Shown one piece after another: positions 1 through 62,028 of a DNA stretch of 62,028 nt (position 1 is the first letter of the stretch; each line of letters begins with the position of its first letter). The stretch lies in assembly GCA_030425905.1 (NCBI GenBank), contig JAUHZT010000003.1, positions 1 to 62,028 on the forward strand, written 5' to 3'. The notes below the pieces were generated by a model, which saw only the letters and a list, made by a program, of their open reading frames with translations, had not been told where the DNA came from and did not search any database. This DNA is from Gammaproteobacteria bacterium (GTDB lineage: Bacteria > Pseudomonadota > Gammaproteobacteria > Steroidobacterales > Woeseiaceae). Made by a program: the position numbers and the translations under genes.

Positions 1-306
1 GTCGCGAGCACACGCATCGACGACGCCGTGCTCGATTACGCCGTCCGGATAGTTCGTGAAACGCGCCAGGCATCAGGGATTCGCCTGGGCTCAGGACCGC
101 GCGGCTCAATTTCACTCGTACGGGCCGCACGCGCTGCGGCAGTGCTTGCAGACCGGGACTTTGTCACACCCGATGACGTCAAGTCGATTGCCATACCGGC
201 ATTGCGCCACCGCATCGCGCTGGCACCCGAGCTTGAGATCGAATCGTACCGGCCGGACGATATTCTCGCGGATATCCTGCGCGATGTGAGCGCTCCAAGG
301 CAGTGA
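1..306 (+). CDS. MoxR-family AAA+ ATPase, C-terminal fragment
   Basis: The window opens inside this reading frame; about 101 C-terminal residues are visible up to TGA at 304-306. The text (DYAVRIVRETR near the start, GSGPRGSISLVRAARAAAVL, then DFVTPDDVKSIAIPALRHRI) matches the helical lid domain of MoxR AAA+ ATPases, where the Gly/Arg-rich segment and the VTPDDV-PALRHR block are well conserved. The Walker motifs lie upstream of the window. It overlaps the next gene by GTGA, the usual MoxR-DUF58 arrangement, in which the ATPase acts as a chaperone-like partner of a DUF58/von Willebrand-type protein. The exact MoxR subfamily cannot be fixed from the tail. Confidence 0.9.
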   Translation, partial: VASTRIDDAVLDYAVRIVRETRQASGIRLGSGPRGSISLVRAARAAAVLADRDFVTPDDVKSIAIPALRHRIALAPELEIESYRPDDILADILRDVSAPRQ

Positions 307-1607
307 TCCCTCGTCGTCCACTACTGCTGTTGCTGGCGGCCCTGATGCTGGGCTGGCTGGCCTGCGCAGGGTATCCGCCGCTCGGTACAACCATGCTCGT
401 TGCGACTCTCCTCGCGCTGCTGCTGGCTGCCGCAGATGCGGTGCTGGCACTGTTAACGGAACCGCCGGAGGTCGAACGAAACGCGCGCAATTCAATGTCA
501 CTTGCCACCTGGACCGAGGTGGGCCTGGTGATCAGAAATAACACCTGGCGCACAATGCGCATGCAACTCTATGATCACTATCCCGCCACTTTCATGGCGC
601 GGGGCCTGCCGCTTGACGCTGTGGTCGAAAAAGGGCGCACGCTTGACGTTTCCTATGCCGTCCGCCCCACCGAACGCGGCGCTGTAAGTTTTCCCGTCTG
701 CGACCTGCGCATTGCATCGCCATTGCGCTTGTGGTGGCGACGAAAGACATTGCCCGTGGAGTCACAGTCGCGCGTCTACCCAAACTACTCCACCATTTCC
801 AAGCTGCTTACTTACGAAGTGTCCAACCAGTTGCAGGTATCAGGCATTCGCCTCAGCCGCCGGCGTGGCGAAGGTATCGAATTTCATCAGCTTCGTGATT
901 ATCGCGAGGGTGACAGCCAACGCTCGATTGACTGGAAAGCAACCGCTCGAATGAGTCGCCTGATAGCGCGCGAGTACCAGGACGAACGCGACCAGCAACT
1001 GGTTTTTGTACTCGACGCGGGGCGCCGAATGCTCGCCAAAGACGCCGAGCTCAGTCACTTTGATCATGCATTGAATGCCATGCTGTTGTTGAGCTTCGTT
1101 GCGCTGCGGCAGGGTGACTCGGCTGGCATCATGAGTGTGGGTGAGTCACGCAGCTGGTTGCCGCCGCGCAAGGGCGCCGATGCCATCAACGGGCTTCTGA
1201 ACCATGTCTACGACATCCAGCCAACGGCCATTGAAATTGATTACCTGGCTGCTGCCACTGACCTCGCTGTCCGCCAGCGACGACGCTCCCTGGTCATTTT
1301 CCTGACTAACATTCGCGAGGAAGACAGCGATGATCTGCGGGTTGCGATAGAGCTGTTAAAGCGGCGCCACCTTGTTATCGTTGCCAGCCTGCGGGAGCGG
1401 GCGCTGGATGAAACGCTGAAGCGACCCATCCAGACCTTCGATGAAGCACTCTTGTACGCCGCAACAAACCAATACCTTGATTCACGCAGAGAGTCGCAGA
1501 AACTGTTGCAGGCAAACGGTGTCTTTGTCGAAGACTGCCTGAGCGATGAGCTTCCCACCGCTATTACGAATCGCTACCTCGCGATCAAGCGCGCCGGCAT
1601 ACTTTAG
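303..1607 (+). CDS. DUF58 domain-containing protein (MoxR partner)
   Basis: A 434-residue protein starting with GTG at 303, overlapping the MoxR stop codon. Two hydrophobic segments occupy roughly residues 5-22 and 30-48, so the N-terminus is membrane-anchored. The centre holds the DUF58 signature HQLRDYREGDSQRSIDWKATAR, about residues 197-218, followed by a von Willebrand A-like fold starting at QLVFVLDAGRRM. The first Asp of a MIDAS-type site is present, but the rest of the DxSxS motif is not intact, as is common in DUF58. Overlap with the upstream ATPase gene implies translational coupling and a shared envelope-associated role. Its specific substrate is unknown. Confidence 0.9.
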   Translation: MIPRRPLLLLLAALMLGWLACAGYPPLGTTMLVATLLALLLAAADAVLALLTEPPEVERNARNSMSLATWTEVGLVIRNNTWRTMRMQLYDHYPATFMARGLPLDAVVEKGRTLDVSYAVRPTERGAVSFPVCDLRIASPLRLWWRRKTLPVESQSRVYPNYSTISKLLTYEVSNQLQVSGIRLSRRRGEGIEFHQLRDYREGDSQRSIDWKATARMSRLIAREYQDERDQQLVFVLDAGRRMLAKDAELSHFDHALNAMLLLSFVALRQGDSAGIMSVGESRSWLPPRKGADAINGLLNHVYDIQPTAIEIDYLAAATDLAVRQRRRSLVIFLTNIREEDSDDLRVAIELLKRRHLVIVASLRERALDETLKRPIQTFDEALLYAATNQYLDSRRESQKLLQANGVFVEDCLSDELPTAITNRYLAIKRAGIL

Positions 1608-1623
1608 TTCTTCTGGAGTCACT

Positions 1624-2124
1624 CTAGGCTTTGATGACCTTGGTGCCCGCAATCAGGTCATGCACACAACGGCGATCGTCACGAAATATGTACAGCACAT
1701 CCACCAACGATAATACGGGCCCGAGCAGCGGGATCTGTGAGACGAACGCTACCGGCAGATAGCGCAAGCCCACGAGACGCGCAAACGGTAGAATTCTCTC
1801 GTCCTGTACCGAGACAATACGGGTTTTGGCCAGGTGTTTGCCAACCGTCTGCCCGTAATTGGCCAGCAGATAACCGTGTACGGCGAGAAACAGGACAAAG
1901 CCGAGTACACTGATACCGACCAGTTCGAGCAGCGTCTGCTGCTGCGCCATCGCCCGGTCCCAGGCACCGCTAAACTTCATCACCGGCAGAATGATCGCGA
2001 AAGAGATTATTGTATCGATCACCGCACCGCCAAGTCGCGCTCCGCGCCCGGCAAGCACTGTCTGTCCCGCCTCTGCAACTTCAACATTCGCCTCGGGCGG
2101 CGCGTACGGATTTTCATTCGACAT
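1624..2124 (-). CDS. RDD family membrane protein
   Basis: A 166-residue protein with the RDD family arrangement: a short polar N-terminus (NPYAPPEANVEVAE), then GRGARLGGAVIDTIISF, where the conserved Arg and Asp flank the first membrane helix. Two or three further hydrophobic segments follow (about 47-62, 68-92 and 127-150). The gene ends 17 bp from the convergent DUF58 gene. RDD proteins are small integral inner-membrane proteins; a few have been linked to sodium/proton transport, but most have no known role. Nothing in the neighbourhood assigns a function. The start at 2124 is the first ATG and gives the usual NPYAPP-type leader. Confidence 0.85.
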   Translation of the reverse strand: MSNENPYAPPEANVEVAEAGQTVLAGRGARLGGAVIDTIISFAIILPVMKFSGAWDRAMAQQQTLLELVGISVLGFVLFLAVHGYLLANYGQTVGKHLAKTRIVSVQDERILPFARLVGLRYLPVAFVSQIPLLGPVLSLVDVLYIFRDDRRCVHDLIAGTKVIKA

Positions 2125-2238
2125 TACTTTTCTCCGCGGCTGGGTTAGCCTTGAGCCTAGGGGAGCAGGCTAATTCGAGCTTGCAACGATAGCAAGGACG
2201 CGTCTGGCATTATCTGGCCTGCACAGGGGGTACGCAGC

Positions 2239-3135
2239 ATGGATGAAGTTAAGAGAAGCGATTCAGACTCAATCTATCGAACACCGGCGAGCCCAACCGA
2301 CGTCACGCCCGCAGGTGATGCACTGGCTGCCTACGTCGGGCCAAAGAATGCCGACTACTACGCGGAGCGCTTTGCCCGCTTTCGCAGCGGCGGCAGCAAA
2401 CTGAGCTGGAGCTGGCCTGCCTTCTTTGTCGCGGCCTACTGGCTGCTATACCGAAAAATGTGGCTGAACGCATTGCTCTACTGGGTGGGGCTCCCTGTCG
2501 TACTCGGCGCACTGTCCGTTGGCGTTGCATTAGTCGCCGGTGAGGCTGCCTCAACCGCGTTCTACTATGGCGCTTACCTGACTATTACCTTCATTCTCGT
2601 GCCACTGTTTGCGAACTATCTCTACTACCGCCATGCACAGCGCAAAGTGGACAAAATCGCGGGCATGATCTCGTCACCTGAACGACAGAGCGCAGAACTG
2701 ACACGGATCGGCGGCACCAGCAATATCGTCATCATCGTGTTAATAGTCGTCTCGATCATGCTGCTTGGCATCATTGCGGCGATTGCCATTCCGGCGTACC
2801 AGGACTACACCATTCGCGCCCAGGTAGCACAAGGGCTGCATTTATCCGAAGCCGTCAAGCCCCGGATCGAAGAGTACATTGCCACGCACGACAGCCTGCC
2901 TGCCGAGGAGAGCGACCTTGATATCGATCGCGCTTTCTTGGGCTCAGGGAGTTTTGTCTCGGGGATCGGGATTGAAGACGGTACGATCATTATCACTTAC
3001 GGAAACCAGGCGCACCCGATCATTCAGGGTACAAACCTCATGCTGGTGCCCGAACAGACGGCTGACGCGTACATCGAGTGGAGCTGCTATAGCCCCGATA
3101 TCGAAGCAAAGCATTTGCCGGCAGCGTGCCGCTGA
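2239..3135 (+). CDS. DUF2628 membrane protein with C-terminal pilin-like domain
   Basis: A 298-residue protein in two parts. Residues about 35-150 look like a DUF2628 domain: YYAERFARF followed by SWSWPAFFVAAYWLLYRKMW and two more membrane segments. From about residue 160 the sequence becomes a type IV major-pilin copy: a long hydrophobic helix ending in GIIAAIAIPAYQDYTIRAQV, an alpha/beta middle, and a C-terminal Cys pair (WSC...KHLPAACR) like the pilin D-region. The prepilin peptidase site (G-FTLIE) is absent: the helix is preceded by GGTSNIVIIV, with no Glu5. It should therefore stay embedded in the membrane rather than be processed and assembled. Function unknown. Confidence 0.8.
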   Translation: MDEVKRSDSDSIYRTPASPTDVTPAGDALAAYVGPKNADYYAERFARFRSGGSKLSWSWPAFFVAAYWLLYRKMWLNALLYWVGLPVVLGALSVGVALVAGEAASTAFYYGAYLTITFILVPLFANYLYYRHAQRKVDKIAGMISSPERQSAELTRIGGTSNIVIIVLIVVSIMLLGIIAAIAIPAYQDYTIRAQVAQGLHLSEAVKPRIEEYIATHDSLPAEESDLDIDRAFLGSGSFVSGIGIEDGTIIITYGNQAHPIIQGTNLMLVPEQTADAYIEWSCYSPDIEAKHLPAACR

Positions 3136-3153
3136 GAGCAACGGCGGCCGGGG

Positions 3154-4245
3154 CTAGTCGCGGTACTCTCGGTGCACCCGCGCCGAGACACGCGTCAGCA
3201 ATTCGTAGGCACTGGTAGCAACGGCCTCTGCAACGCGTGTTGCGGGTAATTCAGGACCCCACAACTGGGCATGATCGCCCGGCTTCACGCCGGGTGCGCG
3301 AGTGACATCAACCGTAATCATGTCCATGGTCACAGTGCCTGCTAGCGGCACCTCGACACCGTTGATCAGAACCGGCGTACCGTTCGGTGCGCAGCGCGGA
3401 TATCCGTCGGCATAGCCAATCGCAATGGTCGCGATACGCGCCGGCGCATCGGCCTTCCAGCGGTTGTTGTAACTCACTGCGTCGCCGGCCGTGATCTCGC
3501 GCACGGCAATAACTTCCGAGCTCAGCGTCATTGCCGGGCGCAATGCATGGCCTTCAGGGTGATCAACAGTTAACGGCGAATAGCCGTACAACATGAAGCC
3601 GGGACGATTCCAGTGCCGGTGACTCGCGGGCCAGGCCAGTATTGCGGCCGAATTGCTGATACTTTGCGGCAGATCATCTGCACTTGTGCAGGCAGCAAAA
3701 ATATCGAGTTGCTGTTTGGTATACGGGCTGTCGAGATTATCTGCGCTGGCGAGATGCGTACACACCACGATATCGTTTTCGCAAGCGCTGCTGGCGCGAA
3801 GGATTGCGAGCACATCATCGACGCGCGCTGGTGGCAGGCCAAGCCGATGCATTCCCGTGTCAATTTTGAGCCATACATGCACTGGCCGGGGCAACGTTGT
3901 CGCGGCGAGCAGGTTTAGCTGCTCTTCGTTGTGCACCATCAGCGTCAAATCGTGGCGAGCGGCCGCCTTGAGCGCTGCCGCTGAGTTAACGCCCTGCAGC
4001 AACAGTAAAGGCTCGGTGATACCGGCTTCGCGCAGTTCGACAGCTTCCTCAATAATCGCCACGGCAAATGCCGGTGCAACGCCCTGCAAGGCACGAGCAA
4101 CCGCAACAGCACCATGCCCATAGGCGTTGGCTTTAACGACCGCCAGCGCGCGCGACTCTGGCGCCAGTGAACAGGCGTGCCGGTAGTTGTCGCGGATCGC
4201 CGCGAGGTCGATCGTGGCCACACAGTTGCGAAACCGGTTGCTCAC
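3154..4245 (-). CDS. alr: Alanine racemase
   Basis: A 363-residue fold-type III PLP enzyme interconverting L- and D-alanine. The PLP lysine lies in AVVKANAYGHG (Lys38), the HVWLKIDTGMHRLG barrel segment follows, and the C-terminal domain contains the catalytic tyrosine region AVSYNNRWKA and IAIGYADGYPR. Length is normal for Alr/DadX. It is the last gene of a six-gene minus-strand operon and overlaps the upstream GNAT gene by 4 bp. In that setting it most likely racemises D-Ala released from muropeptides, although a biosynthetic role cannot be excluded. It faces the pilin-like gene convergently, with 18 bp between. Confidence 0.96.
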   Translation of the reverse strand: MSNRFRNCVATIDLAAIRDNYRHACSLAPESRALAVVKANAYGHGAVAVARALQGVAPAFAVAIIEEAVELREAGITEPLLLLQGVNSAAALKAAARHDLTLMVHNEEQLNLLAATTLPRPVHVWLKIDTGMHRLGLPPARVDDVLAILRASSACENDIVVCTHLASADNLDSPYTKQQLDIFAACTSADDLPQSISNSAAILAWPASHRHWNRPGFMLYGYSPLTVDHPEGHALRPAMTLSSEVIAVREITAGDAVSYNNRWKADAPARIATIAIGYADGYPRCAPNGTPVLINGVEVPLAGTVTMDMITVDVTRAPGVKPGDHAQLWGPELPATRVAEAVATSAYELLTRVSARVHREYRD

Positions 4246-4727
4246 AGGGACACCGGCCGCGCGTAAATTCCGGGCGTCGAACCGGCAATGGCTACAGCGC
4301 CAACCGCATTCTCATAAAAGCCGCGCACGTGCTCACCCACGCCACCAATGATCGCGTAAGCGTGGCCAGCGGCACGCATGCCCTGCAGGGTACTGACGAG
4401 CAATGCCGCGCCGATGCCCTGCCCTCGCTCAGATTCAGCGGTACCCGTCGGCCCGAAAAAGCCAGGCGCCGTGGCGTCATGACAGGCAAAGCCCAGCATC
4501 TCCTCGCCGCGCACCGCGATGTAGCAACCGGCCGGTACCCGCGATAATGCAACAGCTACCTCGCTGCCCCAGGGGCGTGCTTCGCGCGGAAAGTTCTGTT
4601 GCACCCATTCAATAATATCCGCGCGTTCATGGGACATCGCGCGACGTATCAGCACATCGTCCGCTAGCGCGGCCCGCAATCGCTGCGTCGCGTCTTCAAT
4701 TGCATACAGTCGTACGAGCATATCCAT
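4242..4727 (-). CDS. GNAT family N-acetyltransferase
   Basis: A 161-residue protein with the acetyl-CoA pyrophosphate-binding motif of GNAT enzymes, SERGQGIGAALLVSTLQGMR (the Q/R-x-x-G-x-G/A loop and following helix), about residues 100-119. Strand beta4 before it carries GFACHDATAPGFFGPTG. The stop overlaps the alr start (ATGA), and the upstream M20 peptidase ends 2 bp away, so all three should be translated from one mRNA. The acceptor is not readable from sequence. An amino acid, amino sugar or small peptide produced by the muropeptide enzymes around it is the obvious candidate, but this is inference. Confidence 0.85.
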   Translation of the reverse strand: MDMLVRLYAIEDATQRLRAALADDVLIRRAMSHERADIIEWVQQNFPREARPWGSEVAVALSRVPAGCYIAVRGEEMLGFACHDATAPGFFGPTGTAESERGQGIGAALLVSTLQGMRAAGHAYAIIGGVGEHVRGFYENAVGAVAIAGSTPGIYARPVSL

Positions 4728-4729
4728 GA

Positions 4730-6052
4730 CTAGTGTGCCGAGTCCGATTTGGACAGACGGTACAGGAGCAATGCAGCACGCTTGATCGCTACTGGTACGG
4801 AGTCGATCTGCAGACTTTCGTTCGGTGTATGCGCGCCCTTGCCGAGCGCGCCCAGTCCGGCCAGCGAATCCGCATAGGGTGCCGCGAAAGAAATGTCGGC
4901 AGCACCACGTCGCGACGGATCCAGCAGCGGCATTGGCCCGCGGCCAAGATCTTCATTGATTTGCGACAGGAGGCTTGCCAGGCGTTTGTTGCCTGCGCTT
5001 GGCGCCATTGGCGGATAACGATGTTCGATTTCTATCGTGGCGCTCGTGTGCGGAGATACATCGGCCACGATCGCCCGCATCTTTGCCTCGGCACGTTCGA
5101 TCTGTTCCCTCGACAAGCCGCGCAGGTCGCCATGCATGATGACCTTGTTCGGCACCACATTGGTCTTGCCAAAAGTCGTACCGCGATTCTCTTCAAAGGC
5201 GTAGGTGACATCGGTGCCGCCCTGAATCGTGCCAACATTGAAGGTCAGGTATTCCTCACCACGCACCTCGGTATTGAACTGATGCAGGATTCGCGCTGCC
5301 TCAAAGATGGCACCGTGCCCGATGTCATCATTAAATATCTGCGACGAATGTGCCTGCTTGCCACTGACCTCCAGGTACCAGTTCGAAGAACTGCGGCGCG
5401 CGATAGTCGCCCAGTCCTTGCCGTCGTAATTCGTGCCGTCTTCAAAGCCGAGCGCGACATCAGCCCACTTCCCCGCCTCAACCAGGTCGCGCTTTGACAC
5501 CGACAGTGGCGAACCCGCATTTTCTTCGTCGCCGGTCAGGATAACCGTGACCGGAATATCGTCCAGCACCCCGTTTTCCCGCAAGGCTTTGAGTGCATAG
5601 ATAATCACGGCGTTGCCCGACTTCATATCATCCACACCGGGCCCGTGTGCAAGATTGCCTTCACGCCGGAACGACTGAAAGCCTTCATCAGATTCAAAAA
5701 CGGTATCCAGATGCCCAATCAGCAGTACCTTTGCCGCGGTACCGCTTGTCTTGCGCCCGATGAGATGGCCCGCACGCTGCATTTCCTCAGGCATATCAAC
5801 CCATTCGGTTTCCAGGCCCAGCGCATCCAGCTCCTCACGGTACAGTGCGCCGACCTCACGAACACCGGCAAGATTCGACGTGCCACTGTTGATGTTCACG
5901 GACCGCTCGATCAACTCCATAGCCGTACCTGCGTTGTCGTCGACCCAGTCGGCAATCTGTTGCTCCACAGGGTCCAGTTCGCTGGCGCCTGCACAAGCGG
6001 CGACCGCAAACAAAATCAATCCTGCTACGCGGGAAATCCTGGAATGTTTCAT
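4730..6052 (-). CDS. M20 family metallopeptidase (glutamate carboxypeptidase-like), exported
   Basis: About 440 residues starting at 6052. An upstream in-frame ATG at 6079 exists, but AAGGAG lies 12 bases before 6052 and a clean signal peptide (MKHSRISRVAGLILFAVAACAG) begins there. Zinc-ligand motifs of M20 are present: GHLDTVF, GPGVDDMKSGN, the catalytic GDEENAGS, GFEDGT and a C-terminal GKGAHTPNES. A lid/dimerisation domain sits in the middle. The closest recognised type is carboxypeptidase G2/glutamate carboxypeptidase, which removes C-terminal amino acids. In the operon with the beta-lactamase-fold hydrolase and Alr it likely trims periplasmic peptides, perhaps from cell wall. Substrate inferred. 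Confidence 0.9.
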   Translation of the reverse strand: MKHSRISRVAGLILFAVAACAGASELDPVEQQIADWVDDNAGTAMELIERSVNINSGTSNLAGVREVGALYREELDALGLETEWVDMPEEMQRAGHLIGRKTSGTAAKVLLIGHLDTVFESDEGFQSFRREGNLAHGPGVDDMKSGNAVIIYALKALRENGVLDDIPVTVILTGDEENAGSPLSVSKRDLVEAGKWADVALGFEDGTNYDGKDWATIARRSSSNWYLEVSGKQAHSSQIFNDDIGHGAIFEAARILHQFNTEVRGEEYLTFNVGTIQGGTDVTYAFEENRGTTFGKTNVVPNKVIMHGDLRGLSREQIERAEAKMRAIVADVSPHTSATIEIEHRYPPMAPSAGNKRLASLLSQINEDLGRGPMPLLDPSRRGAADISFAAPYADSLAGLGALGKGAHTPNESLQIDSVPVAIKRAALLLYRLSKSDSAH

Positions 6053-6086
6053 GCTGTTTACTTGCTCCTTGAATGCCATCCGTAAA

Positions 6087-7301
6087 TCACTGCTTCCTGA
6101 CCCAGCGTTCCTTTGCTACGGCTTCGCCGAGCGCCTCCATGAACGGTCTCGCGATCGTATCGTAGTCGTACTGATCATCGTTCAGTGTGCCATTCGAGTT
6201 CGTATATAGCGTCGCTGCAAGAAAAAAGCCGCTCCCCGTTCGAATGTCCTCTACCCACGCGTTCTCGATACTGAACCCGTAAGCCCGACCCGTCTTGTTA
6301 TAGATACGTATGTATTCTCGCGGGATCACACGCGCAATACCCGGCAACATCTCTTTCACATAGTTATCAGGAAACTCTGCAGCACTGTAGAGCGGATTGC
6401 GCGACTGCCGCGGATACTGCGACATCGCTTCAAGCATCGTATCGCGTGCATCTTCTGTCAACGCAAACGCCGGGCCGCCACCACAATCGAGCGTTGGCTG
6501 TACCAGTTTGCACAGGCCACGCTGCAGTTCGGGTAGTGGAACATAGTTCTTTTCCGAAAAATCCATGGGTTCATGGTGCAGCTCGCCGTTGCCGAAATAT
6601 TTCTGACCGACTTGCAGTCGGCTGATGCCCTGCAGCGCTGGCAACGGATCCGAGCTTCGCTCCGCAAGCGTGTATACAACTTGCGGGTCCATGAAATCGA
6701 TACGGGGATAACGCCGGTTCTCGGCTGGCGTTCGAAACTCCGAGAGTCTTTGAACTATCCGTGACCCGGTAAGGCCCGCTGCCTGCATACTGCGGGCAAT
6801 GCCGTCTTGCCCGGCAAGTTCGTACAGCGTGTTGTAGGCCTGGTTATCAGAAACCAGGAGAATCTTCCTGATCTGCTGGCGAACCGTAATCGCAGCGCCG
6901 TCAATATTGGATTCGTCGCGATCCTCGAGTACGTCATCGTCGAAGAGCGGGTGAACAACCAGCGGCGTGTCGAGCGTCAGCTCAACACCTGTCTGTTCCC
7001 CTAATCGTTCAATTGTCTCTGCGGCCGCGACGGCTGCAAACAGCTTGACGCTGCTGGCGGGGTAAAAATACTCGTTGCTTACGCGATATTCGTATTGCTT
7101 AAGGTACGGGTTGCCGCTGCCATCGGTTTCCACCGTGCCCAGCACGATCTGCAGTCGATACTCGTCGGCGTTCTGTAGCACCTGCCTGAGTGCAGGTTGT
7201 TGCGCCAGTGCGCGCTGCAGCGGATCCTGTACCTGCGTTGCACACGCACCCGTCAACAATACAGATCCCAGCCACAGCAGCCTTGCCACAGTTCTGAACA
7301 T
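6087..7301 (-). CDS. Class A beta-lactamase-fold serine hydrolase, lipoprotein
   Basis: A 404-residue protein with a lipoprotein signal peptide (LTGAC, lipid Cys about residue 20). The active-site serine motif is PASSVKLFAA (S83-x-x-K86). The SDN loop appears in SDNQAYNTLYEL and the KTG motif in YNKTGRAYGFS, so all three class A penicillin-recognising elements are intact. Length exceeds that of true class A beta-lactamases (about 290), so this is probably a D,D-peptidase or related muropeptide hydrolase rather than a resistance enzyme. Its ATG shares one base with the TGA of the upstream permease (TGATG), showing tight coupling. The M20 gene follows after a short gap. Confidence 0.88.
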   Translation of the reverse strand: MFRTVARLLWLGSVLLTGACATQVQDPLQRALAQQPALRQVLQNADEYRLQIVLGTVETDGSGNPYLKQYEYRVSNEYFYPASSVKLFAAVAAAETIERLGEQTGVELTLDTPLVVHPLFDDDVLEDRDESNIDGAAITVRQQIRKILLVSDNQAYNTLYELAGQDGIARSMQAAGLTGSRIVQRLSEFRTPAENRRYPRIDFMDPQVVYTLAERSSDPLPALQGISRLQVGQKYFGNGELHHEPMDFSEKNYVPLPELQRGLCKLVQPTLDCGGGPAFALTEDARDTMLEAMSQYPRQSRNPLYSAAEFPDNYVKEMLPGIARVIPREYIRIYNKTGRAYGFSIENAWVEDIRTGSGFFLAATLYTNSNGTLNDDQYDYDTIARPFMEALGEAVAKERWVRKQ

Positions 7302-8593
7302 CAGACTTCCGCTCCTGCGCGTTTGCGGCCGAAGTTCTCATCAACCCTGATCAGGCTCGCCGCGATGAAAGATGGAACAGTCGCGACCAGGATCCAGACA
7401 AAAAACCACTGGTAACCCAGTGCTTCCTGCAGCTCGCCGCTGAACATTCCCGGCAGCATCATGCCCAGCGCCATGAAGGCTGTGCATATCGCAAAATGCG
7501 CTGTGCTGTGTTCGCCACGTGAAATGTAGATCATGTACAGCATATACGCCGTAAAACCGAAACCATAGCCAAACTGTTCGACGCCCACCGCGGCATTCAC
7601 CAGTAGCTGACTTTGCGGCTGCGTGAAGGCGAGCAGGATATAGACCGCATTAGGCAGGTTGATGGCTGCCACCATCCACCAGAGCCAGTTGCGAAAGCCG
7701 TCGCGCGCACACAGAAACCCACCCAGGATGCCGCCTAGCGTGAGCATTACGATACCAACCGTGCCGTACGCGATACCGACTTGTGTTGTATCGAAGCCGA
7801 GCCCGCCCGCCGCGCGTTCATCGAGCAGAAACGGCGGCGCGAGCTTGACGAGCTGCGCCTCGGCAAAACGGTAGGCAAGCAGAAAGAACAGTGCGCTGAC
7901 GATATGAGGTTTCTGAAAAAATGAAATAACCGTCTCCGCGAACTGCCCGAACAGCGAACGCAACGAGATCATGTCGAGACGGGGCGCCTCGTTACTGGCC
8001 GGTAATTTTCGGGCGTGCCAGGCGAACAACAGCACAAACAGTCCGGCCAGCAGGTAGAAGGTAACCATCCAGCCGAGGCGCGGGTCATCCGTTGTGCGGC
8101 CGATGAATCCTGCGAGCACCACCAGCAGACCCTGCCCGGAGATCATTGCCAGCCGGTAAAAGGTACTGCGGATCCCCACAAACCAGGCTTGCTGGTGATC
8201 GTCGAGCTGGCTGATGTAAAAGCCATCGGCAGCAATGTCGTGCGTAGCCGAACTGAGCGCGAGTAACCAGAACACAGCGAGCGAGTAGCGAAAGAAATTG
8301 TCGGCCGGCAACGTCAGCGCAACGCCGGCAAAAGCCGCACCGATGAGCAGTTGAGCAAGCAGTACCCAGCGTCGCTGCGTGCTGAGAACGTCGACAACAG
8401 GGCTCCAGAGAGGCTTTATAACCCAGGGCAAATACAACCAGCTCGTGTAGAACGCGATCGCGCTATTGGAGATACCAAGACTCTTGTACATCACGACCGA
8501 GACGGTCATGACCACCACATAAGGGAGGCCCTCCGCGTAGTACAGGCTGGGCACCCACCACCACGGTGAATTTGTGCGCGCCGGTCTTGTCAC
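7301..8593 (-). CDS. AmpG-like muropeptide MFS permease
   Basis: A 430-residue integral membrane protein with about 12 hydrophobic segments. The N-terminus (SLYYAEGLPYVVVMTVSVVM, then WLYLPWVIKPLWSPVVD) is the hallmark of the PAT/AmpG branch of the major facilitator superfamily, whose best-known member imports anhydro-muropeptides across the inner membrane. It overlaps the upstream sugar kinase by 4 bp and the downstream serine hydrolase by 1 bp. Placement between a sugar kinase and peptide hydrolases supports muropeptide or amino-sugar import. Some PAT members carry acetyl-CoA or other solutes, so the substrate remains inferred. No dedicated ampR-type regulator is adjacent. Confidence 0.88.
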   Translation of the reverse strand: MTRPARTNSPWWWVPSLYYAEGLPYVVVMTVSVVMYKSLGISNSAIAFYTSWLYLPWVIKPLWSPVVDVLSTQRRWVLLAQLLIGAAFAGVALTLPADNFFRYSLAVFWLLALSSATHDIAADGFYISQLDDHQQAWFVGIRSTFYRLAMISGQGLLVVLAGFIGRTTDDPRLGWMVTFYLLAGLFVLLFAWHARKLPASNEAPRLDMISLRSLFGQFAETVISFFQKPHIVSALFFLLAYRFAEAQLVKLAPPFLLDERAAGGLGFDTTQVGIAYGTVGIVMLTLGGILGGFLCARDGFRNWLWWMVAAINLPNAVYILLAFTQPQSQLLVNAAVGVEQFGYGFGFTAYMLYMIYISRGEHSTAHFAICTAFMALGMMLPGMFSGELQEALGYQWFFVWILVATVPSFIAASLIRVDENFGRKRAGAEV

Positions 8594-9525
8594 GCTCTTA
8601 CAGCCTTGTCACGCGCGATCCGAAGCGTACCGTCGACGGGCGCATCGGCGACTACAACGGCAGCAAAGCGCTGGCCACTAGCGCCCAGCTTTTGCAGCAC
8701 CGCGTCACGGTAACTGCGGCTGTTGCAAACGGCACCGCCTGCGAGTGCCAGGCCAGGCAAAGCGGCAATATCGAGCTTTTGTATTGCAGCGACCACAAGA
8801 GCCGCTGCAGCCGCGGCGCACTCGTCAACAACTTGACCGGCAACCCTATCGCCGGCTTCGCTGTTCGCCAGGACCAGGGGAGCCAGCAAGGCTATGCGCT
8901 GTTTCGCCTCCGTCGCGGAACCGAGCTCGCGCACCAGTTCCCGCGGCTCGTCGACACCAAGATGTTCGAGCAACGCAGGCAGCAACGCTGTTTGCGGACC
9001 CATACCGTCCACCGCCGCGGTCGCTGCAATCAAACCACGCCTGCCGATATCAAACGCGCTGCCAAAGTCACCTATCAGGTGGCCCCAGCCACCAACCACG
9101 CTCTGGCGGCCCTCGGCGTCGCGCCCGATCGCCGCCGAGCCAGTACCCAGTATCAGCGCAACACCCGCGCTGGCAGTTGGCAGCATTGCGAGCACAGCAT
9201 CCGCATCGTGCACAATCTCGGTGTGTGCCGCGAGCTGCCTGGCATTGGCCCAGGCGCCCAGTTGCTGGCGAACATCCGGCAAAGAACTGCCGGCCAGTGC
9301 GAGCACGGCGATATCGCAGGATTTGCCCCCGCGTTCTGCCGCTGCGAGCGCCGTATCGATAGCCCTGTCGAGGTTCGCCAGTGCCTGTTCCGCACCAACT
9401 GCGCGAATATTGGATGGGCCCGCGCTGCCGCTGCCACGGACATGCAACTCGCCGTCACCAGTTAGCCGTGCGACCTGTGCGACTGTTTTCGAACCGCCGC
9501 CGTCGACACCAAGCAGCCAGGTCAC
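8590..9525 (-). CDS. BadF/BadG-type N-acetyl amino-sugar kinase (GlcNAc/MurNAc kinase-like)
   Basis: A 311-residue ASKHA-fold kinase. The phosphate-1 loop LLGVDGGGSKT lies at the N-terminus, a second phosphate loop LILGTGSAAIGRD at about residues 125-137, and ADGQ/GGWGH-type residues (SVVGGWGHLIGDFGSAFDIG) follow, as in N-acetylglucosamine kinases and MurNAc kinases of the BcrAD/BadFG family. It is the first gene of the six-gene operon, divergent from namZ, whose product releases free MurNAc. It would phosphorylate MurNAc or GlcNAc at position 1 or 6. No MurQ-type lactyl-ether hydrolase is seen in this window, so the next step is missing here. Confidence 0.85.
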   Translation of the reverse strand: MTWLLGVDGGGSKTVAQVARLTGDGELHVRGSGSAGPSNIRAVGAEQALANLDRAIDTALAAAERGGKSCDIAVLALAGSSLPDVRQQLGAWANARQLAAHTEIVHDADAVLAMLPTASAGVALILGTGSAAIGRDAEGRQSVVGGWGHLIGDFGSAFDIGRRGLIAATAAVDGMGPQTALLPALLEHLGVDEPRELVRELGSATEAKQRIALLAPLVLANSEAGDRVAGQVVDECAAAAAALVVAAIQKLDIAALPGLALAGGAVCNSRSYRDAVLQKLGASGQRFAAVVVADAPVDGTLRIARDKAVRA

Positions 9526-9600
9526 GACCGGACCCCGCCCGCACGAGTTGCTCTGCGAGTAGTACTTCCGCGTCGCGAAATCTTGTATCGTGTCTTGCTA

Positions 9601-10839
9601 ATGATCCGCATCCTCCGGCTTCTTATTATCCAGCGTAGCGCAATCCTTTGCGCCGGGTTGTTTTGTCTCGGTCTTCCGGCAGCAAGCTTGGCCGACGAAC
9701 CCGCGCAGGTAATGACAGGCATTGACGTCCTGCAGGCACAGCTGTTCGCGCCGCTCGAAGGTGCGCGCGTCGCCCTGATCACCAATCACACGGGTGTCGA
9801 CAGTAGTGGCCGCAGTACCGCAAGTATTCTGCATGCCGCGCCCAACGTCACGCTGATTGCACTGTTCAGCCCCGAGCATGGTTTTAGAGGGCAGCTTGAC
9901 GTGCCTGAAATCGGCCATGCGACTGACAGCAAGACCGGCATGACGGTCTACAGCCTGTACGGCGAGACCCGCACCCCTACCAAAGAGATGCTGCGCGGCG
10001 TCGATACGATCGTGTTCGACATCCAGGACATCGGCACTCGCTTCTATACCTATGTCTCGACCATGGGCAATGCGATGCAGGCGGCGGCAGACCATCAATT
10101 GAGATTCGTCGTCCTTGATCGCCCGAACCCGATCAACGGCGTCATCGTCAGCGGCCCGGTGCTCGATGAAGGCAAACAGTCGTTTGTCGGATTTCATCGG
10201 CTGCCCGTCCGGCACGGCATGACGATCGGCGAACTTGCGCGGATGTTTCAAAACGATCTTGAGCTCGATATCGCGCTTGATATCGTGCCGTTGCAAGGCT
10301 GGCGACGCAGCCAGTACTTCGATGCCACGGGGCTTGCATGGATCAATCCCTCGCCGAACATGCGCAGCCTCAATGCCGCCATTCTGTATCCCGGCATCGG
10401 CCTGCTCGAAACCACGAACCTCTCGGTAGGGCGTGGCACGGACGCGCCGTTCGAATGGTTTGGCGCGCCGTGGCTCAATGCACGTGCGCTCGCCGCCGCA
10501 CTGAACAATGCGGCTATCGACGGCGCGGCCTTCATGCCGGTTACTTTCACGCCAACGTCGAGCAAGTTTGCCGATCAGCTTTGCGCCGGTGTGCGCATCT
10601 CGATTACGAATCGTGACCGCTTTGACCCGCTCCGTCTTGGTCTTGAAATTGCACATCAACTGGTACGGCTGCACCCGGACGATTGGGACAACCGCAATTA
10701 CAACCGGCTGCTTGGCAACGACGCTGTGCTCGACGCCGTACGACAGGGCCGCCCGCTGGCTGAACTCGAAGAAACATTTAGTGACGGCCTCGACGACTTT
10801 CGCGAAGCGCGGTCCGGGTTTCTGCTGTACCGCGACTGA
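9601..10839 (+). CDS. namZ: NamZ-type exo-beta-N-acetylmuramidase (DUF1343)
   Basis: About 412 residues from ATG 9601; a TTG at 9583 is in frame but would precede the signal peptide (hydrophobic 14-30, ending ASLADEP). DUF1343 features are clear: TGIDVLQAQLF near the N-terminus, ALITNHTGVDSSGR, FSPEHGFRG, VFDIQDIGTRFYTYVSTM, LDRPNPING and a C-terminal domain. The family founder in Bacillus subtilis releases MurNAc from the non-reducing end of peptidoglycan fragments, and the family is also known in Tannerella muropeptide operons. It is exported, so it would generate MurNAc in the periplasm. It diverges from the sugar kinase and meets the symporter gene tail to tail. Confidence 0.93.
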   Translation: MIRILRLLIIQRSAILCAGLFCLGLPAASLADEPAQVMTGIDVLQAQLFAPLEGARVALITNHTGVDSSGRSTASILHAAPNVTLIALFSPEHGFRGQLDVPEIGHATDSKTGMTVYSLYGETRTPTKEMLRGVDTIVFDIQDIGTRFYTYVSTMGNAMQAAADHQLRFVVLDRPNPINGVIVSGPVLDEGKQSFVGFHRLPVRHGMTIGELARMFQNDLELDIALDIVPLQGWRRSQYFDATGLAWINPSPNMRSLNAAILYPGIGLLETTNLSVGRGTDAPFEWFGAPWLNARALAAALNNAAIDGAAFMPVTFTPTSSKFADQLCAGVRISITNRDRFDPLRLGLEIAHQLVRLHPDDWDNRNYNRLLGNDAVLDAVRQGRPLAELEETFSDGLDDFREARSGFLLYRD

Positions 10840-10853
10840 GTAAGACACTGGCA

Positions 10854-12326
10854 TCAACGCAGGCGTCGTGCCGGCAGCAACAACGAAAGCGTGACGCCGC
10901 ACAACAATGTCGCGAGCGCACCGGCCAGCGCGTACCAGGGCCAGTAAAGCGCGGTCCCCATCGCCAGCCAGGACAAAATTGCGACGCCCGCGATGAAGCC
11001 GCCCACGGCCGCTCGCTGGTCTACACGCGGTGCGAAGACTGCCAGCAGGTAAAGGCCGAGCACCGGACCGGTCGCAAAACCGCTGATCTTGAGCACGTTG
11101 CTAACAGTGCTTTCGTCGGACCCAAGCATCGCAAAAAGAATCGCGATACCTGCCTGCACGATACCGAAACCAACGGTTGCCATCCGTCCGACCTTCATCG
11201 CGTTAGCGGGCGTGCCACTGCCCGCCCGCAGAGGCAGGTATATGTCAGTACAGAATGCGGCAGCGGAAGAGTTAAGCGAACTCGATAACGTAGACATCGC
11301 TGCGGCAAATACCGCAGCCAGTGTCAGTCCGAGCAGCCCGGCAGGCATGTAGTGCACCACGAAATAGGCGAGCAGCTGATCATTCTTGAGCTCAGCCGGA
11401 AACACGTTAGCGCTCGCGGCAGAGGCGAACCATGCCAGGCCGACGCCTATCGCGAGGAATACAGCAAACTGCAGCAAGACGATAAAGCCGCTGAACCCGA
11501 GCGCCAGCGAAGCATCCTTGCGGCTGCGTGCCGACAGGTAACGCTGCACCATAAGCTGGTCTGTGCCGTGCGTGGCGGCGGTAAGAAAAGCACCGCCTGC
11601 GAGCCCGGCCCAGAACGTCATCGTTGGCTTAACAAGGCTGAACTCGAAGTCGAAGAACTGCAGTTTCTCATTCTGCGCCGCGAACGTGACAACCTGGCCC
11701 CAGCCACCCGGTGCGCTGTCCACGATAATCATCGCGATCGCCGCCGCCCCCAGCATGTAGATAAGAAACTGGATGCAGTCGTTCCAGATGACCGACTTCG
11801 CACCGCCAACGAACGTATAGAGAATCGTCACCACGCCAATCGCGATGATGCTGCTCGCAATATCCAGTCCTAGCACTATTTGCAGAACCAGCGCGGTGAG
11901 AAACAGGCGCAGCGCATCGCTGACGTTGCGCGTCAGCAGGAACAGGCCGGACACGGTACGCCGGGATAACTTGCCAAAACGCCCTTCGAGCACTTCGTAG
12001 GCGGTGAACGGTGCGCCGCGGAAATACAGCGGCAACAAGAAGGCAATCACAAAGAAACGACCCACAATATAACCGAGGGCAATCTGCAGAAACGTAAAGT
12101 TGCCGCCTGCGGCAGCCGAAATGCCGGGGATACTCAGGAACGTGACGGTGCTGGTTTCGGTCGCGACAATGGACAACAGCAACGCACCCCAGGGCAAGGC
12201 GCGGCCGCCAAGGAAGTAGTCTGCCGTGTCCTGTTTCTTGCGACCGAGCCAGAGACCGAACGCGACGACCGCAAGCATGTAGCCAAGGATGATCAGGCTG
12301 TCGAGCAGACCAATACCCAGATTCAT
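10854..12326 (-). CDS. Sodium:solute symporter (SSS family)
   Basis: About 490 residues with 13 or more hydrophobic helices. The start at 12326 is chosen because its ATG overlaps the stop of the upstream gene (ATGA) and the protein then begins MNLGIGLLDSLIILGYM, directly entering helix 1. Family features are GLWLGRKKQDTADYFLGGR after helix 1, SIVATETSTVTFLSIPG, and the GTDQLMVQRYLSARS loop typical of SSS transporters of sugars and amino sugars. Coupling to the phosphoesterase/lysozyme-like gene and the TonB receptor suggests it carries a product of peptidoglycan breakdown, such as GlcNAc, MurNAc or a nucleoside-like compound. The substrate is not determinable from sequence. Confidence 0.92.
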   Translation of the reverse strand: MNLGIGLLDSLIILGYMLAVVAFGLWLGRKKQDTADYFLGGRALPWGALLLSIVATETSTVTFLSIPGISAAAGGNFTFLQIALGYIVGRFFVIAFLLPLYFRGAPFTAYEVLEGRFGKLSRRTVSGLFLLTRNVSDALRLFLTALVLQIVLGLDIASSIIAIGVVTILYTFVGGAKSVIWNDCIQFLIYMLGAAAIAMIIVDSAPGGWGQVVTFAAQNEKLQFFDFEFSLVKPTMTFWAGLAGGAFLTAATHGTDQLMVQRYLSARSRKDASLALGFSGFIVLLQFAVFLAIGVGLAWFASAASANVFPAELKNDQLLAYFVVHYMPAGLLGLTLAAVFAAAMSTLSSSLNSSAAAFCTDIYLPLRAGSGTPANAMKVGRMATVGFGIVQAGIAILFAMLGSDESTVSNVLKISGFATGPVLGLYLLAVFAPRVDQRAAVGGFIAGVAILSWLAMGTALYWPWYALAGALATLLCGVTLSLLLPARRLR

Positions 12327-14737
12327 TGCTGCCGGCCTCGTGACTCTTCTCCAGCACCAGACCTGCAACTCGTAAGCGTAGTACTGTCGTCGTAGATGCG
12401 GCGCTCAAAACCTTCGAGCACCTTCGGTGCTTTAAATACCGGGAATACGTACACCGGATCGATTTGTGCCCGCCAGCAACCATCGTCGCTGCGCTCGATG
12501 TTCACCTCCAGGTGACCGTAGTGTCGTCCACCGTCCAGCAGTACGCCGTCAGCCCACTGCTCGGGTGCATGGGTGTCCGCACTGAAGGTTTTCATTGCAT
12601 TACGCACCTTGGGAAAACTTTCGCGTAAACCGTCTCCGCCGATGCCCGCAACGAAGAAATGCACCTGGCTGGCTTGCGTACGACCCGCGGCCGTTTTCTC
12701 CCTGCCTGCCACGATCGAATGTTCATACATCTCATCGTGACCGTTAAACACGGCGTCTACGCCATAACGCAGAAACAGCGGTGTGAGGCTGCGCAAGGGC
12801 ACGCCCGACAGGTAGTCCTCACCCTTTTTTAATCCCGGTGGTTGATTGTGTACGCCCGAGGCATACGGTGCCGTATGAAACATCACGAATGTGAACGCGC
12901 TCGATTGCTGTGCCGCTGCCAGCGTTTCCTCCAGCCAGCGGTACTGCTCGGAGCCCGGCGTCCAGGGCGGCGCCACGCCTTCCAGTATCCAGTTGGTATC
13001 GCGTCGGCTTTGTTGCGGTAGACCGTCATTGGCATCGATGACGATGAGACTGACCGGTCCGTATTCGAACGCGAAGTAGCGTTTGTCAGCAACCTCAGAC
13101 GACTTGCTCGTGAAGTAGCTGTCGTACTTGGCAATCGCCCAGGCCGCCTCGCCGTAACCGCCGAGCACCCGGGGTCCGGCGAAGTACTCGTGGTTGCCTG
13201 CGGCGGCAACAATCGGCGTAGTAGCGGCCAGCCGTGCGTTGTGCCGCCAGAACTCGTCCCAGTCCCGCTGCTCGCCGCCGGACTCGACCAGGTCACCGGC
13301 GATGGCGATGAAATCCGGCGCACGACGCATGATCACATCCAGGTTTGCGGCATAGCCCGTTGACTGATCAACGAGGTATAGCCGGTCGGGCTCAGCATCG
13401 CCTGGCCAGGCCGCTGGCTTGCCATGCGACTCGGGTTCCGTCTCACTGTCTGCATAAACGACGAAGCGCAGGGACGCCGCGTCCGGATCCGGTGTCTGGA
13501 AGTACGCGCCTGCGTGCTCGTTACCCTGGTACACGCGATACTCGTATCGCTGCCCGGGCTGCAGGTCCTCCAGGTGAACCTCGTGACGATACGGCAGCGT
13601 TTTGAAAGCGCGCGTCGCTGGCTCGCCGTCGGCATAATCCAGTTCCGGCGCCGCGACCGCTTGCGTCACTGCGCTCTGTATGTCGCTAGCGCCAGCGCGG
13701 CTACCGTCCTCCGATGATGCCCACCATTCCACCCGTCCCGGACTCGCATCATGACTAAACCAGCGCAACACAATTGAGTCTGGCTGCGGGTCCTGCACAT
13801 AGGGGGTTACACGAAATCCGCTGCTCCCGGCCGCAGCGCGAGGTGCCTCGTCGGCACTGTAAGCACCTACCCGACGTTCCCAGCCCGGCAACCAGCGCAG
13901 CTCGTTTCGTTCAGGTGGCGACAATTCGACGCGCTGACGCAGGCGCGCCGCTGCTGCCGCACTGAATTGCTGTAGCCAGCACCCAGCGTCCGGGGCAGCA
14001 CAAACATCTTCACTGGCGCTTATGTCCCCCAGCACCTGTACGAGCCCCCAGCCTGCGCCGGCATAACGCTCACGCTCGTTGGTACCGAGGCCTTTAAAGT
14101 TGTAGTAATCGATAACCGCAAAACGCCCTTGTGCGGTGCTCATGAGCGTATCGAGCACCTGCTGCAAAGCCTGCTTGCGCTTGCCCGGCAGTTCCACCTC
14201 TGCCCAGCGCTGGTTAAAACTGCACACGATGAAACGCGCCTGTGTGCTTGCCGTGGCACGCAGCCAGCTACGCAGGTCGCTCAACGGTGCAGCCGTCAAT
14301 TGCTCGTCAAATGTAGCCTTGTCAGACCAGGGCGCATCAAACGGCTGCAACTGCAACAGCCACTCCGGTGGCGGTGTTGTGCCGAATTGCCGGACGAACT
14401 CAAACATCGGTGGGAACGATTCGTCGAACGGTGCGTCGACGTTGGGCGGGTACCAGATGAAGTGCCCGATACCGAAAGACGGAAAGTCTTCGCCCGCCCC
14501 CCAGTAGGTCAGGAACCGGTCTTCGCCGCCGGTTTCATTCTGCGCGATGCGGGTGGCAATCCACGCATAGTCAGATTCACGAAGGTCCTGTGAACCCGGG
14601 GCCGCACACTCATCCTGCGCGAACGCCAGACCCGGGATGCAGAGCCATAGAACAGCCAGCAGGTCCCGCAAAAAACTTGTCCCGCCGCTGCGGCCAGGGG
14701 GAGGAGGCACGCAGGGGCAGGACACAGTACTCGTCAC
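12323..14737 (-). CDS. Secreted fusion: lysozyme-like domain plus Fn3/metallophosphoesterase
   Basis: An 804-residue exported protein; GTG start at 14737, although a TTG near residue 23 fits the signal peptide (LLAVLWLCIPGLAFAQ) better. Residues about 50-270 contain RIAQNETGGE, then WGAGEDFPSFGIGHFIWYP; a catalytic-type Glu followed by Gly-x-Gly-His-Phe suggests a lysozyme/lytic transglycosylase-like fold. After a linker, an Fn3-like segment (YVQDPQPDSIVLRWFS to LQPGQRYEYRVYQG) precedes a calcineurin-like phosphoesterase with YADSETE, GDLVESG, GNHEYFAG, FHTAPY and GHDEMYEH, as in purple acid phosphatase-type enzymes. It lies 30 bp below the TonB receptor and overlaps the symporter by 4 bp. 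The lysozyme assignment is tentative; the phosphoesterase is firm. Confidence 0.82.
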   Translation of the reverse strand: MTSTVSCPCVPPPPGRSGGTSFLRDLLAVLWLCIPGLAFAQDECAAPGSQDLRESDYAWIATRIAQNETGGEDRFLTYWGAGEDFPSFGIGHFIWYPPNVDAPFDESFPPMFEFVRQFGTTPPPEWLLQLQPFDAPWSDKATFDEQLTAAPLSDLRSWLRATASTQARFIVCSFNQRWAEVELPGKRKQALQQVLDTLMSTAQGRFAVIDYYNFKGLGTNERERYAGAGWGLVQVLGDISASEDVCAAPDAGCWLQQFSAAAAARLRQRVELSPPERNELRWLPGWERRVGAYSADEAPRAAAGSSGFRVTPYVQDPQPDSIVLRWFSHDASPGRVEWWASSEDGSRAGASDIQSAVTQAVAAPELDYADGEPATRAFKTLPYRHEVHLEDLQPGQRYEYRVYQGNEHAGAYFQTPDPDAASLRFVVYADSETEPESHGKPAAWPGDAEPDRLYLVDQSTGYAANLDVIMRRAPDFIAIAGDLVESGGEQRDWDEFWRHNARLAATTPIVAAAGNHEYFAGPRVLGGYGEAAWAIAKYDSYFTSKSSEVADKRYFAFEYGPVSLIVIDANDGLPQQSRRDTNWILEGVAPPWTPGSEQYRWLEETLAAAQQSSAFTFVMFHTAPYASGVHNQPPGLKKGEDYLSGVPLRSLTPLFLRYGVDAVFNGHDEMYEHSIVAGREKTAAGRTQASQVHFFVAGIGGDGLRESFPKVRNAMKTFSADTHAPEQWADGVLLDGGRHYGHLEVNIERSDDGCWRAQIDPVYVFPVFKAPKVLEGFERRIYDDSTTLTSCRSGAGEESRGRQQ

Positions 14738-14767
14738 TTCAGCAAGCGCTTGGGTGACTTGATCAAC

Positions 14768-17746
14768 TTAGAACTGGAACTTCACAGCCACTTGCAAACG
14801 ACGCGGATTGAAGAAGTCGCGCGGTTGACCGTAGCCAGAGCTGCTCAGGAACGGATTGATGTCGTAACCGGTTTGCTTGTCAAACACGTTGAACAGGTCG
14901 GCTCGAAGCTGCAGGTTCGTATCACCGAAGAACTTGAAGTTATGCGTGTAGTTCAGGTCAAGCTGCCAGTGCGACGATGAAGTGCGCGAACCTGCCGGCT
15001 CAGCATAGCGAATCGTGCTGCTGGTGCTGCCACTGCCTACCGCCGTCAACTGATCACGGTAGTACTCAACATCCCAGGTTTCCCAAGGCTGGCCTGACTG
15101 GTACACAAGGTAGGCACCGGCACGACCGCTCCAGTTGAACTCATAGAAACCGTAGATCTTCAGCAGGTGACGACGGTCACCGCGCAGGTTGCCGTCCTTG
15201 AAGTTCCACAACTGGCGGCCCAGGTCATCAGCAATGTTCGACGAGCCGATAAAAATATTGCCGTCGTTGTCGGTCGTCGTGTTGTCCTGGTCGAAGTTTC
15301 CGTAGTAGTGACTCCAGACATACGATGCCGAGACATACCAGTTGTCGCGCGTCCAGTCCGCTTCGAAGCTGGCTTCCCAGAACTTCGTATAGCTGCCGTC
15401 GAGTTCGGCAACAACGTAGGACGAGCCACCGATTTCAGCGCGAATCTCATCCAGATTCGGTACATAAAGCTGCTGCGGAATACCCTCGGGCGGGAAGAAA
15501 TCGACCCGCGCACTGTTGTTGGTATCTTCCCAGAAATGCGAGCCCTTGCGATGCCGTACGTGAGCACGAACGCTGAGGTCACTTGATACATCCATGGTCC
15601 AGCCGAGCAGGTACTCATCGATGCCGCGCGGTGTGAGTCCGTCCTGGAACCACTTACCCGAGGAAGAACCGACTGTTTCGGCTTCGATGAAATTACCGTT
15701 GGCGTCGAATGCTACGTCGATGTCGCTACGCAGATTACGGTCCCAGGAGGCCGCACGGGCCAGGGACGAAGCCGAAGGATTGTACTTCGCGTAGTTCACG
15801 TACACGGAACTGCTGTCCGAGTAATCCCAGGTTACGCCAAGACGCGGCTGGATCATGTCGGACCAGTCGACTTCGTACATCTTGTAGCGAGTGCCGGGAG
15901 ACGGACGCAAACCGGTTACCGGGTTGCTGGCGTCCTCTGCCAGACCTTGGCCGTACAGCACGTCATTGCTGATCAGGACACCAATGTTGTAGGTCCAGTC
16001 ACCCACCTGGATCGTGTCATTGATCTCGAAGCTCGCCATTTCAACCAGCGAATTGATGTCCGGGATCGCGGCCTGGCCTGCCGGGTCAAGCAGGCTCATT
16101 TGCTGCAGGCGCGCGTTGAAGAAGACAGGTGTTACTCCGTCGGAAGCGAATACGCGACCACCCGGTGCTGTGATGATGCCCCAGCCATTTGAGAAGCGGG
16201 ACAGGTCTTCTTCAAGTTCCTGGTACTGGTAGCCGATGTGCACATCGTGCGTCACATCACCGACAAAAAACAGGTGGTCGTAACCAAACTCGTAACTCGT
16301 ACGGCTGAAGTCCTGGTTATCGATGGTGCTACCGCCACCCACATTACCGCCGCCGGTTGCAACGCCATTGTCGAGATAGCCGTATTGGTCAATCAGAGGC
16401 TGAATAAATGCGTTGTACGCGGCCTCGCCAGCGATCGGCGTTGGAACAATGAAGTTACCTTCCTGGTCCAGCGAATTGATATCCAGCGAATCGCCGAGGC
16501 TTGTTGAGAAATCGAAGATACGATCCGGGCGGGATGCCGTGTCGTTCTGGAAGTCAGTGAGCTTGAAGTTGAAAGAACTCACGTCCGAGATAATCCAGGA
16601 ACCTTCGAGGATGCCGATATCCAGCGTCGCCGTGTCGCCAACCGCTGTGGATGCTGCACCGAACTGATCAACGCTGCGGTTGTTGATCTCACGGTCCGAG
16701 GTCCGGTAGCTGCCATCCAGCAGGATATTGTCGGTCGGCGAGAAGGTCAGCTTGGCGAAGTATTCGTCACGCGATTCGTCGAAATCCGGCACCGGGCCAT
16801 ACGCATTTTCAGAATTGCTGCGCTCGGCTGTCGGCCGGTAGTACGAGGTATAGAAGTACAGGCGATCGCGGATAATTGGTCCGCCCAGACTCATCGTTGT
16901 CCAGGTCTTGTCTTCATCGAATTCTTCAGGATTATCGCCGGTCTTGCGATCGCCGGTCATGCTGGCGCTCTGCAGCTGGTAGCTGATTTCACCGTGGAAC
17001 TCGTCGGTACCCGACTTGCTGAGCGTGTTCATCAGGAAACCGCCGGAACGATTAAAGCCGATAGCTTTTGCGCCACCGCGAACGACCGAGACCTGCGCAA
17101 TGTCATGCGACGAAGGCTCAGCCGAGAGGGTGCCAAACAGCGGCAAGGAAACATCGACACCGTCAAACTGGTAGCCGTTGTCCTGACCACTGCCGCCCGC
17201 GCTGGGGCCACGCACCGAGTCTTCCGAGTACTGGACGCCTGGAATCAGTTTTTGCAGATCGCGGTATTCCTGCCCGACCGGCAGGGAATCGATCGTTGCA
17301 GAGCTGATCGAATTCTTCAGCGAGGCCTGCCCGGTATCGAGCAGTGCTGCACTGCCAAGCACGACCACCTCTTCCATACTGTCGCTGTAGGCGAGGTTAA
17401 TTTCTGTGGATTGCTGCAGCAACACGCTGGCCGTGCGTTCCTGCACACTGCCGTCAGGAAGCGTGAAGGTCACGGTGTAGTTGCCCGGCGGCAACAGTGG
17501 CAAACGGTAGCGGCCATTTGCAGCCGTTGTTGTCGATCGAGGTTGCGGCAGGTTCGCGCTGCGTGCCTCAATGCTGACGCCTGCGAGTCCGGCGCCATTT
17601 TCTGAGCTCACCACACCCGAGATATCACCGGTCTGCTGTGCGAGTGCGGCGCTACTCATGAAGCTTGCGCCCAGACCGAGCACCAGCCAGGCCATGATCG
17701 AACGGACAGCCGGCAAGGACCCCCTGCCGATTAAAAGAGTTTTCAT
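14768..17746 (-). CDS. TonB-dependent receptor with N-terminal carboxypeptidase-regulatory domain
   Basis: A 992-residue outer-membrane receptor. After a signal peptide (to about residue 36) comes a CarboxypepD_reg-like beta-sandwich (TGDISGVVSSENGAGLAGVS to the GNYTVTF region), then MEEVVVLGSAALLD and the plug domain (GVQYSEDSVRGPS, GYQFDGVDVSLP), and a 22-strand-type barrel ending in aromatic phenylalanine (VAVKFQF). This is the oar/TonB class used by marine Proteobacteria for polymer breakdown products. It is the first gene of the operon with the fusion hydrolase and symporter. The substrate is inferred to be peptidoglycan fragments from context only. A candidate RpiR-type box lies 83 bp upstream of the start. 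Confidence 0.93.
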   Translation of the reverse strand: MKTLLIGRGSLPAVRSIMAWLVLGLGASFMSSAALAQQTGDISGVVSSENGAGLAGVSIEARSANLPQPRSTTTAANGRYRLPLLPPGNYTVTFTLPDGSVQERTASVLLQQSTEINLAYSDSMEEVVVLGSAALLDTGQASLKNSISSATIDSLPVGQEYRDLQKLIPGVQYSEDSVRGPSAGGSGQDNGYQFDGVDVSLPLFGTLSAEPSSHDIAQVSVVRGGAKAIGFNRSGGFLMNTLSKSGTDEFHGEISYQLQSASMTGDRKTGDNPEEFDEDKTWTTMSLGGPIIRDRLYFYTSYYRPTAERSNSENAYGPVPDFDESRDEYFAKLTFSPTDNILLDGSYRTSDREINNRSVDQFGAASTAVGDTATLDIGILEGSWIISDVSSFNFKLTDFQNDTASRPDRIFDFSTSLGDSLDINSLDQEGNFIVPTPIAGEAAYNAFIQPLIDQYGYLDNGVATGGGNVGGGSTIDNQDFSRTSYEFGYDHLFFVGDVTHDVHIGYQYQELEEDLSRFSNGWGIITAPGGRVFASDGVTPVFFNARLQQMSLLDPAGQAAIPDINSLVEMASFEINDTIQVGDWTYNIGVLISNDVLYGQGLAEDASNPVTGLRPSPGTRYKMYEVDWSDMIQPRLGVTWDYSDSSSVYVNYAKYNPSASSLARAASWDRNLRSDIDVAFDANGNFIEAETVGSSSGKWFQDGLTPRGIDEYLLGWTMDVSSDLSVRAHVRHRKGSHFWEDTNNSARVDFFPPEGIPQQLYVPNLDEIRAEIGGSSYVVAELDGSYTKFWEASFEADWTRDNWYVSASYVWSHYYGNFDQDNTTTDNDGNIFIGSSNIADDLGRQLWNFKDGNLRGDRRHLLKIYGFYEFNWSGRAGAYLVYQSGQPWETWDVEYYRDQLTAVGSGSTSSTIRYAEPAGSRTSSSHWQLDLNYTHNFKFFGDTNLQLRADLFNVFDKQTGYDINPFLSSSGYGQPRDFFNPRRLQVAVKFQF

Positions 17747-17799
17747 CGTTTATCCCCTCGTAAGAACGGTTTTCTTGACTGCTACCACAGGTTTACGCA

Positions 17800-17812
17800 T
17801 AAAATATCATTC
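17800..17812. promoter_or_regulatory. Weak copy of AT-rich 13-mer (site F)
   Basis: TAAAATATCATTC matches the 13-base element described at 17829 less well (about 10 of 13 consensus positions). It sits 29 bp from that stronger copy, close to the 31 bp spacing of the tandem copies near lysA, which is why it is recorded. It may be chance. Confidence 0.25.
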
Positions 17813-17828
17813 GACGCGCAAAAGTAAA

Positions 17829-17841
17829 GAATCTTTTATTC
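17829..17841. promoter_or_regulatory. Candidate RpiR/MurR-type operator (site A)
   Basis: GAATCTTTTATTC, a 13-base AT-rich element with GAAT/ATTC arms, midway between the divergent TonB receptor (start 17746) and amidase (start 17893) genes. Near-identical elements occur at 35358, 35389, 37565 and 37666 in promoters of other peptidoglycan genes and of the rpiR-type regulator itself. Binding by that regulator is inference from the shared pattern. Confidence 0.45.
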
Positions 17842-17892
17842 CTGACCGGCTGTTGCGCAAATCCAACAAGGTACAAGATACAGGCCCCGCAA

Positions 17893-18876
17893 ATGACCCG
17901 AAACCCTAATTCCCAGCCAGACCAGCGCGTGGCAGCGCATTGTGTCGCGCTTGCCACAATCGCTTTGTTGCTGGGTGGCTGTGCCGCTCCCAGCCACACC
18001 GTGCGGGTACCGTCCGAAAACCACAACAGCCGCGTAAATATTATCGTTATTCACCACACGACGGCTGATTTCGGCGATTCACTGAATATTCTGACCAAGC
18101 CTTCGTCGAATTCGGTGAGCTCGCACTACCTGATTCCCGAGCCCGGCGATCCCAGTTACGACGGCGACGATCTCAAGGTTTACGAGCTGGTACCCGAGGA
18201 GCGGCGCGCCTGGCATGCCGGCCGCAGCTACTGGGGCGGCAAGACGGCACTCAACGATCAGTCGATTGGCATCGAGCTGGTAAACCAGACCTACTGTCAT
18301 CAGCGCGCAGATGGAGCGCTTGCCGAGATCGCAAGCGACGAGCAACGGCGCATATGCTTCTTTCCGGACTTCGCCGAGTCGCAAATTCGCCTGCTGACCG
18401 ACCTGCTCGGCGAGCTGCTCGAGCGTTACCCCGATGTGCAGCCAACCCAGATTGTCGGTCACTCCGACATCGCGCCGAGCCGCAAGATTGACCCTGGCCC
18501 GCGCTTTCCCTGGGAGCGACTCTACAAACTAGGCTACGGCGCCTGGTTCGATGACGCGACCGTGATCCGCTACTGGGAACAGTTCAGCGACCAGCCGGTG
18601 CCGCTGGCAACCGTGCAACGTGCGCTGCGCACGTATGGCTACGGCATAGAGGAAACCGGAGTACTCGATGAGCAGACGCGCGATGTGCTGCGCGCTTTCC
18701 AGATGCACTTTCGGCCCGCGACGGTAACGGGCGAGCCTTCGACGGCGACCGTTGCAATTCTGTTTGCGCTGATTGAGAAATACTACCCGGATGCACTGGC
18801 CGCGTTGCTCGAATTTGAACCTGTGGTCGCGGACCCGCTACCCGCCGAACTGCCCAGTAACGACGACGCCCTGTAA
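17893..18876 (+). CDS. AmiD-like N-acetylmuramoyl-L-alanine amidase, lipoprotein
   Basis: A 327-residue protein. The lipobox LLGGCAAP puts a lipid Cys near residue 30. Amidase_2 zinc ligands are visible in NIIVIHHTTADF and GHSDIAPSRKIDPGPRFPW (His and Asp/Lys of the catalytic site), with IGIELVNQTY in between. A C-terminal peptidoglycan-binding (PGB_1) domain follows about residue 235 (VQRALRTYGYGIEETGVLDE). This is the AmiD architecture: an outer-membrane-attached amidase cutting the bond between MurNAc or anhydro-MurNAc and L-Ala. First gene of a plus-strand operon with the NlpC/P60 lipoprotein and epimerase, divergent from the TonB receptor. Confidence 0.93.
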   Translation: MTRNPNSQPDQRVAAHCVALATIALLLGGCAAPSHTVRVPSENHNSRVNIIVIHHTTADFGDSLNILTKPSSNSVSSHYLIPEPGDPSYDGDDLKVYELVPEERRAWHAGRSYWGGKTALNDQSIGIELVNQTYCHQRADGALAEIASDEQRRICFFPDFAESQIRLLTDLLGELLERYPDVQPTQIVGHSDIAPSRKIDPGPRFPWERLYKLGYGAWFDDATVIRYWEQFSDQPVPLATVQRALRTYGYGIEETGVLDEQTRDVLRAFQMHFRPATVTGEPSTATVAILFALIEKYYPDALAALLEFEPVVADPLPAELPSNDDAL

Positions 18877-18892
18877 CCGTGCTCGCAAGACT

Positions 18893-20314
18893 ATGAACTT
18901 TCGATCGTCGCTACTGGCAGGCACGGCCATGCTGCAATGCTGCGCGTTGCTCGGTGCCTGCGCTGGAAGCACAACGAAAAACGCTTCGCCGGCAAGCAGC
19001 GATTCCTGGTCAACAGACGTCATTGGCGTCGAGGAGCAACATTTGAACGTCGATTTCTGGCTTGAACGCACGCGCAACAAGACGCGCGTGATCATGTCGG
19101 GCGATGCCATCCGGGAATTTAACGAGCTGACTTTTGCGACAGACCCTACGATGGTGCGTCTCGCCGAATTTCCTGACACGCTAACTGCAGAGGCATTGAA
19201 AAGCCGTATTCGATCGATCAGCAAGATACCTGACAGCCCGCGCTTCTACGCTGACGGCCGCGAAGTGACGGCCGCTGACTTCGCCGTTTACGAGTCTGGC
19301 CTGAACCTCGAAGCTGTCGCGGACATCAATCCGGTGCGCTTTGGGCTGGTAGTGCGACGCGCCAGCATGCGCAGTTACCCGACAAATGACAGCCTGTACA
19401 AAGCACCCGATGACCTCGACCTGGATCGCTTCCAGGAAAACGCGGTTTTTCCAGCGGATGCCGTCGCGGTTCTTCACGAAAGTCGCGACGGCGAATGGTT
19501 ACTCGTACAAACCTACAATTATCTTGCCTGGGTACCCGCCGACGTCGTTGCGATTGGCGACCGCGACACGATGCTCGACTACAAGTCACGTGACGATTTC
19601 CTCGTCATCACGGGCGACAAGGTATCCAGCAACTACAACCCGACACTGCCTGAGATTTCGGAAGTCCAGTTCGACATGGGCGTGCGCTTGCCGCTCGTCA
19701 GCCACAGCGATGCCGCATTCAATGTCCACGGCCAGAACCCGTTTGCGAGCCACATTGTCGAAGTCCCTGTACGAAACCCCGATGGCACGCTCCGGTTCGA
19801 GCAAGCACTGATTGCACGCAGTCGTGATATCAACAAGGGCTACCTGCCGTACACACGCGAGAACCTGCTTCGCCAGGCATTCAAGTTTCTTGGCGAACGC
19901 TATGGCTGGGGCCATGCCTACAACGCTCGTGACTGCACCGGGTTTGTCTCTGAGATATACAAGACCTTCGGCATCCCCCTGCCGCGCAATTCCGGTGACC
20001 AGAGCAGAAGCACTATCGGTGTGAACAAGCGTTTTGCCGATGACGATCACAGCGGCAAGATGTCTGCATTGCAGAAGCTCGACGTCGGCGACCTGATCTA
20101 CATTCCCGGCCATGTCGTCATGGTGATCGGCGAGATCGACAACAAACCCTACGTGATCCACGACGTCAGCAATCTCAAGTACCGCTCGGACGATGGTGAG
20201 TATTACAGCGGTGTTCTAAGTGGCGTTTCTGTCACACCCTTTCTTCCCCTCAGCGTTTCGCCGGAGATTAGTTTTGTTGACTCGATACAAACCATCAAGT
20301 CGATCCGCAACTAG
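18893..20314 (+). CDS. SH3/NlpC-P60 cell-wall endopeptidase, lipoprotein (YkfC-like)
   Basis: About 473 residues from ATG 18893, chosen because a lipoprotein signal (LLGACAGSTT) then begins properly; upstream in-frame codons would precede it. Two SH3-like modules occupy the middle (RFGLVVRRASMRSYP, VAVLHESRDGEWLLVQT, WVPADVVAIGD). The C-terminal NlpC/P60 domain has the triad Cys348 (RDCTGFVSEIY), His407 (GHVVMVIGE) and His423 (VIHD). The arrangement matches YkfC-type gamma-D-glutamyl-diamino acid endopeptidases, which release L-Ala-D-Glu from muropeptides. The next gene encodes the epimerase that uses exactly that dipeptide, so the pair resembles ykfC-ykfB of Bacillus. Confidence 0.92.
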   Translation: MNFRSSLLAGTAMLQCCALLGACAGSTTKNASPASSDSWSTDVIGVEEQHLNVDFWLERTRNKTRVIMSGDAIREFNELTFATDPTMVRLAEFPDTLTAEALKSRIRSISKIPDSPRFYADGREVTAADFAVYESGLNLEAVADINPVRFGLVVRRASMRSYPTNDSLYKAPDDLDLDRFQENAVFPADAVAVLHESRDGEWLLVQTYNYLAWVPADVVAIGDRDTMLDYKSRDDFLVITGDKVSSNYNPTLPEISEVQFDMGVRLPLVSHSDAAFNVHGQNPFASHIVEVPVRNPDGTLRFEQALIARSRDINKGYLPYTRENLLRQAFKFLGERYGWGHAYNARDCTGFVSEIYKTFGIPLPRNSGDQSRSTIGVNKRFADDDHSGKMSALQKLDVGDLIYIPGHVVMVIGEIDNKPYVIHDVSNLKYRSDDGEYYSGVLSGVSVTPFLPLSVSPEISFVDSIQTIKSIRN

Positions 20315-20350
20315 TCAAACCAGTAAACCGAACAACCAACGGACAACAAA

Positions 20351-21451
20351 ATGAAAATTATCGGCATCGAATTCGGCAAGCTCCGGGTACCCCTGAAATC
20401 ACCGTTCAAGACAGCACTGCGTTCGATCGACAGTATCGAGGACGTGGTGATCATCCTGGAGACGGACACCGGGCATCGCGGTTATGGCAGTGCGCCATCG
20501 ACGCCGGTGATTACGGGCGAAACGCACGGCTCGGTAATCGATGCCATCCGCTCGGCCATCGTGCCGAGAATTCTTGGCGAAGACGTCGCAAACCTCAATC
20601 GCATTGTCGACAAGATCCAGAAATCGATTTTTGCAAACTTCAGCGCCAAGGCGGCTGTAGAAATCGCGGTGTACGACCTCTACGCGCAGTCGTTCAATGC
20701 GCCGCTGTACCGGGTGCTCGGCGGCGGCGAACCCAACGTAACAACGGACCTGACAATCAGCGTCGACTATATCGACAAGATGGTTGCAGACGCGGTGGCG
20801 GCCGTCGACCAGGGCTTCGAAGCGCTAAAGATCAAGGTTGGCAAGGATCTCGCGGTCGACATCGAACGGGTAAAAGCCATCTACGCAGCCGTTAGCGACC
20901 GGGCACTTATTCGCCTCGACGCAAACCAGGGCTGGACCCCGAAGCAAACAGTCTCCGCCATGCGCGAACTCGAGGCCAGCGGAATACGCATGGAATTTGT
21001 AGAGCAACCCGTACGCGGTGACGATGTCGAAGGTATGCGCTACGTAACGGAACGCGTGTCCACGCCCGTGATGGCCGATGAAAGCACTTTCGGCCCCAAG
21101 GAAGTTATCGACCTGATCCAGATGCGAGGTGCCGATATTATTAATATCAAGCTTATGAAAACCGGCGGCATATCGAACGCGATCAAGATTGCCGATATCG
21201 CCTCTATTTATGACGTGGAATGCATGATGGGCTGCATGGCAGAAACCAGCATTGCCGTATCGGCGGCGGCACACGTGGCCATCGCAAAGTCGAACATCAT
21301 TACTCGCGTCGATCTCGACCCACCTTCGCTGGTCAGCAAGGATCCCGTCGTTTGCGGGGTGCGCTTTGACCACGCCGAAATTTCGATCTCCGACGCGCCG
21401 GGCCTCGGTATAGAACGTATTGACGATCTCGTTATGATGAAATTCGACTAG
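20351..21451 (+). CDS. L-Ala-D/L-Glu dipeptide epimerase (enolase superfamily)
   Basis: A 366-residue muconate-lactonising-type enolase-superfamily enzyme. Catalytic features of Ala-Glu epimerases are present: Lys160/Lys162 (ALKIKVGKD), metal ligands in LDANQGW, EQPV and ADES, and the second catalytic lysine in NIKLMKTGGI. The C-terminal MMGCMAETSI motif that recognises the dipeptide is also seen. It follows the NlpC/P60 gene by 36 bp and should convert L-Ala-D-Glu to L-Ala-L-Glu for ordinary peptidases. A second enolase-superfamily gene at 43243 is assigned to DgcA because of its neighbour. No signal peptide, so cytoplasmic. Confidence 0.93.
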   Translation: MKIIGIEFGKLRVPLKSPFKTALRSIDSIEDVVIILETDTGHRGYGSAPSTPVITGETHGSVIDAIRSAIVPRILGEDVANLNRIVDKIQKSIFANFSAKAAVEIAVYDLYAQSFNAPLYRVLGGGEPNVTTDLTISVDYIDKMVADAVAAVDQGFEALKIKVGKDLAVDIERVKAIYAAVSDRALIRLDANQGWTPKQTVSAMRELEASGIRMEFVEQPVRGDDVEGMRYVTERVSTPVMADESTFGPKEVIDLIQMRGADIINIKLMKTGGISNAIKIADIASIYDVECMMGCMAETSIAVSAAAHVAIAKSNIITRVDLDPPSLVSKDPVVCGVRFDHAEISISDAPGLGIERIDDLVMMKFD

Positions 21452-21501
21452 CGGCTGGGTGGCGCGACCGGGAAGCGCGTTTAGCTATATACTTCAGCGC
21501 C

Positions 21502-21987
21502 ATGACTTCAATTCAGAATACAACAACGGGCGGCCGGGCCAGCACAGTACTTGGTCTCGCATTTCTCGGTGCGCTCGTTATTCCTGCGCTGGTATTCCTC
21601 CTGGTCGGCCTTATCGAGGGCATGAGTGCGAATGAGCTGCTCGGCGCACTGCGCGCGCAATATGTTTCGGGCAAGCAAAACCTGCTCGTGCTGGGCCTGG
21701 TAGGCTGCCTGCCACTGGCGCTGCTGGCACTCGTAGTCTGGATACTCGGGCGGATCAAGCGCATCTCGACCAGTCGACGTCGTTTCAGCATGGGTGGAGC
21801 GTTCGCAATTCTGCTGGTGCTGCTGTGGGTCAACTTCGAGTACTGGCCAACATTCCTTCCGCATCGTACCTACGCGGGCTTTCCGCACGGTCTCGAATTT
21901 GTCATCGGGCCGTTCGTCTTTGCACCGGTGGCGATGGTCTTCGGGCTGCTGCTGGCGGCATTCTGGCCGCGACGCGCAGCAACATGA
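21502..21987 (+). CDS. Hypothetical membrane protein, four helices
   Basis: 161 residues that I do not recognise. Four hydrophobic stretches are visible (about 15-38, 60-80, 98-115 and 130-155), with a basic cytoplasmic-type loop GRIKRISTSRRR between the second and third. No catalytic or binding motif is seen. The stop overlaps the start of the next gene (ATGA), so the two are co-translated; the epimerase gene ends 50 bp upstream. It may belong to the same transcript as the amidase-endopeptidase-epimerase genes, but no function follows from that. Confidence 0.75.
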   Translation: MTSIQNTTTGGRASTVLGLAFLGALVIPALVFLLVGLIEGMSANELLGALRAQYVSGKQNLLVLGLVGCLPLALLALVVWILGRIKRISTSRRRFSMGGAFAILLVLLWVNFEYWPTFLPHRTYAGFPHGLEFVIGPFVFAPVAMVFGLLLAAFWPRRAAT

Positions 21988-23033
21988 TGCGCGTCGTCGC
22001 ACTTGTAGCGCTTGCGCTTGCTGCGACATCAGCGGATGCCTGCCGCTGCGCCCAGCGCAGCCTCGCAGAGTACTTCGCCGCAGCCGATGAAGTCTTCGTC
22101 GCTACATTGGTCGAGGTTCGACCGTTTGGTGAAGGCACCCGGGAGTTCCTGTTCAAGCGGCAGGGAGAGCACTACAAGTCGCCAGTGAACCAGGCAGGCC
22201 ACCTCCCCTACGTCAGCAACACGTCCACCGCCGCCTGCCGTCTTGTCGCAGAGCCCGGTGCCACCTACGTGGTCTTCGCGGCACACGACACGGATGCAGG
22301 TGCTGCGTGGCTGACAAGTTGCGACGGCTCACGTGTCCATCGCTCAACAGACGGGACAATGCACGGCTTCGAGGATGTACCGGAGAAATTCGTGATATCC
22401 CAGCTTACTGCCCTGCAGGGTCTTGCGGCGCTGCAAACCATCACCGCTGCCGAGCCAAAAGCCGACGATGCGGCTAACACCAGCCTGATCGGCTTACTGG
22501 ATGTCGCGGCGCTGGCGCATACGGATGCAGTGCCATTGTTCGACTCGGCCGGCAAGGGCGCAAAGGCGGTTGCCACAATCAACGACTACGAGGATCTCGA
22601 ACATCGCGAATCGGGCTACGAAGTAGACGCGGCTGTTGTCTATGCAAAAGCTGATGCTGCGTACAAACTGCGACTGGCGAATGGCGAGTTCGCCTGGCTG
22701 CATGCGGATGCCGCCGGCACCTTCATGCCCCTGGCGACCTTGCTGCCAAATCGCCTGACCTACCTGACACGCGACTGGAATCGGCTTGTCTGGCCGGGTA
22801 TCGGCGCGGGTATACCGCATCGTCTCAGCTACGCCGGCGAGGAGCGGCCGCGTGAGCAGGCCGTGCGCATATTGCAGGCGAAGCACATTGTTACGAGTTT
22901 GTGGCTGGAGGTTGAGGTGCTCACCACAGACGGTTGCGAAGGCGGCCCCGTCAAGGTCCTGGCGCGCGGCTGGATTCCAGCCTATGCCGAAACCGGCGCG
23001 CCGGTTGCCTGGTATTACTCGCGGGGCTGCTGA
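21984..23033 (+). CDS. Secreted protein with CRC-type N-terminus, function unknown
   Basis: About 349 residues from the ATG overlapping the previous stop; a second ATG follows immediately at 21987. A signal peptide (MMRVVALVALALAATSADA) is followed at once by CRCAQRSLAEYFAAADEVFVATLVEV, the Cys-x-Cys start and strand pattern seen in TIMP/netrin-like (NTR) domains. More cysteines (TAACRL, TSCDG, TDGCEGG and the C-terminal RGC) suggest disulfides outside the cytoplasm. The remaining 200 residues contain an SH3-like region (AAYKLRLANGEFAWLHAD). Coupled to the four-helix membrane protein. The NTR assignment is a fold guess, not a recognised family. Confidence 0.7.
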   Translation: MMRVVALVALALAATSADACRCAQRSLAEYFAAADEVFVATLVEVRPFGEGTREFLFKRQGEHYKSPVNQAGHLPYVSNTSTAACRLVAEPGATYVVFAAHDTDAGAAWLTSCDGSRVHRSTDGTMHGFEDVPEKFVISQLTALQGLAALQTITAAEPKADDAANTSLIGLLDVAALAHTDAVPLFDSAGKGAKAVATINDYEDLEHRESGYEVDAAVVYAKADAAYKLRLANGEFAWLHADAAGTFMPLATLLPNRLTYLTRDWNRLVWPGIGAGIPHRLSYAGEERPREQAVRILQAKHIVTSLWLEVEVLTTDGCEGGPVKVLARGWIPAYAETGAPVAWYYSRGC

Positions 23034-23054
23034 GTCGGCAGGGCCACAGACCCG

Positions 23055-24026
23055 TCATTGACCGGCTGCAGCAGACACGCCATTCGCCAGCACAGCCGGT
23101 GTGCTTAACTCCGACTGCATTATCTGCTGAACCGAAATACCTTCGTCGCCCGCGGCATTCGCCGCATCCATCACACTCGTGTGCAGGTCGGCGATATGCG
23201 GTCGATAACGAGGCCCAGTGCGCGTCCAGCGAAAAATATTGCCGAGTTTTTGCTCACGCGTAAAGCGCCGATGCAGGTCGCGCTCGAAAGCGAAGTGCGC
23301 TTCGATTTGTTGAGAACTGTAGCGCTTGCTGAAACGCGCAACCTCCGTTGCACCGTCGAGCAACGCGGATGGCAACAGAAACGCCGGCGCATCGACGCCC
23401 AGCCAGGTCATCACCTGGTTGAGTGAATCATTCTCTGTGCGTGGGGTCAGCGGAATAGCGTCCTGCCCAGCCTGCTGCAGCGCCAATGCGACAAACTCGT
23501 TGCAGTACACGCGATCCGGCGTTCGATAGTCGAACAGGCCATCGAATGGAATCCCCTGCTCATAAGCCGACCGCGCAAATGCTTCAATCGCGTCGAGATT
23601 CAGCGCAGCATGTTCGAAGATCGCCGTCGCCGTGCCGCGACCCAGAAAGCTTGCGAGCGACACACGCCGGATTTTGCCGCGCAGTCGTCGCGTGGGCGGC
23701 TCCCAGAACCGGACGTTGAGAAAGCCGAAAGCCTCGTAAACAAATACGCCATCGTCCTCAACACTGAGGATGCCAGCGTGACCATAAGGCGAATATTCGC
23801 TGGCCATCAGGTCCATCAGAAAACTGAGAGAAGAGCCTGATTCACTCACAACAACCTGCCCGGAACGTACCGGTAGCTCGCTGATGGAACCGGCCGCTGT
23901 ATTTCCGTCAGCCCGCACCTGCACAGTGCGAAAGTCGGCAAGCTCAACGCTCGCGCAGCCGCTCAACAGCAGCAGAGCAATAACGGCTGTCAAGCGGTGC
24001 AAGCGAGCGACGCCGTCAGGAGGCAT
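23055..24026 (-). CDS. YiiX/YebB-like permuted papain-fold lipoprotein
   Basis: About 323 residues starting at 24026, which leads straight into a lipoprotein signal (LLLSGCASVEL); ATG codons up to 24089 are in frame but would add a polar extension. Permuted NlpC/P60 (papain-like) features: the His motif YSPYGHAGILSVED, about residues 80-90, and the later nucleophile motif DRVYCNEFVALALQQAG, about 190-206, i.e. His before Cys as in YiiX-type amidases/esterases. It is the last gene of the minus-strand group running from 24773. That group may share an ECF-type promoter with the sigma-CHAT operon. Target (lipid, peptide or cell wall) unknown. Confidence 0.8.
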   Translation of the reverse strand: MPPDGVARLHRLTAVIALLLLSGCASVELADFRTVQVRADGNTAAGSISELPVRSGQVVVSESGSSLSFLMDLMASEYSPYGHAGILSVEDDGVFVYEAFGFLNVRFWEPPTRRLRGKIRRVSLASFLGRGTATAIFEHAALNLDAIEAFARSAYEQGIPFDGLFDYRTPDRVYCNEFVALALQQAGQDAIPLTPRTENDSLNQVMTWLGVDAPAFLLPSALLDGATEVARFSKRYSSQQIEAHFAFERDLHRRFTREQKLGNIFRWTRTGPRYRPHIADLHTSVMDAANAAGDEGISVQQIMQSELSTPAVLANGVSAAAGQ

Positions 24027-24240
24027 CGGCTGAGCGCGCCTCAAAATGGCTGAGCTGCCTGTCACCCGGTATGAACTCATCACTGACATAGTCCGGCGCG
24101 ATCACGCAGCCCGAGACAACAAGGATGTATCCGCCCAGCGAAAAACGGCACAGCCGTTTTGCCATCGGAATTCGCTGCGGCGCCCACCCGTCACTGCGGG
24201 CAGGCGCCGGGTGTGAAGAGGCTACTCGACTATGCAACAT
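24016..24240 (-). CDS. Very small putative lipoprotein
   Basis: 74 residues if started at 24240, where ATG shares a base with the TAA of the upstream gene (TAATG coupling), or 49 residues from an internal ATG at 24165. The internal start gives a clean lipoprotein signal: MAKRLCRFSLGGYILVVSGC, with lipid Cys followed by VIAPDYVSDEF. No Shine-Dalgarno is obvious before 24165, which favours coupling from 24240 or reinitiation. Its end overlaps the start of the YiiX-like gene by 11 bp, supporting that it is a real gene in the operon. Function unknown. Confidence 0.6.
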   Translation of the reverse strand: MLHSRVASSHPAPARSDGWAPQRIPMAKRLCRFSLGGYILVVSGCVIAPDYVSDEFIPGDRQLSHFEARSADAS

Positions 24241-24773
24241 TACTCGCCGGGGGTAGCGGGTCCCGCTTCGTCCGGGATCACGTAGTCGTCATCGTCATCT
24301 TCACAAATGATGGTTTCAAGCGCGCACAGCAGCGCGAGCGTTCCAACACCCAGAACAGCAGCCAGTCCCCAGCCACTACCGAGGCTCTCGAACGATGTGT
24401 CACCCTGGGAGGAGCCTTCGGTAGAGTTAAGCTGCCGCGGTGACAGGTAGACCGGCGCATCCAGCACGCGCAGGCTCTGGCCGTAGCCCTTCGTCCAGCG
24501 CAGGTCCAGCAAGTCTGTTTGCAGCGCAACCGCCCGCTTGTGGTCGTAGGGCAAGTTGCCCGGCGAGAATTCCTTCTCAAGCCGCAAGCCGAACTGCGGT
24601 GCAGTCTCCAGCTTGCTGCTCTCACCAAAGCCTTTGCTCACATAGAACATCAAGCGCGGCTGAGTGTCGGGGGCAACAGCAAACTCCTGGGCACTCGCAT
24701 ACGGCAGGATGATGGTTTGCACCAGTAGCGCAATGATCGCGCATCCGGCCGTACGTCTCTTGGTTCGTGACAT
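24240..24773 (-). CDS. Exported protein with C-terminal membrane helix and acidic tail, unknown
   Basis: 177 residues from 24773, preceded by AAGGAG seven bases upstream. A signal peptide ends near ILPYASAQ. The body (QPRLMFYVSKGFG, PQFGLRLEKEF, ALQTDLLDLRW) looks like short amphipathic beta strands of an outer-membrane-type hairpin array. A glycine-rich hydrophobic segment (GSGWGLAAVLGVGTLALLCA) follows, then an unusual acidic run EDDDDDYVIPDE. I do not recognise the family. First gene of the minus-strand operon with two lipoproteins, and divergent from the ECF sigma gene. Confidence 0.7.
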   Translation of the reverse strand: MSRTKRRTAGCAIIALLVQTIILPYASAQEFAVAPDTQPRLMFYVSKGFGESSKLETAPQFGLRLEKEFSPGNLPYDHKRAVALQTDLLDLRWTKGYGQSLRVLDAPVYLSPRQLNSTEGSSQGDTSFESLGSGWGLAAVLGVGTLALLCALETIICEDDDDDYVIPDEAGPATPGE

Positions 24774-24815
24774 CGAAAAACTCCTTTGCTGGTCCGGTTG
24801 ATGTGTCTGCACAAG

Positions 24816-24840
24816 CTAACGAGCGGCCGCGGCAATGTAG
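24816..24840 (+). promoter_or_regulatory. Candidate ECF sigma promoter toward the sigma-CHAT operon
   Basis: CTAACGAGC at 24816-24824 carries an ECF-like -35 AAC core; 16 bases later comes GTAG (24837). The same motif with the same 16-base spacing occurs on the other strand at 24885-24861. Conserved AAC-N16-GT format in both copies is what autoregulated ECF promoters look like. Prediction only. Confidence 0.45.
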
Positions 24841-24860
24841 TGCAACAAAAATTCTTTAAG

Positions 24861-24885
24861 CCACTTTTTGTGCCCTGCTCGTTAG
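24861..24885 (-). promoter_or_regulatory. Candidate ECF sigma promoter toward the 24773 operon
   Basis: Reading the minus strand from 24885: CTAACGAGC, then 11 bases, then GTGG at 24864-24861. This mirrors the plus-strand copy at 24816. The two together make a 9-bp perfect inverted repeat (24816-24824 and 24877-24885), with a second nested pair ACAAAAA/TTTTTGT at 24845-24851 and 24865-24871. Alternatively the repeat is a repressor site or cruciform. Confidence 0.45.
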
Positions 24886-25026
24886 GTCTGAAGTAGCCAT
24901 CGCAGTAAACGGGGAGACGCATTGGATAGCGCACAAACAGTCCGGGCGAATACGGACGATAAGCTTCGGACTCAGTTTGCTACCATTAGCCACCTGCATC
25001 CGACGAGCAAAGGAAGGCACACAAGC

Positions 25027-25632
25027 ATGTCCCGAGCGAACGACGCGACAGGTGATGAAACTGATGTGCGCCTTTTTCTTCGCTTTCGTGACGAAGGCGA
25101 CGCCGACGCCTTCGAGAAGATTTTTCGTCGCCATCGCGACGCGCTGCTGGCCTATCTGTGGAGTCTGTCTGGCAACCAGAATGTCGCCGAAGATATCTCT
25201 CAGTATTGCTGGCTGCGGCTCGTGGAAAGCGACCGGAAATCGGGATACCGGCCGCAGCCGGGCGCCACGCTGCTAACGTACCTGAGAACGCTCGGCCGTA
25301 ATCGCTATATTGACGAATACACGCGCAAACACGGTGAGGCACGCACCGACTCCGTCGACGACGTTGAGACTCGAGTCCGCTCTGAATACACCGCGCTCGA
25401 CGCGGCTGCCGGTATCGAGGTTCAGCTAATTATCGAAGCGGCGCTCACTGAGTTGCCGTTTGAGCAGCGTGATGTAATTTCCATGTGGCTGCAGGGGTTC
25501 AGCATCAAGGAAATGATGGGCCTGACAACCGCACCCCGGGATACAGTTCTGAGCCGGAAGAAATACGCTATTCAAAAACTGAAAGCGGCGTTCGAAGCCG
25601 CAGGGTTGAGACTACATGATGCAACACTCTGA
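25027..25632 (+). CDS. RNA polymerase ECF-type sigma factor
   Basis: About 201 residues from ATG 25027, with AAAGGAAGG about 10 bases upstream; in-frame sequence before it (from 24922) is judged non-coding leader. Region 2 is visible as DADAFEKIFRRHRDALLAYLWSL through AEDISQYCWLRLVES, with TYLRTLGRNRYIDEYTRK after it, and region 4 as LTELPFEQRDVISMWLQGFSIKEM with a helix-turn-helix (MMGLTTAPRDTVLSRKKYAIQKL). It overlaps the next gene by 17 bp; that gene encodes a membrane protein in the anti-sigma position. Probably autoregulated from the motif at 24816. Confidence 0.92.
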   Translation: MSRANDATGDETDVRLFLRFRDEGDADAFEKIFRRHRDALLAYLWSLSGNQNVAEDISQYCWLRLVESDRKSGYRPQPGATLLTYLRTLGRNRYIDEYTRKHGEARTDSVDDVETRVRSEYTALDAAAGIEVQLIIEAALTELPFEQRDVISMWLQGFSIKEMMGLTTAPRDTVLSRKKYAIQKLKAAFEAAGLRLHDATL

Positions 25633-26161
25633 CCTGGAGTCCGCCGCAGAAGAGCGCCTGCGTGAAGCGCTCGATGATGCCGCTCCACACCCGTCGACAA
25701 CACACGACGAGACAATCCTGCGTGCAGCACGAGCCAAAGCGCAGGCAACGGCGCAAGACATTGCGAAACCGCGCCGCAGCCTAAGCATGCCGGCTCTTGG
25801 CATTGCGGCCACATTCATCCTCGCGATCGCGGTCGCGTGGTTGTTGCGCATCGAAACACCGGATGACAGCTATGTTCGCAGCGGCACATCGGCAAACGTC
25901 ATACCGGCAGACGGCGTGCGTCTGAAAGAAGCACCCTCGCGATTTGCCTGGCCAGCCTCAAGCGAGGCAGAGCGTTATCGCCTGAGCGTCTACAACGATG
26001 CCGCTGATCTGCTCTGGGCGTCGCCACCGACTACCGAGAGCGAGTGGCTGGTTGGCGACGAGCTGCGACTGCCTGCCAATGCCCGCTACTTTTGGGTTGT
26101 TGATTTGCTGGACTCGGCGCAACGCCCAACAATTGGCCCGTTCTGGTTCACGCTCGAGTGA
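25616..26161 (+). CDS. Single-pass membrane protein, putative anti-sigma factor
   Basis: 181 residues. A soluble N-terminal part (SAAEERLREALDDAAPHPSTTHDETILRAAR), cytoplasmic by position, precedes one membrane helix at about 63-80 (GIAATFILAIAVAWLL). The external part resembles a fibronectin-III-like sandwich (APSRFAWPASSEAERYRLSVYN, ESEWLVGDELRL, ARYFWVVDL). There is no zinc anti-sigma HxxxCxxC motif. It overlaps the sigma gene by 17 bp and the CHAT gene by 4 bp (GTGA). The anti-sigma role is inferred from topology and position only; the sensor would be the outer Fn3-like domain. Confidence 0.75.
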   Translation: MMQHSDLESAAEERLREALDDAAPHPSTTHDETILRAARAKAQATAQDIAKPRRSLSMPALGIAATFILAIAVAWLLRIETPDDSYVRSGTSANVIPADGVRLKEAPSRFAWPASSEAERYRLSVYNDAADLLWASPPTTESEWLVGDELRLPANARYFWVVDLLDSAQRPTIGPFWFTLE

Positions 26162-29100
26162 GCACGCTGCGCAGCTTTTTCGCTCTTGCCTCCCTGCTGC
26201 TGATGCCGGTGGCCTATGCGGCGGAGCCGTATCCGGGAACTGTCATTGAGTCGGTCGCACCGTACTTTGCGGCTGAGCGTGGCGGGCTGAAAGCGGGTGA
26301 CCGCATCGTCGGCTGGTCGAGCGCCGATGCTCCTGAGACCATCAAGCCACTAACTGGCGCTTTTGCTTTGCGTCTGCTGGAACGCGAAGTGCACCAGCGC
26401 ACACCTGTCACGCTGCACGGCTGGCGCGGCGATGTCCGCATTTCGATCACGCCTGCGCATGGCCGCTGGCGGATTGGCGCACACCCGGACTGGCCCAATG
26501 AAGTTGTTGCTGACTACGAACAACTGCGGGCCCGTATAACAACCGACGCAGTCACCGCAGTTGACGACGCCAGTAAACTGGCTACCTCGATGCAGGCGGC
26601 CGGGGACCCCGAAGCCGCGGCCTGGTTGTGGTACAGCTTAAGCGCCCCTGCCGCAGCCGAAGGGCGCTGGCCACAGGCCACCGAGCTCTACCGCAAAGCG
26701 CTTGGAGAACTGCAAAGTGCAGCGTTCACTGCCGAACGCGGTCTGTTGTGGTACCTGCTCGCGGGTGCGCAAGTGCGGCAGAACCTCTTTGACGAAGCTG
26801 TCGCCAGCCATGAGCAGGCACTGGCACTTGAAAGCACCATCAGTACCGATCGACTGGCGATCGCCGCGAATTACGTGGGCCTCGGTCAGATAGCCAGGCG
26901 CCGCAGCGATCTGACACACGCGCTTTCCCTGCTCGAGAGTGCCCGCTCGCTGCAGGAACGGCTGGCGCCGGAAAGCCTGCTGGTTGCCAGTACATTGCAG
27001 GAACTTGCGCGCATCCACCTTGCATTGGGCGACATAGAGCTTGCAGCGGACCAATACGATCGCGCTTATACCATCGCCAGTGTACGAGACCCGGGTGGTG
27101 TCGCCGCCTCCGGCTACCTGAACGGCCTCGGCATCGTGAACTACATGCGTGGCGATGTCGCGGCTGCCGAACAGCAGTGGACGCTGGCGCTGCAAATGAA
27201 ACAGCGCATGGAGCCCGGTAGCCGCAACGTCGCCTCTATCTTGCACAATGTCGGACTGATTAATCGTGAGCGCGGCGACCTGCGTGAAGCCGAGTCCTAT
27301 TACCGGGAGGCGCTGGCTATCGGTGAGCACCTCGAACCAGGCAGCCTGAATATGTCGCGAACGCTGAATAACCTGGGGACGCTGGCACTCGAACAGGGTG
27401 ATCTGCGCAATGCCGAATACTTCCATCAGCGCGCCTTTGAAGTACGTCAATCCACCGTGCCGGATTCGCTGGATCTCGTTATCTCTCTGATTAATCTCGG
27501 CAACGTTGCGCGCGAAAAAGAAGACTACCAGCAGGCTGTCGCATTTTATCGTGACGCGCTCACGATACAGGAGCGCATCGCGCCCAACACCGCCGACCAC
27601 GCCCGCATTCTGGCCAACCTTGGCGTTAGCGCAAGACTGCAGCAACAGCTTGAAAAGGCTGAGCAGCTTTTTGAGCAAGCGCTACAGGTCCAGCTGGCGA
27701 TTGCCCCGGACAGCGCCGACACGGCAGAGATTGCGACCCAACTGGGACAGACTCTGCTCGCCAGCGGCGAGCCTGCGCGCGCCGCCGCCATGTACGAGAA
27801 AGCCAGCAACATCCTGACCGAGCTTGCACCGGACACGTTTCGCAGTGCGCGCGCCTGGCACGGCCTGGCGCTGGTAGCCGAAGCGACCGGCGATGCGAAA
27901 ACGGCCAACCAGCACTACGTTCGCGCGGTGGGTGCCCTGCAACGACAGCAAGAACGGCTGGGCGGCTCGGACGAGTCGCGCGCGCGCGTCAAGGCGCGCT
28001 TCATGAATATCTACAAAGATTACATTCGCTTCTTGCTCGAAGCAGGAGAACCCGAACGGGCCTTCGAAATTCTGGAACAGTCCAGGGCAAAAGAACTCTC
28101 GAACATGCTGGCGGAGCGCGACCTCGTTTTCGCCGAGAGCGTGCCGCCCGAACTCGAACGTGAGCGCCGGCAACTCGGCAAACGCTACGAAGACCAGCAA
28201 CGCGAACTGTACAGTACGACCGATGCGGCAAGACGCGAGGAACTTCAGACCAGCCTGCTTGCCATCCGCCGCGAGCAGGATGCAATGCAGCGCCGACTGC
28301 GTGACGAGGCGCCCGGGCTTGCGCAGCTCAAGTACCCGGGCAGTCACTCGTTTGAGGATTATCGCCAGGCTGTGCCCGCCGGCGCCGTCGCCGTCGCCTT
28401 CAATCTCAACAAGACGTATACCGACAGCTTCCTGATAGACAGGCACGGGCAACTGCACGTAGCCAGGCTGGAGGTCGGCGAGGAGGCGCTCCGTGAGCAG
28501 GTTCGGCGCTTCCGGTTTCTGATAGACGCAGGCCGATGGGACAGCGAACCTGGCGCACCGTTGCTCGACCTGGCGGCCCGCTTATACGAGGAATTGCTAG
28601 AACCCCTGCAATCACAGATAGAGGATGCGGACCTGTTGCTGATTGTGCCCGATGGCGCGCTGCAGGTATTGCCTTTCGCCGCGATGCGGCGCGCTAACGG
28701 CGCTACCGGCCAGTACCTCGCCGAGTGGAAACCAAGCCTGCTTGTCAGCTCCCTCGGTATCTACTCACAGCTTGCACAACGCTCTGACTCGCAAAAAACA
28801 GGCGAGTTGCGCGGCCTGGTGGCATTCGGAGACCCGAACTTCCTGTCGGCCACAGAGAGTACCGCGGCAGTAAACAAGCGTGTTGGCTATAACCTGGCAC
28901 AACTGGCCCCGCTACCCTGGACCGCGACCGAAGTTAAGAATATCGCTGACACCTATCCGGACAACAGTGTGATTTACACTGGCGCTGAAGCCACCGAGGA
29001 GCGCGCGAAATCGGTACCTGGCAGCACGCGTTTCCTGCATTTCGCAACGCACGCAATGCTCGATGTGTGGCATCCGCTCGATACCGCCATCGTACTCAGC

Positions 29101-29544
29101 GCTCCGGATGATCCCGAAAACGCTGCCGAAAACGGACTGCTGAGCGCCTGGGAGATCTACGAAGGCCTGCGCGTTGATGCTGAACTGGTCACTTTGTCCG
29201 CCTGTGAGACAGCACTCGGTGGCGCTTACTCCGGTGAAGGCCTGCTTGGTCTCACACGGGCTTTTCAATACGCCGGTGCGTCCACGGTCATGGCTTCACT
29301 CTGGAATATCAACGACCGCTCCACCAGTGATCTGATGACTCACTTTTACAAAGCCACCGCCGAGGGGCTGCCCCTGGCTGAGGCCTTGCAACAGGCGCAG
29401 TTGGCGATGCTGCGTGGCGACAGCCCGGCGCCGCGATCCCTGCGCGCCCGACTGAAACGCTGGTTGCGGGCAGACGACTCGACAACGTCATTGCAGCACC
29501 CCTACCACTGGGGCGGCTTTGTCATGAACGGGCGCGGCCACTAA
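26158..29544 (+). CDS. Exported PDZ-TPR-CHAT protein (putative caspase-like protease)
   Basis: 1128 residues from GTG 26158. Order: signal peptide (ends VAYAAEP, about 22); PDZ-like domain about 25-100 (GTVIESVAPYFAAERGGLKAGDRIVGWS); about ten tetratricopeptide repeats from 110 to 600 of the kinesin-light-chain type (ILHNVGLINRERGDLREAE); a coiled coil about 640-720; then a CHAT domain from about 770. The peptidase dyad is intact: His965 in LHFATHAML and Cys1016 in LSACETALGG, with the family ending HPYHWGGFVMNG. CHAT proteins are clan CD, caspase-like cysteine peptidases. The signal peptide makes this one periplasmic or external. Operon with ECF sigma and its putative anti-sigma. Confidence 0.93.
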   Translation: MSTLRSFFALASLLLMPVAYAAEPYPGTVIESVAPYFAAERGGLKAGDRIVGWSSADAPETIKPLTGAFALRLLEREVHQRTPVTLHGWRGDVRISITPAHGRWRIGAHPDWPNEVVADYEQLRARITTDAVTAVDDASKLATSMQAAGDPEAAAWLWYSLSAPAAAEGRWPQATELYRKALGELQSAAFTAERGLLWYLLAGAQVRQNLFDEAVASHEQALALESTISTDRLAIAANYVGLGQIARRRSDLTHALSLLESARSLQERLAPESLLVASTLQELARIHLALGDIELAADQYDRAYTIASVRDPGGVAASGYLNGLGIVNYMRGDVAAAEQQWTLALQMKQRMEPGSRNVASILHNVGLINRERGDLREAESYYREALAIGEHLEPGSLNMSRTLNNLGTLALEQGDLRNAEYFHQRAFEVRQSTVPDSLDLVISLINLGNVAREKEDYQQAVAFYRDALTIQERIAPNTADHARILANLGVSARLQQQLEKAEQLFEQALQVQLAIAPDSADTAEIATQLGQTLLASGEPARAAAMYEKASNILTELAPDTFRSARAWHGLALVAEATGDAKTANQHYVRAVGALQRQQERLGGSDESRARVKARFMNIYKDYIRFLLEAGEPERAFEILEQSRAKELSNMLAERDLVFAESVPPELERERRQLGKRYEDQQRELYSTTDAARREELQTSLLAIRREQDAMQRRLRDEAPGLAQLKYPGSHSFEDYRQAVPAGAVAVAFNLNKTYTDSFLIDRHGQLHVARLEVGEEALREQVRRFRFLIDAGRWDSEPGAPLLDLAARLYEELLEPLQSQIEDADLLLIVPDGALQVLPFAAMRRANGATGQYLAEWKPSLLVSSLGIYSQLAQRSDSQKTGELRGLVAFGDPNFLSATESTAAVNKRVGYNLAQLAPLPWTATEVKNIADTYPDNSVIYTGAEATEERAKSVPGSTRFLHFATHAMLDVWHPLDTAIVLSAPDDPENAAENGLLSAWEIYEGLRVDAELVTLSACETALGGAYSGEGLLGLTRAFQYAGASTVMASLWNINDRSTSDLMTHFYKATAEGLPLAEALQQAQLAMLRGDSPAPRSLRARLKRWLRADDSTTSLQHPYHWGGFVMNGRGH

Positions 29545-29563
29545 GCCGCGGATTCCGGACGCC

Positions 29564-30676
29564 CTAGAAACGCAGATCAAGACGTGGTGGCGGCTTGATG
29601 GGCGGCTGGAAACAAAGTGAACGTCCGATCGCATTGCCAGTCACGGTGCCTTTGTCCACCAGCGTTACAAAGCAGTCAATCAGCACGCTGCCATTGTTCA
29701 CAATGCGCGCCCCTGTGTCGTTGACGAGTACCGCTCTACTCGTGGCGTGCAGCCGTCCACCGCCGCCCGTGGTAATTGTTCCGACACCGTAATTGGACCA
29801 GGGGCCCTCATTGCGCAGGGTGCCGGACGTGACGGTGAGTAAGCCGTTCACATTGAGCGTGGCGCCCAGGTTGGTGATGTAACTGCCGGGAGTGGCATCG
29901 AACCGGCCACCTTCATCGACTGTCAGTACACCGTGCTCTGACCACATGATCAGGTTACCGGCAAGCTCGAGGCGACCACGGCCAGATACTGTCAATCGGC
30001 GGCGTAGTTTCATTTCCGACCCTGCATGATTGACAAGTTGCCCGTGAATCAGGGCCAGGTGCGGATTGAAGCGGGAGCCTCCCTTGTTGATAAAGACGCC
30101 GCCCAGATCAACCAGCAAGGATTCGAGATTAGGGGTAAGTCTTGTATCCCGGTCAAAGTAAAAACCATTGTTAATCAACTCCCCGCCATCAAATACCTGG
30201 ATGTGACCGGAGTTGTATATCCCCCATTGCACGAGCGTTGGGGAAGGCAAGCCATTTTCAATGGTCCCTTCCGACCGAACAATCCCTTCGTTGCTCAACG
30301 AACCCTTGTTGAGCCGCAGCGTTGCTTTGTTGGCAAGAATAACGGTGCCGCGGTTCAGGAAACTGGTATGCGGCGGGATACGCATGATCGAGTCGTTCAG
30401 CAGGCTCAGGTTGCCCTCATTTATCATCTGTCCGCTAATCGCAAGATCGATGCGCGCCGCCACTTCCAGCCGGTCGCCCGCCGCGATGGTATAGCCGGCT
30501 GGCAACAAGCAGCTTCCCAGTGCAGGGCTATTCGCGGGTGGCGAACCCCAGGTGCCACCAAGACCGGTGCAGTCCGACTCCCAGATTAGCGACACGGTTG
30601 CAGCAAATGTCGGGGTCGTTAAAAGCGCGGAAAGTGCCACGCTCCAGAAGAATCGTTTAACGTTGACACTGTTCAT
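29564..30676 (-). CDS. Secreted repeat (beta-helix-like) protein, unknown
   Basis: 370 residues with a signal peptide (MNSVNVKRFFWSVALSALL to TFAA) and SD-like AGGGGC eight bases before the start. The rest is built of short repeats around N-x-G and L-x-N-x-G (MINEGNLSLL, FLNRGTVILAN, LSNEGIVRSEG, IYNSGHIQVFDGG, LINNGFYF), spaced about 20-25 residues, the signature of a right-handed beta-helix or filamentous haemagglutinin-type solenoid. Cysteines near the N-terminus (SDCTGLGG, GSCLLP) and in the tail may form disulfides. No passenger-cleavage or autotransporter barrel is present. It ends 19 bp from the CHAT gene, convergently. Confidence 0.75.
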   Translation of the reverse strand: MNSVNVKRFFWSVALSALLTTPTFAATVSLIWESDCTGLGGTWGSPPANSPALGSCLLPAGYTIAAGDRLEVAARIDLAISGQMINEGNLSLLNDSIMRIPPHTSFLNRGTVILANKATLRLNKGSLSNEGIVRSEGTIENGLPSPTLVQWGIYNSGHIQVFDGGELINNGFYFDRDTRLTPNLESLLVDLGGVFINKGGSRFNPHLALIHGQLVNHAGSEMKLRRRLTVSGRGRLELAGNLIMWSEHGVLTVDEGGRFDATPGSYITNLGATLNVNGLLTVTSGTLRNEGPWSNYGVGTITTGGGGRLHATSRAVLVNDTGARIVNNGSVLIDCFVTLVDKGTVTGNAIGRSLCFQPPIKPPPRLDLRF

Positions 30677-30885
30677 ATAAGCCCCTGACTCGCGATTGGT
30701 GAGAATGAAGCCGGCCGGCTTCTGCAGGAAGAACGATCAGGCAACGAAAATTGGTGCAACGCCCGGCGAATAGCGACAGGTTTTCCTGGCAGCGACTGAT
30801 CACTCACAGCCAGACTGCCGGGAGATCGGACCGAGCCTGCCGCCCTACGCAACAGGCCCGGCACCGCCTGGCGAAAACAGCGCTG

Positions 30886-31458
30886 CTAGCAGGCCGTAAG
30901 ATTAAATTCAACCGGCAACGAATTTGAAATGACGTCATAGACTGGCGAGAACAATGCCATTTCAGTCAGCTCCTCCACACTGGCTTCGCTCTTGACGCGC
31001 ATGTTCACCGTGACCTTGCTGAAACCTTTGCGCACCTCTTCAGAGAGCCCGAACAGGCCTCGAACGTCCATGTCACCGGTATATGAAGAATTGACAGCCT
31101 CAATTTCCACGCCGCGTACGGCCGCATGGTTAACAAGTGTCCCGGTAAGACAGGCGGCCAGCGCATGCAGCAGATACTCCATTGCATTGGGTGCCCGGTT
31201 CTGGCCGCACGCGATCGGCGGCTCATCCGCCTCCAGCGTAAAGGCCTCCTTGCGCGTCGTGTCCTCTTCATTGCCTGCGTAGAAGCCCTTGATCTCGCTG
31301 CGGCTCAGCTCCCCATCAATCCACTGGTTGTTTGCCCGCCATTGAAACCTTGCAAAGCCCGTGTCGGCTTCGATGGAGCCGATAACGTTCATGAGCTGGT
31401 TTACGTCTACGCCATTGGTCAGGTCCTGAACTTGCGGTGTCGTGCTAGTCGTTGTCAT
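30886..31458 (-). CDS. OsmC family protein
   Basis: 190 residues. The OsmC-type reactive cysteines are in EPPIACGQNRAPNAMEYLL and LAACLTGTLVNHAAVRG, with the conserved helix between them and the long RVKSEASVEELTEMALFSPV segment after. The family comprises thiol-dependent peroxidases acting on organic hydroperoxides. It is divergent from an HxlR-type regulator with a conserved cysteine, 145 bp away, the usual pairing for redox-controlled osmC/ohr-like genes. About 210 bp downstream, up to 30676, shows no convincing gene. Confidence 0.88.
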   Translation of the reverse strand: MTTTSTTPQVQDLTNGVDVNQLMNVIGSIEADTGFARFQWRANNQWIDGELSRSEIKGFYAGNEEDTTRKEAFTLEADEPPIACGQNRAPNAMEYLLHALAACLTGTLVNHAAVRGVEIEAVNSSYTGDMDVRGLFGLSEEVRKGFSKVTVNMRVKSEASVEELTEMALFSPVYDVISNSLPVEFNLTAC

Positions 31459-31542
31459 TTCATCTCTCTCATAAAGTGGGTGTCAGTGACGGAATACAAC
31501 CGCCTGAGAGCATGTTAGAAATTGGGTCAGCTTGCCGGATAC

Positions 31543-31578
31543 TGTAGGAAGTGTAGTATTTAGCTACATATTCTGTAG
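31543..31578. promoter_or_regulatory. Candidate operator between osmC-like and hxlR-like genes
   Basis: Three direct TGTAG copies (31543, 31552, 31574) and one inverted CTACA (31564) lie within 36 bp; TGTAG at 31552-31556 and CTACA at 31564-31568 form an inverted repeat with a 7-base spacer. It is centred about 50 bp upstream of the regulator ATG, a normal place for autoregulation by an HxlR dimer. Confidence 0.45.
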
Positions 31579-31603
31579 TTAGCCAGGGGTCGGGAGGGGC
31601 GCA

Positions 31604-32311
31604 ATGACAGGCTACGGACAGTTTTGCCCGGTCGCGAAAGCGACCGAAATCGTCGGCGAGAAGTGGACGCTGCTTGTGTTGCGTGAGCTCTTGCTGGGCA
31701 CCACACGGTTCAATGACTTTCAGCGCGCGATGGCGCGCATGTCGCCAACGCTGCTTGCCAAAAGGCTCAGGCATCTTGAAAACGCTGGCATTGTCATACG
31801 CAAGAAAATCCCCGGTCAGAAGGGTTATGAATACCGTCTAACCGCGGCAGGCAAAGAGCTTGCGCCACTGGTAGAAGTTCTTGCAACCTGGGGTATGCGA
31901 TGGGCGCGCAGCCAGTTGACGGACGACGAACTCGATGTGGAATTCCTGATGCGCGAGGTGCAACGGCGGTTGCAGACGGCGTACCTGCCCGATGGCCAGA
32001 CAGTCATTTGCCTGATATTCGATGAACTGGCGAAACACAAGTCCTGGTGGCTGCTGGTCGACGACGACGTTGTTGACGTGTGCACCGAAGATCCCGGGAA
32101 GGACGTCGATCTCTACCTCAATTCGAGCGTGCGCAAGCTCGTTGAAGTGTGGGAAGGCGACCTCGAGATACGCAGTGCATTGCGTAACGGGTCGATCAAG
32201 GCGCACGGTTCGCGACACCTGATTCGCACAATGCCCGACTGGTTCGGTGTTTGCCTGTACAAGCACGTGCAGCGCGGTGACCCTGTCCTCCTGCAGCAAA
32301 TCGCCGAGTAA
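31604..32311 (+). CDS. HxlR-family transcriptional regulator with C-terminal extension
   Basis: 235 residues, about twice the usual HxlR length. Residues 1-105 form the winged helix: CPVAKATEIVGEKWTLLVLRELL, then the recognition helix SPTLLAKRLRHLENAG and wing GYEYRLTAAGKEL. Cys8 is at the conserved redox position of HxlR/HypR regulators. Residues 115-235 are an added domain (QTVICLIFDELAKHKSWWLLVDDDVVDVC...) that recalls SCP2-like sterol-carrier folds fused to some HxlR proteins and could bind a hydrophobic ligand. It is divergent from the OsmC gene, which it probably controls. Confidence 0.9.
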   Translation: MTGYGQFCPVAKATEIVGEKWTLLVLRELLLGTTRFNDFQRAMARMSPTLLAKRLRHLENAGIVIRKKIPGQKGYEYRLTAAGKELAPLVEVLATWGMRWARSQLTDDELDVEFLMREVQRRLQTAYLPDGQTVICLIFDELAKHKSWWLLVDDDVVDVCTEDPGKDVDLYLNSSVRKLVEVWEGDLEIRSALRNGSIKAHGSRHLIRTMPDWFGVCLYKHVQRGDPVLLQQIAE

Positions 32312-32317
32312 GACCTG

Positions 32318-32341
32318 TTGCGCCCTGACGCACCGGCGCAA
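32318..32341. terminator. Hairpin between convergent genes
   Basis: TTGCGCC (32318-32324) and GGCGCAA (32335-32341) form a 7-bp stem with a 10-base loop, just after the HxlR stop and overlapping the end of the convergent hydrolase gene. There is no T-tract on either side, so intrinsic termination is uncertain. Confidence 0.3.
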
Positions 32342-32343
32342 AC

Positions 32344-33954
32344 CTAGCGACGCCGCAGGTCGAGATCCTCAAATTCAAAATCGCTGCGCTTGTCGACTGA
32401 GCGCATCACGATGCGTGCAAACTCGCCCGGCGTGTCGCCCGTAAACGTCACGTAGGCATCGCCGTCGACCGAGCGGTCGGTCCAGCGCGCAATAAACGTA
32501 TCGCCGCGCCAGGGTTCCATAGGGCCGGTCAGTTTGGGTGACTTTTCAGCGCTGAACCACAACACGCCCTCTTTGATCGTGATGTCGACCCGGCCGAACC
32601 AGTCATCCTCGAAAACCCCCGCATAGGCTTCGAGTGATGCGAACGGGGCAAGCGCCTGTCCCGCAGGCAGCTCGTCTGCCGTTGCCTCTTCCCCATTTGC
32701 TGCAGCTTCTGCCGCCCGCCGCGCGTCTTCCGCTTCGTACCAGGCAATCCAGTCGGTAACCCCCTCGCCCATGTACTTGCGCACCACGGTATTCGCCAGC
32801 ACCTCGCGTGCGCGGCCACTGGAGCCGTTCGTCAACACGACCACGCCAAGATTGACCTCGGGAATCAGCACCATGTTCGAATTCCAGCCCGATAAGGTCC
32901 CGGTGTGCGCCACTTCCAGGTAGCCGTGCACGTCGGCCAATCGCCAGCCCAGGCCATATGCCTTGAAGTGTGTCTGGTTAACTTCGGTGTCGCGCTGCGA
33001 TACCGAACGAATTGTGTAGGGCTGCCACATCGCCTCACTTTGTTCGACGCTGAAGAGCACTTCACCGTCCGGGGTCACGCCACGATTCAGCTGCACTTGC
33101 GCCCAGGTCACCATGTCTTTGAGGCTGCAGCGAATACCGCCGGCAGCAACCGAGGTGTTTGGCTCGGCAACAATCCGACTGCGTTCGATCACCTGCAGGC
33201 GCCCTTCTACCTCACCGTGCGGCAAGGCAACATTGCGCATGTCGCGCTTCGACAGCGTACCGGCAAAGCAGCGATCCGCATCGAGCGCGCCCATGATGCG
33301 CTCGTCGACAAATGACTCCCAGCGCTCACCCGTGATCGCGGGAACCAGTTCTCCTGCGACGATGTACAGCAGGTTGTCGTAGGCATACTCGCTGCGAAAA
33401 CCGGACTCGGGCTTGAAGTAGCGCAGGTTGTCGCGGATATCATCGCGCGAGAAATTATTCGGTTCCGGCCACAGCATCAGGTCGCCAACAAACGGTGCCA
33501 GCCCGCTGCGGTGAGTCAGCAGGTCGATGACCGTGAACTCCCGCGTTACCCAGGGGTCATGCAGGCGAAACTCGGGCATGTGATCGATGATCTTGTCGTC
33601 CCAGGCGAGCTTGCCCTCATCGACCAGGATCGCGAGCGAGGCGGCTGTAAACGCTTTGCTGTTCGAGGCAATCTTGAACAGCGTTTTGTCATCGATCCGC
33701 TCGCGCCGGCCAAGCTCACGCACGCCATAGCCTTTGGCATGTACGACTTCGCCATCTTTGACAATACCGAGCGCAAGACCTGGCACCGGGTAGTAATCAA
33801 GGATACGTTCGGCCAGCGCGTCAATTTCTGCCTCGCTGAGCGATTCGTCAGCCGTTGCCGGTGTGCCGAACATCAGCACCGCCAAAGCGATCACTGCGAG
33901 CAGGTGCCCGATCCAGCAGCGACGTACGAAGAAAGCTTTAAGTGACATGAACAC
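32344..33954 (-). CDS. Class C beta-lactamase-family serine hydrolase with DUF3471-like tail
   Basis: 536 residues, exported (signal peptide through about 35, MFGTPATADE). The serine motif is FKIASNSKAFTAAS (S97-x-x-K100), the Tyr-x-Asn element is YDNLLYIVAGEL, and HTGTLSGWNSN replaces KTG, as in the AmpC/esterase/D,D-peptidase family. The C-terminal 150 residues (YAGVFEDDWFGRVDITIKEG...) form a lipocalin-like DUF3471 domain. Not a typical resistance enzyme. It starts 2 bp after the NhaC-family gene ends and is co-transcribed with it. Context suggests D-amino-acid peptide hydrolysis, which is inferred. Confidence 0.88.
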   Translation of the reverse strand: MFMSLKAFFVRRCWIGHLLAVIALAVLMFGTPATADESLSEAEIDALAERILDYYPVPGLALGIVKDGEVVHAKGYGVRELGRRERIDDKTLFKIASNSKAFTAASLAILVDEGKLAWDDKIIDHMPEFRLHDPWVTREFTVIDLLTHRSGLAPFVGDLMLWPEPNNFSRDDIRDNLRYFKPESGFRSEYAYDNLLYIVAGELVPAITGERWESFVDERIMGALDADRCFAGTLSKRDMRNVALPHGEVEGRLQVIERSRIVAEPNTSVAAGGIRCSLKDMVTWAQVQLNRGVTPDGEVLFSVEQSEAMWQPYTIRSVSQRDTEVNQTHFKAYGLGWRLADVHGYLEVAHTGTLSGWNSNMVLIPEVNLGVVVLTNGSSGRAREVLANTVVRKYMGEGVTDWIAWYEAEDARRAAEAAANGEEATADELPAGQALAPFASLEAYAGVFEDDWFGRVDITIKEGVLWFSAEKSPKLTGPMEPWRGDTFIARWTDRSVDGDAYVTFTGDTPGEFARIVMRSVDKRSDFEFEDLDLRRR

Positions 33955-33956
33955 AG

Positions 33957-35324
33957 CTAGAGCATTACAAGACCGGCACCGATGTATAGCACCAGCGCAA
34001 TCAGGCCTGCAAAAAGTGCGTACGGCAACTGGGTGCGAACATGCTCGAGAAGGTCACAGCCGGACGCAATGGCCGACACCGCCGTTGTATCGGAAATGGG
34101 TGAACAATGATCCCCGAATACACCGCCGCCCAGTATGGGTGCCAACAGCAGCGCGGGCGGCAGGTTCAGGTCGACAGCCAGCGGCATGCCGAGCGGGATC
34201 AGGATTGCGAAGGTGCCCCAGGACGTGCCCGTGGAGAACGAGATCAGCGCACCCGCCAGGAACAACATGGCCGGTATCAGGAAGTGTGGCAGGTTCTCAT
34301 CGACCAGCCCGGCGATGTACTTGCCGGTACCAAGGTCGCCTAAGCTCGCGCCGAGCGCCAGCGACAGCAGCACGATCGCTACCAGCGGCAGCAACTCACC
34401 CATACCGTCAAAGCTGATCTTGATGAGTTCGTGATGATTGAAGCGGCCGCCCAGCAATAACTGAAAATAGCCGACCAGTATTGCAAGCGTCGTGGCATAC
34501 AGCACCGACTTTGAACCACTGCCATCGGCCAGCACGCCATTGCCGGTCCAGAACATGAAACCGACCATGCCAAAAATCATCACGGCCAGCGGCACAATCA
34601 TGTAGCGCGCTTTGGTTGGTTCGATGGCCTCGACATCCGCACCGCCAACCGGTGGCTTGTTGCTCGTTGCGAGCGGGCCAAAGTAGCGACCCGTCAAAGC
34701 TGTGAGAAAAACGATGCCCAGGGTGACGATTGCATAAAAATTGAAGGCTACCGAAGACCACAGCACGCTCGCCGAACTCATATTGAACTGGTAGCTGTTG
34801 AGCAGCACGAGAATGAATGCGCCCCAACCGTTCAGGAGGATCAGGATACATACCGGTGCCGAGGTACTGTCGATGATGTAGGCGAGCTTCGCGCGACTCA
34901 TGCCGAACTTGTCAAACAGGCCGCGCGAAAGAATGCCCGCCGTCAGCACACTCAGGTTGGATTCAACGAAGATCAGCGCACCGACGGTGCTGGTCAGCAG
35001 TGTCGCCTGCCGCTCGGTCTTGGCAACACCCCGGTTCACGAGGCTGTTGACCATCGCGGCAACACCGCCCGAATAACGGATCAGGGCGAGCAGCGCGCCG
35101 ATCATCAGGCTGAAGATAAGAAGACGCGCGTTCCCGGCGTCGCCGAATACGGCCACGATGCGTTCGATACTGTTCAACACGCCGTGCAACGGCGCCTGCC
35201 AGTGCCGGTTTATCTGCAGCAACTCCGCGGAGAAGATCGCCAGCAGCAACGCAATGATGACTTCGCGTCGCCACAAGACAACAGCAATCGCGACAATCGG
35301 TGGAATGACAGAGGTCCAGTCCAA
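33957..35324 (-). CDS. NhaC-family Na+/H+ antiporter-like transporter
   Basis: 455 residues with about 12 membrane helices. Family text includes LIRYSGGVAAMVNSLVNR, SNLSVLTAGILSRGLFDKFGMSR, the STSAPVCILILLNGWGAF re-entrant region and FSTGTSWGTFAILIPLGMPLA, ending with GGVFGDHCSPISDTTAVSAIASGCD. This last block is characteristic of NhaC and related amino-acid/proton antiporters. It is transcribed with the beta-lactamase-family hydrolase and divergently from lysA, which hints at amino acid or small-peptide exchange rather than simple sodium extrusion. That is inference; the family assignment itself is firm. Confidence 0.88.
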   Translation of the reverse strand: MDWTSVIPPIVAIAVVLWRREVIIALLLAIFSAELLQINRHWQAPLHGVLNSIERIVAVFGDAGNARLLIFSLMIGALLALIRYSGGVAAMVNSLVNRGVAKTERQATLLTSTVGALIFVESNLSVLTAGILSRGLFDKFGMSRAKLAYIIDSTSAPVCILILLNGWGAFILVLLNSYQFNMSSASVLWSSVAFNFYAIVTLGIVFLTALTGRYFGPLATSNKPPVGGADVEAIEPTKARYMIVPLAVMIFGMVGFMFWTGNGVLADGSGSKSVLYATTLAILVGYFQLLLGGRFNHHELIKISFDGMGELLPLVAIVLLSLALGASLGDLGTGKYIAGLVDENLPHFLIPAMLFLAGALISFSTGTSWGTFAILIPLGMPLAVDLNLPPALLLAPILGGGVFGDHCSPISDTTAVSAIASGCDLLEHVRTQLPYALFAGLIALVLYIGAGLVML

Positions 35325-35357
35325 AGCCGGATTCCAGGCGCAGTGAACGTGGCAAAT

Positions 35358-35370
35358 TAATCATTTATTC
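35358..35370. promoter_or_regulatory. Candidate RpiR/MurR-type operator (site C)
   Basis: TAATCATTTATTC in the divergent promoter between the NhaC-family gene and lysA; same pattern as the element at 17829. It lies 31 bp from a second copy at 35389, about three helical turns, which would suit tetramer binding. Confidence 0.4.
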
Positions 35371-35388
35371 GAGTACAGTCAACTTGTA

Positions 35389-35401
35389 TCATAAATTATT
35401 C
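35389..35401. promoter_or_regulatory. Candidate RpiR/MurR-type operator (site D)
   Basis: TCATAAATTATTC, a second copy in the lysA/nhaC divergent region, 24 bp before the lysA start codon. See 17829 for the shared element. Confidence 0.4.
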
Positions 35402-35424
35402 TTTGCCTTGTCCGGGTTTCTGCA

Positions 35425-36699
35425 ATGCCCCAGTTCGACTACCGAGATGGCCACTATGCGGTCGAAGATGTCGCGGTGCGCGATATCGCAGCGACCTGCA
35501 AGACGCCGTTCTACTGCTATTCGAGAGCAGCGATAGAGCGGGCCTATGCGGCCTATGCCGATGCCTTCGCCGACTACGACATGCAGATTTGCTACGCGCT
35601 GAAAGCCAATTCCAATCTTTCTATTGTCGGGCTGCTCGCTGCCGCCGGTGCCGGGGCCGATGTTGTGTCCGGCGGTGAACTGCAGCGCGCCCAGGCGGCC
35701 GGCATCCCGGGTTCACGTATCGTCTACTCCGGTGTCGCCAAGACCGTGCCGGAAATCGAGCTGGCGCTCGATGCTGGCATTCGCCAGTTCAATGTTGAAT
35801 CGATGCCCGAACTGCACGCTATCAACGAGACGGCAATGCGCCGCCAGCAGCGTGCCCCCGTCGCTTTTCGCATTAACCCCGACGTCGACGCTGAAACCCA
35901 CGAAAAAATCTCGACCGGCAAGTCCGAGAACAAGTTTGGTATCCCCTGGCATTCCGCAAGTGACGCTTACGCGCACGCTGCAAGCCTGCCGGGCATTGAG
36001 ATTTGCGGCATCGATATGCACATCGGCTCGCAGATCCAGAGCCTGACACCGTTTCGCAATGCCTTTGCACGCATCGCCGAGCTGACGCAGCAACTGCGTG
36101 ACCAGGGCCATGCGATCGATACGATTGATCTCGGCGGCGGTCTCGGCGTCAACTACGGCGGCGACGGCAAGACCCCGCCGACACCGGCAGAGTATGCGCA
36201 ACTGGTAACCGAAGCATTTGCCGATCTCGACTGCCGGCTAATTATCGAACCCGGTCGCTCACTCGTCGGCGCGGCGGGCATGCTGGTCAGCACAGTAATT
36301 TACGTCAAGGAAACCGCCACGCTGGACTTCCTGATTATTGACGCCGCGATGAATGACTTCATGCGCCCGAGCATCTACAACGCCTACCACGCTATTCGGA
36401 CGGAGCGGCAAGGGCACGGCGCACAGCGACCGTATGAAATTGTCGGGCCGGTTTGCGAGACCGGCGACATGTTTGCACGCGGGCGCCTGCTGCACGAATT
36501 ACAAGCCGGCGACATGGTCGTACTGGAAGACGCCGGTGCCTACGGTGCGGTTATGGCATCAACTTACAACACGCGGCCGCTGGTGCCGGAAGTACTGGTC
36601 GAAGGCAATTCGTTCAGGATAATTCGCAAGCGCGTCAGCGAAGCGGCGCTGCTGGCACTCGACGAGCCGTGGCCGGCAACGGCGACGGAACAGGCATAG
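35425..36699 (+). CDS. lysA: Diaminopimelate decarboxylase
   Basis: 424 residues, fold-type III PLP decarboxylase converting meso-DAP to L-lysine. The PLP lysine is Lys60 in CYALKANSNLSIVGLL; HIGSQIQSL, IDLGGGLGVNYGG, EPGRSLVGAAG and VCETGD (active-site Cys) complete the family signature. Length is normal. It stands alone between the NhaC-family gene and the RpiR regulator, not with dapF or other lysine-biosynthesis genes. Together with nearby wall-degrading enzymes and two candidate regulator boxes in its promoter, this suggests use of DAP released from muropeptides, while biosynthesis remains possible. Confidence 0.96.
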   Translation: MPQFDYRDGHYAVEDVAVRDIAATCKTPFYCYSRAAIERAYAAYADAFADYDMQICYALKANSNLSIVGLLAAAGAGADVVSGGELQRAQAAGIPGSRIVYSGVAKTVPEIELALDAGIRQFNVESMPELHAINETAMRRQQRAPVAFRINPDVDAETHEKISTGKSENKFGIPWHSASDAYAHAASLPGIEICGIDMHIGSQIQSLTPFRNAFARIAELTQQLRDQGHAIDTIDLGGGLGVNYGGDGKTPPTPAEYAQLVTEAFADLDCRLIIEPGRSLVGAAGMLVSTVIYVKETATLDFLIIDAAMNDFMRPSIYNAYHAIRTERQGHGAQRPYEIVGPVCETGDMFARGRLLHELQAGDMVVLEDAGAYGAVMASTYNTRPLVPEVLVEGNSFRIIRKRVSEAALLALDEPWPATATEQA

Positions 36700-36713
36700 C
36701 CAGGTGCGAGTGA

Positions 36714-37565
36714 CTATTTGCCGCCCGAGTTCTCGATATTCGCGATCGTCTCCGGATCGCTCAAACAACCCTTGCGCTTGGTCAGCATGTAAAACAGCAC
36801 GTCCAGCACATGTTGCTGACAGGCGGCGGTAATGACGGCCGGCATGTCGAATTTGCCGCCATTGGACAGCGTGAATAACCGTATATCGGCAAGCGCGCGG
36901 ATAGGGTTCGCGCTTTGACTGGTCAGGGAGACAACCGTAACACCGGCATCGCGCGCTTTTTTTGCAACGCGCACGAGATCCGGCGCCTGCCCCGACCCCG
37001 ACACAATTACGAGACAGTCGCCGCTCTGCAGGGTCGCCACACCGGAAAGCTGCAACTGTGTATCGCCGACGGCGATACACGGCACACCGATACTCATCAG
37101 CTTGAAAGCAAAATCCTGTGCGATCAGGCTGGCGTTGCCGCGGCCGACAAGCTCTACCCGCACCGCCTTGTTGATGGCGTTCACAGCAGCCTCAAGCGTC
37201 TCGTCGTCATTCAGCTCCGTCACACTACCCAGCGCTTCGCACTTGCTGTGATAAAGCTGTTCGCGCAATGTCGACGCGCCGCTTTGCATCGATTTACCAT
37301 CGCGCAGAATCGCGACGTTGGAATTATGCTTGACCACCGATTCGTGAATAGCGAGCTTGAGGTCGGTGAACCCCTTGTAGCCAATCTTCTGGCTGAACTT
37401 GACGACACTCGACTGGCTGACGCCGACCGACCCCGCAATCTGTTGCGAGGAGTAGTCGCGAATCAGCGAGGCGTTTTCGAGGATGAAGTCGGCGAGTTTT
37501 TTTTCATTCGCCGACATCTGATCCCTGGCCGAGCGAATGAGAGTCAGGCAGGACATAGGCTGCAT
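36714..37565 (-). CDS. RpiR/MurR-family transcriptional regulator (HTH plus SIS)
   Basis: 283 residues from 37565, or 280 from a second ATG at 37556. The N-terminal HTH_6 domain (SANEKKLADFILENASLIRDY, then SSQQIAGSVGVSQSSVVKFSQK) is followed by a SIS domain from about 115 (VELVGRGNASLIAQDFAFKLM, DCLVIVSGSGQAPDLVRVAKKA). This class binds sugar phosphates; MurR of E. coli senses MurNAc-6-phosphate. It is divergent from the exported LD-carboxypeptidase and SIS-deaminase genes, so it is the likely local controller. Candidate operator copies lie at its own start codon (37565) and before the carboxypeptidase gene (37666). Confidence 0.9.
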   Translation of the reverse strand: MQPMSCLTLIRSARDQMSANEKKLADFILENASLIRDYSSQQIAGSVGVSQSSVVKFSQKIGYKGFTDLKLAIHESVVKHNSNVAILRDGKSMQSGASTLREQLYHSKCEALGSVTELNDDETLEAAVNAINKAVRVELVGRGNASLIAQDFAFKLMSIGVPCIAVGDTQLQLSGVATLQSGDCLVIVSGSGQAPDLVRVAKKARDAGVTVVSLTSQSANPIRALADIRLFTLSNGGKFDMPAVITAACQQHVLDVLFYMLTKRKGCLSDPETIANIENSGGK

Positions 37566-37577
37566 AATAATTTATTC
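37565..37577. promoter_or_regulatory. Candidate RpiR/MurR-type operator (site B)
   Basis: TAATAATTTATTC beginning at the rpiR-type start codon, with the next bases CCTG also shared with the copy at 17829. An autoregulatory site is the natural reading. A separate inverted repeat GCAAT/ATTGC lies at 37588-37592 and 37599-37603. Confidence 0.45.
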
Positions 37578-37665
37578 CTGGTGCAATGCAATTGATGGAT
37601 TGCCCAGCCCGGACACAGGTAACAGAAAATCAACAACTTACGGGCCGAGGACGGCCGCGGCCCAG

Positions 37666-37678
37666 GAATTACTTATTT
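37666..37678. promoter_or_regulatory. Candidate RpiR/MurR-type operator (site E)
   Basis: GAATTACTTATTT directly before the AAGGAG ribosome-binding site of the LD-carboxypeptidase gene; 11 of 13 positions match the strict form of the element at 17829. Its location would block transcription elongation or initiation if bound. Confidence 0.35.
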
Positions 37679-37689
37679 AAGGAGTCACC

Positions 37690-38730
37690 ATGAATCGACG
37701 CAATGCCATCAAGACCGCCCTCGGAGTCGCCGCCGTCAGCGCTGCGGGCCTGCGCCCGGCCGCCGCCAGTGAGCAGCCCGTTCTGAAACCGGCGCGGCTC
37801 AGGCCGGGCATGACGGTCGGCATCATAGCGCCGGCGAGCAGCACCGGCGAGAACGAAGACATCCATGCGGCGACCGAAATTGTCCAGTCCCTGGGCTTCA
37901 AGACGAAACACAGCAAAAACCTGTTCGCTCGCAGTCAGTACCTGGCTGGAAGCGATCGCGGCCGAGCCGAGGATGTGAATGCCATGTTTGGCGACGATGG
38001 TGTAGACGCAATCATCTGCCTGCGCGGCGGTTACGGCACGCCGCGCATCCTGCCCTATCTCGACTACGATATTATCCGTGCCAATCCAAAAGTGCTGCTG
38101 GGCTACAGCGATATCACGGGACTGCTCACGGCCATTCATGCCCGGACCGGCATGGTCGTTTACCACGGGCCAACCGCACACCACAGTTATTCGGACTACT
38201 CCCTGGCCGAGTTTCAAAAAGTGCTGATGTCGCCTGAATCTGGTAGCTCTATCGGCGCGCCACCACCGTTCGAAGCCGCCCCCGGGCGCATCGACATGAA
38301 AAACCGCCTCACGACCTATACACCGGGCAAAGCGCGCGGCCGGCTGCTGGGCGGCAACCTGACGTTACTCACCTCACTGATGGGTTCTCCGTATGAGCCG
38401 GACTTTCGTGGCCGCATCCTGTTTCTTGAAGACGTGGGCGAAGCGCCTTACCGGATCGACCGCATGCTGACCCAGTTGTGGCTCGCGGGACGGTTGCAGG
38501 AAGTGGCCGGCATCGCATTTGGCAAATTTACTGATGCCGACGCCGGCAGCGGCAACTCGTTCAGCATCGAGGAAATCATTCACATGCGTTGTGACGAACT
38601 GGGCGTTCCTGTGCTGCGCGGCCTCATGATCGGCCATGTTGCAGACCAGACCGTCGTGCCCATTGGTATCGAGGCCGAGCTCGATGCCGACCACAAGACA
38701 CTGCGACTGCTTGAAACCCCCACCACCTGA
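37690..38730 (+). CDS. LD-carboxypeptidase (S66), Tat-type exported
   Basis: 346 residues with AAGGAG seven bases before the ATG. The N-terminus MNRRNAIKTALGVAAVSAAG is a twin-arginine-type signal, so the enzyme should act outside the cytoplasm, unlike E. coli LdcA. S66 peptidase features: nucleophile Ser140 in LLGYSDITGLL, YHGPTAHH, acid FLEDVGEAPYRIDRML and histidine GLMIGHVADQTVVPIG. The family cuts between meso-DAP and terminal D-Ala of tetrapeptides. The downstream SIS gene starts 16 bp later. D-Ala released would feed the alanine racemase, and the DAP-containing tripeptide the other peptidases. Confidence 0.92.
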   Translation: MNRRNAIKTALGVAAVSAAGLRPAAASEQPVLKPARLRPGMTVGIIAPASSTGENEDIHAATEIVQSLGFKTKHSKNLFARSQYLAGSDRGRAEDVNAMFGDDGVDAIICLRGGYGTPRILPYLDYDIIRANPKVLLGYSDITGLLTAIHARTGMVVYHGPTAHHSYSDYSLAEFQKVLMSPESGSSIGAPPPFEAAPGRIDMKNRLTTYTPGKARGRLLGGNLTLLTSLMGSPYEPDFRGRILFLEDVGEAPYRIDRMLTQLWLAGRLQEVAGIAFGKFTDADAGSGNSFSIEEIIHMRCDELGVPVLRGLMIGHVADQTVVPIGIEAELDADHKTLRLLETPTT

Positions 38731-38746
38731 TCACATCTGAACTGGC

Positions 38747-39781
38747 ATGGACACCGTCACTGGCACATTGATGTACAAGGAAGCCCGTGAGGCAGCGGAC
38801 GGTGTGTTGCGGCAAGCCGCATCGCTTCCCGGCATCATTGCCGGTTTGCGTCGTCAATTTGACGATGCCGGCATTCAGCTTATCTGCCTTTGTGCGCGTG
38901 GCAGCTCTGATCATGCCGGCCTGTTTGCGAAGTACCTGTTCGAACGTGAGCTCGGTATTCCAGTGAGTTCGGTCGCCCCGTCGATTGCATCGGTACACGG
39001 CATTGACCTGCGCTTGCCGCGCACGCTGTTCCTTGCAATATCCCAGTCGGGCCAAAGCCCTGACATTCTGCAAAGCACAGCTTCCGCAGCACGTTCGGGT
39101 GCCATCACAGCCTGCATCGTCAACGACACGCAATCAAAGCTCGCCGAGCTGTGCGACATCGTTATTCCGATGGAAGCCGGACCTGAACGAAGTGTTGCCG
39201 CGACCAAGTCGTTTATCTGTTCCTTGTCGGCACTCTGTGCGATCGCGGCCGCCTTGTCGGACAGCGCTGCACTGCGAAACGCCATCGACGCATTGCCGGC
39301 CTCCCTGCACCAGGCGCTTGAGATGAACTGGCGCGCGGCAACCAACGGTCTGGTCGCCGCCCGCAGCCTGTTTGTACTCGGTCGCGGTGTCGGTTTTGCC
39401 ATCGCCTCTGAAGCAGCGCTCAAGCTCAAGGAAACCTGCGCATTACACGCTGAAGCCTTTAGCGCTGCAGAAGTGCAACACGGCCCGATGGAACTCATCG
39501 AGAACCAGTTTGTGCTGCTGGTATTTGACACGGAACCCGCCGCTCACGATGGCGTTGATGATGCCGTCCGGCGCTTTATTGACGCTGGCGCCAGTGTTTT
39601 TCTTGCCGGCAGCAATCAGCCGGGAGCCACAGTACTGCCCAGCGTGCCGGCCGAGTCGCCCTATACCAACGCAATTTTGCAGATCCAGAGCTTCTACCTG
39701 ATGGCGAATGACCTGTCACTGGCACGGGGCCGCCATCCGGACACACCGAAGCATCTGCAAAAGGTTACCGAAACGCGCTAG
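38747..39781 (+). CDS. SIS-domain aminosugar-phosphate deaminase/isomerase (GlmS/NagB-II-like)
   Basis: 344 residues made of two SIS domains, without a glutaminase domain. CARGSSDHAGLFAKYLFER, LFLAISQSGQSPDIL, ERSVAATKSFICSLSAL and the second-half LGRGVGFAIASEAALKLKETCALHAEAF correspond to the isomerase half of GlmS, and QHGPMELIEN is the conserved C-terminal segment. Proteins of this shape include NagB-II glucosamine-6-phosphate deaminases and AgaS. Next to a MurR-like regulator and the LD-carboxypeptidase, deamination of GlcN-6-phosphate is most likely. It is not a MurQ etherase by sequence. An alternative start is the ATG at 38771. Confidence 0.88.
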   Translation: MDTVTGTLMYKEAREAADGVLRQAASLPGIIAGLRRQFDDAGIQLICLCARGSSDHAGLFAKYLFERELGIPVSSVAPSIASVHGIDLRLPRTLFLAISQSGQSPDILQSTASAARSGAITACIVNDTQSKLAELCDIVIPMEAGPERSVAATKSFICSLSALCAIAAALSDSAALRNAIDALPASLHQALEMNWRAATNGLVAARSLFVLGRGVGFAIASEAALKLKETCALHAEAFSAAEVQHGPMELIENQFVLLVFDTEPAAHDGVDDAVRRFIDAGASVFLAGSNQPGATVLPSVPAESPYTNAILQIQSFYLMANDLSLARGRHPDTPKHLQKVTETR

Positions 39782-39793
39782 GCGCCAGCCCTG

Positions 39794-41737
39794 TTACAGA
39801 CCGAAGCGCGTGCGAATGCCAACCAGCGCCGTGCGCCCCTGCGTGCGGTATCCAAACACTTCTTCGTAATCTTCGTCGAGCAGGTTGCTACCGCGCACAA
39901 ACACATCGAGCGAGCTTGTCAGCCGGTATTGCAGGGTCAGGCCCAGTAACCAGTGACTGTCGAGCGTCACTATCTGCGCCGGCGCAGGAAACGGCGGGTA
40001 AAAAATATCCAGCCGTTCGCCGCCAAGGTCGGCCGTTAGCGTGGCGCGCATGCGCTCGTCACTTGTGTGCATATCCGCTGCAAGACTCGCGGTATGCCGC
40101 GGCCGCCGCAACTCCCGGGTGTCGCCTCCTGTTGCAGCGGGTTCGTCAGCCTCTGTGTAGGTATACGACGCGCGCAAGCCGACCAGGTCGTTGAAAGACC
40201 ACCAGGCGTTCAGTTCCACGCCGCTGCGCCTGCTCTTGCCATCGACATTCTCCGCCGTGGTAAGGAAAGTCAGCGGATCGAAAACATAGCCGTTAATTTC
40301 GTCACGCAGGTCCTGACGAAACAATGAAACTTGCGTGAGCAATGCGCCGTTCAGGAATTCGTAGTCGAGACCGATATCGTAGGAGAGTGATTGTTCGGGC
40401 TTGAGCTCGGGATTACCCGCGAACTGGCCAGGAAAGTAACCGTAACGCTCGATGAAAGTAGGGTTTGACCGGCCCGTACCAATATTCGCCCGCAGTGTCG
40501 CAACATCAGTGAGCTGGTAGACGGTGGAGACCCGACCGCTGAATGCATTCTCGAAGTCGCTGTTGTCGTCGAAGCGCGCACTCAGCAACCACGTCAGACG
40601 GTCACTGCCGCGCGCCTGAAAGTCCGCAATCGCGCTGGTCACATCGATGCTCTGGTTCTGGTTAGGGTCACCGAAGATCACGGCACCGCGTTGCTCAAAG
40701 CGGGTTCGTTCGTGCTCTAGCGCCAGTGACAAACGATTGTGCGCAAACGCGATATCGGCCTGGTAAGCATAACCGATTCGGTCGGAGCCGTTTGACGATG
40801 CCTCTATGCCGTCCATCAGGTTGCTGTTGTCAGACTCGAAGTAATTCACACGCAGATGGTGCGTCACACGACTGCCGTCACGGTGCAGGCTCGCACCCAG
40901 GTTCGCGAAATAATTTGTCGTATCGGTCACGGCATCTGCGTCGGCCGGCAAACCGCTTGCGAAATCGACAGGATCGTATTGTGAAGAGGCATCAACGGCG
41001 CGCAGACCAGCGCTGATCGTCAAACTGTCGCTGGCATGCAAGCGACCGGACAGCGAAGCCGTTAGCAGGTCCGCACCGTCAACCTCGTTGCCGCTGCGGG
41101 AAATGTTGTAGCCTTCCGTATCCAGGTACTCAAGGCCGGCGCTGACAGATCCACTGTCTGTCCCCAGAGTGCCGTTTAAACCCGCATTGCCCGTCGACAG
41201 CGAGCCACCTTCTGCATAAGCATTCAAGCGTGGCTCACCCTCGTTCTGTCGGGTAACAACGTGCACCACTGCCGCTACCGCGTCGCTGCCCCACAGTGCG
41301 CTTTGTGGCCCGCGCACGATCTCGATGCGTTCAATGTTGCCCGTGGACAGGTACTCCCAACGAAACTCGTCGCCGCTGGTCGGGTCATTGGCGCGCACGC
41401 CGTCAATGAGTACCAGCACATGATTGGCCTCAGCGCCACGCACGCGAACCTGCGTTTGTGCACCCGCGCCACCGCTCTGGCTGACAGAAAACCCCGGCAC
41501 TGAACGCAACAGGTCGGTCACGTAACGTGCCTGGCGACGTTCAATTTCATCACGGCTGATGACGGTGCTCGCGCTGCCAAGCTGGTTCAGTTGAATCGGC
41601 GCCAGGGCGCCGGTCACTATGATCTGGTCGAAATCCGGCACCGTATCGGCTGCGGAATCGATCCCGGAATCGGCCAGGGCTAACGTGAACGGAAACAAGG
41701 TCCAGCAGAACGCCGGCATACATCTCAGTTTGAACAT
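39794..41737 (-). CDS. btuB: BtuB-like TonB-dependent cobalamin receptor
   Basis: About 647 residues from 41737, where GGAG lies six bases upstream and a signal peptide begins (MFKLRCMPAFCWTLFPFTLA); an ATG at 41782 would add 15 polar residues. The TonB box/plug is typical: FDQIIVTGALAPIQ, ARYVTDLLRSVPGFSVSQSGG, VRVRGAEANHVLVLIDGVR and RGPQSALWGSDAV. The barrel ends in GIRTRFGL. A cobalamin riboswitch in its leader supports the vitamin B12 assignment. It ends 12 bp from the convergent SIS gene. Its link to the peptidoglycan genes is probably only positional. Confidence 0.93.
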   Translation of the reverse strand: MFKLRCMPAFCWTLFPFTLALADSGIDSAADTVPDFDQIIVTGALAPIQLNQLGSASTVISRDEIERRQARYVTDLLRSVPGFSVSQSGGAGAQTQVRVRGAEANHVLVLIDGVRANDPTSGDEFRWEYLSTGNIERIEIVRGPQSALWGSDAVAAVVHVVTRQNEGEPRLNAYAEGGSLSTGNAGLNGTLGTDSGSVSAGLEYLDTEGYNISRSGNEVDGADLLTASLSGRLHASDSLTISAGLRAVDASSQYDPVDFASGLPADADAVTDTTNYFANLGASLHRDGSRVTHHLRVNYFESDNSNLMDGIEASSNGSDRIGYAYQADIAFAHNRLSLALEHERTRFEQRGAVIFGDPNQNQSIDVTSAIADFQARGSDRLTWLLSARFDDNSDFENAFSGRVSTVYQLTDVATLRANIGTGRSNPTFIERYGYFPGQFAGNPELKPEQSLSYDIGLDYEFLNGALLTQVSLFRQDLRDEINGYVFDPLTFLTTAENVDGKSRRSGVELNAWWSFNDLVGLRASYTYTEADEPAATGGDTRELRRPRHTASLAADMHTSDERMRATLTADLGGERLDIFYPPFPAPAQIVTLDSHWLLGLTLQYRLTSSLDVFVRGSNLLDEDYEEVFGYRTQGRTALVGIRTRFGL

Positions 41738-41837
41738 TGGGCTCTCCCGCAGGGTTCCCCGACTCTGCGTATAAAGGTCCATCGGGGAGGGAGAGAATCA
41801 GATTCTCCACGAATCGCCCGCCGCGATGTGACTGTGG

Positions 41838-42035
41838 AACGGTCGACGGGCCGGTCTCCGGACTCATGAGCGACATTGACTTCAGGTCTTCGCCAGTCGC
41901 CTTCCCACGCTATGCGCGCAGTGACTTCAATGACTGGCTATCTCATTTACCGTTGCGGGGGCAGTGACGGGATTGCCTCTCGGCGCACCGTCTTCCCGTT
42001 TAATGTTCCCGTTAAAGAACATTCACCTGTCGAGG
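41838..42035 (-). ncRNA. Cobalamin (AdoCbl) riboswitch
   Basis: Minus-strand leader of the BtuB-like gene. In transcript order: AGGTGAATG and a GGGAA-rich P3-type region (42030-41985), the core ACTGCCCCCGCAACGGTAA (about 41967-41949), a variable stem, and the B12 box GAGTCCGGAGACCGGCC at 41865-41849. These match the class I cobalamin riboswitch consensus. A hairpin GAGAAT-CAG-ATTCTC (41793-41807) downstream is a candidate expression platform. B12 binding would be expected to lower receptor expression. The flanking 42036-42127 holds nothing else I can support. Confidence 0.92.
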
Positions 42036-42127
42036 TTGCTGGCGACTGTACGTGACTCATATGCAAGCCGCAAGCGATCGCCGGCGCTGGGCGCGAAAGC
42101 CCGCGAATTGCAACTTGCTGGCGGCTG

Positions 42128-43150
42128 TCAGTTGCTCAGCAACTTTGCGATTTGCGCGCAACCGTCGACGAGCGGATCTATACAGGGCAAACCGGTTTCA
42201 TCAGCAAGCTGTGCAAGGTACGACGGCCGTTCGGCCGACGGCAGCCCGGACGTATTCACGCTGACACCGACACAGCGAATAGCCGGGTTGGTGAGACTGC
42301 CCATACGCAGGTGCCGATCAATACATTCGCTAATACCGGGTACGGCATAGTGTTCCCAGCCACTGATGACGCTGCGGTTTGCGTCGTGGCACACGACAAT
42401 TGCGTCGGGTTGCGAGCCGTGCAACAAACCGAGGCTGACGGCCGCATAGCCCGGGTGGAACAGCGAACCCTGGCCTTCAATAACATCCCAGTGATCGGCG
42501 TCATTGTCGGGCGACACAAGTTCCGCGGCACCCGACACGAAATCTGCAACAACCGCATCAATCGGCATGCCCTCACCGGCAATCATGATGCCGGTCTGGC
42601 CGGTGGCGCGAAAAGTCGCTTTGACGCCGGCTTCAAGCAACGCGGCATGCAATGCAAGCGCCGAGTATTTTTTGCCGACGGCGCAATCCGTGCCCACCAT
42701 CAGGACGCGTTTGCCCGAGCGCTTGCGGCCGCTGCCGACCGGGATGTTCCTGGGCGGCACGCGTATATCGATCAGTGCAGCACCCGATGCCTGCGCCGCC
42801 GCGCGCAGCGCATCGTTTTCTGCAAGGCGAATATGCAGGCCGCTGACAATATCCATGCCCAGCCCAGCCGCCTTGATAAAGAGCTGCCACCAATCCTCGG
42901 AAATACCGCCGCCAACCGGCGCGACCCCGACCACCAGGCTTTGCACACCCGCCTGGTGGGCCGCTTCCAGATCCATATCCGGCACAGCGAGGCCCACGGC
43001 ATCCGGTCGCAGGCGCAACTGGCCTGCAACCCGGTCCGGACACCAGTACGCGAGACCCAACCCGGTCTTGATGTAGGTTTCGTCTTCCTGGTCACCAACA
43101 AAAATGAGATAAGGAGAACGCAGCTGTAATGTTTTGGCGCTTGTGGTCAA
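42128..43150 (-). CDS. dgcN: DgcN-type D-glutamate N-acetyltransferase (DUF1611)
   Basis: 340 residues with the two-part DUF1611 layout: an N-terminal Rossmann-like domain (LIFVGDQEDETYIKTGLGLAYW) and a C-terminal P-loop domain with Walker A VGTDCAVGKKYSALAL, followed by ATGQTGIMIAGEGMPIDAVVADF and DVIEGQGSLFHPGY. In marine Proteobacteria a DUF1611 protein, DgcN, acetylates D-glutamate with acetyl-CoA, and the enolase-superfamily DgcA epimerises the product to N-acetyl-L-glutamate. Here the DgcA-like gene is divergent, 92 bp away, making this assignment strong though not proven by sequence alone. Confidence 0.88.
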   Translation of the reverse strand: MTTSAKTLQLRSPYLIFVGDQEDETYIKTGLGLAYWCPDRVAGQLRLRPDAVGLAVPDMDLEAAHQAGVQSLVVGVAPVGGGISEDWWQLFIKAAGLGMDIVSGLHIRLAENDALRAAAQASGAALIDIRVPPRNIPVGSGRKRSGKRVLMVGTDCAVGKKYSALALHAALLEAGVKATFRATGQTGIMIAGEGMPIDAVVADFVSGAAELVSPDNDADHWDVIEGQGSLFHPGYAAVSLGLLHGSQPDAIVVCHDANRSVISGWEHYAVPGISECIDRHLRMGSLTNPAIRCVGVSVNTSGLPSAERPSYLAQLADETGLPCIDPLVDGCAQIAKLLSN

Positions 43151-43242
43151 TCGCGTATCATCAGTGGCCCGGCCAACCCGGCTTGGCGACGACTATAGCT
43201 TAAAGTTGCCAGTTCGTAAGCCCTGCAAACTGACAGTAAACA

Positions 43243-44226
43243 ATGCCCTCTGCATACACATTGACCGTCGAATCCAGTTACTGGAAATACAAGTCGCCCT
43301 TCGTCATCACGGGCTATACGTTTACCGGCATGGACCTGCTCACGGTGTCGATCAGCCGCGACGGCATCACGGGTCGTGGCGAAGCGGCGGGCGTGTACTA
43401 TTTCGATGAAACCGGCGCCAGCATGTTGGCCCAGGTGGAAGCTGTTCGATCGAAACTGGAACAAGGCGTCAGCCGCTCAGCGCTACGTGAATTGCTACCC
43501 GCCGGTGGCGCGCGCAATGCCGTGGACTGCGCGCTCTGGGACTTTGAAGCCAAGCAACAGGGCAAGTCCATCTGGGAACTGACCGGCCTGGTACCGCGGG
43601 AAACACACAGCGTCATGACACTCAGCATCGACACGCCGGAGGCGATGGCGCATGCCGCAAGGCAGATCGAGGGCCAGCGCATCAAGGTCAAGCTCGATGG
43701 CCACCAGCCCCTCGAACGCATCACCGCTGTCTGCGCTGCACGGCCTGATGCCGAGATTGTGGTTGACGTGAATCAGGGCTGGAGCTTCGAGCAATTGCGC
43801 ACATTGGCTCCGTCCTTTAGCCAACTTGGCGTTGCCATGATCGAACAGCCATTGCCGCGCGGAGCCGATGAGTCTCTTGAAGATTACGCAGCGCCGATCA
43901 CGCTGTGTGCTGACGAATCCTGCCTCGACACCAATGATTTCGAACAGGTTGCGCGGCGCTACCAGATGATCAATATCAAACTCGACAAAACCGGCGGCCT
44001 GACAGAAGCGCTCGAGCTTGCAAAACTGGCAAAGGATCACGGTATGGCGCTCATGGTGGGCAACATGGTCGGCACATCACTCGCGATGGCGCCAGCTTAT
44101 GTGCTTGCGCAACTTTGTCGCTTCGTGGATATCGACGGCATGCTGTTTCTGACCCAGGACCGGGAGCACCCGATGCACTTTGAGGCTGGCCTGGTGGCGG
44201 CGCCAACGCCGGCACTCTGGGGTTAG
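43243..44226 (+). CDS. dgcA: DgcA-type N-acetyl-D-glutamate racemase (enolase superfamily)
   Basis: 327 residues, muconate-lactonising subgroup. Catalytic pair Lys148/Lys150 (QRIKVKLDGHQ), metal ligands DVNQGW, EQPLP and ADES, and the second-face lysine in NIKLDKTGGL. Compared with the dipeptide epimerase at 20351 it is shorter and lacks the MMGCM motif at the C-terminal strand (here LMVGNMVGTSLA), consistent with a different acyl ligand. Without its DUF1611 neighbour it would be called a dipeptide epimerase; the pairing points to DgcA. It would complete D-Glu to N-acetyl-L-Glu, usable in arginine or glutamate metabolism. Confidence 0.87.
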   Translation: MPSAYTLTVESSYWKYKSPFVITGYTFTGMDLLTVSISRDGITGRGEAAGVYYFDETGASMLAQVEAVRSKLEQGVSRSALRELLPAGGARNAVDCALWDFEAKQQGKSIWELTGLVPRETHSVMTLSIDTPEAMAHAARQIEGQRIKVKLDGHQPLERITAVCAARPDAEIVVDVNQGWSFEQLRTLAPSFSQLGVAMIEQPLPRGADESLEDYAAPITLCADESCLDTNDFEQVARRYQMINIKLDKTGGLTEALELAKLAKDHGMALMVGNMVGTSLAMAPAYVLAQLCRFVDIDGMLFLTQDREHPMHFEAGLVAAPTPALWG

Positions 44227-44323
44227 GCTCCGCCCTTATCACTGCAATTAATTTCAGCATGCGCGACCGATTTTTTGCGCTGAGCCCTCTAACGGAGACC
44301 TTTGGCCCAGGACGCGCCCGTAG

Positions 44324-46408
44324 ATGTCGCCGTTTGAATTGCTCAAAACCCAGCTTGACTGGCTTAAACCTCTGTTTTTTGTAGTTATTTTCTGCCTCCT
44401 GGTAACCGGCTTCGCGCGACTCGGCTTGATCCTTTGGCTCAACGAACGCGTCTACAATACGGGCGGCACGGGTTTCATCATGCTGCAGGGACTGCGCTTT
44501 GACCTTGTAACGCTGGCTTACCTGCTAGCGTTGCCCGCCGCCGTCACGCCCCTGCTGAACGCCGTCCGGGCCACCCGCCGCGGCTGGTGGCAGGTTCTGA
44601 ATGCTTACCTGCTACTCGTGTTCGGGCTGCTCGTGTTCATGGAACTGGTTACCCCGCAGTTCATTCGCGAATACGATGTGCGCCCGAATTACCTGTTCGT
44701 CGAATACCTCAAGTACCCGAAGGAAGTCTTTTCCATGCTCTGGGTCGGCTACAAGCCCGCTTTGCTGTCGGTCTTGCTGCTGTTGCCAGCGTTGCTGTGG
44801 CTCGCCTACCGGGGATTGCGATTGCAGAGTGCACGAGTTGCACAAAACCGACTCAGGTTTGCGCCTCTACTGGCTTTCACAACACTCGTGCTTTGTGCAT
44901 TCACTGCACGTTCCACACTCGACCATCGTCCCGTGAATGCGAGCACCGTGGCATTTTCGTCGGACACGCTGGTGAACTCGCTCGCGCTGAACTCGCTCTA
45001 TGCAACCGCCAATGCCATCTACGAGATGCGTCATGAGGAAGCCGGATTTGCTTACGGCGAAGTCGACAAACGTGCCGCCGTTGCAGCCGTTCGCCGTAGC
45101 ATGCATCTGCCGGCAACGGCGTTCGCTGACCATGACATTCCTACGTTACATCGGCAGGTCGCCACAGAACATCGGGCACAGCCGCGCAATCTCGTCGTGA
45201 TTGTCGAAGAGAGCCTCGGCGCAGAGTTTGTTGGGGCACTCGGCGGTTTGCCGTTGACGCCTAATCTTGACGAACTCGCTGAGGAAGGCATCTGGTTCGA
45301 GAACCTGTACGCCACCGGCACACGATCCGCCCGCGGCCTCGAAGCCATTGTTACAGGATTTCCTCCAACTACCTCGCAAAGCGTGCTCAAGCTCGGGCGT
45401 GCGCAGAACAATTTCTTTACGCTCGGTGACTACCTGAAACGCTACGGCTACGAAACTTCATTTATCTATGGTGGCGAAGCGCAGTTTGACAACATGCGTC
45501 GCTTCTTTGCCAATAACGGCTTCGATACCGTTATCGATAAACATGACTTTGTCGATCCGAGCTTTGAGGGCTCCTGGGGCGTGGCGGATGAAGTTGTATT
45601 TTCTTTCGCACACGCCTTCTTCCAGTCGATGCCCTCCGACAAACCATTCGCCAGCGTACTCTTTACGACAAGCAATCACTCACCCTGGGAGTTTCCCGAC
45701 GGGCGCATCGAACTCTATGAAGAACCGAAAGCAACTGTGAACAACGCAGTGAAGTATGCCGACTATGCCATCGGCCAATTTATGCGCGCGGCGAAAGACT
45801 CAGATTACTGGAACAGGACCGTGTTCCTTATCGTCTCCGACCACAACTCGCGGGTGTACGGGGCGGACCTCGTGCCGATTGAGCGCTTTCACATTCCTGG
45901 GCTGATTCTTGGCGGTGGCGTAGAGCCACAACGACTGAACCGTGTCGCAAGCCAGATAGATTTGCTCCCAACCTTGTTGTCCATAATAGGAATAAGCGGT
46001 CAGCACCCCGCACCGGGCATCGATCTCACCCGACCCGATATTGCTGCTATCCCTGGCCGCGCGATCATGCAGTACGGCGATACGCAGGCCTATCGGGAAG
46101 ACGACAAGGTCGTGATTTTGCGCAAGGAAAAGCCTGCCGCACTGTTTGACTACGTTGGCGAGCAGTTAATCAGAGCGCCTGACGATGACACCTTGCTGCG
46201 CAAGGCGCAGCAATTTGCAGCCTGGCCTACTATTGCCTACCGGCAGCAGGAATACCGCCTGCCAAACGCTACAAAGGCAGCTTTACTGGCAACGGGCGCC
46301 GCTGCGCAGCGAGACGTTCCCCAGCGCGAACAGCGTCACTTGGCACCAATCGCGAGCGCCGCGTCCTCGGCCATTATGCAATTGGCCTCCGCGATATCGG
46401 CGCCGTAA
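44324..46408 (+). CDS. LtaS-family membrane sulfatase-fold phosphotransferase
   Basis: 694 residues. Five membrane helices fill the first 190 residues (LFFVVIFCLLVTGFARLGL, LVTLAYLLALPAAVTPLL, and so on), followed by a large sulfatase-type domain: NLVVIVEESLGAEFVGALGG, the nucleophile-threonine region ATGTRSARGLEAIVTGFPP, GGEAQFDNMRRFFANNGFD, TTSNHSPWEFP and VSDHNSRVYG metal-site residues. In Gram-negatives such LtaS/OpgB-like enzymes transfer phosphoglycerol or phosphoethanolamine to periplasmic glucans or lipids. Its last 73 bp overlap the convergent DUF6152 gene, which is unusual. The specific acceptor is unknown. Confidence 0.9.
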   Translation: MSPFELLKTQLDWLKPLFFVVIFCLLVTGFARLGLILWLNERVYNTGGTGFIMLQGLRFDLVTLAYLLALPAAVTPLLNAVRATRRGWWQVLNAYLLLVFGLLVFMELVTPQFIREYDVRPNYLFVEYLKYPKEVFSMLWVGYKPALLSVLLLLPALLWLAYRGLRLQSARVAQNRLRFAPLLAFTTLVLCAFTARSTLDHRPVNASTVAFSSDTLVNSLALNSLYATANAIYEMRHEEAGFAYGEVDKRAAVAAVRRSMHLPATAFADHDIPTLHRQVATEHRAQPRNLVVIVEESLGAEFVGALGGLPLTPNLDELAEEGIWFENLYATGTRSARGLEAIVTGFPPTTSQSVLKLGRAQNNFFTLGDYLKRYGYETSFIYGGEAQFDNMRRFFANNGFDTVIDKHDFVDPSFEGSWGVADEVVFSFAHAFFQSMPSDKPFASVLFTTSNHSPWEFPDGRIELYEEPKATVNNAVKYADYAIGQFMRAAKDSDYWNRTVFLIVSDHNSRVYGADLVPIERFHIPGLILGGGVEPQRLNRVASQIDLLPTLLSIIGISGQHPAPGIDLTRPDIAAIPGRAIMQYGDTQAYREDDKVVILRKEKPAALFDYVGEQLIRAPDDDTLLRKAQQFAAWPTIAYRQQEYRLPNATKAALLATGAAAQRDVPQREQRHLAPIASAASSAIMQLASAISAP

Positions 46409-47613
46409 ATTCGGTCCCAGAACTTGGTGTCGACCCACTCGCCAACCCAGTGCTCAGGGTCCATCATGCGAAATTCGATCTCGAGCGTGTTGCCATCATT
46501 GATCAGCCGCCAGCGCTCCTCGATACGGCCCTGTTTGCCGATCGGGATGCCGGCGTTGATATAGGTAAACGGCTGTCCGAAACCCACCGTCTCCACGAAC
46601 AGATGATCGTCGGCCCAGTAGGCAATCGAGTCGCCGTTATAGCTGTCGACGCGCACTGCCGGGTCGACGTGGTCGCGACCGTCCCAATAAATGGCGCGGA
46701 AGTCATTGTTCATTCGGTGCACCATGAACAGCGCCGTGTTTTCCTGCAACAGCATCATGTTGCCAACGCGCGTCATCGAGCGTACGAGTCCGTGCGGGTA
46801 GCACAGCGTTGCAGGATCCGCGGTCGCATCTCCGGCTGCGCGACGCGCCATGACATCGGCATGGATCGCCTTCGACTTCGCCGTTAGTTCCGGCACCGGC
46901 AGAAAGTCCCAGGGAAAGCCGCCGCGTTCCTTTGCCAGTTCGCGATTGGGACGGTGCTGCCAGATGCCGGTAAAATCAAACAGTGCGACATCCTTGTGCC
47001 GCGCGAGATTGTCCGGATCGAGTGCGCCCTTACGGCTGCCCTGCTCAATCTTTGGCAATTGCGAGGGCCGGTTCGACGCCTCGATCTTCTCAACTTCCTT
47101 ACGCCGCGCGAGGTAGTCTGCTTGCGTGCGCGCGGCTTTCTTGCTGAGGCTGGCGCTGACTACTTCGGTCTGGTCTTCACGCGCAAGCTGCGTACCGGTC
47201 GGCGAGTCTTCGTCAATCGGCAGTACGCGGCCATCAGCAAGCGTTACCCAACGTAAAATGCCGGCGCTGTCGCCGCGTTTTGTCGGGCGAATTTCAGCGG
47301 TAATTTTTGTGCCGGGCGCAAGCAGGTCCTTGTTCCAGCCGTCGGCGATCAGTTTCTGGATGCCAGCCGTCTCGAGGGCCCAATAAGACGTCTTGCCGCC
47401 TTCCTCAACCTCGAGGCGAATAATGACATGCGGGTTGCGCCACTGCAGGCGATCAACGACACCGGACACCGTCCGTGTCGCATTGTTGTCATAAGCAGCC
47501 GCGGAGTGATGTGCCTCAAGCGCCGCGCTTGCGAGCAACAAAGAGACCGTGCCCAGCCAGAGAAGCAGGCGACCCGAAGATTGGCCATTCGGCCAGTGCG
47601 ATGTGATATCCAT
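46336..47613 (-). CDS. DUF6152 family exported protein
   Basis: 425 residues. A membrane anchor or uncleaved signal (RLLLWLGTVSLLLASAALEA) is followed by HHSAAAYDNNATRTVSGVVDRLQWRNPHV, the DUF6152 signature found widely in Woeseia-, Sphingomonas- and Steroidobacter-type genomes. The C-terminal half (IWQHRPNRELAKERGG, ATLCYPHGLVRSMTRVG, DWDRIYGADIAEANC-like ending) is a conserved lipocalin-looking region of unknown role. It is not fused to another enzyme. Its 3' end overlaps the sulfatase-fold gene by 73 bp. Confidence 0.8.
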   Translation of the reverse strand: MDITSHWPNGQSSGRLLLWLGTVSLLLASAALEAHHSAAAYDNNATRTVSGVVDRLQWRNPHVIIRLEVEEGGKTSYWALETAGIQKLIADGWNKDLLAPGTKITAEIRPTKRGDSAGILRWVTLADGRVLPIDEDSPTGTQLAREDQTEVVSASLSKKAARTQADYLARRKEVEKIEASNRPSQLPKIEQGSRKGALDPDNLARHKDVALFDFTGIWQHRPNRELAKERGGFPWDFLPVPELTAKSKAIHADVMARRAAGDATADPATLCYPHGLVRSMTRVGNMMLLQENTALFMVHRMNNDFRAIYWDGRDHVDPAVRVDSYNGDSIAYWADDHLFVETVGFGQPFTYINAGIPIGKQGRIEERWRLINDGNTLEIEFRMMDPEHWVGEWVDTKFWDRIYGADIAEANCIMAEDAALAIGAK

Positions 47614-47713
47614 GCGCCCAAAGATAGGACATGCACGCGAGTTTCGCCGCTCCCTGTTACGCAGGAGGTGACAGGCTTCGTTACCGCCTACCCCCTTATT
47701 CAGGAAGCGCGGC

Positions 47714-49366
47714 TTAAATCGGGCAGGTTATCTCGCCGAGCTTGCGGGTCAGCAGGGGATTTTCCCGGTAGTCGATCGGTATCACGACCAGGCTCGGGCC
47801 CTTCTCCGCCAGTGCGCCGTCAAGCGCCGGTTGCAGATCCTCGGCAGCATCAATGTAGTGACCGTGCCAGCCGAACGCCTTTGCCAGCAACAACCAGTCG
47901 GGGTTGCCAAAGTTCAGGTCTGTATGGTGACCGAAGTGGGTGTCCTGTTTCCATTCGATGAGCCCGTACGCATTATCAGCCCACACGAACGCAACGATAT
48001 TGCTGCCAAGGCGCGCCGCCGTTTCCATTTCCTGAACATTCATCATGAAGCCGGCATCACCACACAGCGCAAGAATACGGCGCTCCGGGTGCACGATGCT
48101 GGCCGCTATGGCACCCGGCAGCGCGAACCCCATGGAACAGAAACCGTTGGGGATCAGGCAAGTGTTGGGCTCATGGCAGTGATAGTGCCGGGCAACCCAC
48201 ATCTTGTGCGCACCCACGTCGGACAACAGGATGTCTTCGGGCCCCATCACAGCACGTGCATCCCACAAGGCTTTCTGCGGCCGAATCAGGCCCGTGGTGC
48301 GGTCATCCCGGTGTTCAGCAAAGTCGCCCGCCATCGCGGCGCGAATTTCACGCTGCGATGCAAGATCGTATTCAGGCACGCCTTCGGCGTCGAGACGTTC
48401 ATTCATCATCCACAGCGTGTGCGCCAGGTCGCCGACCAGTTCCAGCTTGGGGTTGTAGTGCTCGTCGATTTCGGCCGGGAGAAAGTCGATGTGCAAAATG
48501 CGGTTATCGTTGTGCTGGTTCCACAGGTTCGGATGATACTCGACCATGTCAAAGCCAAGCGCGATGACGAGGTCAGCCTCGTCGATGGCGAGATTCACGC
48601 GATCCTTTGCGCCGAGACCGACCGTGTAAAGGCAATAGTCGGCATCCATGTCGACACAACCCTTGGCCATGAACGTGCTGATAACGCCAATGCCGGTTTT
48701 CTCGCAAAAGCGCCGCAACTGCTTGCTGGCTCGGCGCCGAATACAACCGTTGCCCGCGATTATCACGGGGCGTTTTGCCGATTTAAGCAATTCGAATGCC
48801 TGGCCAGCGAGCTTGTCGTCAATGACCGGCCGCCGAAACCTGCGCGGTGACATGGGTCTGCGCGACGTATCTTCAGCCGCGATGTCCTCCGGCAGTTCTA
48901 TGTGCACCGCACCCGGTTTTTCGGTACGCGCCAGGCGCACGGCCTTGCGCACGATCTCGGGAATCGTGTCAGGATCAAGAATACTCGTCGCCCATTTCGT
49001 CACCGGCTCGAACATGTCCACCACGTTCATGATCTGGTGCGATTCCTTGTGCAGGCGGTTGGTCGAACCCTGCCCGGTCAGCACGAGCATCGGTGCCCGG
49101 TCCATGTTGGAATTGGCCACGCCCGTGATCAGGTTGGTCGAACCGGGCCCCAGCGTACCGAGCGCTCCCGCCGGGTTACCGGTCAGGCGGCCGTAGACTT
49201 CCGCCATGAACGCAGCGCCCTGCTCATGCCGCGTCAGGATAAAGCGAATCTTGCTCGACTTCTCCAGCGCAATCATGAAATCGGCATTTTCTTCGCCGGG
49301 CACGCCAAAAATGTATTCAATGCCTTCAGCTTCCAGGCACTGGGCCAGCAGTTCGGCACCGTTCAT
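47714..49366 (-). CDS. Acetolactate synthase, large subunit (ThDP enzyme)
   Basis: 550 residues in the three-domain POX/ALS layout. The catalytic glutamate is in FGVPGEENADF, followed by RHEQGAAFMAEVYGRLTG and GTLGPGSTNLITGVANSN. The ThDP-binding motif is CGDAGFMMNVQEMETAARLG with DNAYGLIEW. It overlaps the maeB start region by 4 bp and has no regulatory small subunit (ilvN/H) beside it, so a catabolic, pyruvate-condensing role (AlsS/IlvB-like orphan) is likely. Substrate choice is based on family resemblance; glyoxylate carboligase or oxalyl-CoA decarboxylase are less likely given the motifs. Confidence 0.85.
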   Translation of the reverse strand: MNGAELLAQCLEAEGIEYIFGVPGEENADFMIALEKSSKIRFILTRHEQGAAFMAEVYGRLTGNPAGALGTLGPGSTNLITGVANSNMDRAPMLVLTGQGSTNRLHKESHQIMNVVDMFEPVTKWATSILDPDTIPEIVRKAVRLARTEKPGAVHIELPEDIAAEDTSRRPMSPRRFRRPVIDDKLAGQAFELLKSAKRPVIIAGNGCIRRRASKQLRRFCEKTGIGVISTFMAKGCVDMDADYCLYTVGLGAKDRVNLAIDEADLVIALGFDMVEYHPNLWNQHNDNRILHIDFLPAEIDEHYNPKLELVGDLAHTLWMMNERLDAEGVPEYDLASQREIRAAMAGDFAEHRDDRTTGLIRPQKALWDARAVMGPEDILLSDVGAHKMWVARHYHCHEPNTCLIPNGFCSMGFALPGAIAASIVHPERRILALCGDAGFMMNVQEMETAARLGSNIVAFVWADNAYGLIEWKQDTHFGHHTDLNFGNPDWLLLAKAFGWHGHYIDAAEDLQPALDGALAEKGPSLVVIPIDYRENPLLTRKLGEITCPI

Positions 49367-51645
49367 TGCTTCGCCCTGGCTGCGCGGCAGGCATCCGCCG
49401 CCGCAACAGCACTCATATTAAACAGGCCTTTTGGCGTCGTCGAAGGTGTCGCAATATGCGTTGGTCGCGCCGTGCCCATCAGCAACGGTCCTACCAGTAC
49501 GGCCTTGCTGGTGGTACGCAGCAAATCGATTGAAATATTTGCGGCATCCAGCGATGGCATGACCAGCAGGTTGGCGGCACCTTCGTAATTGGAATGCCGG
49601 ACCAGCGCTTCGCGAATGTTCTCGTCGAGTGCGGCATTGGCATGCATCTCCCCGTCGACGGCCAGTTCCGGCGCAAGCCCGTGCAGGCGCTGCGTCGCTG
49701 CGCGCATTTTGCGGGCGGCGCTCGAACGGGACGAGCCAAAATTCGAGTGCGACAACATGGCAACTTTCGGCGTCACGCCGAAATCACGCACTCGTTGAGC
49801 GGCGGCGAGCGTGGTGTTTACCATGGCATCCACACTCTCGCCCACGTCGATGTACGGGTCGGTGATAAACAGCGGCCCTTGCGGCAGCAACAGCACAGAC
49901 AGCGACGCTATCCTCTCGCCCTTTGTTTTGCTGCCGATAATTTCGATCACGTGGCGCAGGTGCCGATCGAAACGGCCTTCGATGCCGCACAACATGGCAT
50001 CGGCTTCGCCTTTCGCCACCATGCAGGCGGCGATGGCCGTGGCACTCGTGCGCATCACGGTTTTGGCGGCTTCTCTTGAGACACCGCGCCGGCAAGTGAG
50101 TGCGTGGTAGGTTTCCCAGTAGTCGCGGTAGCGTGGATCATCCTCCGGATCCACCAGCTCGAAGTCACGACCAATGACAAGCTCACTGCCCAGCGCATTA
50201 AGGCGCATTTTGACAACCTCCGCGCGGCCGACCAGCGTTACCTTCGCGAGCTGTTCAGACAGCACGGCCTGTACCGTGCGCAGCACAAGCGTATTTTCGC
50301 CTTCGGCGTAAACAAGATGTGCATTGCCTTTGCGAGCAATTTCAATTTCCGGCTGCATGAACAGGCTGGAGCGCGTATTAAACGACTTGAGCTGCTGGCG
50401 ATAGGCATCGAAGTCCGTGATCGGGCGGGTCGCGACACCGCTTTCCACTGCTGCGCGCGCGGTCGCAAGCGACACCTCTACATAGAGCCGGGTGTCAAAA
50501 GGTTTCGGGATCAGGTAATTACGTGAGAAAACCGCTTCGTCGTCGGGGTCGCTGCTGGCCTCTTCGTGTGCCGCGGGCCGTTTTACGAGATTCGCAATGG
50601 CATCCACGCAAGCAGCCTGCATAGCACGATTGATGGTTGTCGCACCCACATCAAGTGCACCACGGAAGATAAAAGGAAAACACAGGACATTGTTAACCTG
50701 GTTCGGGTAGTCCGAGCGGCCCGTGGCAATAATGGCGTCGGGCCGCACCTCGGCCACGGTCTCGGGCATGATCTCGGGTACCGGGTTCGCCAGCGCAAAA
50801 ACCAGCGGGTCCGGGGCCATTTTGCTGACCATGTCGGTCGTCAGAATGCCCGGGGCCGACAGGCCGAGAAATACGTCGGCGTCGGCGATTATGTCATCCA
50901 GCGTCCGCGCCTCGGTGTCTTTTGCAAAGCGCGACTTGAACGGGTTCATGTCCTTTTCACGCCCGGCATAGACCACGCCTTCAATATCGACCAGCGTCAC
51001 GGCTTCAACCGGCAGGCCGATATCCACGAGCAGGTTCAGGCAAGCCAGGCTGGCCGCGCCGCCGCCCGTCGCTACGAGTTTGACCGAATCGAGCTGCTTG
51101 CCGACCAGTTCAAGACCGTTGCGGATGGCCGCGGCCACGACGATGGCCGTGCCGTGCTGGTCGTCGTGGAAAACCGGGATATCGAGCCGCCTTTCGAGTT
51201 CCGATTCGACCTGGAAACAATCCGGCGCCTTGATGTCCTCTAGATTGATTGCGCCGAAAGTCGGCGCGAGCGCAGCAATCACCTCTACCAGCCTGGCCGG
51301 GTCCTTCTCATCGACCTCAATATCGAACGCGTCAATGTTCGCAAAACGCTTGAACAACACCGACTTGCCTTCCATCACCGGTTTTGCCGCGAGCGGCCCG
51401 ATGTTGCCGAGCCCGAGCACGGCGGAACCGTTGGTGATCACGCCGACAAGGTTGCCGCGTGCCGTATAGAGTGCCGAGGCCAGCGGGTCAGCCATGATCT
51501 CTTCACAGGGAAAGGCGACGCCCGGCGAATAGGCCTGGGACAAATCGAGGCGATTCTCGAGCGGTTTGGTGGGGGAGACGGTCAGTTTCCCGGCTGGCGC
51601 CGCGCGGTGGTAACGCAGTGCGCTCTCTTTAAAAGACTCAGGCAT
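49363..51645 (-). CDS. maeB: NADP-dependent malic enzyme with phosphotransacetylase-like domain
   Basis: 760 residues: malic N-domain (TKPLENRLDLSQAYSPGVAFP, then GNLVGVITNGSAVLGLGNIG), catalytic Asp/Lys region (EDIKAPDCFQVE, HDDQHGTAIV), a Rossmann domain (VKLVATGGGAASLACLNLL), and a C-terminal phosphate acetyl/butaryltransferase-type domain from about 430 (KVTLVGRAEVV, ALVRHSNYEGAANLLVMPSLDAAN). This is the MaeB architecture, making pyruvate and NADPH from malate and regulated through the C-domain by acetyl-CoA. It is co-transcribed with the acetolactate synthase gene by a 4-bp overlap. Confidence 0.95.
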   Translation of the reverse strand: MPESFKESALRYHRAAPAGKLTVSPTKPLENRLDLSQAYSPGVAFPCEEIMADPLASALYTARGNLVGVITNGSAVLGLGNIGPLAAKPVMEGKSVLFKRFANIDAFDIEVDEKDPARLVEVIAALAPTFGAINLEDIKAPDCFQVESELERRLDIPVFHDDQHGTAIVVAAAIRNGLELVGKQLDSVKLVATGGGAASLACLNLLVDIGLPVEAVTLVDIEGVVYAGREKDMNPFKSRFAKDTEARTLDDIIADADVFLGLSAPGILTTDMVSKMAPDPLVFALANPVPEIMPETVAEVRPDAIIATGRSDYPNQVNNVLCFPFIFRGALDVGATTINRAMQAACVDAIANLVKRPAAHEEASSDPDDEAVFSRNYLIPKPFDTRLYVEVSLATARAAVESGVATRPITDFDAYRQQLKSFNTRSSLFMQPEIEIARKGNAHLVYAEGENTLVLRTVQAVLSEQLAKVTLVGRAEVVKMRLNALGSELVIGRDFELVDPEDDPRYRDYWETYHALTCRRGVSREAAKTVMRTSATAIAACMVAKGEADAMLCGIEGRFDRHLRHVIEIIGSKTKGERIASLSVLLLPQGPLFITDPYIDVGESVDAMVNTTLAAAQRVRDFGVTPKVAMLSHSNFGSSRSSAARKMRAATQRLHGLAPELAVDGEMHANAALDENIREALVRHSNYEGAANLLVMPSLDAANISIDLLRTTSKAVLVGPLLMGTARPTHIATPSTTPKGLFNMSAVAAADACRAARAKQ

Positions 51646-51828
51646 TCTTAATCCAGGTTTCGAGCAATCAATCCGCTCAAGTTTAACGTAGCTCGCGTCG
51701 TGATGTTTGTTTCAGGTAGTGGCCGTTGAGTTTCATTTGCATCCAATCGGCACTGAAGATGGCAGGCGACGCCAACAACAGGCAGACTGGAATGACAACC
51801 TCACGCTACCGGCACGGAGTACTATCGT

Positions 51829-53358
51829 TTGAGTTTGCCTGATCACCGATCCGCGGGTGTCTGCCTGCACCTCACCTCGCTGCCGGGAAACCACGGTATC
51901 GGTGAACTTGGTCCGAGCGCGCGTCGTTTCATCGACTTTCTTGCACGCAGCGGGCTGAGCATCTGGCAGTTCCTGCCGGTTGGCCCCACTGCCTATGGCG
52001 ACTCTCCGTACCAGCCCCTGTCGATCAATGCCGGGAATACACTCCTTATCGACACAGAAGCGCTTTGCGCGCTGGGCTTGCTGACAGACGCGGAAGTTGC
52101 GTCTCTGACCCGGCTGCCTGCTGATACAGTCGACTTTGCCGCACTGATCCCCACGAAGAGCAACCTCCTGTCACTGGCCGCGGCGCGCTTTCCACGTTGC
52201 GCCAGTGCAGCCATGCAGCAGGCATTCGGCCGCTTTTGCTCCGACAATGATGAGCGCTGGCTGCACGATTTCGCGTTGTTCCAGGTTCTCAAGACACGGC
52301 ACCAGCAAGCAGCATGGCCTGCCTGGGAAGCAAAGTTCCGCGATCGCGATGCGGCGGCGCTAGCCGATATTGCGCGAGATGAAAAGCCGCGCATCGACGA
52401 GACAAAGGTTCTGCAGTTCCTGTTCGCGGAACAATGGCAGGCATTGCAGCGCTATGCACATGACAATGGCGTGCGCCTGTTCGGTGACCTGCCGATCTAC
52501 ATTGCGCTCGATAGCGTCGACGCCTGGGCCCACCGGGAACTGCTACTGCTCGACGACGAAGGGCACCCGCTGCAGGTTGCGGGTGTGCCTCCTGATTATT
52601 TCAGTGCGGACGGTCAGCTCTGGGGTAACCCGATCTACGACTGGGCGTACCAGGAACGCACGGGCTTTAAATGGTGGATCGGACGCATGCAATCGGCGAT
52701 CGAACTCTGCGATATCGTACGGATCGATCATTTTCGCGGCTTTGAGTCCTACTGGTCCGTACCGGCCGACGCCGAAACAGCCCGTACCGGCGAGTGGTGC
52801 AAGGGACCGGCCGATCGAATCTTTACGGCCATGCGCGCCGAGCTCGGTACACTGCCAATCGTGGCCGAGGACCTGGGCATCATTACCGAGGACGTGAACG
52901 CGCTGCGCGAACGGCAAAACTTTCCCGGCATGAAAGTGCTGCAGTTTCTGCTGGAGGAGCCCGGCTTTAGTGCCGATGCCATCCCCGAGAATTGCGTCTG
53001 CTACACCGGCACGCATGACAACGACACAAGCGCGGGCTGGCTGGCAACAACCACAGTACCGCCCGGCGAGATCAAGGCCGCTATAATGGCGGCTACTGCC
53101 TACCCGGCTGGTGCGGAGGCAAAGCCCACGGCGCAGGACCTCGTACAACTGGCGTTTGCCTCGCCGGCACGCATCGCGATAGCGCCGATGCAGGACTTCC
53201 TGAATCTCGGCACCGAAGCCCGTTTCAATATTCCGGGCACCACGACGAACAACTGGCGTTGGCGCATGCGGCATGACGCGCTCACCGGCGAGCTAAGCGC
53301 AACCATTCGCGGCTGGGTAAGCGCTGCTGATCGCTGCAAAAATGCGGTGCTACAATAA
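51829..53358 (+). CDS. malQ: 4-alpha-glucanotransferase (amylomaltase)
   Basis: 509 residues; the start is TTG at 51829 (or TTG at 51835), as no ATG/GTG precedes the conserved N-terminus. GH77 signatures are present: SAGVCLHLTSLPGNHGIGELG, QFLPVGPTAYGDSPYQPLS, the nucleophile region CDIVRIDHFRGFESYW, acid/base VAEDLGIITEDV and CYTGTHDNDTSAGW. It transfers alpha-1,4-glucan segments and would recycle malto-oligosaccharides from glycogen debranching. First of six glycogen genes in the same direction. The 183 bp between maeB and malQ shows no feature I can support. Confidence 0.95.
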   Translation: MSLPDHRSAGVCLHLTSLPGNHGIGELGPSARRFIDFLARSGLSIWQFLPVGPTAYGDSPYQPLSINAGNTLLIDTEALCALGLLTDAEVASLTRLPADTVDFAALIPTKSNLLSLAAARFPRCASAAMQQAFGRFCSDNDERWLHDFALFQVLKTRHQQAAWPAWEAKFRDRDAAALADIARDEKPRIDETKVLQFLFAEQWQALQRYAHDNGVRLFGDLPIYIALDSVDAWAHRELLLLDDEGHPLQVAGVPPDYFSADGQLWGNPIYDWAYQERTGFKWWIGRMQSAIELCDIVRIDHFRGFESYWSVPADAETARTGEWCKGPADRIFTAMRAELGTLPIVAEDLGIITEDVNALRERQNFPGMKVLQFLLEEPGFSADAIPENCVCYTGTHDNDTSAGWLATTTVPPGEIKAAIMAATAYPAGAEAKPTAQDLVQLAFASPARIAIAPMQDFLNLGTEARFNIPGTTTNNWRWRMRHDALTGELSATIRGWVSAADRCKNAVLQ

Positions 53359-53406
53359 CCAGTTCGCTCACAAACGAGCACCTAGACAATACCAAGGGAG
53401 TTACGC

Positions 53407-54693
53407 ATGGATGAGTTACTGAAGACCGCCGACGATGCACGCTTCGTCAGTCGACTGACTCGTGAGACCCTTGCACTGGTATTGGCCGGTGGACAGGGCA
53501 GCCGACTGCATGAACTCACAACCTGGCGCGCCAAACCCTCACTGCCGTTTGGCGGCAAGTTCCGGATTATCGACTTCGCATTATCCAACTGTGTAAATTC
53601 CGGCATTCGCCGCATTGGCGTGCTGACACAGTACAAGGCCCACTCGCTGATTCGGCATCTTGTGCAGGGCTGGACGCGACTTTCAAATAACCGCGGCGAG
53701 TTTGTGGAAATTTTGCCGGCCTCACAGCGAGTCGGTGGCGAATGGTACCGCGGCACGGCTGATGCGATTTATCAAAACCTCGACATCATCCGCACGCACC
53801 ACCCACGCCTGGTGCTTATCCTGGCCGGTGACCACGTTTACAAGATGGACTACGGTCCGTTGCTGGCCGCGCATGTCGAATCCGAGGCCGACATGACCGT
53901 TTGCTGTATCGAGGTGCCCATTGCGGAGGCCGCCGGGCAATTGGGAGTTATGACCGCTGACGAAAACGGGCGGATCATTGCCTTTGATGAGAAACCCGAG
54001 CACCCGACACCGATACCTGGCCAGCCAGACTTGTGCCTGGCATCGATGGGCAACTACCTGTTCAACACGGATTTCCTCTATGAACAGGTGATCAAGGATG
54101 CCGATAACCCGAGTACGCAACACGATTTTGGCCGCAACGTGATCCCGTCAATCATCAAGAACTATCGGGTGCAGGCCTACCCGCTGCGCGACCCGGATAC
54201 CGGCAAGCAAGCTTACTGGCGCGATGTCGGCACCCTCGATGCTTACTGGGAAGCCAACATGGAACTTGTCTCGGTAACCCCCGAACTCAATATTTACGAC
54301 AAGACCTGGCCAATACTGACGGCGCTTACACAGACACCGCCCGCCAAGTTCGTATTTGACGACGAGGATCGTCGTGGCGAAGCCATCGACTCGATGGTGT
54401 CCGGTGGTTGCGTCATTTCCGGTGCGCGCATCAAGCGTTCACTGTTGTACTCAAATTGCACGGTGAATGCCTACAGCATCGTCAAAGACTCGGTACTGCT
54501 GCCGGAGGTTCAGGTTGGAGAGCATTGCCGGATTCAGCACGCCATTATCGACCGCGGTGCGGTCGTTCCTGACGGCACCGAGATTGGTGTTGATCACGAT
54601 GCCGACCGAAAACGCGGCTTTCGCGTCACCGAGAGCGGGCTGACGCTGGTCACGCCGGACATGCTTGGCCAGACCCTGCATTTCATACGTTAG
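53407..54693 (+). CDS. glgC: Glucose-1-phosphate adenylyltransferase
   Basis: 428 residues with AAGGGAG before the ATG. ADP-glucose pyrophosphorylase signatures: [36 protein letters not shown], the [11 protein letters not shown] active-site loop, [24 protein letters not shown] and a C-terminal left-handed beta-helix ([18 protein letters not shown]). It makes ADP-glucose for glycogen synthesis and, as in other bacteria, should be the allosterically controlled step. The N-terminal Arg/Lys-rich segment ([15 protein letters not shown]) fits the effector region. Followed after a short gap by glgA. Confidence 0.96.
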
Positions 54694-54697
54694 CGGC

Positions 54698-54708
54698 GGA
54701 GCGAGGTC
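54698..54708 (+). promoter_or_regulatory. Ribosome-binding site that implies a non-canonical glgA start
   Basis: GGAG at 54698-54701 lies seven bases before an ATA codon at 54709, which is in frame with the conserved N-terminal strand of glycogen synthase. No ATG, GTG, TTG or CTG occurs in this frame between the glgC stop and GTG 54754. Confidence 0.5.
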
Positions 54709-56238
54709 ATAAGCGCACGGCATATATTATTTCTCGCCGCCGAGAACGCGGCGGTGCCCGGCGGCAAGGTCGGTGGTATTGGCGATGTAATTCGCGACTT
54801 GCCCGCTGCACTGCAAAAGCGTGGCCACCAGTGCACGGTGCTGATGCCCGGCTACGGTGCATTGAGCCAGCTTCCGGGCACGAAGAAAATCGCGGTGCTC
54901 AGAACGAGTTTCGGTGGCGCGGCTGTCAGCGTTGCTGTGCACCGCCTCGCGTCACCGGACTCGGGCGTCACTTGCCTGGTGCTGGAACATCCGGGATTTG
55001 CCCCCTGTGGTGCGGGCCGGATTTATTGCGATGATCCGGACGACCGGCCGTTCGCAACCGATGCCAGCAAATTTGCGCTGTTCTCTGCCGCCGCAGCTAG
55101 CTACGTTGCCGGGCTGCAACAGAAACCCGCGCTGGTGCATTTGAATGACTGGCACAGCAGCCTGTATCTCCTGCTGCGTGAATTCGACCCGTCGTTCAAG
55201 GCTCTAAAATCAGTGCGAACGGTATTTACGATTCACAATCTCGCATTGCAGGGCATCCGACCGCTAGCTCAGGACCCGTCATCGCTGGAGGCCTGGTTTC
55301 CGCAGCTCAAGTACAAGCGCGCTGTCGTGATCGATCCGCGCTACGGAAACTGCCTCAATCCGATGGCTATCGGCATTCGACTTGCCGACGCCGTTAACAC
55401 GGTCTCGCCGACCTATGCGCGCGAAATACTCGGTGCGGCCGGGGAAGGCTTGCAACAGGATCTGAAACTGGCCGCGAAGGAAGGTCGCCTGACAGGCATC
55501 CTGAATGGCTGCGAATACCCGGCCAGGGCTGGCCGCGCGCCGTCCTGGACACAGTTTCGAAAACTGGCGGGCAAAGGCCTCGAAGCGTGGATGAGTCGCC
55601 AGCCAATAATCCACTCGGCGCACTACTTCGCCGAACGCGCGCTTGCACGCCTGCCGCGCAGTCGTCCACAGACGATTCTGACCAGCGTTGGACGACTCAC
55701 AGAGCAGAAAGCGACCTTGTTTCTTGAACCCGTGGACGGCGCCGAAACGGCGCTCGACCATATACTCGACAGGCTCGGCGATGCAGGCTGGCTCCTCATA
55801 CTCGGCAGCGGCGATCCGGCCATTGAAGCGGCGCTCACACGCATGAGCGTGGCAAGAAACAATCTGTTGTTTTTGAACGGCTACGATGAAGCCTTGTCCG
55901 CGGCACTCTACGAAATCGGTGACCTGTTCCTGATGCCGTCCATTTTTGAGCCTTGCGGCATCAGCCAGATGCTGGCGATGCGCAGCCGCCAGCCTTGCGT
56001 CGTCAACGATGTGGGTGGCCTGCATGACACGGTAGTCAATCGCAAGAATGGCTTTGTTTTCAGCGGCAAGACGTCGGCACAGCAAGCGCATAATTTTGTC
56101 GCCGCAGTAGGCGAAGCCGTGCAGATGCAACGCGAGCAACCCGCAACCTACAAGGCGATCAGCAAGGCTGCCGGTGCGGCTCGCTTTAGCTGGGACGCGG
56201 CGGCGCAACAGTATGAAGAAGGTCTTTATCGTGACTGA
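54709..56238 (+). CDS. glgA: Glycogen synthase (ADP-glucose)
   Basis: About 509 residues if started at ATA 54709. The GTG at 54754 would cut off the first beta strand: upstream codons translate as HILFLAAENAAVPGGKVGG, the normal GT5 N-terminus. KVGGIGDV is the ADP-glucose-binding loop (usually KTGGL). Further signatures: HLNDWHSSLYLLL, TIHNLALQG, NTVSPTYAREI, TSVGRLTEQKA, FLMPSIFEPCGISQMLAMR and VNDVGGLHDTV. Extends alpha-1,4 chains from ADP-glucose. Its end overlaps glgB by 26 bp. Alternatives to ATA initiation are a sequencing error or translation from GTG with a shortened, possibly inactive, protein. Confidence 0.9.
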   Translation: MSARHILFLAAENAAVPGGKVGGIGDVIRDLPAALQKRGHQCTVLMPGYGALSQLPGTKKIAVLRTSFGGAAVSVAVHRLASPDSGVTCLVLEHPGFAPCGAGRIYCDDPDDRPFATDASKFALFSAAAASYVAGLQQKPALVHLNDWHSSLYLLLREFDPSFKALKSVRTVFTIHNLALQGIRPLAQDPSSLEAWFPQLKYKRAVVIDPRYGNCLNPMAIGIRLADAVNTVSPTYAREILGAAGEGLQQDLKLAAKEGRLTGILNGCEYPARAGRAPSWTQFRKLAGKGLEAWMSRQPIIHSAHYFAERALARLPRSRPQTILTSVGRLTEQKATLFLEPVDGAETALDHILDRLGDAGWLLILGSGDPAIEAALTRMSVARNNLLFLNGYDEALSAALYEIGDLFLMPSIFEPCGISQMLAMRSRQPCVVNDVGGLHDTVVNRKNGFVFSGKTSAQQAHNFVAAVGEAVQMQREQPATYKAISKAAGAARFSWDAAAQQYEEGLYRD

Positions 56239-58405
56239 GGCTGGCATCGCCGCAGAAGATTGCGAACGGATTGCGAGCGGACGACATAAAGACCCGTTCT
56301 CGGTCCTTGGCGTGCACAAGGTCGGCGCAGAACGTCGCGTGCGAACCTTCCAGCCGCATGCACAGAGCGTCAACCTGCTGGATGCTGACAATAAGAAGCT
56401 CGTGGCAATGGCGCTGGTGCATGAGGGCGGACTGTTCGAGTGTGTCATGCCGCCAAGACTGCGCCATTATCGACTGGGCATTGAGACCTACGACGGCCAC
56501 AGCTATGTCAGCGAAGACGCGTACCGTTTCCCTTCGGCACTGGGCCAGCTGGACCTGCACTTGCTGGGCGAAGGCACGCACCAGCAGATCTACGAAAAGC
56601 TCGGCGCACGGTGTCTTCATCATCGCGGTTGTGACGGGGTAAATTTTGCGGTCTGGGCACCGAATGCGTCGCGCGTCAGCGTTATCGGCGACTTTAATAG
56701 CTGGGACGGCCGCCGACATTGCATGCGCTTCAATCCGGGCAGTGGTGTGTGGGACCTGTTCGTTCCTGGCATCGGTCCGGGTGAACACTACAAATTTGAA
56801 CTGCTTGACGCTGACGGCAACTTGCTGCCTCTGAAGAGCGACCCGCTCGCCCATTTTTTCGAGCCGCCGCCGGGCAACGCGTCGATCGTCCATTGCTCAA
56901 AATACGCGTGGCAGGACGGCGAGTGGATGAGAAATCGGCGCGGCACACCTGACCTCGGCAAGCCGGTCAGCATTTACGAAGTGCACCTTGGCTCCTGGCG
57001 CCGCCGCAGTAATGGTAGCTGGCTCAGTTACGCAGAACTCGCAGACGCGCTCATACCTTATGTAAGCGATCTCGGTTTTACGCACATCGAACTGCTGCCA
57101 GTGACAGAGTATCCGTTTGACGGTTCCTGGGGCTACCAGCCGATCGGCCTGTATGCACCGACGCAGCGTTTTGGCAACCCCGATGACTTTCGCTATTTTG
57201 TCGACCGCTGTCACCAGGCGGGGCTCGCAGTTATTGCCGACTGGGTACCGGCGCACTTTCCGCGCGACGAGCACGGGCTTGCAAGGTTCGACGGCACCGC
57301 GCTCTATGAGCACGCAGACCCGCGCCGCGGCGCGCATGCCGACTGGGGTACGCTGATCTACAACTATGGGCGGCGTGAGGTCGTCAACTACCTGCTTGGC
57401 AGTGCGCTGTTCTGGATCAATGAAATGCACATTGACGGGCTGCGGGTTGATGCTGTGGCCTCCATGCTCTATCTCGATTACTCACGCAAAGATGGCGAGT
57501 GGTTGCCTAACGAGCACGGAGGCAACGAAAATCTCGAAGCGGTCAGCTTTATACGCTTGCTGAACGAACAGGTGCATGCCGCCGGCGCCGAGACCTTTGC
57601 CGAGGAGTCGACCGCCTGGCCCGGCGTATCCCGGCCCGTTTACGCAGGCGGCCTTGGCTTTACTTACAAGTGGAACATGGGCTGGATGAACGACACGCTC
57701 AAATACATGAGCGAGGATCCGGTCAACAGAAAACACCACCACGACAAGATGACCTTCGGCATGGTCTACGCAACGCACGAGAATTTCGTGCTGCCCCTGT
57801 CGCACGATGAAGTCGTGCACGGCAAACGCTCCATTTTGGGGCGCATGCCCGGTGACGACTGGCGCCGTTTTGCCAACCTGCGGGCCTACTATGCCTTCAT
57901 GTTCGGCCACCCGGGCAAGAAGTTGCTGTTCATGGGCAACGAGTTCGGCCAGACTGGTGAGTGGAATCACGACACGGCACTGGACTGGGGCCTGCTGGAA
58001 CAGGCACCGCACGCAGGCGTCCGGTCGCTGGTGCGTGACCTGAATCGGTTTTATGTCGCAACGCCTGCACTTTTTGCCCAGGACTTTGATAATCAGGGTT
58101 TCGAGTGGCTCGACTGGCAAGCGGCCGATACCAGCGTGCTGGCGTTTTTGCGCTATGACACACAAGGTCGATTTGTGATCTGCGTATCGAACTTCACGCC
58201 GGTTGTTCGGGAAGATTACCGAATTGGCGTACCGCACGCCGGACGTTACCGGGAATGCATCAATACGGATGCCAGGGAATACGGCGGTAGCGGCGTGGGG
58301 AACATGGGCGAAATCGAAGCGCGCCCGGATACCTCGCTCGGCCGGCCTGCAACGTTACAACTGACGCTGCCGCCGCTGGCCACACTGTTTATTGAAGCTA
58401 AATAA
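56213..58405 (+). CDS. glgB: 1,4-alpha-glucan branching enzyme
   Basis: About 730 residues from ATG 56213, inside the glgA tail (26-bp overlap). Domain order is the full GlgB form: an N-terminal carbohydrate-binding module (GRHKDPFSVLGVHKVG), CBM48 (VNFAVWAPNASRVSVIGDFN), a GH13 barrel with WGYQPIGLYAPT, GLRVDAVASMLYLDYSR (nucleophile Asp), TFAEESTAWPGVSRP (acid/base Glu) and LPLSHDEVVHGKRS, and a C-terminal beta domain. It introduces alpha-1,6 branches. Coupled by position to glgA and followed by glgP after 33 bp. Confidence 0.95.
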   Translation: MKKVFIVTEAGIAAEDCERIASGRHKDPFSVLGVHKVGAERRVRTFQPHAQSVNLLDADNKKLVAMALVHEGGLFECVMPPRLRHYRLGIETYDGHSYVSEDAYRFPSALGQLDLHLLGEGTHQQIYEKLGARCLHHRGCDGVNFAVWAPNASRVSVIGDFNSWDGRRHCMRFNPGSGVWDLFVPGIGPGEHYKFELLDADGNLLPLKSDPLAHFFEPPPGNASIVHCSKYAWQDGEWMRNRRGTPDLGKPVSIYEVHLGSWRRRSNGSWLSYAELADALIPYVSDLGFTHIELLPVTEYPFDGSWGYQPIGLYAPTQRFGNPDDFRYFVDRCHQAGLAVIADWVPAHFPRDEHGLARFDGTALYEHADPRRGAHADWGTLIYNYGRREVVNYLLGSALFWINEMHIDGLRVDAVASMLYLDYSRKDGEWLPNEHGGNENLEAVSFIRLLNEQVHAAGAETFAEESTAWPGVSRPVYAGGLGFTYKWNMGWMNDTLKYMSEDPVNRKHHHDKMTFGMVYATHENFVLPLSHDEVVHGKRSILGRMPGDDWRRFANLRAYYAFMFGHPGKKLLFMGNEFGQTGEWNHDTALDWGLLEQAPHAGVRSLVRDLNRFYVATPALFAQDFDNQGFEWLDWQAADTSVLAFLRYDTQGRFVICVSNFTPVVREDYRIGVPHAGRYRECINTDAREYGGSGVGNMGEIEARPDTSLGRPATLQLTLPPLATLFIEAK

Positions 58406-58438
58406 TATGCCCGCGTACGCAAGGGTTGGGAGTAGTTA

Positions 58439-60946
58439 ATGCCCGCACGACTAGACAATTCGGCCGGAGTCGGCAACATCCAGCTATTACAGGCACCGCC
58501 GCTTGAGATGGGCCCCGACGCCCTCCTAGAAGACTTCACTCATTACTTCGGGCGCCTGCTCGGACGACGCACGATTCGGCCGAATTCACCTTTCGTCTAC
58601 CAGGCTATCGCTTATGCAACGCGCGACCGCCTGATGGAGCGCTGGTCGCAAACGAATGCGGCGCTGGCACAAGCCGATGGCCGCCGCACCGCGTACCTGT
58701 CGCTCGAGTTCCTCATGGGTCGCCTGTTGCGCAACAACCTGCTCAATCTGGGTATTGCTGAGGTGGCTGCCGAAGCGCTGCAGCGTCTTGGCCTGAACCT
58801 CGCCGATGTGGAAAATGTTGAGCACGATGCCGGACTCGGCAATGGTGGTCTAGGGCGTCTCGCGGCCTGCTTTCTCGATAGCTGCGCGTCATTGCGCCTG
58901 CCGGTCGTAGGCTACGGCATCCGCTACCGCTACGGAATGTTTCACCAGCGTATCGATGATGGCTACCAGGTCGAAGAACCCGATGTGTGGCTACGAGAAG
59001 GTTTTCCCTGGGAAATAGAGCGTTCTGAGCTGGCGCGCACGGTGCACTTCGGTGGACGTAGCGAGGCATGGACAGACAGCGACGGGTTACAACGGTATCG
59101 CTGGAGCAATACCCATGACGTCCTTGCCATTCCGTATGACATCCCGGTACCGGGCTACCACAACGAGATAGTCAACACGTTGCGCCTGTGGTCTGCTTCG
59201 GCAACCGATGAATTTGATCTTGAGGAGTTTAATGCCGGCAGTTATACCGATGCCGTGGCGGAAAAGAATGCCGCGGAAAACATCACGATGGTGCTGTACC
59301 CGAATGCAACCACCGAGATGGGCAAGGAGCTGCGTTTGCGGCAGCAGTACTTCCTGGTTTCGGCCAGCCTGCAGGACACGCTCCGGGACTGGAACGAGCG
59401 CCACGGCGATGACTTCAGCAACTTCGCCGACAAGCATTGCTTCCAGCTCAACGATACGCATCCCGCGATAGCGGTTGCCGAACTCATGCGCTTGTTGGTA
59501 GACCGTTACCAGCTCTCCTGGGATGACGCATGGCGCATCACGACGGCGACCATGGCTTATACCAATCACACCCTGCTGCCCGAGGCGCTCGAGCGCTGGC
59601 CGGTCGCCATGTTTCGCACGCTGTTGCCGCGACTGCTGGATATTATTTTCGAGATCAACGCACGCTTTCTCGAGGAAGTTCGCGAATGCTGGCCGGGTGA
59701 TGAGGAACGTGTGCAGCGTATGTCGCTGATTGAAGAAGGCCACGAACCGATGATTCGTATGGCTTATCTCGCCATCGCAGGCAGCTTTTCCGTCAATGGT
59801 GTTGCCGCGCTGCACTCAGAATTGATCAAGACAGGCCTGTTTCGTGACTTTTACGAGTTGTGGCCGGAGAAGTTCAATAATAAGACCAATGGCGTGACAC
59901 AGCGACGCTGGCTCGCGGCGTGCAACCCACGCCTGGCGAGCCTCATCACCGAGGTGATTGGCGACGACTGGGTTACTGACCTCGGCAAGCTGGAGAAACT
60001 GAATGATTTCGCCACGGACCCCAACTTCCAGGACGCCTGGCGTCGCGTGAAGCTGGCGAACAAGGTCCGCCTCGCGCGCGAAGTCTCCGCACGCTGCTCC
60101 GTCGAGCTCGACTGCAGCATGCTGTTTGATGTACAGGTGAAGCGTATACACGAGTACAAGCGACAGTTGTTGAACTTGCTGCACGCCATACATCTCTACG
60201 ACCGCATCTGTCGCGGCGATACCGGGGACATGGTGCCGCGCGCAATTATTATTGGTGGTAAAGCCGCGCCCGGTTATGAAATCGCCAAGCAGATTATCAA
60301 GTGCATCAACAACGTTGCCGACGTCATTAATGCAGACTCGCGCGCGGACGGCCTCCTGAAGCTCGTCTTCTTCCCCGACTATAATGTATCGGCCATGGAG
60401 ATTATTTGCCCGGCTACCGAATTGTCCGAACAGATTTCCACGGCTGGCAAAGAAGCTTCGGGCACAGGCAACATGAAGTTCATGATGAACGGTGCGGTTA
60501 CCATCGGTACGCTGGATGGCGCCAACGTTGAGATCCGCGAAGCCGTCGGCGAGGAAAACTTTTTCCTGTTCGGCCTGACGGTGGAACAAGTCGCTGCAAC
60601 CAAGCCGAATTACAACCCGGCACAGATTGTGGCAGACGATGCGGATTTCAGCCGTGTGATGGAGTTGCTCACAAGCGGCAAGTTTGGCAGTGAGTCGAGC
60701 GATTTTATCCGCAATATCGTGAACAGCATAATGAGCCCGCAAGATGCCTGGATGACGGCCGCGGATTTTCGCAGTTTCGTTGACGCCCAGCATGCAGCAG
60801 CGACAGCCTATACAAACCGCAGCGAATGGACCGAGATGAGCATTCGCAATACGGCCATGTCGGGGCGATTTTCCTCCGACCGCACAATCAACGACTACAA
60901 TGATGACCTGTGGCACCTGACTCCCCTGCAACTGCCTGGCAAGTAA
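58439..60946 (+). CDS. glgP: Glycogen phosphorylase
   Basis: 835 residues of the GT35 family. Near the N-terminus: LSLEFLMGRLLRNNLLNLG, then NGGLGRLAACFLDS and GYGIRYRYGMFHQ. The PLP-lysine motif EASGTGNMKFMMNGAVTIGT is at about residue 670, with DGANVEIREAVGEEN after it. VKRIHEYKRQLLNLLH is the conserved C-terminal-domain motif. It releases glucose-1-phosphate from chain ends by phosphorolysis. Located after the biosynthetic genes and overlapping the next gene by 37 bp, so synthesis and breakdown genes share one transcript. Confidence 0.96.
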   Translation: MPARLDNSAGVGNIQLLQAPPLEMGPDALLEDFTHYFGRLLGRRTIRPNSPFVYQAIAYATRDRLMERWSQTNAALAQADGRRTAYLSLEFLMGRLLRNNLLNLGIAEVAAEALQRLGLNLADVENVEHDAGLGNGGLGRLAACFLDSCASLRLPVVGYGIRYRYGMFHQRIDDGYQVEEPDVWLREGFPWEIERSELARTVHFGGRSEAWTDSDGLQRYRWSNTHDVLAIPYDIPVPGYHNEIVNTLRLWSASATDEFDLEEFNAGSYTDAVAEKNAAENITMVLYPNATTEMGKELRLRQQYFLVSASLQDTLRDWNERHGDDFSNFADKHCFQLNDTHPAIAVAELMRLLVDRYQLSWDDAWRITTATMAYTNHTLLPEALERWPVAMFRTLLPRLLDIIFEINARFLEEVRECWPGDEERVQRMSLIEEGHEPMIRMAYLAIAGSFSVNGVAALHSELIKTGLFRDFYELWPEKFNNKTNGVTQRRWLAACNPRLASLITEVIGDDWVTDLGKLEKLNDFATDPNFQDAWRRVKLANKVRLAREVSARCSVELDCSMLFDVQVKRIHEYKRQLLNLLHAIHLYDRICRGDTGDMVPRAIIIGGKAAPGYEIAKQIIKCINNVADVINADSRADGLLKLVFFPDYNVSAMEIICPATELSEQISTAGKEASGTGNMKFMMNGAVTIGTLDGANVEIREAVGEENFFLFGLTVEQVAATKPNYNPAQIVADDADFSRVMELLTSGKFGSESSDFIRNIVNSIMSPQDAWMTAADFRSFVDAQHAAATAYTNRSEWTEMSIRNTAMSGRFSSDRTINDYNDDLWHLTPLQLPGK

Positions 60947-62028
60947 GCGACCGCGGCGCGCCTGCCGAACTCGGCGCAACTCCTGACAAGGACGGTACGG
61001 CTTTCGCGGTTTATTCAAAACACGCGGAAGCTGTGGAGCTGTGCCTGTTCGATACCAAAGAGAACGAGGTCGCGCGCTTGCGGTTGCCCGGTCACAACGG
61101 CGACCTGTTTCATGGCTATGTGCCCGGCTGCCGTCCCGGCCAGCACTACGGTTTCAGGGTCCACGGCCCGTATGCGCCTGCAGCAGGCATGCGCTTTAAT
61201 CCTGCCAAGTTATTGCTCGATCCGTACGCGCGCAGAATCAGCCGCAGCGACTTTGGCGCAACCGAAACCCTGGGTTACACCGACGGCGAGCCGGACGTTG
61301 CCGCTGCCATCAGTCATACCGATAGTTCCGCACACGTTGCAAAATCCATTGTGGTTGCCCCGGCCGCGCCGGCCGCGCCTTTGGCAGCACGGCGCAACTG
61401 GGAAGACAGCGTTATCTATGAAGCCAATGTCCGTGGCTTTACGATGCGACACCCTGATCTGACTGAAAGGGAACGCGGTACTTTTCGTGGACTGAGCAAC
61501 GGCCAGGTTCTGCGCCACCTGAAAGCGCTCGGCATCACGGCCATTGAACTCATGCCCGTGCATGCATTTGTCGACGAAGCGTTTCTTGCGGCGCGCGGCT
61601 TGCGCAATTTCTGGGGCTACAACACGATTAGCTTCTTCGCACCACAACCTCGCTATGCGGCGGCGGGTGCCGACGACACGATCACCGAGCTTGATGAGTT
61701 TCGACTGATGGTCGACGCCATTCACGATCAGGGTATCGAAGTCATCCTGGACGTTGTGTACAACCACACGGCCGAGGGCAATCGTTTTGGCCCGACACTT
61801 TCGTTCCGGGGCATCGACAACCGCAGTTACTACCGTCTTCTGCCTGACAACGCCGCCCGTTACATCAACGACACCGGCTGCGGCAACACTATTGATGCCG
61901 ACAGCCCGGCCGTGCAACGACTCGTTCTGGACAGTCTGCATTACTGGGCCGGGCCAATGGGGGTGGACGGTTTCCGCTTTGATCTTGCACCTATCCTCGG
62001 CCGCACGCGTGACGGGTTCCAGAAAAAC
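60910..62028 (+). CDS. glgX: Glycogen debranching enzyme, N-terminal part (runs off the window)
   Basis: 373 codons are visible from GTG 60910; the only in-frame start before the conserved DRGAPAELGATPDKDGTAF region, inside the glgP tail. CBM48 features (DGTAFAVYSKHAEAVELCLF, HYGFRVHGPYAPAAGMRFNP) precede a GH13 isoamylase-type barrel: VIYEANVRGFTMRHPDL, GYNTISFFAPQPRY, VILDVVYNHTAEGN and the nucleophile region GVDGFRFDLAPILGR just before the edge. It cleaves alpha-1,6 branches left after phosphorylase action; the products feed MalQ. The C-terminus is outside the window. Confidence 0.92.
   Translation, partial: MAPDSPATAWQVSDRGAPAELGATPDKDGTAFAVYSKHAEAVELCLFDTKENEVARLRLPGHNGDLFHGYVPGCRPGQHYGFRVHGPYAPAAGMRFNPAKLLLDPYARRISRSDFGATETLGYTDGEPDVAAAISHTDSSAHVAKSIVVAPAAPAAPLAARRNWEDSVIYEANVRGFTMRHPDLTERERGTFRGLSNGQVLRHLKALGITAIELMPVHAFVDEAFLAARGLRNFWGYNTISFFAPQPRYAAAGADDTITELDEFRLMVDAIHDQGIEVILDVVYNHTAEGNRFGPTLSFRGIDNRSYYRLLPDNAARYINDTGCGNTIDADSPAVQRLVLDSLHYWAGPMGVDGFRFDLAPILGRTRDGFQKN

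Follow-up and report, generated by a model that had tools for sequence, protein, structure and literature searches.

An overlapping gene trio encoding an ECF sigma factor, a candidate membrane anti-sigma factor and a predicted exported CHAT protein as a probable envelope signalling switch

The stretch of DNA analyzed here (62,028 nucleotides, referred to as the window hereafter) carries three overlapping genes, which encode an ECF sigma factor, a candidate membrane anti-sigma factor, and a caspase-like (CHAT) protein with predicted export. This trio probably works as a signalling switch that is controlled from the envelope. A more specific reading, that it is a three-gene envelope switch like a split DdvS/DdvA system with the CHAT protein in the input arm, seems to us evenly balanced. 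The likeliest role of the CHAT protein is to act on the anti-sigma factor, either as a protease or as a docked sensor.

Structure of the operon and its products

The three genes lie on the forward strand. The sigma factor gene (24922..25632) starts with TTG and has an alternative ATG at 25027. Its end (25632) is overlapped by 17 bp by the anti-sigma candidate gene (25616..26161), whose end (26161) is in turn overlapped by 4 bp by the CHAT gene (26158..29544). The ORF coordinates thus bear out the sequence-only reading, which had described three overlapping genes with these two overlaps. The left edge that it gave for the operon, 24773, has to be corrected: the sigma ORF starts at 24922; at 24773 lies the likely start codon (ATG) of a divergent gene on the opposite strand. 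The TTG lies 38 nt downstream of the predicted −10 element, and by eye the TTG and its ribosome-binding site are also seen in the relative L011.

Two models place the first product, on sequence criteria, among the ECF sigma factors: region 2 was matched by the Pfam model Sigma70_r2 (E = 3.8e-9; 36.7 bits against a cut-off of 24), and the whole-length NCBIfam sigma70-ECF model TIGR02937 scored 54.4 bits against a cut-off of 42.9. Region 4 gave only a sub-threshold match in Pfam. ECF structures were matched in the profile search of the PDB, SigL being the top match (1.9e-15).

The adjoining gene encodes a protein with a short, putatively cytoplasmic part, one predicted transmembrane helix (residues about 59–77; 25790..25846; hydropathy scan), and a C-terminal FnIII-like beta-sandwich (residues 93–181; 25892..26158; predicted model, Foldseek, and domain HMM). 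The basic residues N-terminal to the helix suggest the orientation. In the predicted model, the cytoplasmic half is mostly below pLDDT 50, and the blocks of the FnIII-like region have values of 78–98; with this domain, Foldseek weakly found FN3 and other beta-sandwich folds (best E = 5.8e-3). The C-terminal domain also occurs in the relatives of the protein, and an HMM built from 9 seeds detected it in 7 further proteins below 1e-4, all at loci chosen around a CHAT or an anti-sigma gene. No anti-sigma model in Pfam or NCBIfam scored above its cut-off: no Pfam family matched the protein, one NCBIfam anti-sigma model was sub-threshold (E = 0.021), and the NCBIfam RseA model was not matched. The profile match to 3hug_B was weak (E = 0.053), and the HxxxCxxC zinc anti-sigma (ZAS) motif is absent. 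This motif is present in the relatives at L023, L024, L202, and L203, and RseA was also matched, below threshold, by the L024 relative (E = 0.014). The protein is regarded as a candidate anti-sigma factor because of its gene position, its topology, and the relatives retaining the zinc-finger motif.

The third product (1128 aa) is a PDZ-TPR-CHAT protein, as judged from Pfam, fold matches, and a predicted model (pLDDT 83.8, pTM 0.76). A signal peptide is predicted at residues 1–21 (26158..26220; read by eye, with a model helix at 2–20), and the protein is accordingly predicted to be located outside the cytoplasm. The signal peptide is followed by the PDZ domain (residues about 26–112; 26233..26493), a TPR solenoid (residues about 114–600; 26497..27957) matched by many Pfam TPR models and formed of paired helices in the model, and the CHAT domain (residues 804–1125; 28567..29532). 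Pfam detected the last domain (PF12770) at 6.3e-67, with 226.5 bits against a curated cut-off of 24, and no trypsin model at E 0.1. Together with the His/Cys dyad, this score identifies the protein, at the sequence level, as a CHAT protein. The inferred catalytic residues, His965 (29050..29052) and Cys1016 (29203..29205), the latter being the sole cysteine of the protein, lie where they had been placed before, and the dyad is intact: both columns are invariant in 15 of 15 aligned CHATs. They are kept in all 45 CHATs with a sigma gene nearby and in 132 of the 134 other CHATs, so catalysis seems to be important and yet not tied to sigma.

The PDZ domain, also proposed earlier, was marginal when searched from the single sequence (Pfam E = 0.023). 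No PDZ fold was listed among the VIA-align matches, which are filled by TPR proteins, and the domain was therefore checked by a profile. The profile, built from 13 sequences, found the PDZ domains of DegP, DegQ, and RseP in the PDB (best DegP, 7.4e-8), and in the predicted model residues 28–110 form a folded domain, with pLDDT blocks of 87–93 for 31–110. Both results uphold the assignment.

Recurrence of the sigma/CHAT pairing

The proposal depended on the co-occurrence of the trio in other genomes. Of CHAT loci, 116 matches were listed, and 78 regions were taken by strength and length. Among the relatives' CHAT genes found by similarity to the window CHAT or its profile, 10 of 13 lie no more than 4 kb from an ECF sigma gene, and this holds for 8 of the 8 having 4 kb on both sides. 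A search with the anti-sigma candidate alone led to 3 further CHAT loci, 27 weaker matches being left out. For the survey of sigma proximity, 183 CHATs were reduced to 179 by dropping ORFs shorter than 350 aa and 4 duplicates. A gene with a transmembrane helix directly follows the sigma gene at 36 of the 45 sigma-linked CHATs; at L197, the gene after sigma appears by eye to be protein kinase-like and not an anti-sigma gene. The proposal withstands this check, since the trio recurs in other bacteria, though not in every lineage.

Outside the relatives, the pairing is less frequent. In a class sample, a sigma gene was found near 11 of 44 CHATs against about 6.5% expected. In a wider set taken from genome contigs, it was found at 4 of 40 fully flanked loci (P = 0.26; not above chance), at 19 of 94 with any flank, and at 4 of 25 when the 24 cyanobacterial rows were removed. 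In the window's clade of the CHAT tree, a quick tree of 86 of the 179 rows with no bootstrap and with long rows poorly placed, a nearby sigma gene is missing at 3 of 13 evaluable members. None was seen at the PDZ-type loci L019, L020, and L026, where the flanks are short, or at the fully flanked CHAT of L178, which is from the same order and more distant in sequence.

By eye, other sigma-linked CHATs have different N-terminal regions, and the PDZ domain is therefore not defining for the sigma/CHAT association. No clear fusion of an anti-sigma factor with a CHAT was seen by eye in the examined loci, so the evidence from fusion is that of DdvA itself.

Promoter-like motif and neighbouring genes

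A putative sigma promoter, TTAAGCCA-N15-TCGTTA, was predicted upstream of the operon (24856..24884, forward strand). This site and positions 4982–5010 of L011 were the basis of the motif, which matches both exactly. One extra exact copy lies on the other strand of L011 (4957–4985), and no further exact match was found in the two genomes. When one mismatch or fewer was allowed, the two genomes gave 2 and 3 sites against 3 and 2 for the reversed control; namely, there is no excess overall. Within the window, weak promoter-like sites with 3 mismatches occur on the reverse strand at the divergent gene (24817..24845; rank 6) and 55 nt upstream of 30676 (30731..30759; rank 10). In this ranking, four sites with higher scores do not lie at the start of any gene, and an unrelated gene is preceded by a site that scores about as high as the two weak ones. 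Elsewhere, a site with 2 mismatches was found in L011 (10812–10840) at the homologue of the secreted gene described below, one weak site at the sigma gene of L012, and one in L004 after the CHAT gene; L197 has no convincing copy.

The divergent gene (24240..24812, reverse strand; likely start ATG 24773) encodes a small protein whose export is predicted by eye. The gene convergent with the operon (29564..30676, reverse strand) encodes a repetitive, predicted-secreted protein that is possibly beta-helix-like by eye. Neither protein matched Pfam or NCBIfam. The latter has a homologue at the equivalent place in L011 (27% identity, 1e-23); of the 107 family genomes, 2 (the window's own and G009) carry its gene, which adjoins the trio in both. 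Secreted repeat or beta-helix-like genes were also seen beside the CHAT loci L202 and L203, as well as, by eye, L028. A reading of the window as a defence system was rejected: PADLOC, run with the trio and the two neighbouring proteins, returned a generic TPR model only.

Proposed mechanism and alternatives

In the reading with the CHAT protein in the input arm, the single-pass anti-sigma factor would keep the ECF sigma factor at the inner membrane, with the FnIII-like domain in the periplasm. The PDZ and TPR parts would bind the signal, which may be the free ends of proteins, a surface protein that is misfolded or absent, or the FnIII-like domain itself. The CHAT domain would then make or license the first cut in the anti-sigma factor, and general intramembrane and cytoplasmic proteases would complete its degradation; the window's genome encodes an RseP homologue (7.5e-106). 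The released sigma factor would transcribe the operon that encodes it, together with a few nearby genes for exported proteins. This reading is based on the recurrence, the fusion precedent in DdvA, the kept His and Cys, the DegP/RseP-like PDZ domain, the RseP homologue, the promoter-like motif, and the parallel with Craspase. A bolder version is tentative and, in our judgement, rather unlikely: the CHAT protein would be a periplasmic site-1 protease for an ECF anti-sigma factor, gated through PDZ and TPR by envelope signals, and such modules, split or fused as in DdvA, would be widespread and a possible source of the sigma/CHAT arm of Craspase.

The CHAT protein may instead belong to the output, as an effector made under active sigma that processes or polices exported proteins (e.g., the product of 29564–30676) and leaves the anti-sigma factor untouched. 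We consider this doubtful. It accords with the CHAT gene coming last in an operon that is preceded by a sigma-type promoter motif, with the secreted gene lying beside the trio in both genomes that have it, with the secreted genes beside the CHATs of L202, L203, and L028, and with the PDZ-TPR-CHATs that lack sigma. However, the TPR-CHAT of DdvA belongs to the anti-sigma factor itself, i.e., to the input arm, and a mere target gene need not remain adjacent across convergent and divergent arrangements. The precedent of DdvA also suits a non-proteolytic co-sensor, in which the TPR-CHAT would dock on the FnIII-like domain, rebuild a DdvA-like receptor, and regulate how another site-1 protease gains access; its own catalytic activity would have a different purpose. 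The 7 further proteins found with the FnIII-like HMM at loci chosen for CHAT or anti-sigma agree with this, and L046 has, besides its CHAT, a trypsin-like domain behind a zinc-finger-like N-terminus (by eye). The dyad kept in every sigma-linked CHAT argues against it, yet nearly all other CHATs keep it too, and we judge the co-sensor improbable. The genome-contig set, with its near-chance frequency at fully flanked loci, would allow the genes to be chance neighbours held together by operon inertia with no functional link. Against this stand the counts for the fully flanked relatives (8 of 8) and for the class sample, both to be compared with about 6.5% expected, the reciprocal anti-sigma search that reaches CHAT loci, and the DdvA fusion, which make it very improbable.

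If the input-arm reading is true, a caspase-like enzyme joins the short list of proteases that relay the envelope state to transcription, and DdvA, ECF54, and Craspase are linked as variants of one theme. It would also offer a small three-gene system for asking, with a single cysteine mutant, what the CHAT domain does in DdvA-type regulators.

Comparison with known systems

The window resembles DegS-RseA-sigmaE in that its PDZ domain matches the type found in HtrA proteases and in RseP and its anti-sigma candidate is single-pass, whereas the trypsin fold of that system is replaced by a caspase-like CHAT domain. The DegS-like idea put forward earlier, in which an exported protease with a PDZ domain would act on a membrane anti-sigma factor, is partly supported: it agrees with the intact dyad and the PDZ domain, and the DdvA precedent strengthens it.

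Craspase (Cas7-11, Csx29, Csx30, and CASP-sigma) is cytoplasmic. As in the window, a TPR-CHAT protease, an ECF sigma factor, and a sigma inhibitor, in the window a candidate one, are encoded together, and the TPR-CHAT fold of Csx29 is similar (Z up to 29.7), whereas the window has predicted export, a PDZ domain, and a candidate membrane anti-sigma factor. The window protein scored 22.7 bits with the NCBIfam Csx29 model, which requires 300. PMC10028731 describes Craspase as activated by target RNA and Csx29 as cleaving Csx30, an inhibitor of the ECF sigma factor. The contrast with Craspase drawn in the sequence-only reading therefore stands for location, on the predicted export, and gives way to a parallel for function. 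In ECF54, according to PMC8999054, CHAT proteins occur in the conserved genetic context of the ECF sigma factor; the group, with a model member from Geodermatophilus, is described there as being without an anti-sigma factor, whereas the window has a candidate.

DdvS and DdvA of Myxococcus xanthus (PDB 8ROT and 8RW5; DdvA is titled a transmembrane anti-sigma factor there) share with the window an ECF sigma factor, a transmembrane anti-sigma factor, a candidate in the window, and the TPR-CHAT fold. A single CHAT-only sequence gave no useful match in the PDB, and a profile was needed. DdvA was the best match of the 14-row CHAT profile (8.1e-7; Csx29, 0.01), which included one Myxococcota row (L046) and others outside the PDZ clade; it was still first with the 10 PDZ-clade rows only (5.8e-4; Csx29, 0.03). 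The fold matches of the PDZ-TPR-CHAT model include Csx29, separase, and DdvA: DdvA was second in Foldseek (3.6e-15) and had a VIA-align Z of 22.1, below Csx29 and separase. Its dyad positions align with the His and Cys of the window protein. DdvS is reported in PMC12288465 to control an antiphage island; nothing alike is predicted for the window, where only local promoter sites were found. In DdvA, the anti-sigma factor and TPR-CHAT are one protein, while the window has two overlapping genes, whose products carry an added PDZ domain and, in the anti-sigma candidate, an FnIII-like domain. Because the window lacks the single polypeptide, it is taken to work like DdvS/DdvA and is not counted as a member. 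DdvS/DdvA is nevertheless the closest known system, and the window trio has the appearance of a DdvA divided between two genes, with a PDZ domain added and a predicted location in the envelope.

Structure of the operon

Three overlapping genes lie on the same strand, as the sequence-only reading had described, and their coordinates and overlaps hold: an ECF sigma gene (24922-25632), the gene of a single-pass protein of 181 residues, the anti-sigma candidate (25616-26161), and the gene of a CHAT protein of 1128 residues (26158-29544). That reading had placed the operon start at 24773, which belongs to the divergent gene; the sigma gene most likely starts at TTG 24922, because a ribosome-binding site and a TTG are also seen by eye in the related locus L011. 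The sigma protein matches sigma region 2 of Pfam at 3.8e-9 and a whole-length ECF model of NCBIfam above its cut-off, and SigL was the top match of the sigma profile (1.9e-15).

The CHAT protein

The CHAT domain (6.3e-67) and TPRs of the window protein were found in Pfam. PDZ is marginal there from the single sequence (0.023), and an N-terminal-domain profile of 13 sequences matches the PDZ of DegP (7.4e-8), DegQ and RseP. In the predicted structure (pLDDT 83.8, pTM 0.76), the N-terminal domain is folded at residues 28-110, and a signal peptide is predicted from inspection by eye. The H965/C1016 dyad, previously read as intact, is indeed conserved: H961, H965 and C1016 are kept in 15/15 aligned sequences, and across 179 distinct CHAT ORFs, H and C occupy these positions in 45/45 with a sigma gene nearby and in 132/134 of the others. 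C1016 is the sole cysteine of the window protein; in 17 related PDZ-type proteins the number is two to nine, some of these residues lying in the N-terminal part. By eye, the N-terminal regions vary by lineage, with PDZ in the window and other regions in other sigma-linked CHATs.

The anti-sigma candidate

The middle protein has no Pfam match and matches an anti-sigma model of NCBIfam below threshold (E 0.021). Only its C-terminal domain (residues about 93-181) is confidently predicted; elsewhere pLDDT is mostly under 50. For this domain Foldseek gave weak FN3 and other beta-sandwich matches, CopC being the first, and none for the candidate at E 0.001 or better. In Acidobacteriota (L023, L024), a gene between sigma and CHAT encodes a zinc-finger motif ahead of the same C-terminal domain, and the L023 protein shows sub-threshold matches to profiles of known anti-sigmas (zf-HC2, 0.007; ChrR, 0.00079). 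The anti-sigma alignment profile weakly matches 3hug_B (0.053), of the SigL/RslA complex of Mycobacterium tuberculosis.

A transmembrane gene directly follows sigma at 36 of the 45 sigma-linked CHATs, which involve 44 different sigma genes. By eye, one of the 36 (L148) is unlike an anti-sigma, and L021 and L046, which the filter did not pick up, have genes that look like anti-sigmas. In L046, a gene between ECF sigma and CHAT (7480-9162) encodes a protein that looks zinc-finger-like at its N-terminus (by eye) and has a trypsin-like protease domain (Trypsin_2, 8.7e-28); it may be a self-cleaving anti-sigma. In L197 (10354-12703), a PDZ-TPR-CHAT gene is convergent with an ECF sigma gene, after which a protein-kinase-like gene (by eye) takes the place of an anti-sigma. 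By eye, L202 (5506-6498, no Pfam or NCBIfam match), L203 (4335-5294) and L204 (2757-3842) share a further exported protein of ~320-360 aa, encoded between the anti-sigma and CHAT genes and possibly an extra component.

Recurrence of the gene trio

The window CHAT protein has matches at 1e-30 in 7/119 relatives, and its profile at 1e-40 in 11/107 family genomes, its own genome included in both. In the survey of co-occurrence, in which the trio recurred though not in every lineage, an ECF sigma gene was found within 4 kb of 10/13 CHATs of a relatives set picked by similarity to the window protein or its profile, and of 8/8 whose contigs extend at least 4 kb in either direction; the three for which no sigma was seen have a contig end near on at least one side. 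An anti-sigma-like gene adjoins the CHAT gene in L004 and L016, where no sigma was seen nearby; L199 shows none over 6.0 kb on its upstream and 1.8 kb on its downstream side. The own genome of 3.38 Mb has 19 matches to sigma region 2, which for a span of about 11 kb gives an expected rate of about 6.5%; the binomial P for 8/8 is then 3e-10, kinship and differing sigma numbers being ignored.

In a class sample, taken from 78 regions fetched of 116 matches listed, sigma is near 11/44 CHATs (P 9e-5). This sample also contains same-genus and same-order CHATs that the similarity-chosen relatives set lacks: sigma is near L160 and L176, absent near the fully flanked L178, and not seen within the short flanks of L191 and L182. 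In the genome_contigs set, the counts are 4/40 for fully flanked CHATs (P 0.26) and 19/94 with any flank, with no sigma near CHAT in any of 24 cyanobacterial rows. The anti-sigma profile gave seven matches below 1e-8 in 396 order genomes: the four seeds and three new ones (G528, G519, G079), each of these three adjoining a CHAT gene and sigma; this neighbourhood check covers the matches below 1e-8, 27 weaker ones being left out. In genome G009, caspase-like (C14-type) and phage-tail-sheath-like genes (both by eye) adjoin a CHAT/anti-sigma/sigma cluster (L201, 27-5092).

In an 86-row tree, the window protein falls in a clade of 14 (own family, Acidobacteriota, one other bacterium). A PDZ-like N-terminus is seen by eye in 13, the remaining one being cut by the contig; sigma is nearby in 10, absent in 3, and cannot be judged in 1. 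Along the tree the sigma label switches 19 times vs 27.6 in shuffles (0/500 as low); sigma linkage is thus clustered, yet gained or lost repeatedly. No sigma was seen within the short flanks of three PDZ-type loci outside the tree (L019, L020, L026), nor in L018 (2-16267), where an exported M23-like protein (by eye) lies amid three CHAT ORFs, of which two look like PDZ-TPR-CHAT by eye.

Promoter motif and secreted neighbours

The stretches that precede sigma in the window and in L011 yielded the motif TTAARCCA-N15-TCGTTA. Exact matches in both genomes number three, the window site and two of L011, which carries the motif on both strands. Allowing one mismatch adds one site per genome (totals 2 and 3 vs 3 and 2 for a reversed-pattern control); overall the totals are no higher than the control, so a wider regulon is unsupported. 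In a score scan of ~124,000 window positions built from the three exact sites, the operon site ranks 1 by construction, the divergent-gene site 6 and that of a downstream secreted gene 10. The predicted promoter sites at the latter two genes are suggestive only, since no gene begins at four of the sites that outrank number 6 and an unrelated gene is preceded by a site of similar score.

L011 carries a homologue of the downstream secreted gene in the corresponding position (27% identity), likewise with a motif copy (2 mismatches). The gene was found in 2/107 family genomes, its own and G009, and this search did not report it in G062, whose CHAT is also close. Beside sigma/anti-sigma/CHAT, L202 (2500-4053) and L203 (6745-8268) encode secreted proteins in which a choice-of-anchor Q domain scores above cut-off and NosD below threshold, joined in L202 by a POMP repeat, also sub-threshold. 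A beta-helix-like secreted gene (by eye) adjoins the L028 CHAT locus. The top-scoring motif copy of the L004 contig (3872-3900) lies just past CHAT, facing a downstream gene that is truncated where the contig stops.

Possible roles of the CHAT protein

The observations of the sequence-only reading were confirmed, and its interpretation, a CHAT protein that either senses envelope peptides and cleaves the anti-sigma or is the output of sigma activation, is supported in part. Since one Myxococcus protein joins anti-sigma and TPR-CHAT, the analogy suggests that the two window products meet and that the CHAT protein sits in the input arm. There it would cut, as Csx29 of Craspase does, or only sense, between which the sequence does not decide; the strict dyad conservation, which also holds in CHATs without sigma, favours cutting. 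Later steps would fall to general proteases, and an RseP homologue is present in the own genome. A serious rival is that the CHAT protein has as its targets exported proteins whose production sigma controls, and it stays so because same-clade CHAT proteins occur without sigma nearby.

Comparison with known systems

DdvA (8ROT/8RW5), titled a transmembrane anti-sigma factor in the PDB, was the best PDB match of the CHAT profile (8.1e-7 with 14 rows, 5.8e-4 with ten PDZ-clade rows), followed by Csx29 (about 0.01 and 0.03). Foldseek placed separase first and DdvA second and third. VIA-align Z scores are higher for Csx29 (up to 29.7) and separase (26.7) than for DdvA (22.1, row 49 of 50), so DdvA is not distinguished by its fold alone. 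DdvS is reported to govern an antiphage island (PMC12288465). ECF54 is described as having CHAT proteins in its genetic context and no anti-sigma (PMC8999054), Csx29 cuts Csx30, an inhibitor of an ECF sigma (PMC10028731), and the external signal that inactivates DdvA is unknown (PMC4374960). In the literature searched, with most subscription journals outside it, no description turned up of a PDZ-TPR-CHAT protein that is exported, separate and encoded with sigma and anti-sigma, which does not prove that none exists. The window differs from DdvS/DdvA in this respect: Myxococcus unites the anti-sigma and TPR-CHAT parts in one protein, whereas the window has two.
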